DNA of 64,000 nucleotides from assembly GCF_019649055.1 (NCBI RefSeq), contig NW_026570221.1:1054001-1118000 (forward strand), given 5' to 3'. Under the pieces are notes generated by a model, which was not told the DNA's origin, did not search any database, and saw only the letters and a program-made list of their open reading frames with translations. A program made the translations under genes and the position numbers. Below are positions 1 to 64,000 of this stretch, in pieces (position 1 is the stretch's first letter; each line of letters opens with the position of its first letter). The stretch comes from Paramacrobiotus metropolitanus. Lineage: Eukaryota; Tardigrada; Eutardigrada; Parachela; Macrobiotidae.

Positions 1-1520
1 ACAATGGTAAGTATAGTTTTCCGCTAACTGACCGTGCGCCAAACCGTTAAACAGCAATACGTCCGCCTCTGGATAGTTCAAGAATTTCGGATAAAAAATG
101 CATATATAGTTCAAGACAAATAGGCAAAAAAAGACTTCCGCAATCAGGATAAAAGCTTGACATCAACCGATACAGGAAGTTGGTCATTGAGGTGATGACT
201 AATCAGATGACGGTCTGAGAGTCTGAGACAGTTAAATCCGTGAATGATACTAAATCGCGTGCGGTGTCCTGCGTATTATCAGCGTATATGTCACAATTTC
301 TCTGTATTCCGTGCACAGTTGGAATAAATAACCTTTATCTGAACTATATATCCACAAAACAGTAAAGCATGCACAGTTTTGACGCGGCAAAGATCTGTAC
401 GAGAGGCCGGCATTTGGGTTACGCGATGGCTTTATATCGTTGCCGCACGGAACCATAGGAATACGCTGTACGTAATAAGGGACCGATCCTAGTGAAAAAC
501 GGATCTGCTGTTTGCAAAGTATTTATCGGCATTTATAGACTCGTTTCCATTTCTGCGTCTGAAAGGACCATACGCTGTGCTTGTGTCCATAGCTTGCTCA
601 GCATAACTAGTATTATGCTTTGTGCGACCAAAGGATATCGCTCTTCGAAACGGACGAATCGACAAAATTTTCGGAAAAATGAACAATGTAAATTTATGTA
701 GCTATTCCGGGATGGGAAATGCGTTGATCTTATAATAGAATTGGTCGAAGCTGAACGGTAAGCGGGCTCGGAAATCCTAATCGGCAATTATCGTCGACAT
801 TGGATTATGTGCTCTTTCTAAGCCTTGTTGTAGAAGTCATCGCACTAAGCATGCGTGGGCACATTGCTGATTGCGCGTTCGACGATATGAAAGGTCGTAC
901 ACTGTGATGCAGATAAAGCGTAACACTTCATGACCATGATTCAGATGGGCGTTTCGCGTCGGTATTTAATTACAATTGTAAGCGGTATTTCATAAGCAAA
1001 TGATAATTTGTCTTAATACAGTCGCTATTTTTCATGATTTGGATTCGGCACACAGACCCCCAAAGCTGTGACATAGTTCTTGCATGTTGCTTTCCCGCGC
1101 ATGCACACCAATTTGATATCATATAATATGTATCAGGTCACTTCCCTTAACAAATTTACAACCAAACAGTCCAAACTTATCGGGCTTATACATGTATGTT
1201 TTCACAGGGTAACTAAATTCACAGCTAGAAAATGCACGGTGGATCACGTAATATCATTATAGACTAAGTGCGGTAAGTAAAAACAGCCAATTTTACGGTA
1301 GCTGATTGTCAGGTAAAACTACAAAAATGCAAAACACTTACTGATGTTGAAAGATGCGTAATCTCTTGAATATGCGTATTCGTAAGTCGTAAATACGTCG
1401 CCTAATAACGCTATCGTCACTAATTCCCTTATTTTAGCCAACCGTTTATTCGACATAAAACGATCCTAAGTAGTAAATTCCTTTTTTCAACCCATTTCGT
1501 TTCACAGTATGTAGAAAACA
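1..1520. other. Intergenic stretch, no gene seen
   Basis: Only short open frames without family resemblance, splice signals or codon-like composition are visible on either strand. The left edge may cut a gene whose exons lie outside the window. One copy of the recurring 8-mer TACGAGTA (as TACTCGTA) sits just beyond this span at 1530-1537. Confidence 0.5.
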
Positions 1521-1529
1521 AGGTATTTA

Positions 1530-2593
1530 TACTCGTACCGTCGTACGTATGTAAATAAGAACCGTTTTGTCGTTTAAGTGAAATCTGCTATATGGTTCAT
1601 TTGGTGCTTCGAAAGCGTAGTATAATTGTATAGCCCGCAACCGAGCTGGACATTTCTGATTAATATGCACTGAAAATGGCTTATTGACTCCACTGCCGTT
1701 CCACGCTTTGGCGTATCCTTGAAACCTTGAAGCAAGCAGCATATACCCTGTTGTCCCATTCATAAAGAATTGCAATGCCTACCGTGCAAAAAGTCCACCG
1801 CCAATTATGGGATACATCAGGGAAGAAAGTATTAGTGTGGGGTTGATTACACTGACTCGCGCTATGTGGAAAACTATTTGGATGATTACAAAGAAAAACT
1901 CCCCTATGACCCAATAGATTAGCAACAATACCCCAGTCGTGCAAAACACCAATTGACACTGACGTTGCCGGTAGCCCCATTTCACTTCCTTATCTGCAGG
2001 GCGCAGTACACCCTCGCCTGACTGCATTATTACAAAACCTATCGATCCAGAAAATGACTGGCTCCGCCACTAGCGTCGCGAGGCTCATCTCGTTGTACGC
2101 TGCAAGTGGAGCGCTAATTTCTTTATTAAATCTCCAGCGCACTTCCATTAAATGCAGTAAAAAAAATAGCACCACTTCATCTGCAGTGGTTTTAACAAGA
2201 GATATTGCTGGGTGCCGTTGTATCATTAAGAAAATGGTACTGTTGCAAAAGTCCCTTATTTCCACTGCGGAGACGGAGATTTGTCCCAACTGGAGCGCGC
2301 TACGCCGGCCAATCAAACGTACGCTCAAGATATATACGCTTACAAAAGATCAGCAGCAAGCCTGCTTGACTGCCATTAGCTACTGTTACAACAGTGGCGC
2401 ATTCAATTAGAGCGTACGTGTTAGCCGTTGCATACAATATATACCCCGGCGACGCGGAGCCATTCATCAGGCTATCACATCCGGCCACGCTTAACTTCAT
2501 TTTCTTCACATCAAACAACAAATGACGGGGATCGCGAACTTGAGCATGTAATAATATAACAGCGACAGGCAGCCAGAAAATTGGTAGTGTGTA
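1530..2593 (-). pseudogene. Gustatory-receptor-like membrane protein, 5'-truncated and probably frameshifted
   Basis: Exons read 2593-2344, 2264-2039, about 2027-1850 and about 1790-1530. The first exon encodes hydrophobic segments (FWLPVAVILLHA, then TYALIECATVVTVA). It splices in phase (donor gtaagc, acceptor ccgcag) to a loop ending WRFNKEI...VIFWIDR. Later come a charged LRPADKEVKW stretch, a transmembrane run and a last segment with IQLYYAF and FHLNDKTVLI. These blocks align in order with the fuller receptor at 25.2-26.9 kb (WQLQDLTDRVN, THEEKEMR, ISPFGCFTI), which supports an insect-type gustatory receptor-like fold. The N-terminal half (about four membrane segments) is absent. The 5'-most exon ends only 78 bp from the cyclase start on the other strand. 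The frame does not carry across 2000-2040 without a shift. Likely a remnant; unseen 5' exons remain possible. Confidence 0.45.
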
Positions 2594-2671
2594 CTGTGTA
2601 GTGTTGTGTGTTCTGCGTGTAAATGCCTGATCCCACCGACTACTTGATTATTTCAACAGCTGTCGCCCAAA

Positions 2672-5600
2672 ATGTACGGCATGGTCATCCAGTCTATGGC
2701 GGCCTATCTGCAGCAGACCTATGGCGATCTGCTGTATCAAGAGGTCATCGAATGTGCCGGCATTCCGGTGACGGTTTTCAACACGCACGAAGTCTACCCG
2801 GATAAGTATGTAAAGGCGCTGGTACAGACCGCCGCCCGGGTGCTGGAGGAGGACAAAGAACCGGCGTTTTATTTGGAGATTTTCGGGAGGATGTTCGTCT
2901 TGGTATGTGATATCTGGGTTGCGCGTTATAACTGCATAATTACGCCGGTTTATGGCCGCAATGAAAGATGTAAAAGCAGGTTAATCGTATTAGCATTGTA
3001 CTATTGATTCGCTGATAGATTGATCGGCTGATTTTATTGATAAGAAAAAAGTAATTACAATTACCATGGAAGACGTCTGCGGGTTAATTTGCTGACAGTG
3101 CAGTGTTGTCGGCATTGTCGTTCGTCATGGGATTCATTAGGTGACGGTTACGCATCGCTGATCAAGAATGTCTGGCTGCCAAGCGTTCTAAAAGATTTTG
3201 CTTAACCATTAGATTTTGAATTATGCGAGTAGTTAGGTTGCTTGTAAAGTTTATTTATTTCTTTGGAATTTTGAAGATATCAGTTATATACAGTATACAA
3301 CTTACAGCATACTTATGTAATTAGCTAATGAGTGTTAGCAAAATAAGTTTAATTAATTTAATGCTATTGCAGTATTGCCATACATATGGACACGACAGGG
3401 TACGTAATACACTGTTTGCAAAGTACAAAGATATTAAAAAGATTATTTTATGAAATATTGTATGTAATGCAGATTCTTCGCGTGTCGGGCCGGCATTTTC
3501 GTGATTTAATTCGCAACATGAACCACCTCCATCACTGCATGCGCTACAGTTATCCCCGCATGATCCATCCATCCTTCGTGGTTGTCGCTGAGGATGTATC
3601 CGGTATGGTGCTGCATTATGAATCGGTGCGGCAAGGCTTCGCTCCCTATGTCACCGGTCAGGTAACCAAAGGAAATATTGCATTCCGCTGCCTTGCATAA
3701 CTGCAGAATTATCAACATGACGACATTTTCCCAGTGTCACTACATGTACAATTTGACACATGGCCCGGGGCACGTGACTTGCTTTTCTTTATCTTGGACA
3801 GTTGAAAGAATTAGCCACTAACAGCAAATTCTTCAATAAGCCCTACTTCAATGTCAGCGTGATGGAAGAGCGCGAGCTGTCACAGCGTGGATCCTATCTG
3901 TCAGTATTACGTCTGGATTTCCCCAATACCGGATATGCAGGCTCAATATCCGGTTACAATCGCCAGTTTACACCCCGGTTCCCCTGCCTTAACTCGCAGA
4001 CATTTTTCAATATTCTTCCCTATAGTCTCTGTGAGTTGGATTAAACTGTCTCATTCGTTGGTGTGGCGCACGCGTGCACATGGTGTCGTAACAGTGGCGT
4101 CGCGTCGTGTCAGTCCCTTTTTTCAGTGGGAAATTAATCACGTTACACTTGACGCCTGATCGTAGACGGGTTCTGATGTCATGTCGTTACAGTTCTGGAC
4201 GAACAGCTGATAGTCAAGATGTGCAGTATCCGGCTGCAACGGTTGTTCGAAGACAAAGTTGCCGGCCGACCGTTGGCGGAGTTTTTCCGACCAGCGCAAC
4301 CCACTTTTAATTTGACATTCGAAGAGGTACGACAACAGCAGTTAATGCTGAAAACGCATATAAGTACTACGAGTTTCAACAAATTTTTTTTTAAGTTGAT
4401 GGTTGTCGAGTAATACTCGTACTATACTGACTTGTAATTTTGGCCTGCAACGCAGTTATACGGAAACGCCAAGCAGGATGATATAATAGTTTACGAATAG
4501 CATTCATATGATTGTGTACAGTCTATACAGGTACAATATTCGCAGCACCATTTGCTTAACGATGCCGTTAGCGACAATATGATAGCACAAGTAGGTATAA
4601 CTATATTCTTGCGGCTTTTCGTAGATTTTACACTTGCAAGATGTCGTCATCGAACTGGAATCGGTGCCCACTATATGCGTGGAAAATCCTTACACCAAAC
4701 AGAAATTCCTGTCACCTCACCGAGTACTGCTCAAGGGAGAATTCAAACAAACTGCCACCCAGCGCGTCCTATTCATAAGCTCAACGCCAACGTACGCGCC
4801 AAATTGACCCGATAAATTACTGAACCGTTGTCGTGCCTCACGGCGGGGTTTCTTTTTTCAGACTCAATGACCTTTCCGATTTAGAGCGCATCGGCTTCTA
4901 TCTGAGTGATCTGCCGCTCCACAGCGGATCCGCGGATTTGGCCGCGTGCGGGTGGCATTCCCAGCAGAACACATTCCGACATTTTCAAAAAGAAGCAGAA
5001 AAAAGCAAACAGCTGGAAGATTCACTGAGGAAGTTAGACGAATGGCAGCGGCGTGGTGATTCTTTGCTGATGTCCATGATACCGAAGTAAGGCATTGCAG
5101 ACCGCCCGGTGTATTAACGGTTGGCCGGTTACTGACGATCGGGAAATTATTTTGTTCAGGCACATAATCGAAAAAATGATGGATACAGGAGAACATTATT
5201 TTTGTGAGGTGGGAATCTAGTGCAATGTTTGCTACAGTGTGCTTGTATTTGGAGCAAGTCGTTTTGCAGCCGTATGATGAGGTCACCATCATGTTTGTTC
5301 GATTATTTGACTTCAACGTAGTTTGGTAAGTGCTTCAGTAAGAGTTTGGGGACATAACCCTGTTAACCCGGTCCATTTTGACTGAAGCACAAAAATATCT
5401 GCAAATGCCTATCATTATTCTGAAGAACGTGGAACCGATAATTATGGGCATGCAGTGCCCTGCACAGACATTTTTGTTTTTTTTTAAACCACATGAATAC
5501 GTCCCAAATATTTAAAAGGATGTGAAATCGATATTTGGGATGTGTGTTGTGTGATTATGCGGCACATTTTTGCCTTTTGCATTCGGTCATTCAGCCAAAA

Positions 5601-7308
5601 TTAATAATAAAAAAGATTTCTATAGCAAACACTCGTTTCTTGTAAATTTTTTCAATCTACAAAAAGTTCGTTTTTGCTGTTAATATCAGAATCGCCACAT
5701 TTCATATATGTCTGAAAACAAAAAATATCGCTTATGGTATGATATATCTGCGCATGCATTGCAGTTCCAAAATTCCCCAACAGAAGTTGTGAAGGTCGTG
5801 AGTGAATGCTGGAGTGCACTGGATACTCTAACTGGTACAGAATTATCAAACTGTTTGTACAGCATTATCAAACTTCCATGTTTAATGTTTATATTGCAAG
5901 GGTAAATGATTTTTGCTATTTACTGTACAATGTGCATCGACATAAACCAATAATAACACTGAATATCTGAGTTTTAGCGTAAATGGCATTACTTCTAATA
6001 GTAACTGTTTAAACCAATTTTACCCTTTACGTAGATAATTATGACGTGTTAAAAGTGGAAAATCGAGGCGAAGAGTACATGGTACGTAGTGTTCTGAGCG
6101 GTGAAGCGGTGAAGCCAAGCCAACCAAAGCTCATTGTCCGCTTCTCATCAAGCTGATGTCGGCAAATAAACTCATCGTCCGGTTGTCCAATAGGTCGCCA
6201 GTGGGATTCCAGATAAAAACGGCAACCAGCACGCCAGCGAAACCGCTAGTCTAGCACTGCAAATCATGCAGACGGTTATGGACATGGACTTCGCCCCGCT
6301 ACCCGATCGCAAACTGCAGATCAGAATCGGGATCAATTCCGGTAAATGTACCATCTGAAAAGCAGCGGATCGTAATGCAAGCAAGATTTTTTTGTGTTCA
6401 TAAAAAGGTGTACATCTATCTGTAGACAGAAAAATTGTTATGCATCAGTTATTCAAGGTTCTGTATGCGGTAATTTTGACTTAGCCCTTACTCTAAGAAG
6501 GCTAGAATACGGTAGTCGGCATTAATTTTGTGATGCTTGAAGATCACTGTTTTTAGGGCCGGTTGTGGGGGGTGTTGTTGGACTGCATTTGCCTCGATTC
6601 TGCATATTCGGGGACACCGGTAAGATGACAAAGATACGCAGCACAAAATACTGCTATAGTGTAACCTTTAGACAATGCTGTGAGATCAGCCGTTGTTGCC
6701 GCACTGTTAGTAATAATTAATATTACTTAGCCAATACTACAGCAGCTTGAAAATTAAATTCATGGTAAGGGCCGCGTGTTACATCAGCTTTCCGGGTTTG
6801 CTGTGCTAGATCAGTTCCGCATGAACATTACCGTTTAATTTGTTCCTCATTGCAGTAAACACAGCATCCAGAATGGAATCTTCCGGCATGCGTAAGGCAC
6901 CTCTGCTGATTAATTAACTTTATACCAATCGTATGATCGCATCCAACAAGTCTGTTCTTCCTAATGAAAATAGTGTCAATTTGTGCAGCTTTCCGGATTC
7001 AGTGTAGCGAGACAACAAGAAACATTCTGGTCACAACCGGTGATTTTGAGATGAAAAAGCGTGGAATTATGAAAATCAAAGTAACTACCCATGCGCTTTT
7101 ATTAGTAATACTTTTATACAAATAATAATTTATAGTTAGTGCTAATCTGGCGTTTGATATACAGGGAAAAGGTGAAATGATGGTCTACTGGCTTGTGAGT
7201 AAACACGGATCGGATTTTGGTATTGAAATCGAAGACCATGCACTGCTTTCGTTGACTACAAGCACTTCTTATCTGATTGAGCCCGGTCCTCCGTCACCGG
7301 CATCTTAA
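2672..7308 (+). CDS. Atypical soluble guanylyl cyclase, tandem copy 1
   Basis: A receptor-type soluble guanylyl cyclase, expected to bind heme and take part in making cGMP. Exons: 2672-2902, 3373-3399, 3473-3661, 3802-4030, 4193-4326, 4625-4791, 4862-5086, 5160-5208, 5270-5317, 5765-5834, 6035-6081, 6194-6341, 6557-6619, 6856-6891, 6989-7080, 7165-7308. They sum to 632 aa in frame. The N-terminal H-NOX domain (about 1-180) keeps the proximal His (HLHHCM) and the YxSxR heme-propionate motif (YESVR). MRYSYPRM resembles the Gyc-88E/GCY-31-type atypical oxygen-sensing subfamily. A PAS-like region and a signalling helix (SDLERIGFYLSDLPLH) lead to the cyclase domain (about 410-632) with GDTVNTASRME. 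Purine-recognition E (KVENRG) and C (RFCIFGD) are kept. Both metal-binding Asp positions are replaced (FSDIVGF to FVRLFDF; GD to GE), so a partner subunit is probably needed. The exon 9 donor (gtagtt) is weak. Confidence 0.9.
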
Positions 7309-9428
7309 AGGCCGGTTTGCTGAAGGCCTGCCTACCTGCTCGCCCTTTTTTAGGCGGTTTTAACACGACACAAAATCTGCGTGTTGCGATTTCTTACTAG
7401 GAGTATTTGGATGTTGCCTAACGCTGGGACGATGAGAAGATTAAGCTACCCAATCACAGCAGTATATCTTACCATTGGTTAGACTTTACTGAGCTCTGAT
7501 TGTTGTTAAAAAACTTGGATTACAAGTTACGGCAAAGGGCACGCATACCCATTAGAAGGGTTCTAAATTTTGTAAACAAAGGTATTTAACGGAAAGCACC
7601 GATAAAGTAAAAGACCACTTGCTCTCTTACACTTTACATTTTTTGCCGCATGTACAGCATACATAAAACCAAGAGGTTTTGTACGTACAGAGTAGTGGAA
7701 AAGGTGAACAAAGGACAATCGACACATAAACAAGTCAGGAAACTTAAATCTGATATGCAGGGAATAACATGGTTTTTCACGGTCAGGAGAGCAAGGATGA
7801 TTTGGTGGAATATGGGTAAATTTTCGTCGGAAACTCTGAATATTTAAGACATAATTACTTGTACAGTGTGTCTGTGAGTACTGCTATGGACTGCAGTTGC
7901 GCCGATCAGTAATGCATTCATGGTGCAGCGATGTTTGAACAAGTATGCAAAATTAATGTCCAATGCTCTCGGCAACACAGTGGTAATTTTTCATTTTTCT
8001 GAATCGCAGGACACGCAGGCCTGACCTTTAAACAACAAACCGAGGTCGTTTCTTTCACCATCACTGACTACCATTTAGTCATCGGTAAGGTGGATAACTG
8101 AACAAATGCTTCTTCGGCATGTTATTACAGGGTAGTCGAACGGATGAATGGATGGACTGGATGACTAGAAACTCCTAACAGTTTCATCTTCATCTGTCCC
8201 GCAAAAATGACAAATTTAAACCAGATGTTTCCCAACTTTCCAAGAAAGCAAAAATGAAGAATGATGATTGCTCACTGATGTATCGGACAGCAGGGTTGGC
8301 TCTGGTAGAACAAAGTCTGTAACCTTTGCTAACAACCATCAGGAGGCTCTAAAGGCTAATTAGAGCACAATAACCACTTCACCTCACTCACTTACTTCAC
8401 TTATAGCACCAATAATCAGTTCACCTAAATGGACAATGCTAAGGAGAACATGATAGTCACAAAAACTTTAAAATCAACCCTCGCTCCACGGTACCTTTGC
8501 AGCTGCATAGTAGATGGGCACATTGATTGCCTTAAAAGCAAATTGCTGGATCCTGTCCATCTCACAAAAGCCAGAACAAAGAGTTTTCCGGCACCGGAAC
8601 TAAAATGGCGAATGAAATGTAGCGTTGATCTGTCTACTTCGAATTTTGTAAAAGAAGATTAGTGTCCTACTTGAGCTTCTCTACGTATCTGTATAGATCC
8701 GTCTTAACCATCCATCTAATGCTTTGGACGGACGGAATATTTTTATCTGGTTTTATCTTGAAGCCAGTCAAAAAGTGCAGATACACAATTAACCAATAAA
8801 ATGTTTTTACCTTACTAACCATTAAAACGTTTTTCCTTTCTGGTGTTTTATTAACTTTATTTAGCTTTAAAACACTATTCTAGTAAACCCCGTAACCGAA
8901 AGCATGGTGCATCTTACAAAGAGCTGCAGGTTAGTGAAGGAAGTCGCCCACATCCATAACGATTTGGAACGCCCACTATGTGTGAGCCACTGTGAGGCAC
9001 CAGCATAGTAAATCTATCTGTTGTTAGCATGCCGGTTAATCGTCAGTGGTATAGGTCGAGCAGCAGAGGGATCACAGGAAGGACAATGCTCCTCCGGCAT
9101 CCCGTTGGTCTGGTACATGTACGATTACCGTAACCATGATCGGCCATCCATCTTGCACAGTACTCCAGCGGTTCATCTTAATTGAGTATCTCCATAACTG
9201 CGAAAGCCTGCGGGCATTTAAGCAATAACAACTGGAAGTTCTGGAGCGTATCGCAAGCTCACCGGCATCGGTATAACAAGGATATATTCTCGACACTGGA
9301 GTTAATTATACGTTTTTAATAACTGTGACATCCAGGGCCCCCGTAACATCCAGGAACTTGTCTTAACCTGGTTACCTTATGAAATTTTCTGGCTTGGTGC
9401 TTTTATACCTTTTACACCTTTTATCATA
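7309..9428. other. Spacer between the cyclase copies
   Basis: About 2.1 kb without a recognisable gene. Open frames here (for example 8429-8662 +) are short and show no domain. A CACTT-rich low-complexity run lies near 8376-8412. The promoter of the second cyclase should lie at the 3' end, but I see no distinct element. Confidence 0.5.
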
Positions 9429-12400
9429 ATGTACGGTTTGTTACTGCAGTCGATCGCTGCGTATCTGCAAGAGACGTATGGAGAAATCATTTTTAAGAAA
9501 ATAATCCATAAAGCGGGCATTCCGGTGACGATATTCAATACACACGACATCTATCCAGATGCTTACATGGAACAACTTACGGAAGGGGCAGCGGCGGTCA
9601 TCGGAGACTGGCAAAGCGCTAAAGATTATCTCGAACTCTTTGGCCAGCTTTTTGTGCAGGTTTGTGGTTGCGAAATAATTAACGTTCGTTCATCTGTACT
9701 GTTACGTAGTTGCTGGTAAAGGTTCATTTTTTGTGAAACTGTTTGATCTAAATTTCTTTTACAGTACTGTCACACGTATGGACACGACAAGGTTAGAAAT
9801 TATGGTGTAAAATGCCTACGTGAACATTTACCACATCTGGTGTTTCCTGGAAATATGTAGATTCTGCGAGTATCCGGAAAGAATTTTCGGGATGTAATGA
9901 AGAATATTAATCACATCCATCACTGTATGCGCTACAGTTATCCGCGCATGATCCATCCATCGTTTATTATCACGGCCGAAGATAGTTATGGAATGGTGTT
10001 ACACTATGAATCCTGTCGGAAAGGTTACGCGCCGTACGTCACCGGACTAGTAAGGGTTAAATTAAGTATGGACCGTATAAAGCAGTTAATTTTCTCGAAA
10101 ATTGTTCCATTGTGTGTGCCAATCAAATAATACAGGCGTCATATTGGAAAATGAGAATTTTAAATGATTTATCTGCTTTTGTACGCCCTGTGCACGGTTT
10201 GGACTACATTTGACAAATAGGAAGTTATTAACGTAATGTAAGACATTGTGTGACAATGTCCGTTTGGATCGCTTACACGGCTACACCCACACGGGTCAGG
10301 ACAGGATCCCAGAAATGAACCACACAAAATTCTAGCGTATTATGAACCGTCTCTTGCTCACAAACATGTACTGAGCGTAATTAATTTTTAGCTGAAAGAA
10401 CTGGCTCTGCGATTCTTCAACAAACGCCTGGGTAACGTTCGAGTTCTGCACGAAGAGGAAGTGCCGCACCGTGAAACATTTCTAACGGTGCTTCGGCTGG
10501 ATTTTAACAACACCGGCTACGTGGAGGCACCCTCTATCTCGCAGATTGGACTTTGCCGGCGCTTTGCACAAATTACCACTAAGACCCTCTTTAATATACT
10601 GCCATATAGTATCTGTAAGTTGCGTGAGAAATCGCCACCTGTGTTGTTATTGTTCTACTACGAGTACCATGATTGCTGTATTTGTGGATTAAAAGCAGAT
10701 TTGAATCACGCGTTGGTGGTTGCGCAATGCGGAGAAAAACTGAGTCGCCTGTTCAAAGACACAATCGAGGGTAAAACACTGGCTGACATTTTCCGACCAA
10801 CCCAACCATGCTTTGACCTTTCTTTTGATATGGTATGGGCCTATGGCTATAATTTCTAGCATAATATTTACTTAAGCAAATTAGCAATTTCTCAAGAAAA
10901 AATTGTTAGCAACATAATCTGATTGGCTTGCAAAAAGCGACTTACGCAATAACTTTTTTATAGATTCTGCATCTGCAAGACGTACCTATTGAAATGGAAT
11001 CTCTTCTGTACATCATGCTGGAGAATCCTAAAACGCGTGAAAGGGTTATGACAAAGCAGAAATTATTGCTCAAGGGACAATTTAAGCAGACATCGAGGAA
11101 CAGTATTCTGTTCATGAGCTCGACTCCAACGTTAGCGAATTTGCTTTACTTTCTCTGTGCTACTACTGTCTATGCAGCAGCTATTTTTGTCTTGCTTGTC
11201 GCGCCTTTTACAATAATTGTTAGCGAAAAGATATTTTGCAATAGACTTGGGCACAATAGTCGCGCAGTTTTGAGGAAGTTGACAATAATAATTATTTTTA
11301 ATGACTGCAGGGTAGGGGATCTGTCGGATTTGGAGCGTATAGGATTCTTCCTCAGCGATTTACCATTGCATAGCGGCTCCGCCGATCTGGCCGCCTGTGG
11401 CTGGCATTCGCATAAGCAGGTTTTCCAGCATTTTCAGACGGAATCGGAAAAAAGCCGCCAACTCGAGGAATCACTAACAAAGCTGGATGAATGGAAGAAA
11501 CGGGGTGATATGTTGCTGGGATCCTTAGTTCCAAAGTAAGGCTTATGCATTTTACTTAATATTATCAACATGATTACTGTAATCGGCTTTCTGACAGTTA
11601 TGTCCTGCAAAAATTGCAATCCAGCCAGATGAGTGGAACGCCAGGATACCACTACTGTGAGGTGAAAATCACAGACCGCCGCTCAAAAAGACTAGGTGAA
11701 CTATATGCTGTACATTTTGTTCGCAGTTCTTCGAATCGGTAACCGTGACCTTTATCCGGCTGTATGATTTCGGGAGATTTTGGTACGCATTTATCGTTTA
11801 CTGTCTTCCACAACCGTACGCTACTTTCATTACGGTACACTGTATAGTTCAAGCGTTGCTGCAACGGACCTGATGAAAATTGTCAGTCAGTGTTGGATGG
11901 CAATTGACTCTTTATCCGGTACAGATGTATTCAATTCATAAATGATGATGTAAACAGCCCTTTCCATTGCGACCGAACTGTGCTTGACTTACCTTTTGCG
12001 CCCCCACAGATAAGTATCGTGTTGTCAAAGTGGAAAACCGTGGAGAAGAATATTTGGTGAGATGCAGACCACCTTTACATTACAGCCACAATTCTGGGTG
12101 GCGTTTCTACAACGCTGGGCTTTATACGTAGATTGCCAGCGGGATTCCAGCAATGAAACCCTGTCAGCATGCTTCCGAAGCAGCCGCACTCTGTGTCGAG
12201 GTCATGAAACTAGTGGACAAAATGGATTTTCTGCGTCTACACGATACGCGATTGAAGATCCGAATTGGAATAAACACTGGTCAGTGTTGTTTGACTCATT
12301 AACAGTTCAAGATCTCGGTATTTTACAATAAAGTCTTGTTGGTAGGACCGGTTATGGCCGGTATTCTTGGATTCCAATTACCGCGATTTTGTCTTTTTGG

Positions 12401-12831
12401 AGACACCGGTATGTACAGCCTCGGTAACAGTGGGATAACCTAGCGTTTTGGTTTCTTTTACAGTAAACACCGCATCGCGCATGGAATCTACCGGTCTTCG
12501 TAAGTCATATTCGTAACTCTAATTCCTTACTCGCAAAAAACAATCTCACGTCAGCGAGGTTATAAAGTCAGTAAACTAGCTTGACCACGCTTCATTATTT
12601 TTCAGCATTTCGGATACAATGTAGTCAACAGACCGCGACATTTCTGAATTTGACAGAGAAATTCGTTCTGAACGAACGCGGCACTATTGAAATTAAGGTC
12701 AGACATGGATTCCAATTTCCAAATTCTTTTGCGCATGTAAGTGCGTTAAAAACGGGTTTAATGACAAGTTGTTGCAGGGAAAAGGCCGCATGAAAGTGTT
12801 TTGGTTAATTGCATATAAAACGCACATCTGA
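9429..12831 (+). CDS. Atypical soluble guanylyl cyclase, tandem copy 2
   Basis: Paralogue of the upstream gene with a matching exon plan. Exons: 9429-9659, 9765-9791, 9861-10049, 10392-10614, 10699-10832, 10964-11130, 11311-11535, 11598-11661, 11727-11782, 11848-11918, 12010-12056, 12132-12279, 12346-12408, 12464-12499, 12606-12697, 12778-12831. They sum to 608 aa in frame, shorter at the C-terminus than copy 1. The H-NOX domain keeps the heme His (HIHHCM) and YESCR. The helix region reads SDLERIGFFLSDLPLH and the cyclase domain includes GDTVNTASRME. As in copy 1, the metal-binding Asp positions are lost (FIRLYDF; RGEEY) while the purine-recognition Glu and Cys remain. Both copies therefore look beta-like. 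Whether they pair with each other or with an alpha-like subunit elsewhere cannot be told here. Eight of the first exons are identical or nearly identical in length between copies, so the duplication was of the whole gene. Confidence 0.9.
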
Positions 12832-12945
12832 TAAACCGCGTGGGTTTCGACTTTTCCTTTATAATTTTGATAAGAAAATTGCTGAAACCATAATTCCACA
12901 GTAAAATGTAGTTTTATACTGCTGTCAATAAATCAGAACAAAAAG

Positions 12946-14190
12946 CTACTTCTTTGGTATGGAACCTTTCGTTGTTGTGCGTTTTGATGAATTCGTTCGA
13001 CAAGTGGTTACACTTTCCGGTGAGATTTTATCGGATTTGAGGGGTTTGAGTTTACTCTGACTATCACATTTTCCTTGGGATTTGGACGCTTTTGCTCTCA
13101 CGCTGTCCGCTCTGGATTTCCACTCTACGTGGAAACTCGTGGAGTTTTTCGTTGATTGGCACTCACCCAGTTTGCTGTAGCTCATCGAGCACGGACAATG
13201 CGACAACATCGACGGCAACCATGGCGCTTCCTCTTCGGATGCATTCTTCCTGTACATCGTGGCGCCCTCTACCATCCCATCGTTTTGCGATAGAATACGG
13301 GAAAGGTGACCGGTTTGTTTCTCCAGCAACTGCCGCCGCAGGTGGTTCGCCGCAATCTGCATTTGCATATCGCGACGAGGATCCCCCGTCGGCCGGATCT
13401 TGCAGGGTCCGTACGGATCAGGATAGGCCAGAAGCAGGAGCTCCTGACGCTGGAGATTCTCAATCTCGTCCTCCAAGACCTTTATACGCGCTTGTGCCTG
13501 CTCGAACCGTTCATCGGGCTTGGGTTTGGTCTCCTTTGCGGCGACCAGTGGCAGTTTGGCACGGATAGCGGGGAGCTTTCCCGGGTTCGCCGCAGTTTGG
13601 CGGAGCTTCCTGCGTTCGGCCACAATAAACGTGGGGGAATTGCGCGTTTGCGCGACGAGTTTGATGGGCGTTGAAGGGGCATGATTGGTGGGTGGTTCCA
13701 CAGTGAAAGTATCCATTGATTCGGAGCACTTGACAGGAAGTATTCGGAGAACCTTATTTTCATTCCTAGGATCGATGTCCTGACAGGGCAGTACTGAGGG
13801 TATTTGGACTGGAATTGGATCAAGTTGTCGCACATGAGAATTTTCATGGTGAAGAAATAAATTCAGAACTTCGACAAGCTTGCCAGTTATCTGCTTCAGA
13901 CTGTGATTATTGTCAAGCGCATCCTCTGGGCGGCAAGCATCCCCTTCACCCGGATTGGCTGCAGATGTCTTTCGGGTCAAGGTCGTTGCGAGGAAATTTT
14001 CAATAGTTGAATGGAGACTTTCTAATTCTTGATAAAGGGAGTCAACAGAATTTCGTTCAACCCGCTCCATAAATACAGTACTCAAACACAGGCAACATAA
14101 AACCAGAATCTCTTTACCGACAAGCTACAGTATGTGGCCGTATGTCTCTGATACTTACCTGATTAATCTGGCTCCTTTGAACGTATCCAT
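12946..14190 (-). CDS. Coiled-coil protein of unknown function
   Basis: A two-exon gene of 388 aa: exon 1 14190-14159 (MDTFKGARLI) and exon 2 14080-12946. The donor is gtaagt and the acceptor is gtttgag. The start is placed in exon 1 because the splice joins in frame; an in-frame Met a few codons into exon 2 would give a slightly shorter protein. Predicted helices include LYQELESLHSTIENFL near the N-terminus and a heptad-like stretch (ARIKVLEDEIENLQRQ) at about 200-215, followed by DPYGPCKIRP and a basic helix. The C-terminal third is polar, rich in Ser and Lys, and probably disordered. There is no signal peptide or membrane segment. I do not recognise the family; a cytoskeletal or centrosomal role would be a guess. 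Its 3' end lies 114 bp from the end of cyclase copy 2, in convergent orientation. Confidence 0.75.
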
Positions 14191-15187
14191 GACGATGCAG
14201 CTCTCCGCTTCGCAATAATTTTATTTACCACAATAAAAAACGTATATACTTGTACGTACTCTTCCTTACAAATTCACAGTAAGTACTGTTATCAATATTA
14301 TGAATAAGTGCTTGTTTCAAAAAGAGGCACAATTTTTTGTCTTTGCAAGGTACCGAAGTAAGTAATTAACCTCTTCATGCGTACTTGTAGTACTTTAGCA
14401 GCAGCACTACGTAGTATTAATTTTAGCAGCAGAAAATTTATTGAATAATGAGTAAACGAGCAGAACGTAAACGCCTATCTAATTACGCGCAACCAGGTAC
14501 GTTATCCTACGAAGTAAGTACGTGCCATACAAGTGAACGTTTAAGAATAATAACGTTGTTGTACAGTTTGCACCCGCTCAACTGCCTACTTTATAAGGTG
14601 TGGTAAATCTGCCACGAACCAGATCCACGCTAATACGGAATTTTACTCGAGTTAAACTGATGCACAATGTAGCCGCTTTAATGTACAGATACCGCAGTTT
14701 AATTTATTGCCATCGTTATGCAGGAAGCCCATCTTCGTTGTAGACATCATTCTTCATCTTCATTAATTACATTTAACACAATCACATACGCACATCTACC
14801 GTTAACGTTACAGTCATATGCCGCATCAGATTGGCTCACTTTTTAGACGTTCGGTTCAGAGCAAGGGACACAATTCTCACATGCTGTAGGTTGTTAACTT
14901 TTGTCAGCCAGTCAGTCTCATAATCTCATTAAGGCAATCCTTAGAAAATATTATTCACTATGAGCATTTTCCACACGAGAAAATCAAGAGGGCAACTTTA
15001 AATAATTAACTAATTTCTGGATATCCTCGTCGGTCGAGATACACCCACGGAAAGAATCTTCATCATGATCTGCACGAATAAACATCTCTCATTTCCATGT
15101 AGAATAATTGATTGTTTTGGTCAGAATCACAAGATAAACATCGACATTTCGGAAGAATCTCGTCGCTCCATGGCTTTTGGGCTGTGT
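14191..15187. other. Intergenic stretch, no gene seen
   Basis: AT-rich sequence between the 5' end of the coiled-coil gene and the 3' end of the carbonic anhydrase gene. It should hold the promoter of the former and the 3' UTR of the latter. No exon-like frames were found. Confidence 0.5.
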
Positions 15188-17581
15188 TCAAAAGAAGGTG
15201 GCCACAAAGGTCACAGTCATCAAGAGGAACACAGTTACGGGTGATAGTTGGTTTGTTGTTCCGGAATCAAATGGTGTGTAGCCGCTGGATCGGTAACGTA
15301 GCACCTTCCTGTCGCCTACTTCCTGGACGGGTCGGTTGTTCTTGTCAATATACTTAGGGATATCGTTTGGATGGTGGTCGTCCGGAAAACGCTGCAGACT
15401 TCGGAATGCATCCAACTATACAGTGTCAAAACACATAGTAAGCGTTAAACAAATACAACGGAAAGGTCATAATTGTAGAATTTCCATGCCTAATGCTGAG
15501 CATGCGATGCGTCTTTTTGCGTCCCTTGTATTATAAAAAATCATTCTAAACATCGAGCCCGATAAATAACAAAACAATTAAAGACAAAATGTTTCAAAAA
15601 CTCGTTTTTACTCTGTACAATACGATAGTTGTATGTTTAAGAGACCCTCGTTTTTGCTAGCAAAACGATGTCGAGTATTTTACGAGTACATATGTAATAA
15701 ACAATATACGAGTATCAAAGTGCAAAAACTTGCTATTTATTTCACTGGATAGAAAAGTGAGTACAAAGAGCCCTTAATTTTTGTATCTCCTGTTTTGCTT
15801 TGGGAATTCTACCATACGGATATTATTTGTCAACTTAGGTTTTGTAAGGAGTTCGATAGCTCGCGCGCGACAACTAAACTTTTGTTAGTTGCCTTCGTCT
15901 GGTCTCACCTGACTTTTGGAAACTGTAACCGGTGCACGCATGACTGACCATTGGACAATTTGGTTACAGGGAGGCGTGGTTAATGAACCGTTGTAGCGGA
16001 AGTAATCGGCATTATGCGGCAAGAGGGATTTCAGTGTGAACCCGGGAAGCCTGATATATTTCGTTTCTGTAATGACATTGCATTTCCATCATCGACACAG
16101 CGTTGAGCAGTGCGCAGTGAGCCGGCTGTCAAGTGCCGAACCAGACAGCCATGCCGCCGCGTTCCTACCGTTCGTTGCAGCAATTTGGCTTAAGGCGTCG
16201 GTGATTGGCTTGAGATGCTCGTTAGGAGTGTTTGCATACTCGAAGAACACACCAATAACCGCCATCCCAATCTCATCCTGCATTAGAGCATCCGCTGCTT
16301 CGTTGCGGCGTGAGTGCACGATATGCATCTGTTGAGCAGCAGATGAAAGACATTAATTTAAAATCGTTGTCCTGACGTGTGCCGATGAAGTAACAACATA
16401 TTCTCAGAATCTCAGGAACTTGGGTTTTGTAACTCACCTCTAAAGGATACAGTCGTCCGTCTATGTGATGCTCTGAGCCTTTCATTTTTTCTCCCCAGTG
16501 GAAATGCAATTGCGTGAACTGATATTTTGCCCTTAAGCTTCCGCCTTGTAATTGCGGTGGGCAGGTGTAATTTGCACTGATTGCCACTGTAAAGAGAAAT
16601 TTCCGCCTTTACAAGACCGCAATAGCCTTATTTTATTGTGGAAAAGAATTTCTGCTCTACATACGCTAGAGTAAATAAATGCTAACCGCATCAGGAGAGC
16701 AACCTTTATCGTTACTAATCGTATGTATTTCTAAGGTATACGCGATAAATCAATCATTCTGCAAAAGTTTCTGTATCAGATTGCACGTATACTGTAAAAT
16801 TTTTCCACCGATCCAGCATTTGCCCTTTTCTTCAGTAGCTACTGTACACTGAATACCGTAGACGCATGTGCGAAGAACTAGACTAGTTTGTACATACAGC
16901 GCATGTCACACAGAATTTGCGGCACATACCGGTATGGCCGTTATTTTGAAAATTCCACGTCCGCCCGGGTGGGAATTCATCGTAATCGACGAAGATGATC
17001 CTTTGCAGCGAGGGATCATCGATAACTTTTAGGGAATCAAAATTAATTGGACTCTGATGATGACGTCCACATGCCGGATATTCGTTGGCCCATGAAGACG
17101 GAGGAAACTCTCCCTCCACTACAAGAGCGGTAATGCAGTTAATTTGGAATGTTAATCTTGATTTGTGAAACCGATACGTAAGGAGCAACAAAATGTTTTC
17201 ATTTGCGGGTACATGCAACGCTTGTTATATCCAAATACAGAAATGAAAAAGTTAATGGAACGTATGTTAAAATGGGCTTCACAAATTTCTACTCTAATAA
17301 ATTTTGGAACGCTTTTTTTGCTATGAGTGCAAAACAGCTACAGTAGTTTAATCATCTATATATGAGAAAAGGTTAAACTAAGGAAAAGACAGCATTTGTC
17401 GTGTTTTAGTCGACATTTCGCTAAATCCTCTTGTAAACACCATAATTATCCTCAACACCGCCCAAACCGTTTTACTACCGCTAAACGGCAAGTAAATTGA
17501 CGCCTAAAAAACCCCTCGTTCACAAACCTTTTCCGTGATAGCCCCAGTGTTCCGTGGCACGCGCAACGGCAAAAAGTCCAA
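15188..17581 (-). CDS. Alpha-class carbonic anhydrase, secreted or membrane-anchored
   Basis: Interconverts CO2 and bicarbonate using zinc. Exons: 17581-17528, 17118-16930, 16586-16438, 16328-16169, 16066-15909, 15415-15188, all joining in phase. The N-terminal part reads HWGYHGK then WANEYPACGRHHQSPINFD, followed by NNGHT. The three zinc His residues are present in QLHFHWG and SEHHIDG, and the Thr199/Thr200 equivalents in GSLTTPPCN. The C-terminus reads NNRPVQEVGDRKV followed by a hydrophobic 18-residue tail ending at the stop with no cytoplasmic residues. That resembles a GPI-attachment signal as in CA IV, though a tail anchor is possible. The 17581 exon starts after a strong acceptor (ttctgtgcttgcag) and encodes the end of a probable signal peptide (GLFAVARA). 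The initiating exon lies further upstream and was not found. No key residue is missing, so it should be active. Confidence 0.88.
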
Positions 17582-20094
17582 CTGCAAGCACAGAAGAGAG
17601 AGGAACCAGTCAGTCAATCCCTGTCAATGTCATTATCGTACAGCAGGAAGTCGTGTGGGAATTCTTTTATGACACTAAGAGATGGTCCAAGGTTACTTTC
17701 TCTAATACGCGCTGGGGGAGTTATGTAAGTGCACCGCGCCTATATAGTCATTATATCGATCGAGCTGGAGCCCGAGTACTTATTTCTGCACTATGAGCGA
17801 GCAGTTTTCGGGGGACAATGGAAAAATAGAGAAAGTTCTCTTTTACTGGCATCGCCAAAGAATTTCTATTCAGACTGATATATGTATCACAGCGCAGGTT
17901 ACAAGGTAAATATATCTGAACGACGTCAAAGGTCACACGTAGGGGGATTCATTACGAAACGTTTACAAATGGATTGTGTCAAGTTGGCACAACTGACCAA
18001 TTCTGTTTGACTCTGGAAATCGATGAGGAAAACCAACGCAGACGTTTTTGCGCTGGTTTGTTAGTGCAGTAGTGCCAGAGATTACAAACCGCGTGTAATT
18101 CTTCTGACAGCCTAAATGAAACCGTTTACATGAATACACTGCACGAAAGAAGCCCATTTTGTGTCTCCTTTTAAACTTTTGCCAATGCAAATGAAGTTTT
18201 TCATCATTTCACCCAAATCGAAGGCTTTTTTCCGTGCGGCCTGTTGGTTAAACAGGCATGCATTATTGATTACGATTGATATACTGTATGTCACCTTGAT
18301 TAAGACTCATCCAGTACTGTAATGATTAAAGCAATAAACGCAACGCACAGCATTTATCACAATACTGATATGCCTGTCGTTTGCAGTATGCGACAGGCAC
18401 AATGCCAGAACTGCGCCTAGCTATCGTTCTGTGCAAAACAGATTAATCCCGTAATGCAGGTTGCCGCACTGCTTGTCGGCTAACTTAATCCTAATGACTC
18501 CATGGAGCTTAATCCTTGTTTTTTCCTTTAATCGTTTGCCTGGCTTGCGCAGTGGGCGTGCGGCTGCCGGCACAGCTTTGTGTATGTGTATACAAGACCG
18601 CCGGTAAACTTAATAATGCATTTTCAAGAACACATTTTATGGATTTTTTCCCCTCGGTTCTGTAGGAAGCGGTACGGCCGGCTGTTGAAGGCCCAAGTAG
18701 TTGTGGCGCGCTGTGTACAGTGTGCTGGAGTAGCTATTATTGATTTTTTTTGGCTGTTGCCTGTGGGGGGTTAACGCACAAATTCCCTCTGATCGGAAGC
18801 ATAAACCAGCTGTGTAACCTTGGGAGGAAGATGCTGCACGGCAGCTGTCCTCTGTGTTACAGCCTCGTACATTACGCTGCTAAATCGTTTCCGGGTTGCG
18901 GAACCTTTCGGGTTTCTGGTTATGCAGGAAATCTATGCCTCATTTGTACTACAGGAAATTAGACTGCAAATTATTCCACGTTTTATACCGATCATCATTT
19001 ATGTTCAAATACCGAATTCCATTTTCAGAATGTAAGAAACTTGATGCCTACTATAGATCACAGCGCAGAAGAAAGAACCTTCGGATTCTATACGCAGTAA
19101 CTTTTGTTAGTCTCTATGCACGGTATTCGAAAAATACCTTTTCTTAACGCAGAACAGAAAATAAACTAAGTCATTGTATATGATCTGTTGGAAAATTACA
19201 ACAAATTCCGCAATCACAGCACACTAAGCAGCTGATCAAATAACTGCAAGTTGTACTTCGTTGTTTTTCAGTATTTCTATACCGAAATTGTTCAGACTGA
19301 CGCAGCTATTATCAATCACTAACTTCAACTAAGTACATTAGCTGCGATGTATGCTTTGACGCAAGATGAGTCCCGTTTTCGTGATCTTTCTGTCAGCAGA
19401 AATATTGTAAAAAATTTCTAGCGTTGCAAAGGTGCGCTCTGAACACATGTTGCATTACAAAAATAACATCGCTCGAGTACGAGTAGTCATTACCGTGCAA
19501 TTTAATGCACTCTTTTATGGCTGGATTACTCGACTTCCGGCGCGGATTGCGCACCTATTCTGAGCCTGGTATTGACAGGTAGCACAAAATTCGCTACTCC
19601 TTTATGTAAATTGTCCTGCGATTTGATCAACACCACACGACTTCCCGCTGTAACTATACGGCTGTAAATATAATTTAATGGGCCGCAATAGAGCATTAGA
19701 TTTTAATTATGTACGACACACAGTTGTCAACATACCGGTAAAGAGATACGCTGGGCAGGTGAACTGCCAGGCCAGTTGTCGTCGCCGCTGCATTGTACAT
19801 GTGTCCAGCACCGGTCCACGTCACAAACGTATTCCCACACTTTCATAACACCATGGACAAAGAATAATGCATCCGGCAGCAGCCAGCCAATGCGCGGTAT
19901 GCAGCCTGACAGTGGCAGTGCGACGCAGCAGCAGAAACAGCATTGAGCAATAAATCATCAAGAAGGGTGTATATCATATTGGCCATATTTGGTGTTTTTT
20001 CTCCCGGCCGTCTCGCGATTTTCCGGCGTTGTTTTGTACTTGGTGGCGTGATTGAGATTGGGACAAAACTGACAAAAGATGCAAATGCAAACCA

Positions 20095-20365
20095 GGAGAA
20101 ACGCGATCGAGGGAGAGCAGGCGAAAGCGTTATACACCAAAGAGAGCCGCACGCCGGAGAAGGAGAGAGAGGAGAAAAAAAATCAACGCATTTCCTTTTT
20201 CAAGTTCACAACGCGTCGATGTGTGTGTGTGTTTGTGTGCGCGGGCGCGGAGATGGCGAAACACCAACGGCAAGCCAGCGCAGCAATGAAAGAATATTAA
20301 CGTTGCCGGCGTTTGGCGCGCTGCGTTACACGATACACGCATATATACATATATATATGCACCAG
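20095..20365. repeat. Low-complexity block: purine-rich, GT and AT repeats
   Basis: A purine-rich run (gagaaggagagagaggag, then a poly-A stretch) is followed by a GT-rich microsatellite near 20220-20240 and an AT alternating run near 20340-20358. This composition explains the overlapping open frames on both strands (RERGRAGES, VCVCVCVRGRG), which I do not consider genes. Confidence 0.7.
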
Positions 20366-20390
20366 CGCGAGGGATCTTCTTCCCATGCGA

Positions 20391-20398
20391 TGACGTCA
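20391..20398. promoter_or_regulatory. CRE-like palindrome TGACGTCA
   Basis: A perfect 8-bp cAMP-response element consensus lies next to the low-complexity block, in a locally GC-richer stretch. CREB/ATF proteins bind this sequence in animals. No gene start can be tied to it here, so its use is speculative. Confidence 0.3.
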
Positions 20399-22179
20399 GC
20401 GGCGTAATCCAAGCACCCGTCGGCATGTCGATCAATAATACTGCCGGCTTCCTGCTGGGAATGAGTTCCTTTTCGATCCCGCCCGTGAAATCCATATCGA
20501 CATTGGCTAAATATCGGCATCATTAACAGATGTGGTCTGCGATTTCGTGGAAAATTTGCTGGATACTGAACAGCACCATGCTGCGTAGTTTGATTCACTT
20601 TTCCGGTTGAATCATATTTCTAGAAAAACGTAATTTTGCTAATTTTATCAGATTAATATCGGGTGTTTAATGTTTGACTTGTTAATTTTTGATTTCCATT
20701 CTCGTTTCTTGCGCAGAGCTGAGTGTATTATTCACATACGCATGACCTTTGCAGCGGCAATGCCACGTACGGATTTCGCCGGTCGTTGGCTGGCAAGCGA
20801 AGATAAACGATTGACGGCAATGGTGCTGGTTGATTGTGCGGATTTGCAAGAGTCGAGCAACTGTTAACGTTGCGTAACAGAAGAATCCATAACACTGCTG
20901 CTTTCTGACTGTATAGCGAGCTGCGCACAATTGGACCGCACCACTACTAACTGGCTTGCCCCGTCTCCGGTTACCGACAAATGTAAGTCGTTTATTGAAC
21001 TTGGAAAAGTGCTTAGGCTTAACCACTGCAGTCGGTCGCGTTCCTCTGTTGACACTGGCCCGAAACTGCAGCGGATGCAGTGGATGTGTTGGATAAACGT
21101 CGGAGATTGCAGCCACGTGCGAAAACGACATCTGCTCAAATATTTATAGGATGGGAGTCTTTTTTCAAGCTGTGCCGCTCTGGTTTGTCCATGTGTAGTC
21201 GAATGTAATTTTCAGGAAAAATAAACAGATTTAAATGGATTTATGATGCATACAAAAACATGTTATGTGACTGTCCACTCGATTGGAAAAATAGCCGCGA
21301 ACGTTTTCATGTACGCTACTGTGCTCTGCAGCGAGGCCAAAAATCTTGCGCTATGGAAATGCAGAAGGATGTTCAAGCAATAGCGACCGTATATTGTACA
21401 CCGGCAATAGTTATGCATATTTCTAACCAAAAACGTGAAAAAGAGGAATTATTTATAAACAAAATTTATACACAGCATGGTTATCAGAACACTTCAAAAT
21501 AATTGGTACAATTTTTAAAGACATTTACGGTCAAAGAACAAAATACAGAAGTCCCAAGATCAGCTCATGTAATACTGCGTCTGGTAAGTTTACAATACGC
21601 TCGCACCAGCATGTATCAAACCATGTTTACGTTTACACCGACTCGCCGAGGCTCTTGCTCAGATCTGTACGAAGTATAATACGGTACGTGTACAAAATTG
21701 CATAATTTTGAAGTTTACGGCCAGAAACTACCAACTGAATGATAAAACAGCAACTTAGACATGCAGATGATCTCCATTTTTATTGAGGATTATAATTATA
21801 TACTTTGCTTAACACCTGAGAAACAGCAGCAACAAGTCAACAACCAACAACCTATGCTCGGGTATTAAAATTATTAACAGCTTTTAAATTGTGCAGTTTT
21901 CGCAGATACATCTTCCATTCTCCTACTGCGTTCGCCGTCCTGAAATAAAGGTAACAAAAACAGTAAGAACGCAATCAAAAATAGTGCGTATACTGTACAC
22001 GCTTTATGCAGTAAAGTTGTATATATATTGATTTTCCGTGGTAAGCCGCTGCGTGAAGTTGGTGATTTTTTTTGCAACGACATTTAAGCTGCATCTACCC
22101 TGCGCAACATTAGGTATCTGAATTCCAGGCGGAATCGTAATAATGCACAGATCCTGACCACACTACGGTAAATGAATGA

Positions 22180-24340
22180 ACTTACTGGAAATCAACGATG
22201 CCAAACCGGCATTTCTTGCAGTCATTTCCTCCTCAAACGCCTTCACATTTTCCATGGTCTTTAATAAGGTATAGATGTTCCCTTGGTGTACCGGTGAATC
22301 GGCTTCAAAAAACTCCAGTACATCAGCACAAAGCCCAACGCCACCAGTCCTGGTACACACTGTGACCACGCCCCGCCCGAACACGTCACACTGTACGCTG
22401 CATATGATCACATCCGCTGTCCAGGATGTCACAGTGTCGACGCAGTCCGCGCCACCAATAAACACATGCTTCAGATCCGCTCGAGACTCTCCAAAATTCT
22501 TTCCTACAATCTTCACTGTTGTGACGGTGTTGATGGGGATTCGCTTAGGCTGAATGCCGTAAACGAGCGGCGTGGTCGTTGACAAGTACGGTCGTGTTGA
22601 CTGTAGTCGCGCGTAACAAAGACACGATGTCGATGTTCTGTTCAAAATCGGATAACAGATTGGAAAGACTTTTCCAGTCCGCTGATCTTTCTTCCGTCAA
22701 GAGGTTCGTAAACGACAGTCGCATTCGCAGCGCATCGAATCTTGATTTGTAAATCAGGAGCGATTTAACCCAGGAATTGTTAGGACCGAAGAATATGTCT
22801 GTGAGTAAGGTGAGGTAGGAAGAATGAACTCCCGGCTGTCCACCACATCTTCGTCCTCTTCATTGCGGAAGCGCAGACACGAATGCAGACTGAATCGTTT
22901 ATACTCAGCGTACAACACCGAACCGACCCGCATGCGCTTGGCCAATGGCAGTTCGCGCCACTGCTGTACGTTGTCCAGGAAATCACTGGAATGTTATGGT
23001 CCAAACGTCGACTTTTTCTCCAGTCCGCTGATCTTTCTTCCGTCAAGAGGTTCGTAAACGACAGTCGCATTCGCAGCGCATCGAATCTTGTTTGTAAATC
23101 AGGAGCGATTTTAACCCGCAAGGAATTGTTAAGGACCGAAGAATATTTCTGTGAGTAAGGTGAAGTAGGAAGGATAAACTCCCGGCTGTCCATCACATCT
23201 TCGTCCTCTTCATTGCGGAAGCGCAGACACGAATGCAGATGAATCGTTTATTCCAGGCAGAACAAACCGAACACCCGCGCTTGGCCAATGGCAGTTCGCG
23301 CCACTGCTGTCAAAATCCACTTCTGCATCGTGCAGTTGTGGACGGTCCATCGTCATCGGCTGTTCACTTTGAAGTGCAGTTGCGTGACCCTTGCATTGAA
23401 TAATAGCTCACACTGCTTTTCGCTATTAATCACCGTTACATCCGCCAGTTTGTCTGATGCGATGGTTGGTTTGAAGACAAAGGAAAATAAGGTTTTCCGG
23501 TCGCGATGAGGTGAATAAGGAATCTCCTCAAACGGCACTTCGTGGGAACCCAAAATTCCCAGCTCCATGTCCTTAATCTGGATGAATAATGGGCTGTGCT
23601 CTGGCATGGTGAATTTGCTGTGGAAATATTGAATGGAATTAGAGCACTTCCCAAATACATGTGTACCGTTCATTAAGTTCACTGCTTATTCAATTAATTT
23701 GCACGCTTTTAAGTACAGTACAATTAATAAATCTTACAGTACATAAGTAACAAAATAAAAGATGGTGGATAGCTAACAAGTTAATTACCACCGTAGCAGA
23801 ATGTAGATTAAATTCCTTGGACTTACAAAGTCCAGGACTGATTGTAGACAGCATTTCCCGTTTCAGTAGAGCGTTCTAGGGTTCTCACAACCTGGTCGCC
23901 GATCGAAAAGATCACAATCGTACTGGAGCCATAATTTCCTGAACATTAAATAAACATAATTATCACGATAAATATGAATAAATAATTAGAATAAGGCAGT
24001 AAAAAAAAGCTATCAGGTGTCACAGCGTTTATCACGCAGTTAGTTCCGCAAATATAAAGTTTAAAACCAATAAAATAAAATGTAAGAAGAGTATAATCTC
24101 TTACCGCCTTTCCTTTTGCGGTACAATGGGAGATTGCGAGCATCAAGAACTAAAAAATACAATGGCCTTGCATATTTGGGGTCCGAAGTTGATCACGAAG
24201 CTCAGGAATAAAAACATTCTGGTTTTGAATTCTTGAAGGAATGTTTGAACATACCTACTGGAAACTTTCACTTCGCTTGGATGATATCCGGGCGCAGTGG
24301 AGGAGTTGCCCATAATGCTGTATTCCGCTGTCGCCACCTT
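22180..24340 (-). CDS. C2-domain and IPT/TIG-domain protein (model disrupted)
   Basis: Exon-like segments run from about 24340 (ATAEYSIMGNSSTAPGYHPS) through 23937-23826 (STIVIFSIGDQVVRTLERST), 23680-23340 and 22995-22180. The second and third segments look like a C2 domain: a beta-rich stretch with T-x-N-x-x-Y-N-x-x-W, then LFIQIKDMELGILGSHEVPF. The last segment holds an Ig-like IPT/TIG domain (GIQPKRIPINTVTTVKIVG, with later V-rich strands and TGGVG). A short helical tail (KAFEEEMTARNAG) follows. No signal peptide was seen. The middle is disturbed by a 300-bp tandem duplication, and a one-base frame change lies near 22575-22600 between VSLLRATTVNTTVLVN and the IPT start. I do not recognise the protein. 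The IPT domain recalls exocyst Sec5, but there it is N-terminal and the rest does not match. Confidence 0.45.
22671..22967. repeat. Tandem duplication, unit A
   Basis: About 297 bp that recurs, by eye roughly 90% identical, at 23014-23310 in direct orientation, starting at the shared ccagtccgctgatctttc and ending at ccactgctgt. This unit keeps an open minus-strand frame (QQWRELPLAKRMRVGSVLY to TSPYSQ, then FDALRMRLSFTNLLTEERS). Confidence 0.9.
23014..23310. repeat. Tandem duplication, unit B
   Basis: Second copy of the same unit. Differences from unit A are largely one- or two-base insertions and deletions, and the reading frame is lost after QWRELPLAKR. Such indel-dominated divergence is typical of an uncorrected long-read duplicate, but also of a decaying copy. 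Confidence 0.9.
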
Positions 24341-25205
24341 TTGCTGAGACGTCTACTGCGCCAGGTAACAAAAAATTTAGCTCTTGGTTACATTCGATTG
24401 TGCTTTCATACCGTGGCGTGACCAAGAAGATCAGCGCGTCATGTTTTTAAATGATTTACACAAACAGAAAAATTTCCGATTATAGCGATGCTGTGGCCAC
24501 TGCGCAGAGGTACATCATAATGCCCAGATTTGGCGCTTTTTCGTGATCAGAGTTTTTGGTTGTGTTCAGTGCACTGAAGTCATAATGACATAAAATTTTG
24601 CAAAATCGTGAGAATGTATCTCGTACATATAACACATAGTTATGCCAGTACGGTACCTATACCTTATACTCTTTCTTGTACATATGTACGGCTAAAATTG
24701 ACGCGAATAAATCACGTAGCGCTGGACGGGAATCTTTACTGATTGCGTAAAAAGTGTTAAATGACTTGCTGTAAATTCCCATACCAAAATTAAATCGACC
24801 ACCGAGCGCGCACGTATATTTTACAAGTTAAGCAAAAACAACAAATAATTAAATACAGTATAGAAATTTACTGTTCTCAATCGAATTAGCGCGGATGCTG
24901 TACTGGATAAAACCAGTTCTGCTTGTACTGTAAGTAATTTTAATTTCTATGTCGCTACGCATATGAACCAAAGACAAAACATTCAGCGAACTTAAACACG
25001 CGGAGCAAACAATTCTGCACGAAATCATTTTTTGGGACGGATATCGGCCTTCTTAGCAACAGAATCTATGTACCACTTCTTGCTGTTTGGTTCCAGACAG
25101 TGGCGTTTCTCACAAAACTGTGCAAATTCTTAAACCACGCTTCAGCATCTTCGTAGCTCAACAAGTAGCTCATATCCACCTTCTGGTCCTCCATTTGATA
25201 GATAA
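24341..25205. other. Intergenic stretch, no gene seen
   Basis: AT-rich. Around 25020-25205 (-) an open frame continues past the proposed receptor stop (VDMSYLLSYEDAEAWFKN). It could be a longer C-terminus if the last receptor splice is different. Otherwise nothing is visible. Confidence 0.4.
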
Positions 25206-26948
25206 TCAAAAGTGAGCCATCAATACTCCAATTATCTGTTAAACAAATATGGAATGCGTCACCTTAATCTTATAATAAGCATTTCATCTTAATTGTAATC
25301 GTGTTCATACCGAGATAATGAATTCATGTGTAATGGTGAAACAGCCAAAAGGAGATATCTGCACCAGATCGGTAGTAACTCTTTCCAGAAAATCCTGACA
25401 TTCGAAATAGACATCGTCCACGGCGAATACATCTTTAATCAAAACGCGTTTTTCCAGTTGAGAAGTGACCTGTTTTGCCTAGATTAAAAGCCCGCGTTGC
25501 TAATAATGACAGTAGCCATATGTATAATGAATCTATATACAGTAGCTGCATGTTAAACTAATACCGGTAAAGGTCACCAAGAACTAGCCACCTTGCTGAA
25601 ATATGGAAGATTTTCCAAAATGCGCTGTAGATCAATGTTAATATTTATATAAATCACAACTAAGCGATTGTTGCAATAGCTAACGAATGTGTTTAATTTT
25701 GTTTTTACAGTGTAGGTATTTACTCAAAAAGTTTTCATTACGTTTAACGATCTTTTTCTTGAGCTCGTCAAACACAGTACTTGCGGTGTTGCTTTACTAT
25801 GTTTGCCAGCATTGCTTATATTATACGAGTGTCAAGTATTGTATCGATTCCAGCGCAACATAAACACACGTCAAGGTTTTGTTTACTCACCTGCGCCGTC
25901 AGCCATATACAAACATAGAACCGCATCCCGGCGTTTACCAAACCACTTAACGCGATGACCAGCAGTGCCGGTGTTGCGCCTTGATTGGCTATATCGGCAG
26001 CAACCCGCATTTCCTTTTCTTCGTGCGTCAATGTCTGGGGATTGTCGTCGCGTTGCAGTACAATGGAGCACAACGTCAGTCCACCGGTAATGTCCCTCAT
26101 TAACCAGATAATATTCAAAAAGAAAACAAACAATTCACGCGGTCCGTAAGATCCTGTAACTGCCAGTGTTCCTTGCTTAGACAGCGAATACGCGCGGCAA
26201 TTAATGCGTTCTTTGTATTGGTAGCAAAAACCAGTCGTACACTTTCGGTTATATCCCTGTAGCGATTTATTACAGCCAGAAGAATAACAACAAATAAACC
26301 TTGCGATAAAAGCTCTCCTCCCGCGACAATTAAAATTCCTGCTAAATAAATTAAGTTCCCGCCCAACATATTTGAACGGATAAAACCAAAATGCGTCTGT
26401 CGCCAATAACCGTATTCAACCGTACGAGGAAAATACATGTAGAATCGCTGAACGTTCAACGGTATAAGTAGACACAATGCCACTATCAGTGCTACCATAA
26501 CCAACGTAATCCAAACATTTAAAAACCGGCACCATTTTGTCAAATACGGCGTCAATACCCCGCTTTTATCACATACATTTTTTAGCAAGTGCAGCACATC
26601 CGGTATACGCCGCGATACATACAGCATGATGACAATGGTGACGAAGCCGTTGGCGATAAAAAGAAAGCGCCCCAAAAAAGACACAATTTTTAAAAATTCC
26701 AGACGGGAAAGGGATGCGGCGTTGGCGGCACGGAAAAATGCAAAATCATAAATCAGGAAGAAAATCATATAGAGCATGATGACGATGGACCAGCACAGCC
26801 AGATCCCGCGATGGGCGAATCCAGCCAGTGGACGCTGGTCATCGTACGGATTGACGCCGAAGATGCGCATGATCGTCAGATAACGGTGGCATAATCGGGT
26901 GAAAGAAAAATCACCGTGAGATTTGTTACGGTCTGTTTGCCAGTCCAT
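25206..26948 (-). CDS. Gustatory-receptor-like seven-helix protein (one-base frame break)
   Basis: Probable chemosensory receptor in the plasma membrane. Exon 1 starts at 26948 (MDWQTDRNKSHGDFSFTRL) and carries a run of hydrophobic helices (WSIVIMLYMIFFLIYDF; FLFIANGFVTIVIMLYV; ITLVMVALIVALCLLI; LIYLAGILIVAG). These are followed by the intracellular loop LSKEHWQLQDLTDRVN and helix 6 (FFLNIIWLMRDITGG). The next helix ends VCIWLTAQ at 25891. Exon 25478-25311 contains DLVQISPFGCFTITHEF, the helix-7 approach typical of insect gustatory receptors, and a last exon 25235-25206 ends IIGVLMAHF. The frame shifts by one base in a T-run at about 26117-26122; both sides align with the paralogue at 1.5-2.6 kb, so coding sense continues across the break. 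The family call is by layout and motif only, since these proteins diverge fast. Confidence 0.55.
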
Positions 26949-28160
26949 AACTCAATGATGAGTACTGGTACAAATCAATCAAATGTTTTTGGGCACTGGG
27001 CAGCTGGTGGCTTATAACGGCTTGCGGATTGCTCATAAGAACATCCAGGAAAGTATGTCTGGTTCAACCTCACTATGCATAGAAAGTCACATTAAAATAT
27101 TATTTTTGCATGATCTACGTCTTAATCAGCAACTGCACACGAAGAAAACTGGATTATTTCCAAATTTGAACTACATGTATAATATGTATATTTCTATGTA
27201 CCACAGCGGTATTTCCAAATGTAGGAGGAATTTTAATGCAAAGACAACACAGTGAAAGTGTAGCGTTCTCATCTGCAAGTGGTGAATTTTCCGAACCGTT
27301 TCTTCAGATTACAGAAGTATCGATACAACTAAACCTCCACCATAATGAATTATACTACTGTATTGATTATCGATTCGTTCTACTCGGTAGCACTTCTTTG
27401 ACTGAACCTGGGAGGCTGTACGCAATATCGGTGACTGTACAAGTAATAACTCAACATTTTATAGAATTTGACTATTCCGTCTTAATTAATACGCAAAATA
27501 CACGAAGTACTGTATATACAGTACAAGTACTTGCTATTGTCCATCAGTTCGTACTCCCAGATTTTAATTAGAGCCAAATACATATATTATTCAAATCCAA
27601 AAAAATCACCCAGTAGCGCCAACGTGGCACAATTTAAGAAACTAATAAGAAACAACCCGACGAAAAAAGCGGGCGTAGGAAAAACCAAAAACCAGGGAAA
27701 TGCTCGTGAAGCGCCGTGCGGTATGTGCCAGGTACAAAAAACAGAAAAACAGACAAAATTCATACCATATGGTTTCGAGTAAATGTTCGACGCCAATAGA
27801 ATTATTCTTTCTTATTATGATTTCCTGCAGCAACCGCGTCTTCATCGTGGGCCAACTGGACACTGTGCACCATGGAGCGCAGACGATCCAAACGCTTCAC
27901 GTTGCTGCCGAAATCCGAAAACGGCAGCCAGAATAACGCCTAAAATTCACCAAAAAAAGCCAATGAAATTTCCAACTGAATATTTGTTTGACACGGCAAA
28001 AACGAAAGCAGGAAAAAAACTAAACGCAAAACTTTTCACATTATTTGCTAAATTTTAATAAAAGATTTAACAATCACTTTTCCTAGCCGCGAATACAGCT
28101 GCTGAAGAATTACAATATCAGCCCATTTTTCAATTTATTTTCTATTTTAGAATTTTGCTT
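26949..28160. other. Intergenic stretch, no gene seen
   Basis: AT-rich. Open frames at 27236-28058 (+) are Lys/Gln-rich by composition and show no domain or splice structure. It should include the promoter of the receptor to its left. Confidence 0.45.
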
Positions 28161-28174
28161 TTTTTATTTAATTT

Positions 28175-30478
28175 TTATGATTTAGCTGTCGTTTCGTATG
28201 CAAGTAGCCAACCACTTACCGCGCTGGTTAGAACGCCAATATATGGAGGCAGAATCAGTGGCGCCGCACCGGTGGAAGAAGAGCCAGCACGAACAACAGC
28301 CCCGCCCATATCCGGTCCTATTTCCGTCTTGATGTCCACGATATCCAGCCACTTGTTCTTACTGAAGCAATGCGCCACGACTTCCAGTTTTTTGTTATCA
28401 GCCTAAGACAAACAAAAATGTCGATGCCAAATGGAGGCAGTTATCGTTACAATAATGCATATAACAACATCAGAAATAAGCAAGAGGGGCACTGATAAGG
28501 TATCGTAAATTCCTAACAGCACACACCTTGATGACTTCAAATTTGTCGCCGCTAACGTTGTCCTTCGCGTGCTCCAGCTTTTTAAGTGCGCTCACAATTT
28601 CTCCATGCACTTCCTCCGCTGATTTATTGCTAACCCATCTGCAAAGAAAATACCCATCAATGCTAATTACCGATGGAATCCAATTTGCATTTACAATAAA
28701 TGTTTCAGTACATACTGTTCTATCTGTACACGCACAGGGCGGTGAAAATGCATAATTAATTACGAATTCATAGAAATACGTTAAATCAGGCGTGCCTGTT
28801 ACTGCACCAAAAATTTAAATTCAATGATTTCGCTACCATTAATAAACTAAAAATAAACTTTCACGCCTTAGCTTTTAGCATGGTTATTTTAAAGCAAGTA
28901 TTAAAAAGCCTTCACGATTTATGATTCAAATTCCAACCCAAATGGAAAAATCTGGTAAATTTTTCACCGATACTTTTTTAACGCTAAAAATTCGGGAAAA
29001 CCTTGAAAATCTTTCAGAGTGAATCCGAGCGATTAAATCCATCAGTGAAGTTTTTTTCGTTATTTAATTTTTTAATGAAGTTTTTAACTATTCACGAATT
29101 TATTGGAAATGATTTAATAACTTCTCTCTTACTTCTGTTTGGCCGAATGGAAATCGCAAAAGCACGGAATCCAAGTAGCGGGCTTCCATTTGGCCTGCAG
29201 GTGAGCCTGTTTTTTCGCAAACAAACCACCCAGATCATATCCGAACAAGCGGCAGATTGGCACCATCAGGAGCAACGCAGCGACCAGGGCAACGATCGCC
29301 AGCGCGGTCAAAATCCCGCCAATGGGAATCGCGATCAGGTACGTCTGAATGCTGTGCCAAAATCCGCTTTTACCTAGAAATTCATTTTACTTATGATAAA
29401 AATGCCACAAACTCACAGCAAATTCTTACGGGAACGGTCATCTCATTGACAGAAAGTCACAACAGGATTTTGTGGTCAACCAGGAAGAAGCGAAAACGCG
29501 AACGAAAAAAACAAATTGAGTAATGCTGCTTCCCTGTTACGAACGTATTGGCACAAATTATAGCTACTACGATATCACTGGCTGCGCCGCATTTAAAACG
29601 TCCACTCGCTTCGCCACCATAATCACATCTTGCAGTTTAAACTTAAGACACAAAATTTTTATTATTTCAACAATTTTTTACTAGCTTACCTTTCTTCTCC
29701 TCGTGGGTGACGTAAGCCACAAATTCGTGCCATAATTCGATAATGTAAGCGACGAACGAATGGACGACAGTCATGTTGAAGGGATTCAGGAAATAAATAG
29801 TAATGGAGAAACTGCAATATACGAACTTCGGTAAGTTTAGTCACAAACGACTTCCAACTAGCAACGAAAAAGAACCACAAAGTGCAGTATTGCAGTCCGC
29901 AGCACAACTAGGTAGATACTGCTAATTGCTAAAGGACTTTTCCAAAGAAGCGAAATATGAGCCCAGTAGCCCGCAAGAATTCTCCCAATCAACAGAGCGA
30001 AGGATTGAGAGAATGGGAAAACCCCGCTTTTGATCAGCTTTCGCAGGACAAACGCATCTGCCGTTTCGCTACGAGGATGCACGCAGTCGAACCGACAGTA
30101 AATTTTTTCAGCGATACAAACCGACAACCGTGCACATAGTGCAAGCGACTGCCCACCATCCACGGATGGCTGTCACCTATACCACGCATACAGTGCAAAC
30201 CATACCTTCCGTCCACGGGTAGCTGTTATGTGAAAAAATAATCTGCTTGTGTGCGTGGTTGTCGGTTGGTCTCGCTGAAAAAATTTACTGTCGGTTCGAC
30301 TGCGCGCATCCTCGTACCTCATCCATTCCACAGTGCGCACAGCGCAGGCGTAGCCAGCCCAACTGACCGTACGCCATTGAACAAGCGCCAAGCAATGTAG
30401 CGAGGCGAGCATCTGCACGCCTATGTTAATGCAGCATATTGATAAAATTGCAATTTTTCCGTTACTATTCAAAATCAT
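28175..30478 (-). CDS. Multi-pass membrane protein, incomplete model
   Basis: Several minus-strand segments look coding but I could not join them all in phase. At 30430-30192: MLASLHCLALVQWRTVSWAG, then RYEDARSRTDSKFFQR, ending at a gtatgg donor. At about 30075-29900: SGVFPFSQSFALLIGRILAG and WAHISLLWKSPLAIS. At 29835-29690: FLNPFNMTVVHSFVAYIIEL then FVAYVTHEEKK before gtaagc. At 29376-29200: a long hydrophobic helix (GGILTALAIVALVAALLLM) then GYDLGGLFAKKQAHLQ. At 28640-28175: VSNKSAEEVHGEIVSALKKL, KWLDIVDIKTEIGPDMGG and RAGSSSTGAAPLILPP. The last part faintly recalls the DUF1499 layout (acidic VDD-like motif then Ser-rich RSxSR), which is only a guess. At least three membrane helices are evident. 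Function unknown. Confidence 0.4.
30071..30315. repeat. Inverted repeat carrying an exon-like sequence
   Basis: Left arm 30071-30134 and right arm 30251-30315 are near-perfect reverse complements, about 65 bp each with a few mismatches, around a loop of about 115 bp. Both strands therefore encode the same peptide: RYEDARSRTDSKFFQR on + from the left arm and on - from the right arm. Within the loop, catccacggatggctgtcac and gtccacgggtagctgttatg are imperfect direct repeats. This looks like an inverted local duplication of an exon. Confidence 0.85.
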
Positions 30479-31037
30479 TTATTAATGTGCGCAGAAAATC
30501 AGCATAAAATTATTAACCGAAATACAGTACGTACACGCGAACAATAAGTGCGAATGCTGTGCCTCCTGTATTGGATACTGCTGTTACTTAATTTTAACAG
30601 TAGAAAGCACATTACAGTATAACTGATGAGTATGCACTATGCACCGTGCACTGAAGAATTACCGCCGTTACCATTTACGATTAATAAAAATTACGGTTTT
30701 GTTTGGGGCTTTCAAAACTCTCATAAACAAAGATAAAAAGTAGCTACAGCATCTCCCATTCAGTATTGCTGGCTTCTTTTTGACTTTTTCTCGGGAAAAT
30801 ATTGAAAGGAGAACTGAAACGACATCAGAACTACCCTGACAGTATTTATTACTAATAAAATTAAAACTTATTTCCGAAGTTCACAAAATGTACAGACTAC
30901 AGAGTAGTCACTTCTGGCAACCAGCGCGAAGAATCCCAAACCCCCATACCAGAATTAAAACAAATACATTCTAAACTTATTTAAAACTCAAACAGTGCGT
31001 TGGAAAAATGCAGAACACGTAGAATTAATAATAAGAC
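30479..31037. other. Intergenic stretch, no gene seen
   Basis: AT-rich spacer between the membrane-protein gene and the 3' end of the reductase. No exon-like frames. Confidence 0.5.
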
Positions 31038-33189
31038 TTATAATCGGCTGCAAAGTCCGCCAGCAACAGATATCGTCTCTCCCGTCATATAAGCAGAATC
31101 GTCGGAAGCCAAAAATGCAGCTGCTCCAGCAATTTCATCCGGTTCCCCAAACCTGGAAAATTTATCCGTACCTTATATTCATCATTATATATTATTATTC
31201 ACTTTCCATAATATTCTACAATTTGCACATCACGTAGGGATAATTTTGATTACTTCATTTTGAAAAAGCCGCAGTACCGTTAATATTTGTGGGGAAAATT
31301 GAATGATTTGCACTCTGAACATTTGCACGACGGCAGTTTTTTCTATTATATACGGTACTCCGTTCACGTAAAATGCAAAAAAAGTTCTAACGCATAACTC
31401 CACTCGGTAATTGGTCATTTTACAGCACGGTATGATGCATGTATCGCTCGAGACAACTAACGATCACCAATTTTGAATGAAAATCAGCACTACTAACCTG
31501 TGCAAAGGAATCATCTTCGTTGCCGCTTTCTGTGCTGGTCCTTCCTCTTTCCATAACTACACAGCGGTAAAAAGATCAGAAAATAAAACCGGCATAACAA
31601 ATCCAAATTAAACCATACATAAGAACTGAATTTCGTTTTGATAATGCCAGGAGCCACGGCGTTGACGCGAATGTTCGATGAAGCCAGCTCGTTAGAAAGC
31701 GCTTTGCTCAATCCCAGCAAAGCGGTCTTGCTAATGCTGTAAGTACCAATTCCCTACACAAGAAAGATCAACTTAAAAAGCTAAAACAAATTTATAAAGC
31801 TCTAACAAATTTATAAAGCTCTGCGCATAATTTGGGAAACATGTACGACAATTCAAGAAAATTTTTGGACGAACCGGAAATGCATTATATCCAGCAACCG
31901 AAGAAATATAAATTATAGAGCCTCCTTTCCTAAAACCATAAAAAACCGCCGTCGATGAAAGAATCATTTTTATGCAATGCAAAATAATATTACCCTCTTT
32001 TCTCCATTTCTGGGACAACTAATTTCGTGAGCAAAAACGCTGCTTTAACGTTGGTATCAAATATCTGAAAAAAATAACGGAATAAAATTATACAGCGGCA
32101 CCGATAGCAAACCCGATTAAGAAGAACACTTACTCTATCCCAAACTTCTTCCGTAGTCTGTAATTAAAATTCCAATTAGACAAATTAGTTCATACACAGT
32201 GGTAATTCATTGTATCAAATCGTAAACCATCTAGACTTACATCAATTATGGCTCCGACGGCTGGATTGACGGCCGCATTCGAGACGAAGACATCAATTCC
32301 GCCAAACTGTTTCACCGTCTACAAAATTATTTCCTTCATTAAACCGAAAAAGCACCCTACACCCAACTTCGCATAAAAAATCACGCAGCGATTCAATCAC
32401 AAGAAAACATCAAAATAATAAAAATAACAATTAAGCACGCACTTGATATCACTAAAAATCGAACAAGGTTTTACTGATATAATAAATTAAGAGTCACTTA
32501 ATTTTTTCTTAAGTCAATAGAAATAGCACGAAACTAAAAACGTACAAATAAAAAATAAAAGGAATTATAAAAAATTAATAGGGCGTATATTAATTACGAA
32601 AAATTTATTTTAAATTTTTAAACGTAAGTGGTTTAACTTTTGCGGTATGATGGTTCCAGCGATTACGAAATTTCGCATAAATAAAAATTAAAACAAAAAA
32701 TTCTGCAAATACCTCTTCGACAAGATGATGACGGTCCTGTTCTTTGGCGACATGACAAACAGTGCCAGCCACTTTTATCCCTTCATCCTCCAAACTCTTT
32801 ACGGTTTTCTCCACATTTTCCTTGCGACGGCTGCTCACCATCACTTTGGCTCCTTCCAGTCCCAATCTTCGAGCGATCGCAAGGCCTATGCTGCAACATT
32901 TACCAGTGGAAGTAAAGATTAAAGAACTCGTCAAAATGTAAGCACATCTGGTATCTCTTTTGGCGAACTAGTAGACGGTATCATACAACAACACCCTATG
33001 CGTTGCTATACTGATTTCAGTGGTGTAAAACAGATGCAACGACCACGAAAACAGTGACAGCTCTTCACAAACAAATCAAAATATCCATATTACTCGTCGT
33101 GTATTTCCGATCCTCAAATACGGTATTTCGACATACCCGTCTGTAGAAGCTGTCACTATTGCAACTTTTCCAGCAAGCCGAGAAGCCAT
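31038..33189 (-). CDS. DHRS4: DHRS4-like short-chain dehydrogenase/reductase, peroxisomal
   Basis: An NADPH-dependent carbonyl/retinal reductase of the SDR family. Nine exons: 33189-33137, 32890-32713, 32318-32241, 32157-32134, 32064-31994, 31929-31875, 31753-31619, 31556-31498, 31152-31038. They sum to 255 aa, in frame throughout. The cofactor motif is TASTDGIGLAIARRL, and SSRRKENVEKTV follows. NAAVNP is a DHRS4 hallmark. The catalytic Ser is in ISSVAGY and the YxxxK motif in YSISK. IRVNAVAPGIIKTKFS precedes the substrate loop, and GEPDEIAGAAAFLASDDSAY and MTGETISVAGG close the fold. The protein ends in Ser-Arg-Leu, a type 1 peroxisomal targeting signal also found at the end of mammalian DHRS4. 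Exon 4 is only 24 nt (TTEEVWDR). All catalytic residues are kept, so it should be active. Confidence 0.93.
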
Positions 33190-34349
33190 CCTTGCTCCAC
33201 AAAGTTTTTTTCCACAAAACTTCAGTCGTATTATCTATCACTCTTACCCGTTACGATTTGCAAAGCAAAAAACAGAAAACCTCGTTACGACGGCAGAACT
33301 CAGAAAAACTATAATAAATTACTGTAATAAAAATTATAAAATCATAAAAATGCATTGCATGAAATTTTCATTTTCATGATGAAAATTGGTAAGCAGAACA
33401 GCTGATTGATTGGCTAGTCGTTCGGCTCAAAATTTTAAGCGCTTGTCTGTGAATCGGACGATTCGGTTCGCGACGCCCGACCGCCCCGGCATCATCTCGG
33501 AATCGTGCCGCCGATTTCGTTTAACTGACCAGACTGATCATGACCACGGCGAAACCTTATTATTGTTTGTGGGAGATTGACATTTCCGCAAAAGATAAAA
33601 GTTGGTCATCTGGAACGATAGAAAGATGCATGGATTCAGTAACCAACTGTAAGGCCAAATTTTGATAGAAACATTCACGCCGCAGCTAGGAATTCATTGG
33701 TTTTTACAACATTGACCGTATCCGGCACTTTGGCGGTGATGCTCCTCATTGCTATGTAAATACTTTTTCATAATTTTTTTAAAAATTTTATTGTAGTGTC
33801 AAATTGATGTGAGTATGAAATCCGCATATCTCTGCAGCAAAGTGTAAACAGTTTAAACATGCTTCCAATTTTCAGTTTGAAATATTAATTGCTACAAGCC
33901 AATAATTTGAATAATTTGAAAAAGTAGAGATATAAAAACATTATCATAATATTATATGAAGAGCTTATATTGTTACATCGTATCTACGTAGATGTGGAGT
34001 ATTGTACAACACTAATGCTACATATTATATTAAATTGTTACACATAATTCAGTATGGATATTTTGTTACTATCATTCAAAATACCGATACTTAACTTGTT
34101 TGTTTTTTTGGCTTAATCTTTGCTCACAAGCCGCACAAGTTGTTATTATTTTGTCACGTTGTTTTCCAGATCAGTTCTCGACACTTGACTGTTCAGATCC
34201 AAATATCCAAAAGGGTAATTAACCAATAATGCCGCTATGGAGCACATCGAACAAGCAAATCTGCCGGCAGTCAAATGAAAGTGAATACCGCTGCAGCATC
34301 CGTGCATAGTTAGAGTGTTCTCATTCGGCCATCGAAACCCATACATCAA
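33190..34349. other. Intergenic stretch, no gene seen
   Basis: Contains the presumed promoter of the reductase (33190-33500). The rest is strongly AT-rich and without exon-like frames. Confidence 0.5.
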
Positions 34350-34490
34350 CCAGAACGTTTTACTCATAATATTCGTAATATTCGTAAGAGTGCTTAATAA
34401 TCTCGCATCAAATTTTCGCCAGTAATTACTCTTAAACGGCCTATGTATCCGCACGAATTCCGCATTGTTGACAAGTAGATCGGCTCGCGC
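34350..34490 (-). pseudogene. Fragment of a short-chain dehydrogenase
   Basis: A minus-strand frame beginning after an in-frame stop reads ADLLVNNAEFVRIHRP, then FDARLLSTLTNITNIMSKTF. This matches the central SDR segment (hydrophobic-LVNNA, then F-D-x-x-x-x-x-N). No cofactor motif lies upstream and no YxxxK downstream; after about 34350 the frame loses resemblance. It differs from the DHRS4-like neighbour (NAAVNP), so it is more likely a relic of another SDR gene than a copy of that one. Confidence 0.4.
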
Positions 34491-34794
34491 CGATCACCCA
34501 ATAGCAGCTAATTAAGGCGGAGCTTAGTCAGCTTACCCTCCACGAGACAGCCCTAAACCGGAGCAGTACACCAGCTGTGCATCAGTAATTAAACACGTTT
34601 TTTTCTATAACCCACAGACGACTTGTTAATTTGGTGAAAACCAGAAATCGTTTTGGTTTTTTTTACAAGATTTATTAAAAGCCGATTTTGTAACGTGTTG
34701 AAGGTGATACATCAATCATACATTTTTGAATGCTGCAGTCTGCTGTGCGGTGAATCCTATGTGCGATTCGCACGTTGTGGGTGGAATTTCAATT

Positions 34795-37700
34795 ATGCGC
34801 TGTGTCAGTGTTAAATTCTCTACATCCGTTGTTATTGCAATACTTTTACTAATTGTCCTCATATCGGAACCTGGATCGTGCGGAAATCTTGTGCGATTAG
34901 GTAAGCCATATAAATACAGTATATGAATGTAGAAGTGACCACTAGCGCCGTATAGTAAGTGCTTAAAGAATACGTGATGAAGCATCATAATACATGCATT
35001 CTATCATAATTACAATTGCCGGCTGCGTTAATTACATACTCGTACAATCAAAATTGTTTAATTAGCTAAACATAATTTTGTGATTTTGCTACAGTCGTCG
35101 TTTCCAGAAATCTTTTAAATTACACTGAGCATTTTATGATTTCGATTAATAAAGAAATAAATGAACAAAACGTAATTAAAAGATAATCAGCACAAATATC
35201 TGTATATTGTACGTCATGCAGCGAAAACTACCCATCGTTTTTTTGTAGTTTCGAAATGCACCACAAAAGCCGGTATTGGCCGGTGTACTTCCCTTCCATC
35301 CAGCTGCATGGACATGGGCGGCATCGTGGAGGATGAACTGCAGCTGACCAATGGCGAGCGTCCCCGTGATTACTGCCCGGACGATGAAGTCTGCTGTGTA
35401 CTGCCGCCCATTCCCTTCACGGAAACCTGTCAGATCTGCGGTAAGAAAGGCAACGATCGGACAGCCCGTAAATCGAATCTGGAACGCAATCTCGACGAGA
35501 ATAATGGTCAGCAGCGACACCGGCTGCGGGCGTTACGGGATGTGTGGCAGGCTGAACAGGATGCTGCGCGTGGACGCCTCATGCAGCCGGATCACACATA
35601 TTATGGGCAAATGGGTCGAATTATGAATGGGGACAATGCCAGGAAAAGCGAATGGTGTTGGCAGGTACACGCGTGATACAGCAATTAGTTCATTATAATC
35701 AAGTGCCACCAGTATTCGTAACACTTTAGCGAAATATTTTTGTTTCACTGCATATTGCGTACCGATTGGTTGTTTTAAAAATTGAGAAAATACGCAGTTG
35801 TATAAGGCAAGCAGTTCTGTGATTATGCTATAGTTATCACCATTGCCTGAAATTTTGTAGCTTTTCCTTTTAAAAATGTAAAAACACTACAAATATATTT
35901 GTAATATTCGGGCAATAGCCACCTTTTTTGATAAAAAATGCAGGCGCGGTTACAACACTACACAGTTAGAAATTTCAAACAAATTAGGTAAACCAAAACA
36001 CCTAGTTAGCTTCCGTTGCGTGTTACGATACAGTATTTATTACAATATTACAATTTACATACATGTTGTATCACTTATACGCATGTACAGTACGTGTTGT
36101 ATAGATATACCTATCTATACTGTACGTGTTGCACACAATGACTGCGCCATCGGCCCTGAATTTTTTCGAACGTGTTTTGTGGGCGTGAATTTGTAATTAC
36201 TATTTTACGTCGTTTGATCTTGGTGCTATATTTTTTGTTTTTCCTTCAAGATTTGATAGCCAAGGATTAAGTATATATTTTGGGAAGCTAATGCCTCTAA
36301 TACAGATACAGATACATATAATTCAGTTTTCAAAAAACAAAGTGAATAAGGTAAAATTTAAGCGTAATTACGGTACGCCGCAAGGGTTGGTGTGCTGCAA
36401 TTTTGATCTGCTTGCGCATTAAATTTTGGATCTACCAAATTGCTTGTTCTTCCCGCCCATACTTTCACTTTTCGGTTTTTACAATGGTCAACAACCAGTT
36501 GATGCATCATTTTCTGCTCGACACTCAACGAGCGGATGTCAGTTGTGTCAGAAAGATTAATTAAGAATTAGAACTTGGATGTAATCTGTCGAAGGGAAGA
36601 TGAGCTACACTACACCGTACAGTAATTGTTCACGATGCGTTCCGGCTCATTTTTGGTGTGTAATGTGAAAAAACGTGTCAGTCCGTTCACTTTACTTCTG
36701 TCAGGCAGCCGCAATTGCATCCGATTGATGGGTGGCGTCGTTCCTAATGATTGACCAATTTCTGTTAAAATTAATCATGCTTTGACGAATAAATTTGCTG
36801 CCAAGTAAAGGCAAAAAATTTGTTTCGATTACTGGACTTTACATTCAATTGACCTTACCGTAAGAAATGGGAATTAAGCTAACTGCTAGTAAAGCTAGTT
36901 TTTTACTATAATTTAATCTACTTTATGTATATTGTAAATGTTGCATTCAAGGTTTTTAATTATTCTTTAAGGATGTTACATGCATCTATCATGTGTAATT
37001 TTAACACAACGTTATAATTGTACAGGTTGCACTGCTGAATATTGATGGGTCTGTTCTGGGAAGTGGATCGCTTATTGATGGACGTTACATTGTAACCGCA
37101 GCTCATAAAATTGCCGGGTAAGTTTCATGCGTAGCAGTCAGCACCAAATTTGAACTTCGTCTATTTTATTTTCTTTGTGAATTCCGTTAAACATGGATAC
37201 TTCTATACGTACATACAAACCGTATGTTACTTGTGGTTTACCGCTACAGAAAATTGTTTATTCCAGGAGCCCTTAAATTGTTGTACCGTAGCGGTTTTAT
37301 CGCAGCAAAACCACTGTTAATAAGGAGTCAAAATACGAGTATTAAGTTGCAGCTAGATTTCAGAATGTTACTTAGGAAAATGACTTTTAAGAAAAATCTG
37401 CCCAATATTACATTTTAATAATAATAATATGTGGGATAATACCTAACCCGTCAGTTTATACTGTTTACACTCCGTGACAACTGACAAGGTGAAATTAACT
37501 TTTTCAGGAGGAATATCAGTGAGCTGATTGTTCTTATCGGCCAGTATGACTTCGCCAATCCCATCAGTCCTGATGATAACGGCACGACAACCTGGTATGC
37601 GAAACCACTGGAAATCATCGTCCATGAACTATTCAATCCTCAGGTGAGTGATCCAAAAAAAACGTTATCAACCGCCATGAACACAATGCTGTGATTTTTA

Positions 37701-38982
37701 AACTTTCTATGATGTTCTGTTTATTAATTTTAGTTGTGCACAGTACGTTTCGCATGACGGTATATTACGTGAGAGCTGTCTGTTTGGTGACACGTATACT
37801 GCGAGCCAAAGTACATAAAAATGAAACTATCATAAACTACGAAGTAATTAAATTATAAGCGCGACAGAACTTTACTCTTGAATTATTTCCTTTTGTTTAG
37901 GACAACTTACTAATATTAAAACTGAGCGAAATGGCAACCTGATTTATAGTTCGTACGGTTTTATACTTATTGTAAACATAGCTGAGAAAGTAATGTTTCT
38001 ATATTTGGAAACAGAAATTTTCTTTCGTACGGTTCGGTTCCGTAATAGATTCAATTTGTGCAGCAGCGTAGTGCAGTGGCCGACAGAATTCTCTTATGGA
38101 AATCTGGAAATCGCTTTGTGCGGTTTTGTAGACTATTAAAATGGCATTTGCTGACGGAACGTAACTTATCTTTACCATGAAAGGAGCTATTGCTTTTTTT
38201 AAATTAAACAGCACATACACTGTAGCATGTTTTTAAGTGCAAAAATTATTAGAATAAAAATGTTGCGCAATAGAAAGCAAAATGCAGTTGTCAAAGATAT
38301 TCATGTATCTGTACAGACACTGGACAACAACATTGCTCTCATCCGTATCCCCATGGTCAACTGCAACACCGCCAACGTCTGTCCCGTATGCCTGAACTCC
38401 ATCACCGACAGCGTCGACTACCTCTCCACCTTCACCAACTGCTACATCACCGGCTGGGGCGCCACCGTCTCCAAACGTACCTCCACCATCCTCCAGGAGG
38501 CCCGCGTCCGCATCCTGCCCACCTCCGAGTGCCTGCAGCGCTTCGCCACTCTCGGCCTAGCGGATCTGCAATTACCGGCATCGGCATTCTGCGCCGAAGG
38601 CACCGGCAGTAACGGCTTGACCACGGGCCCCACCAACCGGGTGATGAGTACGTGCGGCGGGGATGGCGGCGGCCCACTGGTCTGTGAGTCGGGCGACGGG
38701 CTGTGGCGTCTGGTGGGGCTGATTGCGCTGGGCCTAGATGAGTGCAAACAGGGCAAGGTGTCGGCACCCACCGTGTTTATCAACGTGGCCATGTTTGTGG
38801 ATTGGGTACATGCGGTGCGGCGGCGCATGAGTAAGGGAGCGGATGTGGAGGAATTATGGGGTGGAAATAGTATTAATGTCAAGAATAAACCGGGCGACCG
38901 GGAGCCAAAATCCGTTGACCGGAGGAAGGCGGATGGGGAATATAAAAATGCTCAAAGTGTCTTTGGTCGGGCGCTGTTTTAA
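34795..38982 (+). CDS. Clip-domain serine protease homologue, catalytically dead
   Basis: Secreted protein of 471 aa. Exons: 34795-34900, 35249-35664, 37026-37117, 37508-37643, 38317-38982. A signal peptide (VVIAILLLIVLISEPGSC) is followed by a six-Cys clip-like domain (SKCTTKAGIGRC, SC, DYCPDDEVCCV) and a charged linker. The chymotrypsin-fold domain then starts near MNGDNARKSEWCWQVALLN. The catalytic His (VTAAHKIAG) and Asp (LDNNIALIRI) are kept, but GDSGGP reads GDGGGP (CGGDGGGPLVC), so the nucleophile Ser is Gly. The S1-pocket Asp189 position is Ser. By analogy with arthropod clip-domain homologues it would act as a cofactor or regulator in an immune or developmental protease cascade, which is inference. 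The usual activation site R-IVGG is replaced by RIMNG. The last exon is markedly GC-rich. A long tail (RRRMSKGADVEELW onward) follows the domain. Confidence 0.9.
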
Positions 38983-41900
38983 GATACTAAACTTATAGTA
39001 TGTAAACTGGTTGTTGGTTTTTTTGCCGGATGACGTTAGCATTATAACCAATGGTTTTGTTATAATGAAATCCTACGATAATACCCATTTTGTTTTTTTT
39101 TTGTGAAACTAATTAAATACAGCTCTTACTAATTAACTAATTAATTTTAGAAGGGATTGGCCTATGCCACTGAACCGGGAGATAAACGATTTTACAAAAA
39201 ATAGTATACTCGCACAAACGCAATTTCTGGCAGTAATTGCGTACAATGTGCATTTGCCGCTGCATAAAATGAATCGTCAAATTATACCTATACGCGTAAT
39301 GGTAAATACACAGTAATGGGCATGAATATCGCGATGCGTTACTGAAGCGCAGTTATATATGTATGTCGAGCCAGTAGACGTGTGTCGAAACGTCGATTAA
39401 TTACTACAATTTAGTAAGGTGCCGGTTATACAAAGTTAGTTTATCGTGCGAAAGCCGTTGTGCTGACCGTATACAAGGCTCATTTTCAACCGTGATCAAA
39501 CTGCAGTACATAAGACCTTATCATACGAAGTAGCAAATAAGTTTTTGAAAATTATTGCAAACATTTCACCATTTTTTATTGAAGAAAAGCAACATGTTAG
39601 CCAAATTATTTTCTGACCTGGCAATGGTTGGTGGTATTCTGGATTATTTTAATTTAATCGATTCGAATTGACCCGGTCCATGATTCTATCTGTGCCGGGA
39701 ATTATTGACAGTCACACTGCGTCATCAAAAGCGGAACATGGTTTGTCGACAGTAAATAAACACGCACTGCATCGGCTTAACATAATTAGGGATGTAGATT
39801 GAATGTACGTCAAGAAATCATGGACCCTCGCAAAGTTTCTTAACCGCGACGCATAAGAACCACCATCTCCGTCCATCCCGGCAGTCAGTGTGTACATTGC
39901 GTAGAATGTCGTATATCGATCATGTAATATGCATATTTTCCGATTTCACCCCCTTTTTATATCCCAATGGCCAACATGATAAAACAACACCGCATATACA
40001 GCACAGAATCAATAAAATTTACCCAGGACCATCAGCCCATTTATCCACTTTTCATGGGGAATCGGCCAGCCTTTATTTTTGCTCCATCGATCTGCCCGGC
40101 AATTTAACGCCTGACGAGATACCGTCAAAAGATTGGCGGTTGGTGATTTCTATTGTAACAAAGAACTAATTATTTACCCGCAGACAAAAGGTCAACGTGA
40201 CATCTGACAGACACTGCTCAAGATTTTTCGTCTTACAACGCCAAGCAAAAAAATTTACAGAAGAAGAAATTTTATAAGAAAGTATGGATAATTGGTTAGG
40301 GGAAAAAACTGTGTAAACATTGTCCAGTGGTACAATTGCGCGTTGTGGATGGCTTGAGACAGTAGCAGATGGATGAACAAGTGCCCATTGCCGGCATCTC
40401 ATGAATTACAAGTGATATCGCATTGGTTAACTCCTGTGTTTGTGTGCATATATGTGTGTATGTGTGCATAGCGCATGGTGACGTCGGTGCATATTGTACC
40501 GTATAATGTTATTCTTATAGAATTCCTTTAAGGAATTCAATTCCCACTTGGTCGCTGCCAGACGAATAGATTTGACTTTGTCTTTGTCGCCATTCTTCTG
40601 CACGTACCATTGTGCGGTACAGAAAAAATGATTTTTGTTAATATTCATATTCGGGGACTTAATTGTCGGTCACGCACGGTGCGTTTGGGGAGAAATTTCT
40701 CCCTATATTTTATTCGTCATTAAGGACTGGAATTTGAAATATGCCGGTATATAAAAAGCCGTTTCCGGCGGGAATAAAATGGATTATACAGATATTGGCA
40801 TTCATCGTTAATTTTGATACGGCGCTTGCATGTGATACCAAAGTATACATGGACATGACGACGGAGTTCTGGGTGGTTTTTACGCAACGCTTGATCGTGT
40901 AACAAGAGGTATGTAATCACACCAGCTGTAACCCATACAAATAATGTTACTGCCTGTTTTTACGGTCTTTTCTTAAGACATGCTAACGTCAGAATTATAA
41001 AAACGGCTGCAAAAATACACACTGTCTGTGTGTAACGAGAGCGGGACTGTCGATAATTTTAGCGTTTCTCCGATGTTTATTATTGGCGCCGTGAAGTGGC
41101 TTCCGAGCTGAAGTGTTTATTTGTCCCAATACCAAGAGCGTTAATCATAGTTTAGTTTGACTTTTTTTATTTCTCTTATAACGTCAGTTTTGTACGAAGA
41201 ATATTAAAAATAATAACTGGATTAAATTACTGTATGCTGAAAACTATGCTGACCTTTTTCCATGTCAAGAGCAGTGCGTGGGTAATTACCGGCAAATTGA
41301 ACGCTAAATGCCATATAATTTATTAACCTTTCCCGGTTAATCGTCACAACATTAGTCACTTTGGCCAATCGCTTAGGGGGAGTGCCGTGACCTTGGTGTA
41401 ATCAAATTTCATGTGCCGATCGAATCATCGCTGCATGGGTATACAATGTTACGCGCTCTAGTCAATCCGTTTCACAGGAAAAGTGCACTCATCATTTTTC
41501 AGGAAAGTCCGAATATTAACTGCATATTTTCGCACGCCCTCATTTTTATGATTGCCCCATTCGCATATCATCGGAAATGGCGTTCGCGCCGGCCACTGAA
41601 AGGATCCTTTTAAACAGCTCCGCAGATAACTCTGTGTATATATGTGTTGAATATTTATTGCATGATGAGAGGCTGCAAGAGAACACACACAGATGCCCCG
41701 ATCTACTGCGGAAAGAGCTGATTAATGTATTATAAACCCCCGGCATTCGCTGTGACGCATGTGTACCGTTGCGCGCGCGGTAATTATTATTACCATCTTT
41801 ACACCACTCACTTGTCCCATCTGACATGTGTACGGCGCGGGAAGCGGCAGTGTGAAGGAATTGCATTCATCTGTCAGTTGGTGAGTGTGAGTGTGTGTAC

Positions 41901-42441
41901 GAAATCAGCAGGCGGATGTGCTGTTGCGCGGGATGTTTTTAGGAAGATCCTGTAATTTCTGTCTCTCCGTTTGTTGTTTGGCGGTTTGATGTGTTTTTTT
42001 GCATGGCGTGTAAATGAGTGGGCTGCCTATTGGTCAAACAGGAAGCGTTTATGATTTCGGTTTTGACACATCGTGACACCCGAGAAATAAATGAAATATA
42101 CGTATGTAAGACATCCGATCTCTACGCCGAAACGTCGCGTAACAGCCGTTATGCGAAAAAGTTCTTAAGAAGTCCTTTCAGAATTTGTGCGTGCGTTGGC
42201 GCAGCGTCACGCGTTGTATAAGACGACGCGATGCTAAGGTATTTAATCATACCAGCAGAACTGTGCCATCCTAGTTTTATTACTTTGATTAGTCGTATGC
42301 GGTCATAAACTTTATGCGCTGTACTATGAACTTTGCCGTTGTGTCTTCGGTCTTTGCATATAAAAATGTCGCTTCCCTGTGTGAAAAGGTTTGTAGCTTG
42401 ATTTTTAACTAAACACGCTTTTCATAGTGCAGCTCGGAAAA
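38983..42441. other. Gene-poor stretch before the potassium channel
   Basis: About 3.5 kb without a recognisable gene. Open frames (39712-40402, 41413-42221) are short and domain-free. A GT-rich run lies near 40440-40470. A TATAAAAA sequence at about 42359 lies some 80 bp before the channel start and could belong to its promoter, or to an upstream exon if the TTTTCATAG before 42429 is a real acceptor. Confidence 0.45.
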
Positions 42442-44920
42442 ATGATCACTCGCGTGGGATTTGGTAATGATTCAGCTCCTGTTAACCGCGATTCGTATTC
42501 TTTCAGAACCAGCCGGAACTCCTTTCCGCGCCCGCAGGTCAAATACAAGAAATCCCGTCAGCATCCCCACGTTTTCGACTCGAACGAGGAGACATCCAAC
42601 ATGCCACCGTCTAGCACTCTGTTTCGGCGCCGCACCGCGTCGCCTCTTAAAGCTATCTCAAAACGCCGCTCGACCTTTGACCACAGCAACGTCAATGATC
42701 TCGAAATCGGTTATGTATGCCCACATGTCCCTTATTGCTTCGGTTATCCCTACGATCCATCCAATAGCTCCAGTTTAGTGCCGACACCACGGCATGACCT
42801 TTACGAGACAGCGGTGATTAACGTCGGCGGGAAGCGGTACGAGACGCTAATCAGCACACTGAATCGGTTTCCTGGAACGTTGTTAGGCGATCCGGTGAAA
42901 CGTGATCGCTACTTCAATCCTAACACGAAGGAATATTTCTTCGATCGGAATCGCGCTTGTTTCGATCCCATCTTCGAGCTGTACCAGACCGGTGAGCCGC
43001 TGTACCGTCCGCATAACGTGCCGATCCAGAAGTTTGTTCGGGAGTTGTTCTTCTATGAAGTGGGCGAAGAGGTCATTAATGAGTTTCTCGAAGGGGAGGG
43101 GCTACTGCGCGAGCATGTACTACTGCCGAAGAATCCATTACAACGCTATATATGGAAGATATTCGAGACAACGGACAGCTGCTGGGCCGCGCGGATCATC
43201 GCGGTGGTGAACGTACTCATGGTGTTGATGGCGGTGGTGACATTCTGCATTCAGACACTACCCGAGTACCAGACCCGCGATGTATTTGTTAATGGGACAT
43301 TAGCCATTAATGTTGATAGCTGGGGCGAGAATAATGTCTCCAATCCGTTCTTCATCGTGGAGACCTTGTGCACGATCTGGTTCACTCTGGACCTGGTGAT
43401 CCGCTTCAGTGTCAGCCCACTGAAGAACCGGTTTTTCCTGAATGGGATGAATATTATCGATATACTATCGATTATGCCGTACTTCATTGATTTGGCGCTG
43501 AATTCGCCTCAGGAACACATTGCCGGGGAGCCGTCCAAAGTCATGTTGTTGACGATTCTACGCATTTTACGGGTGATTAAGATATTCAGAGTGTTTAAGC
43601 TGGGCCGGTATTCCAATGGACTGCAGACCTTGGCCATGACCTTACGAGCCGCAAGGTATGATACTGTACACCCTGTTCGATTACCTATTACTTTATATTA
43701 TTAAAACAGCCATGCCTTCATATTTCCGTTCATCGGGATTCTCGGCATGCTCTTAAAGGAAAAATGTAATTATCGCGATAAAATCAGGAGCTACGTCACG
43801 ATACTGTCGTGCATTTCGTACCGAAAAAGTAATTACATATACGCACATAAGAGCAAAATTTAATATCGACAAGTAATATTCGCTAAAGAAATGGTAAGTA
43901 ATCGTGAGTAATTTAATTAGAGATGCACATACCACTTTACTGCGAACTTCTCGACATGAAGAGCAAGAAATTTGAAGATTGTCGTAGTATAGTGGCTTCA
44001 ATACTCGGAAAATATGGAATGACAGCTTGGTCCCTTATTCAGAGAAGCCTGCAACATGATTTAAAAAGTTTTGTTTTTTCCAGGTACGAAGTCGGCCTCA
44101 TGTTGGTCGTGGTGTCCATAGGAGTGATCGTATTCAGTGCGGCTGTTTATTACGCCGAACTGGGCAGTGGTCAGGAGACGAAGTTCACCAGTATTCCGGC
44201 TGGTTTTTGGTGGGCGATTATCACGTGGACCACCGTTGGCTATGGAGATGTTGTGCCGGTATCTATTGGTGGGAAAATCGTCGGTGGATTTTGTGCCTTA
44301 TGTGGGATTCTGGGTCTGTCGTTCATGGTGCCGGTGATAGTGGCGCACTTTGAACATTTTTTCTATCGTGAGTAACGTGAACAGAACTGATGAAGAGTCA
44401 GTCGTTGAGTTCCCGACCATTTTGAAGACATGTAGTATAATACTACAGATACGAGTAGATACGAGTATCGTAGATTAGTGGCTAAAGTTTCGGTGGGTTC
44501 TTAGTCTTACCAATTTCCAGACTGGCAGATTGCAATAACTGAGTGATGAAATTACAATAAAACCATCGTGGTAGTAATACTGTAATAATTTTTCTAAGCC
44601 TCTAAGGCGCCAATTTTTTGCATGTTTATTATATGTTTACCCACTAATATTGCGTACTCGTTACGTATCCCACTTCGTTTTTTTTTAAAAACACATCTTT
44701 GCATTTTTAAGGTGCACAAGATCTAGAAAAGCTGGACGAGGTTTTTCAGGAGGTGAAGGAGCGAAAGAAATGTCTGACTGCCTTCACGAAAATGCGCCAA
44801 CGCCAGATGAAGACCGGCGAATATGCCACGAAAATGTCCAATGGATCGCTTCTGGTTGTTCCCCTCAGAATCGACGAAGCTGTGATTGTCGATGAAACGA
44901 CGAAGGAAAGCGAGGCCTAA
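42442..44920 (+). CDS. Voltage-gated potassium channel, Shaker/Kv1-like
   Basis: Forms a tetrameric K+ pore in the plasma membrane. Three exons: 42442-43655, 44084-44367, 44712-44920; 568 aa, in frame. The basic N-terminus (about 130 aa) is followed by a T1 domain (INVGGKRYETLIST, LLGDPVKRDRYF, YFFDRNRACFDPI, FFYEVGEEVI) lacking the HxxxxC/CC zinc site, as in Kv1. S1 is AARIIAVVNVLMVLMAVV. S4 reads ILRILRVIKIFRVFKLGR, with six basic residues and the third Arg changed to Lys. S5 follows the second splice (EVGLMLVVVSIGVIVF). The selectivity filter is TTVGYGD. S6 has FMVPVIV where Shaker has the hinge PVPVIV, so the first Pro is Met. The C-terminus (LEKLDEVFQEVKERKKC to ETTKESEA) is short and lacks the usual PDZ-binding ending. 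The start at 42442 is the first ATG after an upstream acceptor-like TTTTCATAG. Confidence 0.93.
44556..44561 (+). promoter_or_regulatory. Possible polyadenylation signal inside the last channel intron
   Basis: AATAAA lies about 190 bp after the exon 2 donor of the potassium channel gene. If that donor is not used, translation runs two codons further and stops (TATCGTGAGTAA, ending FYRE). A shorter transcript polyadenylated here is therefore possible. Confidence 0.3.
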
Positions 44921-45887
44921 AATTACTCTGAGTGACCCACCAACCTTGTTAGTTGTTAGCATTAACGTGTACCCCCGAGTAAAACACTGTTCGAATTTTG
45001 GCCTTTAACTAACGTTTAGCTAACGTATTTTTTACAAACTGTTTTACTCGGGACCGTGGTGAACGCGGAAATGCTTTAATGAACGGATGTTGATGACAAA
45101 ACTTTGCGCCTTAATTATTTGATTCATATTATATACGCCTTCGGTCATGATTATTGCATTGAAATATGTCCTATAATAAGTTCTTCTATAAGATAATAAT
45201 AATATGACACTTTTTTCGCTGCTTCGAAACAGCCTTTTCATTTCCTTTCGCGTAATTATCTACACTGAGAGGCAAAAAGCGAAGGAAAACATCAGATTTT
45301 GAAGCAAATGCAGTACATTCTGCGACGAGTACCGGTTAAATGGTATATTGAACTATTAATTTTACCGCTTGCTCTCCCGTTCCCGGTACTTGTTACTGGT
45401 GATAATGCGATTTTTCGTAGCATGCACTCATTGCGCAGTACTCGGAACATTGTTATTATGCGCTCTAAATTGCTATTTCCACTGCATCCACTTGCGCGTC
45501 ATCCGCTATGGGTAGACTGTGTATGTAATGCGAGCGGAAATGATGATCCGCACTCATGTTAAGGGATGTGAGCATGCTATAGGAAGTGGAGAGCCTGCAC
45601 GTACCGAGATTATCGATCCGTATCCGTGGCCTTAACACTATGCCGCATAGATCCAGGCGCCCTAGCTGCGTTATCCGCAGCCAGATTTCACTAACTCCAA
45701 AAATGTTTCTTGATTTTCGATTAGAAACGCGGTTTCTAATTGACATGACATTCTGATCCCTTAAATTCCCTGGTGCTAACACATTATCGAGAGGCTACGG
45801 TATATACAGGCTGTTAATTTGACTTTGACCTAAGGCGGCATTTGATTAAGGAGATCCGTGTAGAGATTACCTGCAAATCCTGCAATT
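44921..45887. other. Intergenic stretch, no gene seen
   Basis: Spacer between the channel and the repeat-protein gene. The open frames (45299-45562 +, 45465-45782 -) overlap each other and have no domain resemblance. Confidence 0.5.
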
Positions 45888-46645
45888 ATGGAATCCGTGG
45901 AAAGTGTTCGAGAGGAAGTGCTTGTTACTACCTCTCCCACAACAAAAAAGGTATGTCGAGATGAAGTGGATCATTGTTTATCAGCAATTAAATTAATTAG
46001 CTATAATCTAAATAGCTGATGATGTTTTGCACATGTTTATAATAATAATACGATTGCATGCCAAGTTTTTGTGAGTACCACTGCTGAGAATATGATTAGG
46101 AAAGACGGTGGAAAATTAACCGTTTTTAGGAAATGCATATAAGCACTGTGAAATTTTTTTGTAAGGTGTCCCACTCCGATAGTGAGGACCGTCGCGAACA
46201 ATTGGACCGCGAACGCGAGCAGGACGAACTCGCCGCCATGAAACCGGAGTCCCCGTACAAATCCAGCGACGAGACCCGTATCCGCAAGGAGAACCTGGAC
46301 CGTGACTACGACTACACGGAGACCACCAAGCGCCAGAAAACGGACACCACCCCGGAGTCTCCGTACAAAATGAGCGACGAGACGCGCTCCCGTCCGGAAA
46401 ATCTGCAGCGGGACTTTGAGTACGAGGATGCCGAATGGGTGCCGCCGGCGAAAGCAGAAAGTGGTCGGCTCACCCCCGAAGAACCGTACAAGGTCACCGA
46501 GGAGACTCGGGCGCGTCGGGAGAATTTGGAGAAGGACTACGAGTATCCAGAGGAGGATCCCACTCTGACACCGGAGTCACCGTATAAGACCAATGAAGAA
46601 GAGAAAACCTGGGATACCGCCAAAAAGAAGCTGGAAAGCGAATAA
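45888..46645 (+). CDS. Highly charged four-repeat protein, probably disordered
   Basis: Two exons: 45888-45950 (MESVESVREEVLVTTSPTTK) and 46166-46645, spliced in phase 0 (donor gtatgt, acceptor tttttttgtaag). The product is 180 aa. After a short acidic/basic stretch the protein consists of four units of about 30-40 aa with the core PESPYKxSDETRxRxENLxR followed by DYxYxE. Unit 1 begins PESPYKSSDETRIR, unit 2 PESPYKMSDETRSR, unit 3 PEEPYKVTEETRAR, and unit 4 PESPYKTNEEEKTW is degenerate. The whole is rich in Glu, Lys, Arg, Asp, Pro, Ser and Thr. It has no Cys, no signal peptide and no hydrophobic core, so it should be soluble and largely unfolded or helical when bound. I do not recognise the family. 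The SPYK and TPES motifs look like proline-directed kinase targets. Confidence 0.8.
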
Positions 46646-48043
46646 TCCAACTATGCAGCCGCGAGGATAGGCTGGTTTCTCATGCCAAAAATGATATCAA
46701 AATATCATGATTTTGTATATATAAATTGTAATGGGCACTCAATCATAGGAAAATACTTCCATTTTATATGTCTTGCGAGTTTACTCTTTATGCAGCATAT
46801 CAAGCAGCGCGGAAGTCATGTACTTATCAAGGCCGATTTGCATTTACTGTAATTTTCAAATGCTTACAATTTCATGCACGTGTCATACGTATATAATTTG
46901 CAATTTTTACTATGCTTTTGGCGTGTATGAAATATTTGTGCTCATACTGAATTTTATTTCCGCGGAAATTCATTTATTCACAACAATGAACTGTATGGAC
47001 AAAATGGAGTCCATTAGGCAGGTGCTGTGTACCGTTTATCATGCACACCACTGTCCGCTATTGAATAATATATGTTTTCATGTAGACTAAAGCATAAGTA
47101 TATGTTATCCTAATCTGTCTGCAGATGAATGTTACGAAACCGTTGTTCATTCCCATCGGTGTTTAAAAACTACTGTCAGCATTACGTCCATGTAGTTATT
47201 CATATAGATACTGTGAATGCAGTGCAGAATACAATAAAATGCCCGTTAATTATCAGCTTGATATACAACAAAAATCAGCCGAACCCGTAATGTCAATTGA
47301 ATGTTTTAAGTTTTGTGGTCGATCAATCCTAATAAATTTTTTGGGAATCGTTGAATAAGTCGCTGCCTATTAATGCCACAGATGAATTTTATAGCACTGC
47401 ATCACAAGCTACTAGTAGGTATATTGAAGGCTGAAGCGTACGTATATACAATACAGCGTGACACGTATGCACGCATATACCGTGTTTCGCCGCAAAAAAT
47501 AGCTACTCTGTATAGTTCGATATATAAATTAAGGTACCTTTTAATCATTGTCAATTGTTTGCCAGCATAAATCAGTTTCCGCAATTAGAATCTTTTGTAT
47601 ATATAGTGTATCTATTAATTATAAAGCTGGTATAAACAATTTAGTTGGTAGTTCGGAATATTCGTTCTCCAATGTTTTGTATCCAAAACTGCCTGGATGT
47701 ATTCTCGTTATTTCTCGTGTGAGCATCATACTGGAAGAGTGCAAGGTCCATGCAGGTTCGGTCTGCGGCTTTTGTGGTATATAAAAACCAAGGTTAGCCG
47801 TAATCACCAAACCGCATCTTGGCATTTCAGACCGCATGATTGGTGCTGATATGTGATTGATAATTGATAAAAATTCGGTATGAACAAGTTAAAGGTTTCC
47901 AACCGCGATACCAACCACGGTCAAACAAATTTTTAAAAATTCCCATCTACGTGTAAATTGTTAAGTAAAAATATTCTACACTTATTCTGTCAGTTAATAT
48001 TGTTCCCTTATACACGCGCTTTTGTGCGTTCTCTCAAATCATA
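46646..48043. other. Intergenic stretch, no gene seen
   Basis: AT-rich. The frames at 46773-47090 and 47373-47837 lack domains and splice context. It should include the 3' UTR of the repeat-protein gene and the promoter of the lectin. Confidence 0.5.
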
Positions 48044-49253
48044 ATGAAGGTTACCTTATTTACCGGCTTGTTTGCCATATTATACAAAACCGCGCTGTGT
48101 GGGCAATGCCCGGATATGTGGATGAAATTCGGCAGTAATTGTTATTTTTTTGCAACTGATTTTCCTGGGTACGTTTTGTGTTAATCGATCAGGGTATACC
48201 AGTAGGCTATTGTCTAAAAAAGCCATTATAAATTTTTGAGCGCGCCAGCTGTCGAGAAGTAATAGCCGTTGAGTAGAATTCATTCACCTTTTTAATTCTC
48301 CAAATTTTTTATTTTAAAGGGGAAATTTTTGGGAAACGGCTGCGTTTTGTAAAATGTTTGGACCAAACGCTCATTTGGCGGAAATTAACAGTATGGCGGA
48401 ATATTACTTCCTCCGCGATACAGGTACGTAAAATAGTGTTTTAGGTCATATTTACACAATCATTGCGCGAAAAGCTGCTTATAATACTTCACATTCCATA
48501 TAATCTATGCAAATGTTGTTCCCATTATACTAATCGTAAAATATTACACTGAAACTGCTCTCCTTTCATAATGAACAACTTCCTTAGTGAAATCTTTGGG
48601 AAAGTGGCCGCTTGGACCATGGTTGGGCATGATACGACCGCATTCTACTAAGACCACGTACATGAACCCATCCACCGGAAAAGAAGCGGATGATCCAGAG
48701 TTCAATGAGAGTAAGACACTGTAATATTACAGTTTAATATTATTAGTGTCTGCGTAAATATGAGAAAATGAATTATCCTATACTGCGCGCAGCGCCGCAG
48801 ACACTAAACATAATTTGTATATTACTGGAAGACGTAGTCAATTAAACTGATTAATTTAAAGTGGTGCACAATCTGGAGTCCAGAGTGCAGATTAATGAAA
48901 ACTGCATGGGCTTCGATGCCAATGGAAATGGATTTGGATTCTGGAATTGCACACATAGCGGCAGTCCATTGTGTGAAATCGATGCCGGTGTATCTATCCA
49001 AGGTATACAATCAATTCTAAATTTTAAGTAGGTTTATTTCCAACAGGAAAGTATTGGTAGCGGATCTATCGCGCAGCGTTTTTACTCTTGTTCTCTTAAA
49101 TACTGTAAACGTTTGTAGCGTGAGCATGAATATTTAACCTCAAGCGCAGTTAGCGCAATAAGAACTGATTCTCATGCTTTCATTACAGGAACTGCGACAC
49201 TGATTTTATGCAGCCTCGCCATTACGCTGTTCAGCTGTTTTGTAAATGCTTAG
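48044..49253 (+). CDS. C-type lectin-like protein with a hydrophobic C-terminus
   Basis: Five exons: 48044-48168, 48320-48423, 48588-48710, 48862-49002, 49189-49253; 185 aa, closing in frame. A signal peptide (VTLFTGLFAILYKTALC) is followed by a C-type lectin-like domain: CPDMWMKFGSNCYFFA, ETAAFCKMFGPNAHLAEI, GPWLGM, and finally ENCMGFDANGNGFGFWNC and PLCEID. The Cys layout fits the fold. The calcium/sugar motifs are not canonical: no EPN or QPD, and FGFWNC replaces the WND region, so calcium-dependent sugar binding is doubtful. The last exon encodes a hydrophobic tail (ATLILCSLAITLFSCFV) ending at once, like a GPI signal or tail anchor. Extracellular recognition or immunity would be the usual role, by family only. 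Confidence 0.85.
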
Positions 49254-50152
49254 TAAATTTCTTTTCTGGAACTACAAGTAAATGTCTCCAAGTGCTTCTT
49301 TTATACTGACAAGTTGCTGGAACGTGACCTGCATTCTTCTTATGACCTTGTAGCAAATTCCATTTTTTGTGGCGAGTGTCCAAGATAAGCAGAATAATGT
49401 CACCAGGTTATAACTTCACGTGTATAATTATGAAAATCTTTTGGTTAGCTAACGAGGTCCACAGTGTGCTGTGGTTCTGGTCTCAATTTACCTGTATAGT
49501 CCGTAATAATCGAGATTTATGGAACAATAATACGGTACATACCAGCTTGCGAAGGTTGGGCCCTGAAAATAAAAATATAAACTTCCACCGTACATGAACA
49601 CTGCGGCTGGGCCGTCATGAGATGTGAATGATGTAAAATGACTTCATCATGAGATTTAATGGCCCACGTACGCAATCGTTATCAATTTTGCAATATTGTT
49701 ATGTACTTATACTGTTTAACGGTTAATACACGAATGCAGACAAAAAGATGTTTCGTTTTATTGATGTACTGCAATAACTGCACAGATTTCGCTAGTAAAC
49801 AGAAGATACCCTGCCATTAGTGCTCCTACGGTTGTTTGGCATTGACATGCCCACATGTGAGAATTTCTCTATCTTATCTCTTAGAGTTTGCTTACTCCCG
49901 TTTCTCAGATTTATACCAGTAGTTCATGTTTTTGTTTTTGGGACAAATCTGTCAAGTGATGGTTTGGATGATAGAGAACTATCGCGGTAGAGGCTAGAGA
50001 CATGCTAGAATGAGAAATTAGTGGTAGTACGGCAAACAAAATCGACTTACTTTATTCATAACTGTATCAAGGCGGATGCAAAATAACTTACGATGATAAC
50101 TTACCGCTATATATTTCCTCTATAAAGCACCTCGCTCGACACAAAGTTTACT
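49254..50152. other. Intergenic stretch, no gene seen
   Basis: No exon-like frame or domain. It probably holds the lectin 3' UTR and the promoter of the first pseudokinase gene. Confidence 0.5.
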
Positions 50153-51035
50153 ATGAAGAAATGGTTAAGGGTGAATTTGCCTCGGGCCATTATGAATAAG
50201 GTACGAAGCAAACGACCATCTACTGGACGGTCCAGATCGTCGTCCACAAACAGTGAGGAATCGACACACAGTTCCGGTAAAATACATTTTCGGCTTTTGT
50301 CGCCACTATATTTTTCATCATATAAGCTGCTCGTTTAATAACTGATTTGGATATTGATGCTACTTAATGGTTACCGTATACTGATTTAACTGCATATTTG
50401 GCAGGTCATCCGACCTGCAAAAATGTCGAAGAATTGGTTTCACTGCACTCAACGCCGCTTGATCGCATGGAACTGCTACAAACACTCGCAATGCCTATTT
50501 TGGAAAATTTGCGAAATTTCCATGAGCAAGGGCAAACTGGATTTGAATTTCGACCAGATCGGATGATGCTCAGTGAAGCCGGAACTGTCGTATTGCAAGA
50601 GCGTCCGGAGAACGAAATGGAGGAAAAAGTTTCGAAACGACACTCAGACCAGGCATTCCGAAGCCTGCTTTACAGTTCGCCGGAAATGCTGCGTGGGACC
50701 GATGCAGACAACCCGGAAGTAGCTGCTTCATCTGATATCTGGAGTTTTGCTTGTCTATGTTTGTACATTCTGACCGGTAGTGACCCGGTTGTTTATCGTT
50801 TGCGCAAAGGCGAAGAAGTCTCGCTAAACCAGGATAAAAACCCTTTCGTGGCGGTAACCATGCACGTTGGCAACGGAGACAGCCGACCGGAGTACCGGCG
50901 ATTCTGTCAAGATTATGCCACTTTGGAGGAGTTATTTGCACAGTGTTTCCGCTATTTCCCGAGGATCGACCATCGGCCGCAGCGCTTTTAGAAAGTGCCT
51001 TTTTCCGAAACGAGTCACTAAATTGTCGAATGTAA
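50153..51035 (+). CDS. C-lobe-only protein kinase homologue (pseudokinase), copy 1
   Basis: Exons 50153-50276 and from 50405. A basic, Ser-rich N-terminus (MKKWLRVNLPRAIM, RSRSSSTNSEES) leads directly into a kinase C-lobe with no glycine loop, VAIK Lys or alpha-C region. LDRMELLQTLAMPILENL corresponds to helices D/E. GFEFRPDRMMLSEAGTVVLQ sits where HRDxKPxN and DFG belong, with the catalytic Asp and DFG both absent. YSSPEMLRG is the APE region and SDIWSFACLCLYILTG helix F; HVGNGDSRPEYRRF follows. The frame as given stops at 50991 after YFPRIDHRPQRF. A one-base shift at about 50959-50963 would instead continue PEDRPSAAALLESAFF to a stop at 51035, matching copy 2 (PEKRPTAAALLNSDF). Catalysis is not expected; scaffolding or regulation is inference. 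Confidence 0.65.
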
Positions 51036-52053
51036 TATCTGTTGACTATCAATGCCGTTGCAGATGTAAATGTAAAAGATGCTACCGTTTTATTTGCCTC
51101 AGCTGGATCTGGCGTTTAATTAAAGTATTTTTGATTAAGTTTATGATCTGTGGAGGTTTTGGTTCAATCAAGCATGCAATAAACCAAATCCTTACGTTAT
51201 TACGATGACCAGTTGAGGTGTATGGTGATTAAAATCATGCTGGTGATTTTATTTTGCATTTCGCAGGTAGTTACTAGAGTAGGTATTCCCGTCGACGATA
51301 AGTTAAAATTTTAACCGCATGTCTATTGGGCTAGACACTAAATAAAATGATATAAGTACGTAGAAGGATACTTAACAGAAAATGGAATCACGAGGAATAA
51401 CAACTGCCAAGTTGCCAACCACAACTGCGTGCCTACTGCACGCAGGCACGCAGCACACAAGTACTAAGCGTTGGTAGGTATCAGGAAGGACAATAATATA
51501 ATTTATTGAGACAACGTACAATTCATGTACAACATAAATATAATAATACGACTATATCAGCATGCAGGCAAATGATGTAATCTCCTACAGTTTACACTGT
51601 ACTGGGTCCAAGTATCAAGTTATATAGTACTTTCAAGTTATAGTATCAAGTTATATAGTGTATGACTACTTTCAAGGGTCATTGGCATTTTTGTGGGTTT
51701 ATTACAGAGGCCATAGGCAAAGCGTGGTGGGTACGCGTATTTAAATTGGGTCGATCAATTATCCCATCTATGAAAATGTATCAGCGTGCAGTTCATAAAA
51801 TTCAAATATGAACTGCTGATAGTTTAGAGCTGTTATCTCACTGCCGGCAGAGTTCAATGCTTCATAAAAACAAAGAAATGTTATAAAAATGATTGGCAAA
51901 ACAACGATTCGGTTTCATCCAATGTTTTGCAGAGTACTTTCAATTTTTCCTAACACTATTGTAACAGTGCGATTTAGCGAAAGAGTTGGACGTAAAAGGA
52001 TTACAGACTACAGTTGTCATGCCGAAGTGGTACGCTCATTTTCTTTTGTGTAG
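51036..52053. other. Spacer between the pseudokinase copies
   Basis: No further gene is visible. A short direct repetition (caagttatatagtactttcaagttatag) lies near 51615-51660. Confidence 0.5.
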
Positions 52054-52928
52054 GGTCAGCAACAAGAAATCCAGCAGGAGGCCAGCAGGCGCAGCTCTTG
52101 ACGAAACTGACGGAGCAGAAAGAATTGGTAAGCAAACGTATTAATTTTATCAATGCATCCATAAATGTAAAACCAGGCAAAGTAAACGCGGTTGAAAACG
52201 CGGTTTTTTTGAACACTTTATAATCTACGCATTCAAATTGTTACAGACGGAGATAGCATGCGAAATACCGAACAGCTGGTATCCCAGCAGCGCGGCTGTT
52301 CCGGTCGCCTGGAATTACTGTGCAGGCTGCTAAAACCGGTTTTGGAAGGGCTGGATCTCTTCACCTTCAGGGCAAAGCCGGTTTTGAATTCCGGCCGGAT
52401 TTGCTGCTGATTAGCGAAGCCGGCACTGTCAGCTTCCAAGAACGCGTCGAGCGTGAGATCGATGAAAGATACTTGAAGAAGCATCCGGAGCAGGCGATAC
52501 GGAGCCTGCTGTACAGTGCCCCGGAGGTACTACGCGGTGTGGAGAGAACAAACCTAGAAACAGCCAGGTGCTCCGATATCTGGGGTCTTGGTTGCTGGTG
52601 CGTGTATGTACTAAGCGGAAATGATCCGATGTTATACCGAAGACGGAAAGAAGAAGATATTTTGATAAATCAGGACAAGAACGCTTTTGTCGCCATTACG
52701 CTGCACGTGGGCAATGGGGACTCGCGACCGGAATACCGGCGATTTTGCCAGAATAATTCCGTTTTATTGGAGTTCTTCAGTCAGTGTTTCCAGTATGATC
52801 CGGAGAAACGACCGACTGCTGCTGCACTGCTAAACAGTGACTTTGTGTGTAATCCCTTGACCGGTGATCCGGCGTTCGATGGCGATTACGTGGATGGAGA
52901 ATCTTTTTGGAGAAACGATTCCGTTTAA
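52054..52928 (+). CDS. C-lobe-only protein kinase homologue (pseudokinase), copy 2, frameshifted
   Basis: Exons about 52054-52127 (VSNKKSSRRPAGAALDE) and from 52246 (MRNTEQLVSQQRGCSG). The start codon is not certain because the first exon shown lacks a Met. RLELLCRLLKPVLEGLDLF aligns with copy 1 (RMELLQTLAMPILENLRNF). A one-base shift at about 52357-52363 then moves the frame to GKAGFEFRPDLLLISEAG, and this frame stays open to 52928. YSAPEVLRG, SDIWGLGCWCVYVLSG, HVGNGDSRPEYRRF and YDPEKRPTAAALL follow the kinase C-lobe. As in copy 1, HRD and DFG are missing. The C-terminus (DYVDGESFWRNDSV) is acidic. It is either a pseudogene or an intact gene with one missing base in the assembly. Confidence 0.6.
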
Positions 52929-54018
52929 GAGCTTAGGTTCATCGTTCAGTCAGTGTGGATATTCGGTAGCAGGCAGAATACGTACGGTGAAATGAATTAC
53001 CCAAATTGTGCTTGCTAGTGATTAATAAGTTCTTATAGGACAACATGCACACACCGATATACAATTTCGATACTTGTGGTGTGCCGAACTGAGAGATCTG
53101 CGACCACGGATTCCCGCTGTCACCGGGGCAGAGTTGAACTAGAGTTTTTACCGGAATTTGTATCGGAAGTAGCAACAGCAGACGATCAACCAAGAGATAC
53201 TCAACAAAACCGCCGCAGATTCAAGGATTGTTATGAACTCTGCTTGAATGAATTACCGCACTCTGGGAGAACGTTCTGTTTGCCGAATTTAAATGATAAA
53301 TTACTATTTGCAATTTCGATGCTCAACCGATGCCGCTTTCGAAACAACAAGCCGAATAAAGCTATCGCGAAGTGTTTTACTTGCAGCATAGACTCGTTAT
53401 ACAAATTTCCATCGTAGCTGATAAACTTAATGCAGACTCTTTACATCATGTGAATTTACCATCAAATCTGCGCCGTGCAGTAAACGCTTATCAGCCATGC
53501 ATTCGCAATACGCGTACTTTTGGGTAAATCTGGGTTTTTTTAAAATTACCTACTACTGCAGATAGCAATTCAAAAAACCAGCTTTACTCAAAAGTACAAG
53601 CACATGGTTATTGTTATTTCACTCTTCGCAATTTCGTGGCGAGAAATTTAGTATAATGATATGAACACTGGATTTTGCAATAAAGAAATGTGACACTCTG
53701 ATGCGGCAGACTGACTTTTTTACGTAGAATAAGGTATAACGGAAAGAATGCTATGTGTTGTTTACTATCAGCAACTCGATACAGTTAGATGAATTTATCG
53801 GTGGTACAAAGCGTCAACGGAAAAGAATGATTGAATCAATGATTTCGCAAACAAAATCAATGAAAAGATATCTGCAAAAGGACAAACTATCGGATTGATT
53901 ATAATAGGCTAATAACAAGAAATGTTTATCACATTTGCAAAGCAGATCAAGCAGATCACAGCAACTATATGAGCATCACAAACTAAGCACATTAAAAATC
54001 TGAGCTGCACGGTGACCT
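52929..54018. other. Intergenic stretch, no firm gene
   Basis: A plus-strand frame at 53076-53417 and a minus-strand frame at 52939-53193 overlap. The latter contains CPGDSGNPW, which recalls a serine protease GDSGGP, but nothing else in it supports a protease. No other feature seen. Confidence 0.4.
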
Positions 54019-55249
54019 TTACTCACTCTGATCAAAATAGGGATGCTGCAGCAGTTGGGCAGCAGTTGGACGATGTTCGGTGTCGAATTCCAAACATGAC
54101 TCAATCAGTTCTAACAGCAGCCGATTAGCCACGACCTTTCGATCCAGTGGTGGCAGTTTAGGCTTAGCGAGACGTCGACCGACGTGGAACATAACCGGAG
54201 TAATGCCTTTGTGCACAACAAGGCCCTCACCACCGTCTCGCCATTCACAGATAACCGGTGCCTTTCCGGTAACCAGCACGATGCCCACACAACCAACACT
54301 CCATACATCAATCTTTCCGGAAATTTCTTCCTTGATTGTCGTCTATGTCGCCCAGTACGCGTAGCAGCTCAGGCGCGGCGTAACTAGGCGTGTAGGCATT
54401 GGTGACCTTTTCCGATTTCAACTGTCGTCCTACGGCGACACCCTCAAAATCGATGATAACGATGCGACCTTCTGGCATATGGAACACCAGGTTTTGCGGT
54501 TTAATATCGCAGTGGATCAACTGCAGATCGTGTTGATGTAAATAGTCCAAACCTTGAAGAACATCTCGAAGAATACGGCCTATTTTGCGGTGTTCGAAAT
54601 TCTGTCTAAAGCGTGATTGTATGGCCCATTCGAGTAGATTGCCGCCTGCAACAATCTCTTATCGTACAAGCATTATCGGTCAAACTGTATAAACAAAATG
54701 AACGTACTTACCTGTACAATGCCCTAGCGCCAAAAGGTAATGCACTTTACCGCCAATACAGCCGGCAACGTGCAAGCCATAGTAGCGAATAACGTTATCT
54801 TGGCGGATGTTTTTGATCAGCATTTCTGCCTCCAGTATGACCGATAGGAATTCTTTTGGACTCGGCGATGAGTTCCTTAATAACAAAGCGTCTGTCTCCA
54901 TGCTCAACAGAGAAAACATTCGTGCTGTAAATATGAAGCGGAGCCGGACGGTGGGTTAGGAAGTCAGGTGGACGAATCTCCACAAGGATCTTTTGGACAT
55001 CTGGGCTCTGGTTCGTCATCACGGGTACATGGTGTAATTCAGCTTGGTGTGGCCCCTTTTAACAGCACTGGCGAGTACGTAATATGTGTTGTAGTTGTTG
55101 TCATCCAGTTGTAGTGAAATGAGGTAGTATTTATGCAAACAGTCCTTATATAGACTTGTGATGACACTGTAATAGAACACGAATAGAAACACTGTCTCCA
55201 AGTGTTTGTGCCATGATAAAAGTCCTTTCAAAAAGCTGAGATCCATCAA
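54019..55249 (-). CDS. Protein kinase-like gene with both lobes, frame interrupted
   Basis: Convergent with the two pseudokinases. The 5' part (from about 55249, or MTNQSPDVQKILVEIRPPDF at 55019) leads to the N-lobe: FVIKEL (ATP-anchoring Lys) and ILEAEMLIKNI (alpha-C Glu), then VIRYYGLHVAG. After a gtaagt donor near 54709 the next exon gives GGNLLEWAIQ, GLDYLHQHDLQLIHCDIKPQ (HRD as HCD, catalytic Asp kept), IVIIDFEGVAVG (DFG as DFE), YAAPELL, IDVWSVGCVGIVLVTGKAP, FHVGRR and HRPTAAQLLQHPYF. One-base shifts are needed at an A-run near 54857-54862 and at CAAGGAAG near 54330-54335, and perhaps near 55015. The C-lobe loops (VMFHVG) match those of the pseudokinases (VTMHVG), so the three form a local family. 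MAP3K-like in feel but not assignable. Confidence 0.6.
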
Positions 55250-56631
55250 TGCGGGTGCTAAATAAAACGATAAGATTGCATTGTTAACTTTGGCTACTAA
55301 GCCTTATTTCTACAACACCAGTTCACGCACTTTTCAGCACTGAGTGAAAGTAGACGTTTGGTGGCATGTGGACGCGATAGCCTCATTTCTAACGAATGGG
55401 CCGCCTTTCTGATTATTAATTCCGCTGAGACAATATGTAATGACTGCGGATATCATTAGATTTGCGCCATTTTTGGTGCCTTTACGGCGTCCTGGTGATC
55501 GCTCATTAATTTTGTGTATTGTGTATAGTACTGAAAACCTGTGGAAGAAGTAAATGGTAAAAGCTGTACAATTTCAGTTAGGTTCTATGCGTTCCGCTAT
55601 TTTTTTAACGACAATGAATATTAATTTCGTTACGTATATACAGTATATGCCAGTATTTAGTAGAATGTCATATATAATTGCCGATAATGCTTTTGTCAGC
55701 AAAAGTAACTAAGTAAAAGTAATCCAATAAAAGTAATCCATTAAAAAATAAAAAATAAGGAATCTTTCACGTATAAAACCTGAACAGCTAGTGCAGCAGT
55801 AAAGAGCTTTTAATTTTAAAAACGATCACAAGTGAGCACTATATAATCAGAATCTCTTGCTATTTACTGGAAAAATTAATTACGGTAACAAAGTAAGCTT
55901 AATGTTCTGGATAGTTACTTTGACCAATTGACAGCATTTATACCATATTTGTACCGCAGTTCTCAAATAATTTGGATTGTTATTTCCTGATTAGAGATAT
56001 CCTTAAACAATTAATGAATCCATTGTATTTGTTCTTTGTAGACAATCGTTGAAATTCAATGACTCACTGTGACTGCATTTTTATTGATATGCCCGTTTGA
56101 ATGAGCCGCCCAGTTTTGACGGTGCATTGGACTTCTGCTATCAATACGGCCAAATTGTAAACTTTCGTAATAATAATATATCTCTACGCATCATCAGCTG
56201 ACAAATTTTCTGAACCATGATTATTTATCTGAACCTGTAGCCTAAAAACCCAAAAATTTTATTTAACTCAACAAGGCAACAGTTTTTAATAGAACAGGCC
56301 AACATGAACTGGAGCGCTGGAAAATCAGAAATTATTATGAGAGAAAATAATCTTGTTAGAATGGCCGGATTACAGAGCAGCAACAAAACGCAGTGGCGAT
56401 CAGGGTAAACGTGTATCTACTTAGCATCCCTCGATTCTCGTTGAAAGCAACGCGCTTGTACCGTTGTACCACTGCAAGCAAAAATTATTGTCATACTCAA
56501 AATAAAATAGACACTCGAAAATTCTGGCTGCTACAATTCCCTTTCCACGCTTACGTACACAGGCGCATGTACGCAAACCAACACTTACTCCGAGACCGCA
56601 CCAATTTTACATACATTACACTAATTCTAAT
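55250..56631. other. Intergenic stretch, no gene seen
   Basis: AT-rich with runs such as the agtaatccaa repetition near 55715-55745. No exon-like frame or domain on either strand. Confidence 0.55.
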
Positions 56632-59397
56632 TTACTTTTTAATTACCTCGATAGGAGAGAGTGGAACGTTTGGATGCGCCACAATCGGCATATTAACAAC
56701 GCCTGCGTACGTTTTCCCATCGTCACCAGTGCCAACGATGCCCATGACAATCGGATGTATATCCACCTCGTCCATAAGGATCTGTATAGCCGTAATACTG
56801 GCGATTTGCTTTTGTCCGGCGAGTAAACCTTGCGTGGTTTGTAGAGTGCTTTGGAAATTGGGGTCCATTAATTTGATTTCTTTTTTGGAGCCTGCAAAGA
56901 GTGTAGAGAAATAAGTACGGAAAAAGTTGTGCTGATGCATCTGAAATAAACAGAGAAATTTATGACATTGAGATTTTTCTAAATGACGACTTACTGTCCA
57001 CAACATAGTGATACGTTTTAAAATCACCAACGTTCAACATTGAGGATATACTGGTAAGCCCGGCCGTTCCTGCAATCGAATTCGGGCCGGAAGGCGTTGG
57101 ACAACTGGCGGCATGCGTGTCAAACAAACCATTGGTTGGGCAATGCAGAAGGCTGGCTCCGTTCTGCGGCGGAGGTAAAATGTATGAGTAGAACGAAAAT
57201 AGTGCTATATTATTATGAAGTTAATTTAGTTGCGAATCATGCCAGTTATAAGGCACAAAAATGAAAACAGCCCAGGTACTTATAATCTTACATTGTTAAT
57301 CAAGTTTAAATCAAATCCATCCGTGGTGTTTGTCTGATTTCTGTTCAGAAAAACTGGATTCACCGGCGGGACGAGGGTTGGTCCGCCGGGCGGCGGGAAG
57401 TACTCGGTCAGTAACTCAGGGTCACCAATGGGATTCAGGATATTGGTGGTCCAGTTAACAGTGTATTCCATAATGCAATTGCCTATAAAAAGAATTCACA
57501 GCTTCGTTACGTTTAGAATGCAAGCGATTCTTTCGAAACCGGCATAAGTACAAATAGTAACCACTTTCTTTACCGGAATACAACAAGTACGTCTGGTACG
57601 GTGAGTACGGTCCCAAAAGGAAGGACGACTCGTCGATGTTTCCCTGGCAAAAAGATTGCAGTGTGCACTGCGGAGCGGGGGTGGTGGTGGTAACCGTTGT
57701 AGTCGTTGTCGGCGCGGCCGTTGAAGTGGTGGTCGACGTGGTCGCCGTTGTCGTAGAAGTCGACGGCGTGGATGTTGATTGTGCTGTTGTCGTCACGGCC
57801 GGTGTACTGGAAACACTGGGCTTCGACGTCGAACCGCTAACAGTCGCTCGTGTGGTGCTGGTGACAATCGCCGCCGTTGTGGTCGTTGGGCGAGCTGTCG
57901 TTGTCGTTGGGCGAGTCGTGGTCGTAGGTGTCGTTGAATTCAGACGCGTTGTGGACGTTGACGGGCGGGCGGTAGACAGTGTCGTAGTCACGCGGGTTGT
58001 GGTTTTTGGAGTGTTTGCCCATGAGGTGTTCCACCGCTCAGCTTCGCAATCCCCTAATCATTAATTTAAAACATGTACCGCATTTCAGAATACATATATG
58101 AGATATAAGGGAGGTTTTGGGAAAGACAGTTTGTTCTTGATGTGCTTACTGCTTACAGTAGCGGCAGATACGAGGATTACAGCCGTACATATGACTGATC
58201 AGCTGACAGTCGGTTTGGCTCAGTCGTGGAATATCGGGCACGGCTTGCGGACCCCGACGGAAGGAGAAAGCAATGCTGCCCGGTCGGGCGAAGGCGGTCG
58301 GACGGTTGTGCGTGATACTGCAGGTGTCGTACGGTAGACCCATCCAAAAGTTTTCCAAGTACGCTTGTAAGAAATCGTATCGTTTGTATGCTTCCTAACA
58401 ATAGGTACAATGTGTAATAATTATACTATTATGTTATCTATGTATTTCAAAGTATTGCGGTATATATAAAGTTAAGTCTATCTCTAGAATTTTATTTTAA
58501 TAATAATGAATGATAAAGTCGTTTAATGGTTGCAGATATTATGTTTACCGGAAAGTCGATATTTTCCGGATGCAAACGGATATACTCGTTGCGATCCCAA
58601 CGCTGATGTTCATTCAAGCGACCCAGAGTGATGGCCCAGCCTTTCATCAATCCGACCAATGTCTCATTTAGACAACTATCCGGTCCACGCGGTACGACAA
58701 ACAACTGGTCGCGACCTTTTTGCGCGAAGCTATGACGGAACCCGGGAAAGGCTTTGCAGTACTGTTCCGGTCGGCTAAAACATCACATAATTTAAATCCT
58801 CAAACGCACCTTGGCCTGAACTGATTACTTTACTTATTGTGCAGGAACGGAGTGACCTTTATCTTGGGCCGGCGATCGCGACCATCGGTCTCTCTAAGCC
58901 GGATGCATCCCAGTAGATCGCGTTCAATAAAAGCAGCCGATTGTCGGATCCAGTACTGTTCCTTTGGACCTTTTGAATTTAAGTAATATATTCGGTAAAT
59001 TAAGTTCATGAACTACGAGTACATAGTCCAATGACAAATTCAGATTAGTGGAAAGTGCAGAGTAATTAATACTAGTGAATAAAGTCGCTCTTTTATATAG
59101 CTGGCCAGTATTAAACGATTTATACGTACTGTAGTATGGGTCAATGTAAAATAAAATTTCATTAGGATCCGGCCAGCGCCAGTAAAGGTCGATAGTAAAG
59201 AATAATCCGCGTTGAACATGATGGGCGTTACGCTTGTTCACTTCTTCGGATGGCGCTTCGCCGTCCATGGAAATAACTGTAAAAAAAACCTGCCGTGATA
59301 AAGATCGTCAAGTAATACTGATATTTCGTTTACCATCGGCTAACGCTTCCTGCAAGCTCAGGAAGAAGCACAAGGTTGTCAACACTAATTTCCACAT
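56632..59397 (-). CDS. Astacin-family (M12A) homologue without zinc site, with Thr-rich stalk
   Basis: Secreted protein of 636 aa. Nine exons: 59397-59334, 59276-59130, 58969-58834, 58774-58549, 58394-58157, 58053-57574, 57482-57292, 57163-56995, 56891-56632; all phases close. A signal peptide (MWKLVLTTLCFFLSLQEALA) is followed by an astacin domain: RWPDPNEILFYID, RQSAAFIERDLLGCIRL, CKAFPGFRHSF, NEHQRWDRNEYIRLHPENID, YDFLQAYLENFWMGLPYD, RPTAFARPGSI, LSQTDCQLISHMYGC. The zinc motif HExxHxxGxxH reads KGWAITLGRLN: all three His and the catalytic Glu are gone. The Met-turn SVMHY reads SITHN. It cannot be a normal metalloprotease. A Thr/Ser/Pro-rich mucin-like stretch (about residues 285-390) follows, then a unique C-terminal region (CTLQSFCQGNIDESSF, ILNPIGDPELLTEYFPPPGG, ASITAIQILMDEVDIHP) with no recognised domain. 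Confidence 0.9.
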
Positions 59398-60420
59398 TTT
59401 CGGCTGTTTAAAGTGACCAGCATATAGCAAACGATCTACAGTACAGCAGCTAGCCGCACAGACTTCTGGGATATGCGCGTTCGCGTTGCCTTTACTGGAC
59501 CGTCAGCGGTAGAATGGTCTCGTGGCACTCAAGTGATCCATAATAAGGCTTTTTAAAATTCGCTAAACCCTCCAAATCCTGCAATGCGTTAGCAAATCTT
59601 AATAAACCTGCCGCTTGAAAGCGTGCACGACAGCGGCCGTTGACGAAGATGTACGCTTGGAAAATGCTGTGCAAAGGAAAAATTTGGGACTTGTGCGCAT
59701 TTGATACATTATTATTCAAACGATATTTTGGGTATTTTAATGTGGGTAAATCATTCAACCTTATGTTGACTGTCACGAAAAATATTGTACGGTTGATACG
59801 TTTGTGACGCGGTTCTGCCCAGTAGTGACCTCTCTAAACGATAGATGACTCATGCGGTTTGCGTTATGTATTTTTAGCTACGCAGTTCCTGGGAACGCGG
59901 CCTCTGTTCAGGGAACAGCTCCACTGGGAGAATATCTAGATCCGTTGTTCGCTGTTCTTAGACCGCCTGCGGTACTTCTATAGTAATACGTACAGAGTAC
60001 TATGCTCGAGATCCCTGACATGCCATACTTATGGATTAATTCAATGAAGTAAACGTTCTGTGAATTATATTTACGCAGACCTTTCTCAGTTTTCTGCTCA
60101 ATATGCAGGACGTAGAAACCACAAAATTAATAACCATTATAGTACTATTAGGAAAGGACAGTTTAGTGTTTAAACAATATCAAAATTCGCTGAGCTATAC
60201 CGCTTCGTCGGCTACTGCTCTACGCCCATGCAAATGCTCTACGGGTAGGCATCGGGAAGACGGGGAACAGGGAGAGATGTCTCTGAAAAGTATCGACTAA
60301 CGCCAGAACAGTGTCAGTAAGAAATATTTTGCTCGAACGTACATAGTTATGGCTAGATAAAGGTAGAATACAGTTACCAGAATATAACAGAAGTACAGAC
60401 TGTTAAGAGTCGAACATATT
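59398..60420. other. Intergenic stretch with one possible minus-strand exon
   Basis: At 59665-59492 (-) a frame after a good acceptor (ctttgcacag) reads FQAYIFVNGRCRARFQAAGL and FANALQDLEGLANFKKPYYG to a stop. It is protein-like but I found no companion exons or family. The rest shows nothing. Confidence 0.35.
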
Positions 60421-62460
60421 ATGGACAAAAACACACTTTATAGCTCTTGTCGGATTCTGAGATTGGCATTATGTCCTGACGCCTACGGACTTTATCAAAC
60501 TGGCTCTTCGTGGAATTACACAGCGAAAAATGTTTTTAAGATTAGTGTGACGGACGATCCACCGTGGAGTTTCGAGAGTCCGCCTGGTTCAGGATGCTTT
60601 TGCGGGATTTCCATAACATTACTTGCTTTGATTGGTCAAAAACTGAATCTGAGGTATCTAAGTAATCAGTAACAGTACGTCTTAATTGCAACTGTTTCTT
60701 CCAGTTAGCTGGTTACCGTCACCAGTCCGATTTGCGTGAATTTCAGCCCAAGCTGCAATTTTGAGTTCATATTGAAAAAATAGTAATGCGATTGTGCACT
60801 TCAGATTTGTATGTATTGTGTACAGTTCATTTCAAAATTTTGACTCAATAGGAGAAACAAGGAATGTGGCTCGTACACAGCCTTACAGAGATGAGAATGT
60901 TTCGGCTATGAACATTCACATACGAGTTCATCCACAGCAAGTATAGTGCGCATTCAACCACGCTCACTATGTATAAATTTTTCCTCAAACTTAGTAAGTT
61001 TGAGGAAAAGTTTACCAATTGGGCTGTATATCTGACAGATCTGTTTATTCTGTTGTGATTTGCAAACGCTGTCTATTCTGTCGCAGGTATTCTATGCATA
61101 TCGAAGACGTGATCACCTCCAGATTTACAACTCCGGACGGCGTCGTATACACCGGCGCACCAGCTGAACTGCTGCTCGGATATGTTAACATGAGCATCCG
61201 AGCATACTCCGTAACCGTCACACGCCGCAACCATTTCGCCATGGTCCCCACTTATTTACTACGCAGTTACAAAGTTGCCGTTCACGAGCGCCGCCTGGTT
61301 GATTCGGCGATGGTCGCGGACTCCATAATCTATGCGTTTTTCTACGCCCCAATGCTGGTCGTATGGACTGCCATCGTCAGTGCAGGACTGTGCGTTGTTT
61401 GTGTGCTAATATTCGTGCGCTACACATTGGACAAAAACAGCATCCGCAAGGCTAATCGTTTGCACCCGGCGAAGCCAGCAAGAACAGCGGATTCTTTCGC
61501 TAGCGTATTTATGCGAAACAGTTACAATGTTTTTGCCAGCCTTATGAGTCAAGGTAAAGGTCATCGTACTCAGCTACGGAATTGTAGGAAAAGACATTTA
61601 AATGACTGCTTTTAGATAACATCGAAAGACCTCTGAGGTTCCTTGGAGCCCAGGTAGTAGTGGTGATATGGTTGATCTGCACATATTACGCTGCTACGCT
61701 GGTGACGACAAATGTCACGTCGAGCTTGTCAACATCGTATTTGACACCTCCGTTTCATACCATGCCGGGATTTGTGCAGTCCGAATTTTATCCGCTGCTG
61801 ACAACGGGAAGTTCAGAAGCGGAATTCATGGTAGGGAGCTGAATGCTCACCTCCGGCTACCAATAATATCGTTTTATAAAACGGCTGGGTTGCAGAATAG
61901 TCCCGCCCTGAAACCGCTGCTCGAAAGAATGCGGAAGTCAGATTACGGACAACCATTTGAACGGCGTATGGAAACGGCTGCCGCTCTGTCTAGAACGGAG
62001 AAGCTAGCCGTTTTCAGCAATGACGAAAAACCCTTGTTTCAGAAGATGGGTTTCGTCGTGGCCGTCGAGTCGGCATACGATCGCTTTGTTTCTACGTTCC
62101 AGCTGCCACTTGGCTCTCCGATGGACACAAAGCTGACAAACGTGTAAGACTCTTAAAACTGCATGCTTAACAGCATACGTCAAAGTTAGGCAAGTTTTCA
62201 GAATTCAGCGGATGGCCAAAACAGGAACTGTGCAGCGCTTAGCTCGGCTGCACAAGGAGATTTTGTATTTTGCGCACGGCGTGCCGTTTGCTCCGGGTTC
62301 CCAACCTCATACGAAAGGGAACTCAGCAATGCAAATGGATTCCTTAATCTCGGTGTGCTACATAATGGCCGGGATGTTGTGTCTCGCCTTTGTCTTGTTT
62401 CTGCTAGAACTGAAGTACGAAGCTAAACAATCCCGCTACAAAAAATTGCAGCAACAATGA
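60421..62460 (+). CDS. Ionotropic-receptor-like ligand-gated channel, tandem copy 1
   Basis: Belongs to the ionotropic glutamate receptor superfamily. Five exons: 60421-60653, 61087-61553, 61616-61830, 61896-62143, 62202-62460; 473 aa, in frame. No amino-terminal (ATD) domain, as in arthropod chemosensory IRs. Ligand-binding half S1: VFKISVTDDPPWSFE, GCFCGISITLLALIG, VYTGAPAELLLGYVNMSIR, YSVTVTRRNHF (the T-x-x-R Arg is kept). M1 is YAPMLVVWTAIVSAGLCVV. A pore-loop region with SFASVFMRN precedes M3 (VVVVIWLICTYYAATLV), where the usual SYTANLAAFLT is TYYAATLVTTNV. S2 includes RTEKLAVFSNDEKPLFQKMG, and M4 is SLISVCYIMAGMLCLAFVLF, followed by a basic tail. The 65-nt intron 61831-61895 removes a stop. 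The N-terminus shows no clear signal peptide, so an upstream exon may be missing. Likely sensory or synaptic; ligand unknown. Confidence 0.85.
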
Positions 62461-63212
62461 CCTTTTGTTGCATTACCTGAACGGCTAAAGTTGTAAAGCC
62501 ATACTGGACAAAAAATTGACTAAAATTGTAAATTGTTATCGACTGCTGGTTTTGCGGAAGAAAGCTAAAATTCCTGGTATGTTTCCGGTCATTCAGCTGC
62601 AGCTAGCTTCATCTAACCAAAACGGTCTGCTAATGTACTCTTGTATTGCGGCCCCGGTCCATGTTATACCGTATACCGTAGGATAACGCTCCAGACAGCG
62701 TCATAATGCGAAAGCTTATTCACAACGTTACTGAGTAATGCTTAACCGTTAAGAAAGAGAGAGAAAGGAGTTCAGTCGGTGACTTAACGTCAGCGTATTA
62801 AAGGTCGGTTCAGTACGTATGTTAAGTAATGACAAACCGAGTCAACGACACAAGAATTTAATGTTGTTATTATCTTATACGTGCGGCGTTATTGCACAAT
62901 TAACGAAACGTTAATTTGAATCAAGGCTGCCTGAAAGCCTAAATCGTACCGTATTAACATCGTAACTCGTACATCTCAGTTTACGTACAAGGCACCTTCA
63001 CAATATTGTGCAGCTGTCAGATTTTCTGTTGCTGAAGTATCCATTTCATTGCGTGTGATCTACATGTTATTTCAACCGCGTGCGTACCTGTTAATTCAAC
63101 CACTTCCCAGTTCAGTATCCCAAACACTAGTAATGTTTAGGTTATTGCACGAGGGAAAAATACAGATTTTTTAGCTTACCCTTTTGGCTGTCCATATGCG
63201 CACACCAGATTA
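62461..63212. other. Spacer between the ionotropic receptor copies
   Basis: No gene seen. A short purine run (aagaaagagagagaaagg) lies near 62751-62769. It presumably carries the 3' UTR of copy 1 and the promoter of copy 2. Confidence 0.5.
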
Positions 63213-64000
63213 ATGGACCGGCAAGTAATCTATCACGGCTGCCACGTTTTACAGTTAACTGTCTGCAACAGCGCATTCTTTGCCGATGACATGCAAATGT
63301 CATCGCGAAGTGATTATACCTTTGCAAGGGTATTTAACATCAGCGTGAAAGATGAACCGCCATGGAGTTTTGAAAGTCCGCCTGGTTCCGGATGTTTTTG
63401 CGGGATTTCTATCAGTCTGTTGGCGTTAATTGGAGAAAAGCTGGGACTTCGGTAAGAAAGTTGTTATTAAAGCACTACTTCATTTGTTGATTCGTTTATT
63501 TTAGCAGTGTAATCGAGTGATTATAACGTGTGCTGATTGTAATTTGTAAGCATAACGAGGGAAAAGCATATTGTGAAAAACCATCAAGCGGTTTTTATCG
63601 TAATGTAAAAAATACTGACTATGGAATTGTGATTACGTTTAACTAGAATTTTCCTGCGCATCGAAAACGCCGATTCCCCAAACATCACCTTGGCCGACGG
63701 TCGAGAATATTACGGAGGTCTAGCAGAAATGCTACTGGGCTACGCGAATATGAGCATTCGTCCGTATTCAGTAACAACGGCACGCGAAAAGCATTTCAAG
63801 ATGGCGTCCACCTATTTCATTCGGAGCTACAGTATTGCCGTACATGAACGATGGCAGAAGGAATCGGCTACTGTAGCCAATTCAATCATGTACGCACTGT
63901 TCTATGTCCCGTTGGCTGACCTTTGGCCGTTATTGCTACTGGCCGCAGTTTGCCTGCTGGGTGTGCTGACCTTCGTTAACTACGTAACAACTCAACAGTA
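63213..64000 (+). CDS. Ionotropic-receptor-like ligand-gated channel, tandem copy 2 (cut by window end)
   Basis: Paralogue of the gene just upstream with the same first splice (63213-63451, then from 63647). It carries VFNISVKDEPPWSFESPPG, CFCGISISLLALIGEK, a longer S1 loop (RIENADSPNITLADGREY), LAEMLLGYANMSIRPYS and HERWQKESA. M1 (LFYVPLADLWPLLLLAAV) follows and the window ends just after it. In this copy the residue equivalent to the T-x-x-R Arg is kept (TTAREKHF). M3, S2 and M4 must lie beyond 64000. The near-identity of PPWSFESPPGSGCFCGIS between copies points to recent duplication or strong constraint on the ligand-pocket entrance. Confidence 0.85.

What the first reader, a model, noticed from the sequence alone, without database searches (positions are those of the whole stretch)
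56632..59397. Astacin homologue with the entire zinc site erased, fused to a mucin-like stalk
The sequence shows a nine-exon frame with a recognisable astacin fold, yet HExxHxxGxxH reads KGWAITLGRLN and the Met-turn SxMHY reads SITHN. Flanking astacin motifs (NEHQRWDRNEYIRLHPENID, LSQTDCQL-ISHMYGC) are well kept, so this is selective loss of catalysis rather than general decay. The fold may have been reused as a binding module on a Thr-rich stalk with a C-terminal region I cannot assign.
Basis: partly seen in the sequence, partly recalled or inferred. Interest (0 to 1): 0.72.

Follow-up and report, generated by a model that had tools for sequence, protein, structure and literature searches.

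The report
Secreted astacin relative without zinc site
An animal gene encodes a secreted relative of the protein-cutting enzyme astacin whose zinc-holding and cutting residues are all replaced, joined to a threonine-rich stalk and an unknown tail, so it probably binds proteins instead of cutting them.

Summary
On the minus strand, 59397-56632, nine exons with GT-AG borders give a 636-residue open frame with a hydrophobic leader. Residues 56-264 match the Pfam Astacin profile end to end (42 bits; cut-off 22.5). HExxHxxGxxH reads KGWAITLGRLN and SxMHY reads SITHN. Against four solved active astacins, 0 of 6 catalytic columns are kept, against 21 of 38 other invariant columns (22 of 39). The four disulfide cysteines and the family glutamate remain. 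No frame of the window holds HExxHxxGxxH.

A 111-residue stalk, 73% Thr/Ser/Pro, follows, then a 241-residue tail without Pfam or PDB match or CUB signal. No later stretch is as hydrophobic as the leader, so it looks soluble.

Best reading: a secreted pseudopeptidase reused as a binding module; binding is inferred. No orthologue, transcript or genome was available, so selection is untested. Pseudopeptidases are known among the related M12B ADAMs; my searches, partly read as capped lists, showed no described M12A case with the whole site lost. Interest is moderate.

The parts
59334..59397 (-). exon 1: start codon and hydrophobic leader (signal peptide)
   Evidence: GATG|gtaaac donor; the three most hydrophobic 19-residue stretches of the protein start at residues 4-6. 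SignalP not run.
59130..59276 (-). exon 2: short prosegment without FxGD motif and first strand of the astacin-like domain
58834..58969 (-). exon 3: N-terminal astacin subdomain, first disulfide Cys (residue 92)
   Evidence: acceptor ttcaaaag has a poor pyrimidine tract
58549..58774 (-). exon 4: Cys122, Cys150, erased zinc helix, kept EHQRWDRN
58612..58644 (-). former zinc motif HExxHxxGxxH, reads KGWAITLGRLN (residues 160-170)
58157..58394 (-). exon 5: C-terminal astacin subdomain, erased Met-turn, LSQTDCQLISHMYGC with Cys263
58305..58319 (-). former Met-turn SxMHY, reads SITHN (residues 217-221)
57574..58053 (-). exon 6: end of the head, Thr-rich stalk, start of the tail; no Met codon in frame
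57680..58012 (-). mucin-like stalk, residues 285-395: 111 residues, 55 Thr, 17 Ser, 9 Pro
57292..57482 (-). exon 7: tail, with NWT, NQT and NTT sequons
56995..57163 (-). exon 8: tail
   Evidence: codon score near zero (0.3 bits)
56632..56891 (-). exon 9: tail end and stop; no known family
   Evidence: lone-exon fold pLDDT 49

Best explanation
An intact animal gene for a secreted, zinc-free astacin-fold protein (a pseudopeptidase). Shown: leader, a complete but divergent astacin domain with its four disulfide cysteines and family glutamate, loss of all three zinc His, the catalytic Glu, the Met-turn Met and the zinc Tyr, then a Thr-rich stalk and an unassigned tail with cysteines and N-glycosylation sequons. 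Inferred: the domain folds without zinc, cannot cleave, and its old substrate cleft or surface holds a protein ligand, while the (probably O-glycosylated) stalk keeps this head apart from the tail, which binds something else. The likely role is an extracellular matrix, mucus or cuticle linker, or a decoy for substrates or inhibitors of active astacins.
For: Nine-exon open frame with canonical splice borders and AT-rich introns. Pfam Astacin over the whole profile (provisional model gave the same). PDB best match is the zebrafish hatching enzyme 3lqb, E 5e-4. 0 of 6 catalytic columns kept against 21 of 38 or 22 of 39 others. No HExxHxxGxxH in any of six frames of the window. Cys 216, 254, 268 and 273 add an even number of cysteines to the head, which would allow new disulfides. 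Leader present, no membrane-like stretch elsewhere. No in-frame Met between residues 260 and 435, so the stalk and tail cannot easily be a separate gene.
Against: No transcript, orthologue or dN/dS, so a recently silenced gene is not excluded. The PDB matches and the hhalign match cover mainly residues 133-277, and the best one 165-263; homology of the N-terminal half rests on Pfam. Ligand unknown. Scaffold conservation is only moderate: 17 of 38 non-catalytic invariant columns are changed too. The tail has five cysteines, an odd number. In exons 6, 8 and 9 an antisense frame had a higher codon score than the model frame.
Confidence: 0.66

Rival explanations
1. A young pseudogene: an astacin-family gene that lost function recently and still happens to be open.
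For: Three of the six catalytic changes are one base from an active codon (AAT for His, ACG for Met, AAC for Tyr; sequence); no evidence of expression or selection; 17 of 38 non-catalytic invariant columns also changed.
Against: No stop in 1911 nt, all 16 splice borders canonical, four disulfide Cys and the EHQRWDRN element kept, although identity to four solved astacins is only 22-28%. Neutral decay to this divergence should have broken the frame; but part of the divergence may predate the loss.
Confidence: 0.14
2. A regulator of active astacins: it sequesters their substrates, inhibitors or partners, as other pseudopeptidases do.
For: Pseudopeptidases of other families regulate active relatives or trap ligands (PMC11266112, passages). 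The retained head could still present a cleft.
Against: No active astacin was found in this window; no partner or expression data. Cannot be separated from the matrix role here.
Confidence: 0.15
3. Two genes wrongly joined: an astacin remnant and a separate Thr-rich secreted protein.
For: The tail has no known family and the head ends near an intron.
Against: Intron 5 is 103 nt with fitting phase and GT-AG borders. The second part has no in-frame Met until residue 435 and therefore no leader of its own in this frame.
Confidence: 0.05

Closest known systems
Astacin metallopeptidases (MEROPS M12A, Pfam PF01400), e.g. crayfish astacin 1AST, fish hatching enzymes, meprin beta
   Same: Whole-domain profile match; two conserved disulfide pairs by position; family-specific Glu in EXXRXDRD kept as EHQRWDRN; leader.
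   Different: All zinc ligands, catalytic Glu, Met-turn Met and zinc Tyr replaced; no FxGD prosegment motif; 2-residue insertion before the motif.
ADAM pseudopeptidases (M12B: ADAM2, 11, 18, 22, 23, 32)
   Same: Metzincin domain with zinc ligands and general base lost, in an extracellular multidomain protein (PMC11266112, passages incl. Table 2).
   Different: Different subfamily; according to that review they typically keep the Met-turn, which is lost here; no Pfam disintegrin match and no membrane-like stretch here.
Astacin - Thr/Pro linker - ShK proteins, e.g. salmon louse labial-gland astacins (PMC10828956, passages)
   Same: Astacin domain, then a linker rich in Thr, then Cys-bearing C-terminal part.
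   Different: Those keep HExxHxxGxxH, have a short linker and ShK domains; here the site is gone, the stalk is 111 residues, and the tail matches neither ShK nor CUB in Pfam nor CUB by hhalign.

Membership tests
Astacin family M12A / PF01400 (homology) | Astacin domain above the Pfam gathering score | tested here: met
   42.2 bits, cut-off 22.5, profile 2-189 of 189; 42.5 bits with provisional junctions
Astacin family M12A (active peptidase) | HEXXHXXGXXH | tested here: not met
   KGWAITLGRLN; no HExxHxxGxxH in six frames of the window. Motif definition from PMC9848320, passages
Astacin family M12A (active peptidase) | SIMHY Met-turn with zinc Tyr | tested here: not met
   SITHN
Astacin family M12A | EXXRXDRD with family-specific Glu after the third His | tested here: met
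   EHQRWDRN: Glu, Arg and DR kept, last Asp is Asn
Astacin family M12A | Cysteines of C42-C198 and C64-C84 (1AST numbering) | tested here: met
   C92, C263, C122, C150 by alignment; pairing itself not tested
Astacin family M12A | Prosegment with Asp-switch (FxGD, motif recalled) | tested here: not met
   no FxGD in residues 1-60
Astacin family M12A | Astacin three-dimensional fold | tested here: inconclusive
   Of the astacin domain only exon 4 alone was modelled, pLDDT 46
Pseudopeptidase (pseudoenzyme) | Intact gene, catalytic residues lost | tested here: met
Pseudopeptidase (pseudoenzyme) | Purifying selection and a non-catalytic function | not testable with these tools
   No genome held for the window; head: no close relative in GTDB or IMG/VR contigs; tail: none in IMG/VR
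CUB-bearing astacins (tolloid/BMP1 type) | CUB domain after the catalytic domain | tested here: not met
   No Pfam family at E up to 10; hhalign of the tail against five CUB sequences, probability 0.2%

The most novel reading that the evidence does not exclude
A lineage-specific secreted pseudo-astacin in which the zinc helix was rewritten in one step by a compensated local frameshift (the shifted frame still reads DERLGH near where HExxH would lie), and the zinc-free fold was then kept as a binding head on a mucin-like stalk with a new C-terminal domain. On re-checking, its best path matches only the LGH part, so I lowered this from 0.08.
Probability: 0.06. Interest if true: 0.6.

Novelty: new variant of a known kind. 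Interest (0 to 1): 0.36.

Why it matters
Inactive relatives are described in many metallopeptidase families, but in the passages I saw of a review of pseudometallopeptidases the M12 entries are ADAM-type proteins and astacins are named once, as fellow metzincins; an astacin review has no occurrence of 'inactive' (term count). A clean M12A case would show that the astacin fold can also be kept without zinc ligands, catalytic base or Met-turn, and would give a simple test of whether that fold is stable without its metal.

Tried and rejected
Alternative exon path restoring the zinc site: rejected for this window; no HExxHxxGxxH and no S.MH[YF] in any frame, and the seven short HExxH hits are not in this gene's frame. 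CUB-like tail (suggested by a Cys-Cys spacing of 27 and by SPYQTY): rejected, hhalign probability 0.2%, the same as two nonsense controls. Paralogue in the window: none; the only other tblastn hits had E 1.7 or more. Relatives in GTDB genomes and IMG/VR: none, with single-protein queries that reach close relatives only (for the head; 56 for the tail, viral contigs only). Compensated-frameshift origin of the lost motif: the shifted frame reads DERLGH and the frameshift-aware alignment takes a path through it, but that path matches only LGH and puts E and R in the His and Glu columns. With frameshift costs 12, 9 and 7, 311, 142 and 87 of 2400 dinucleotide shuffles and 417, 156 and 100 of 2400 other window segments scored as high, by a frameshift or without one; a weak lead only. 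Lone-exon structure models of exons 9 and 4: pLDDT 49 and 46, not used for fold search. The NCBIfam hit to LegP (25 bits, cut-off 300, residues 165-261) reflects the shared astacin C-terminal half and was not followed. Ten paper searches showed no described M12A pseudopeptidase, but three lists were capped (15 of 1954, 10 of 37, 25 of 89), I read passages of seven papers only, and the library misses most subscription papers; a nematode astacin survey of 2003 was seen only as a citation.

Full report
What was checked. The minus strand of 59397-56632 was read in three frames and assembled into nine exons. Every intron begins GT and ends AG; introns are 57-160 nt and AT-rich, the joined exons are 51% GC. 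The frame is 636 residues. Shuffling the bases left it open in 0 of 2000 trials. The model frame had the best sense codon score in 8 of 9 exons, by under 1 bit in exons 1 and 8; in exon 6, which is low complexity, another sense frame scored higher. In exons 6, 8 and 9 some antisense frame scored above the model frame, open only in exon 6. The codon test therefore supports the head exons 3-5 and exon 7 best. The weakest border is the acceptor of exon 3.

What the head is. Pfam finds Astacin over residues 56-264 and the whole profile, 42 bits against a cut-off of 22.5. Among solved structures the best match is the zebrafish hatching enzyme 3lqb at E 5e-4 over residues 165-263; the medaka enzyme 3vtg (0.029), meprin beta (0.31 and up) and crayfish astacin (0.39 and up) are weak. 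Aligned to four of these active enzymes (sequences taken), the three zinc His, the catalytic Glu, the Met-turn Met and the zinc Tyr read K, I, N, G, T, N: 0 of 6 kept. Of the other invariant columns 21 of 38 are kept in an anchored alignment and 22 of 39 in an unanchored one; Fisher p is 0.02 in both. Near the two motifs 11 of 16 non-catalytic invariant columns are kept. Kept residues include the four disulfide cysteines and the Glu, Arg and Asp-Arg of EXXRXDRD. Against a simple reading, 17 of 38 non-catalytic invariant columns have changed, and two residues are inserted between Cys150 and the motif. With four comparison proteins and linked columns, the p value is only a guide.

What follows the head. 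Residues 285-395 are a stalk of 111 residues with 55 Thr, 17 Ser and 9 Pro. The tail, residues 396-636, has no Pfam match at E up to 10, no PDB match at E up to 10, no NCBIfam match and no CUB signal by hhalign. The most hydrophobic 19-residue stretch after the leader averages 1.33 on the Kyte-Doolittle scale, below the leader's 1.63, so the protein is probably secreted and soluble. There is no in-frame Met between residues 260 and 435, which speaks against a separate downstream gene.

How it most likely works. With ligands, base and Met-turn gone, zinc-dependent cleavage by the astacin mechanism should not be possible; that follows from the described roles of these residues (PMC9848320, passages). 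That the fold persists and binds a partner is inference from the kept scaffold, and the partner is unknown. A Thr-rich linker between an astacin domain and a C-terminal module has been described (PMC10828956, passages), so the layout is ordinary apart from the lost site and the unknown tail. I put a binding or scaffolding role first; regulation of active astacins and a young pseudogene follow with about equal odds.

How it may have lost the site. The DNA under LMKGWAI reads DERLGH in a shifted frame, a possible relic of the zinc motif, and by eye the extra bases against the usual spacing add up to six. A frameshift-aware alignment takes a path through this frame, but matches only LGH. With a frameshift cost of 9, 142 of 2400 shuffles and 156 of 2400 window segments score as high (311 and 417 at cost 12, 87 and 100 at cost 7). 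I keep it as a lead, not a result.

What is known. In the passages I saw of a review of pseudometallopeptidases the M12 entries are ADAM-type proteins, and astacins are named once, as fellow metzincins. The astacin review has no occurrence of 'inactive' (term count). My ten searches brought up no described M12A pseudopeptidase; three of the lists were capped and the library lacks most subscription papers, so this is weak evidence of absence. The source species is not identified; introns, a Kv-type channel and a trypsin-like gene suggest an animal.

Limits. Selection, expression and binding are therefore untested.

Noticed in passing
37031-38982, + strand: A trypsin-like gene (Pfam Trypsin 73 bits) that by eye also looks inactive: TAAH is kept, but NNIALI stands where NDIALL is usual (Asp to Asn) and GDGGGP where GDSGGP is usual (Ser to Gly). 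A Cys-bearing stretch near 35260-35450 upstream looked clip-like by eye but gave no Pfam match at E 0.01. Serine protease homologues of this kind are common in arthropods (recalled).
   Followed up: partly
58660-58600, - strand: Shifted frame over the lost zinc motif reads DERLGH, a possible relic; 142 of 2400 shuffles score as high at frameshift cost 9.
   Followed up: yes
60500-64000, + strand: Two neighbouring stretches share PPWSFESPPGSGCFCGISI and look like tandem ionotropic-receptor-like genes (by eye; no Pfam hit for the two ORFs tried).
   Followed up: no
50368-52928 (+) and 54019-55060 (-): Three kinase-like stretches in a row by Pfam Pkinase (the one at 50368 is below the cut-off).
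   Followed up: no
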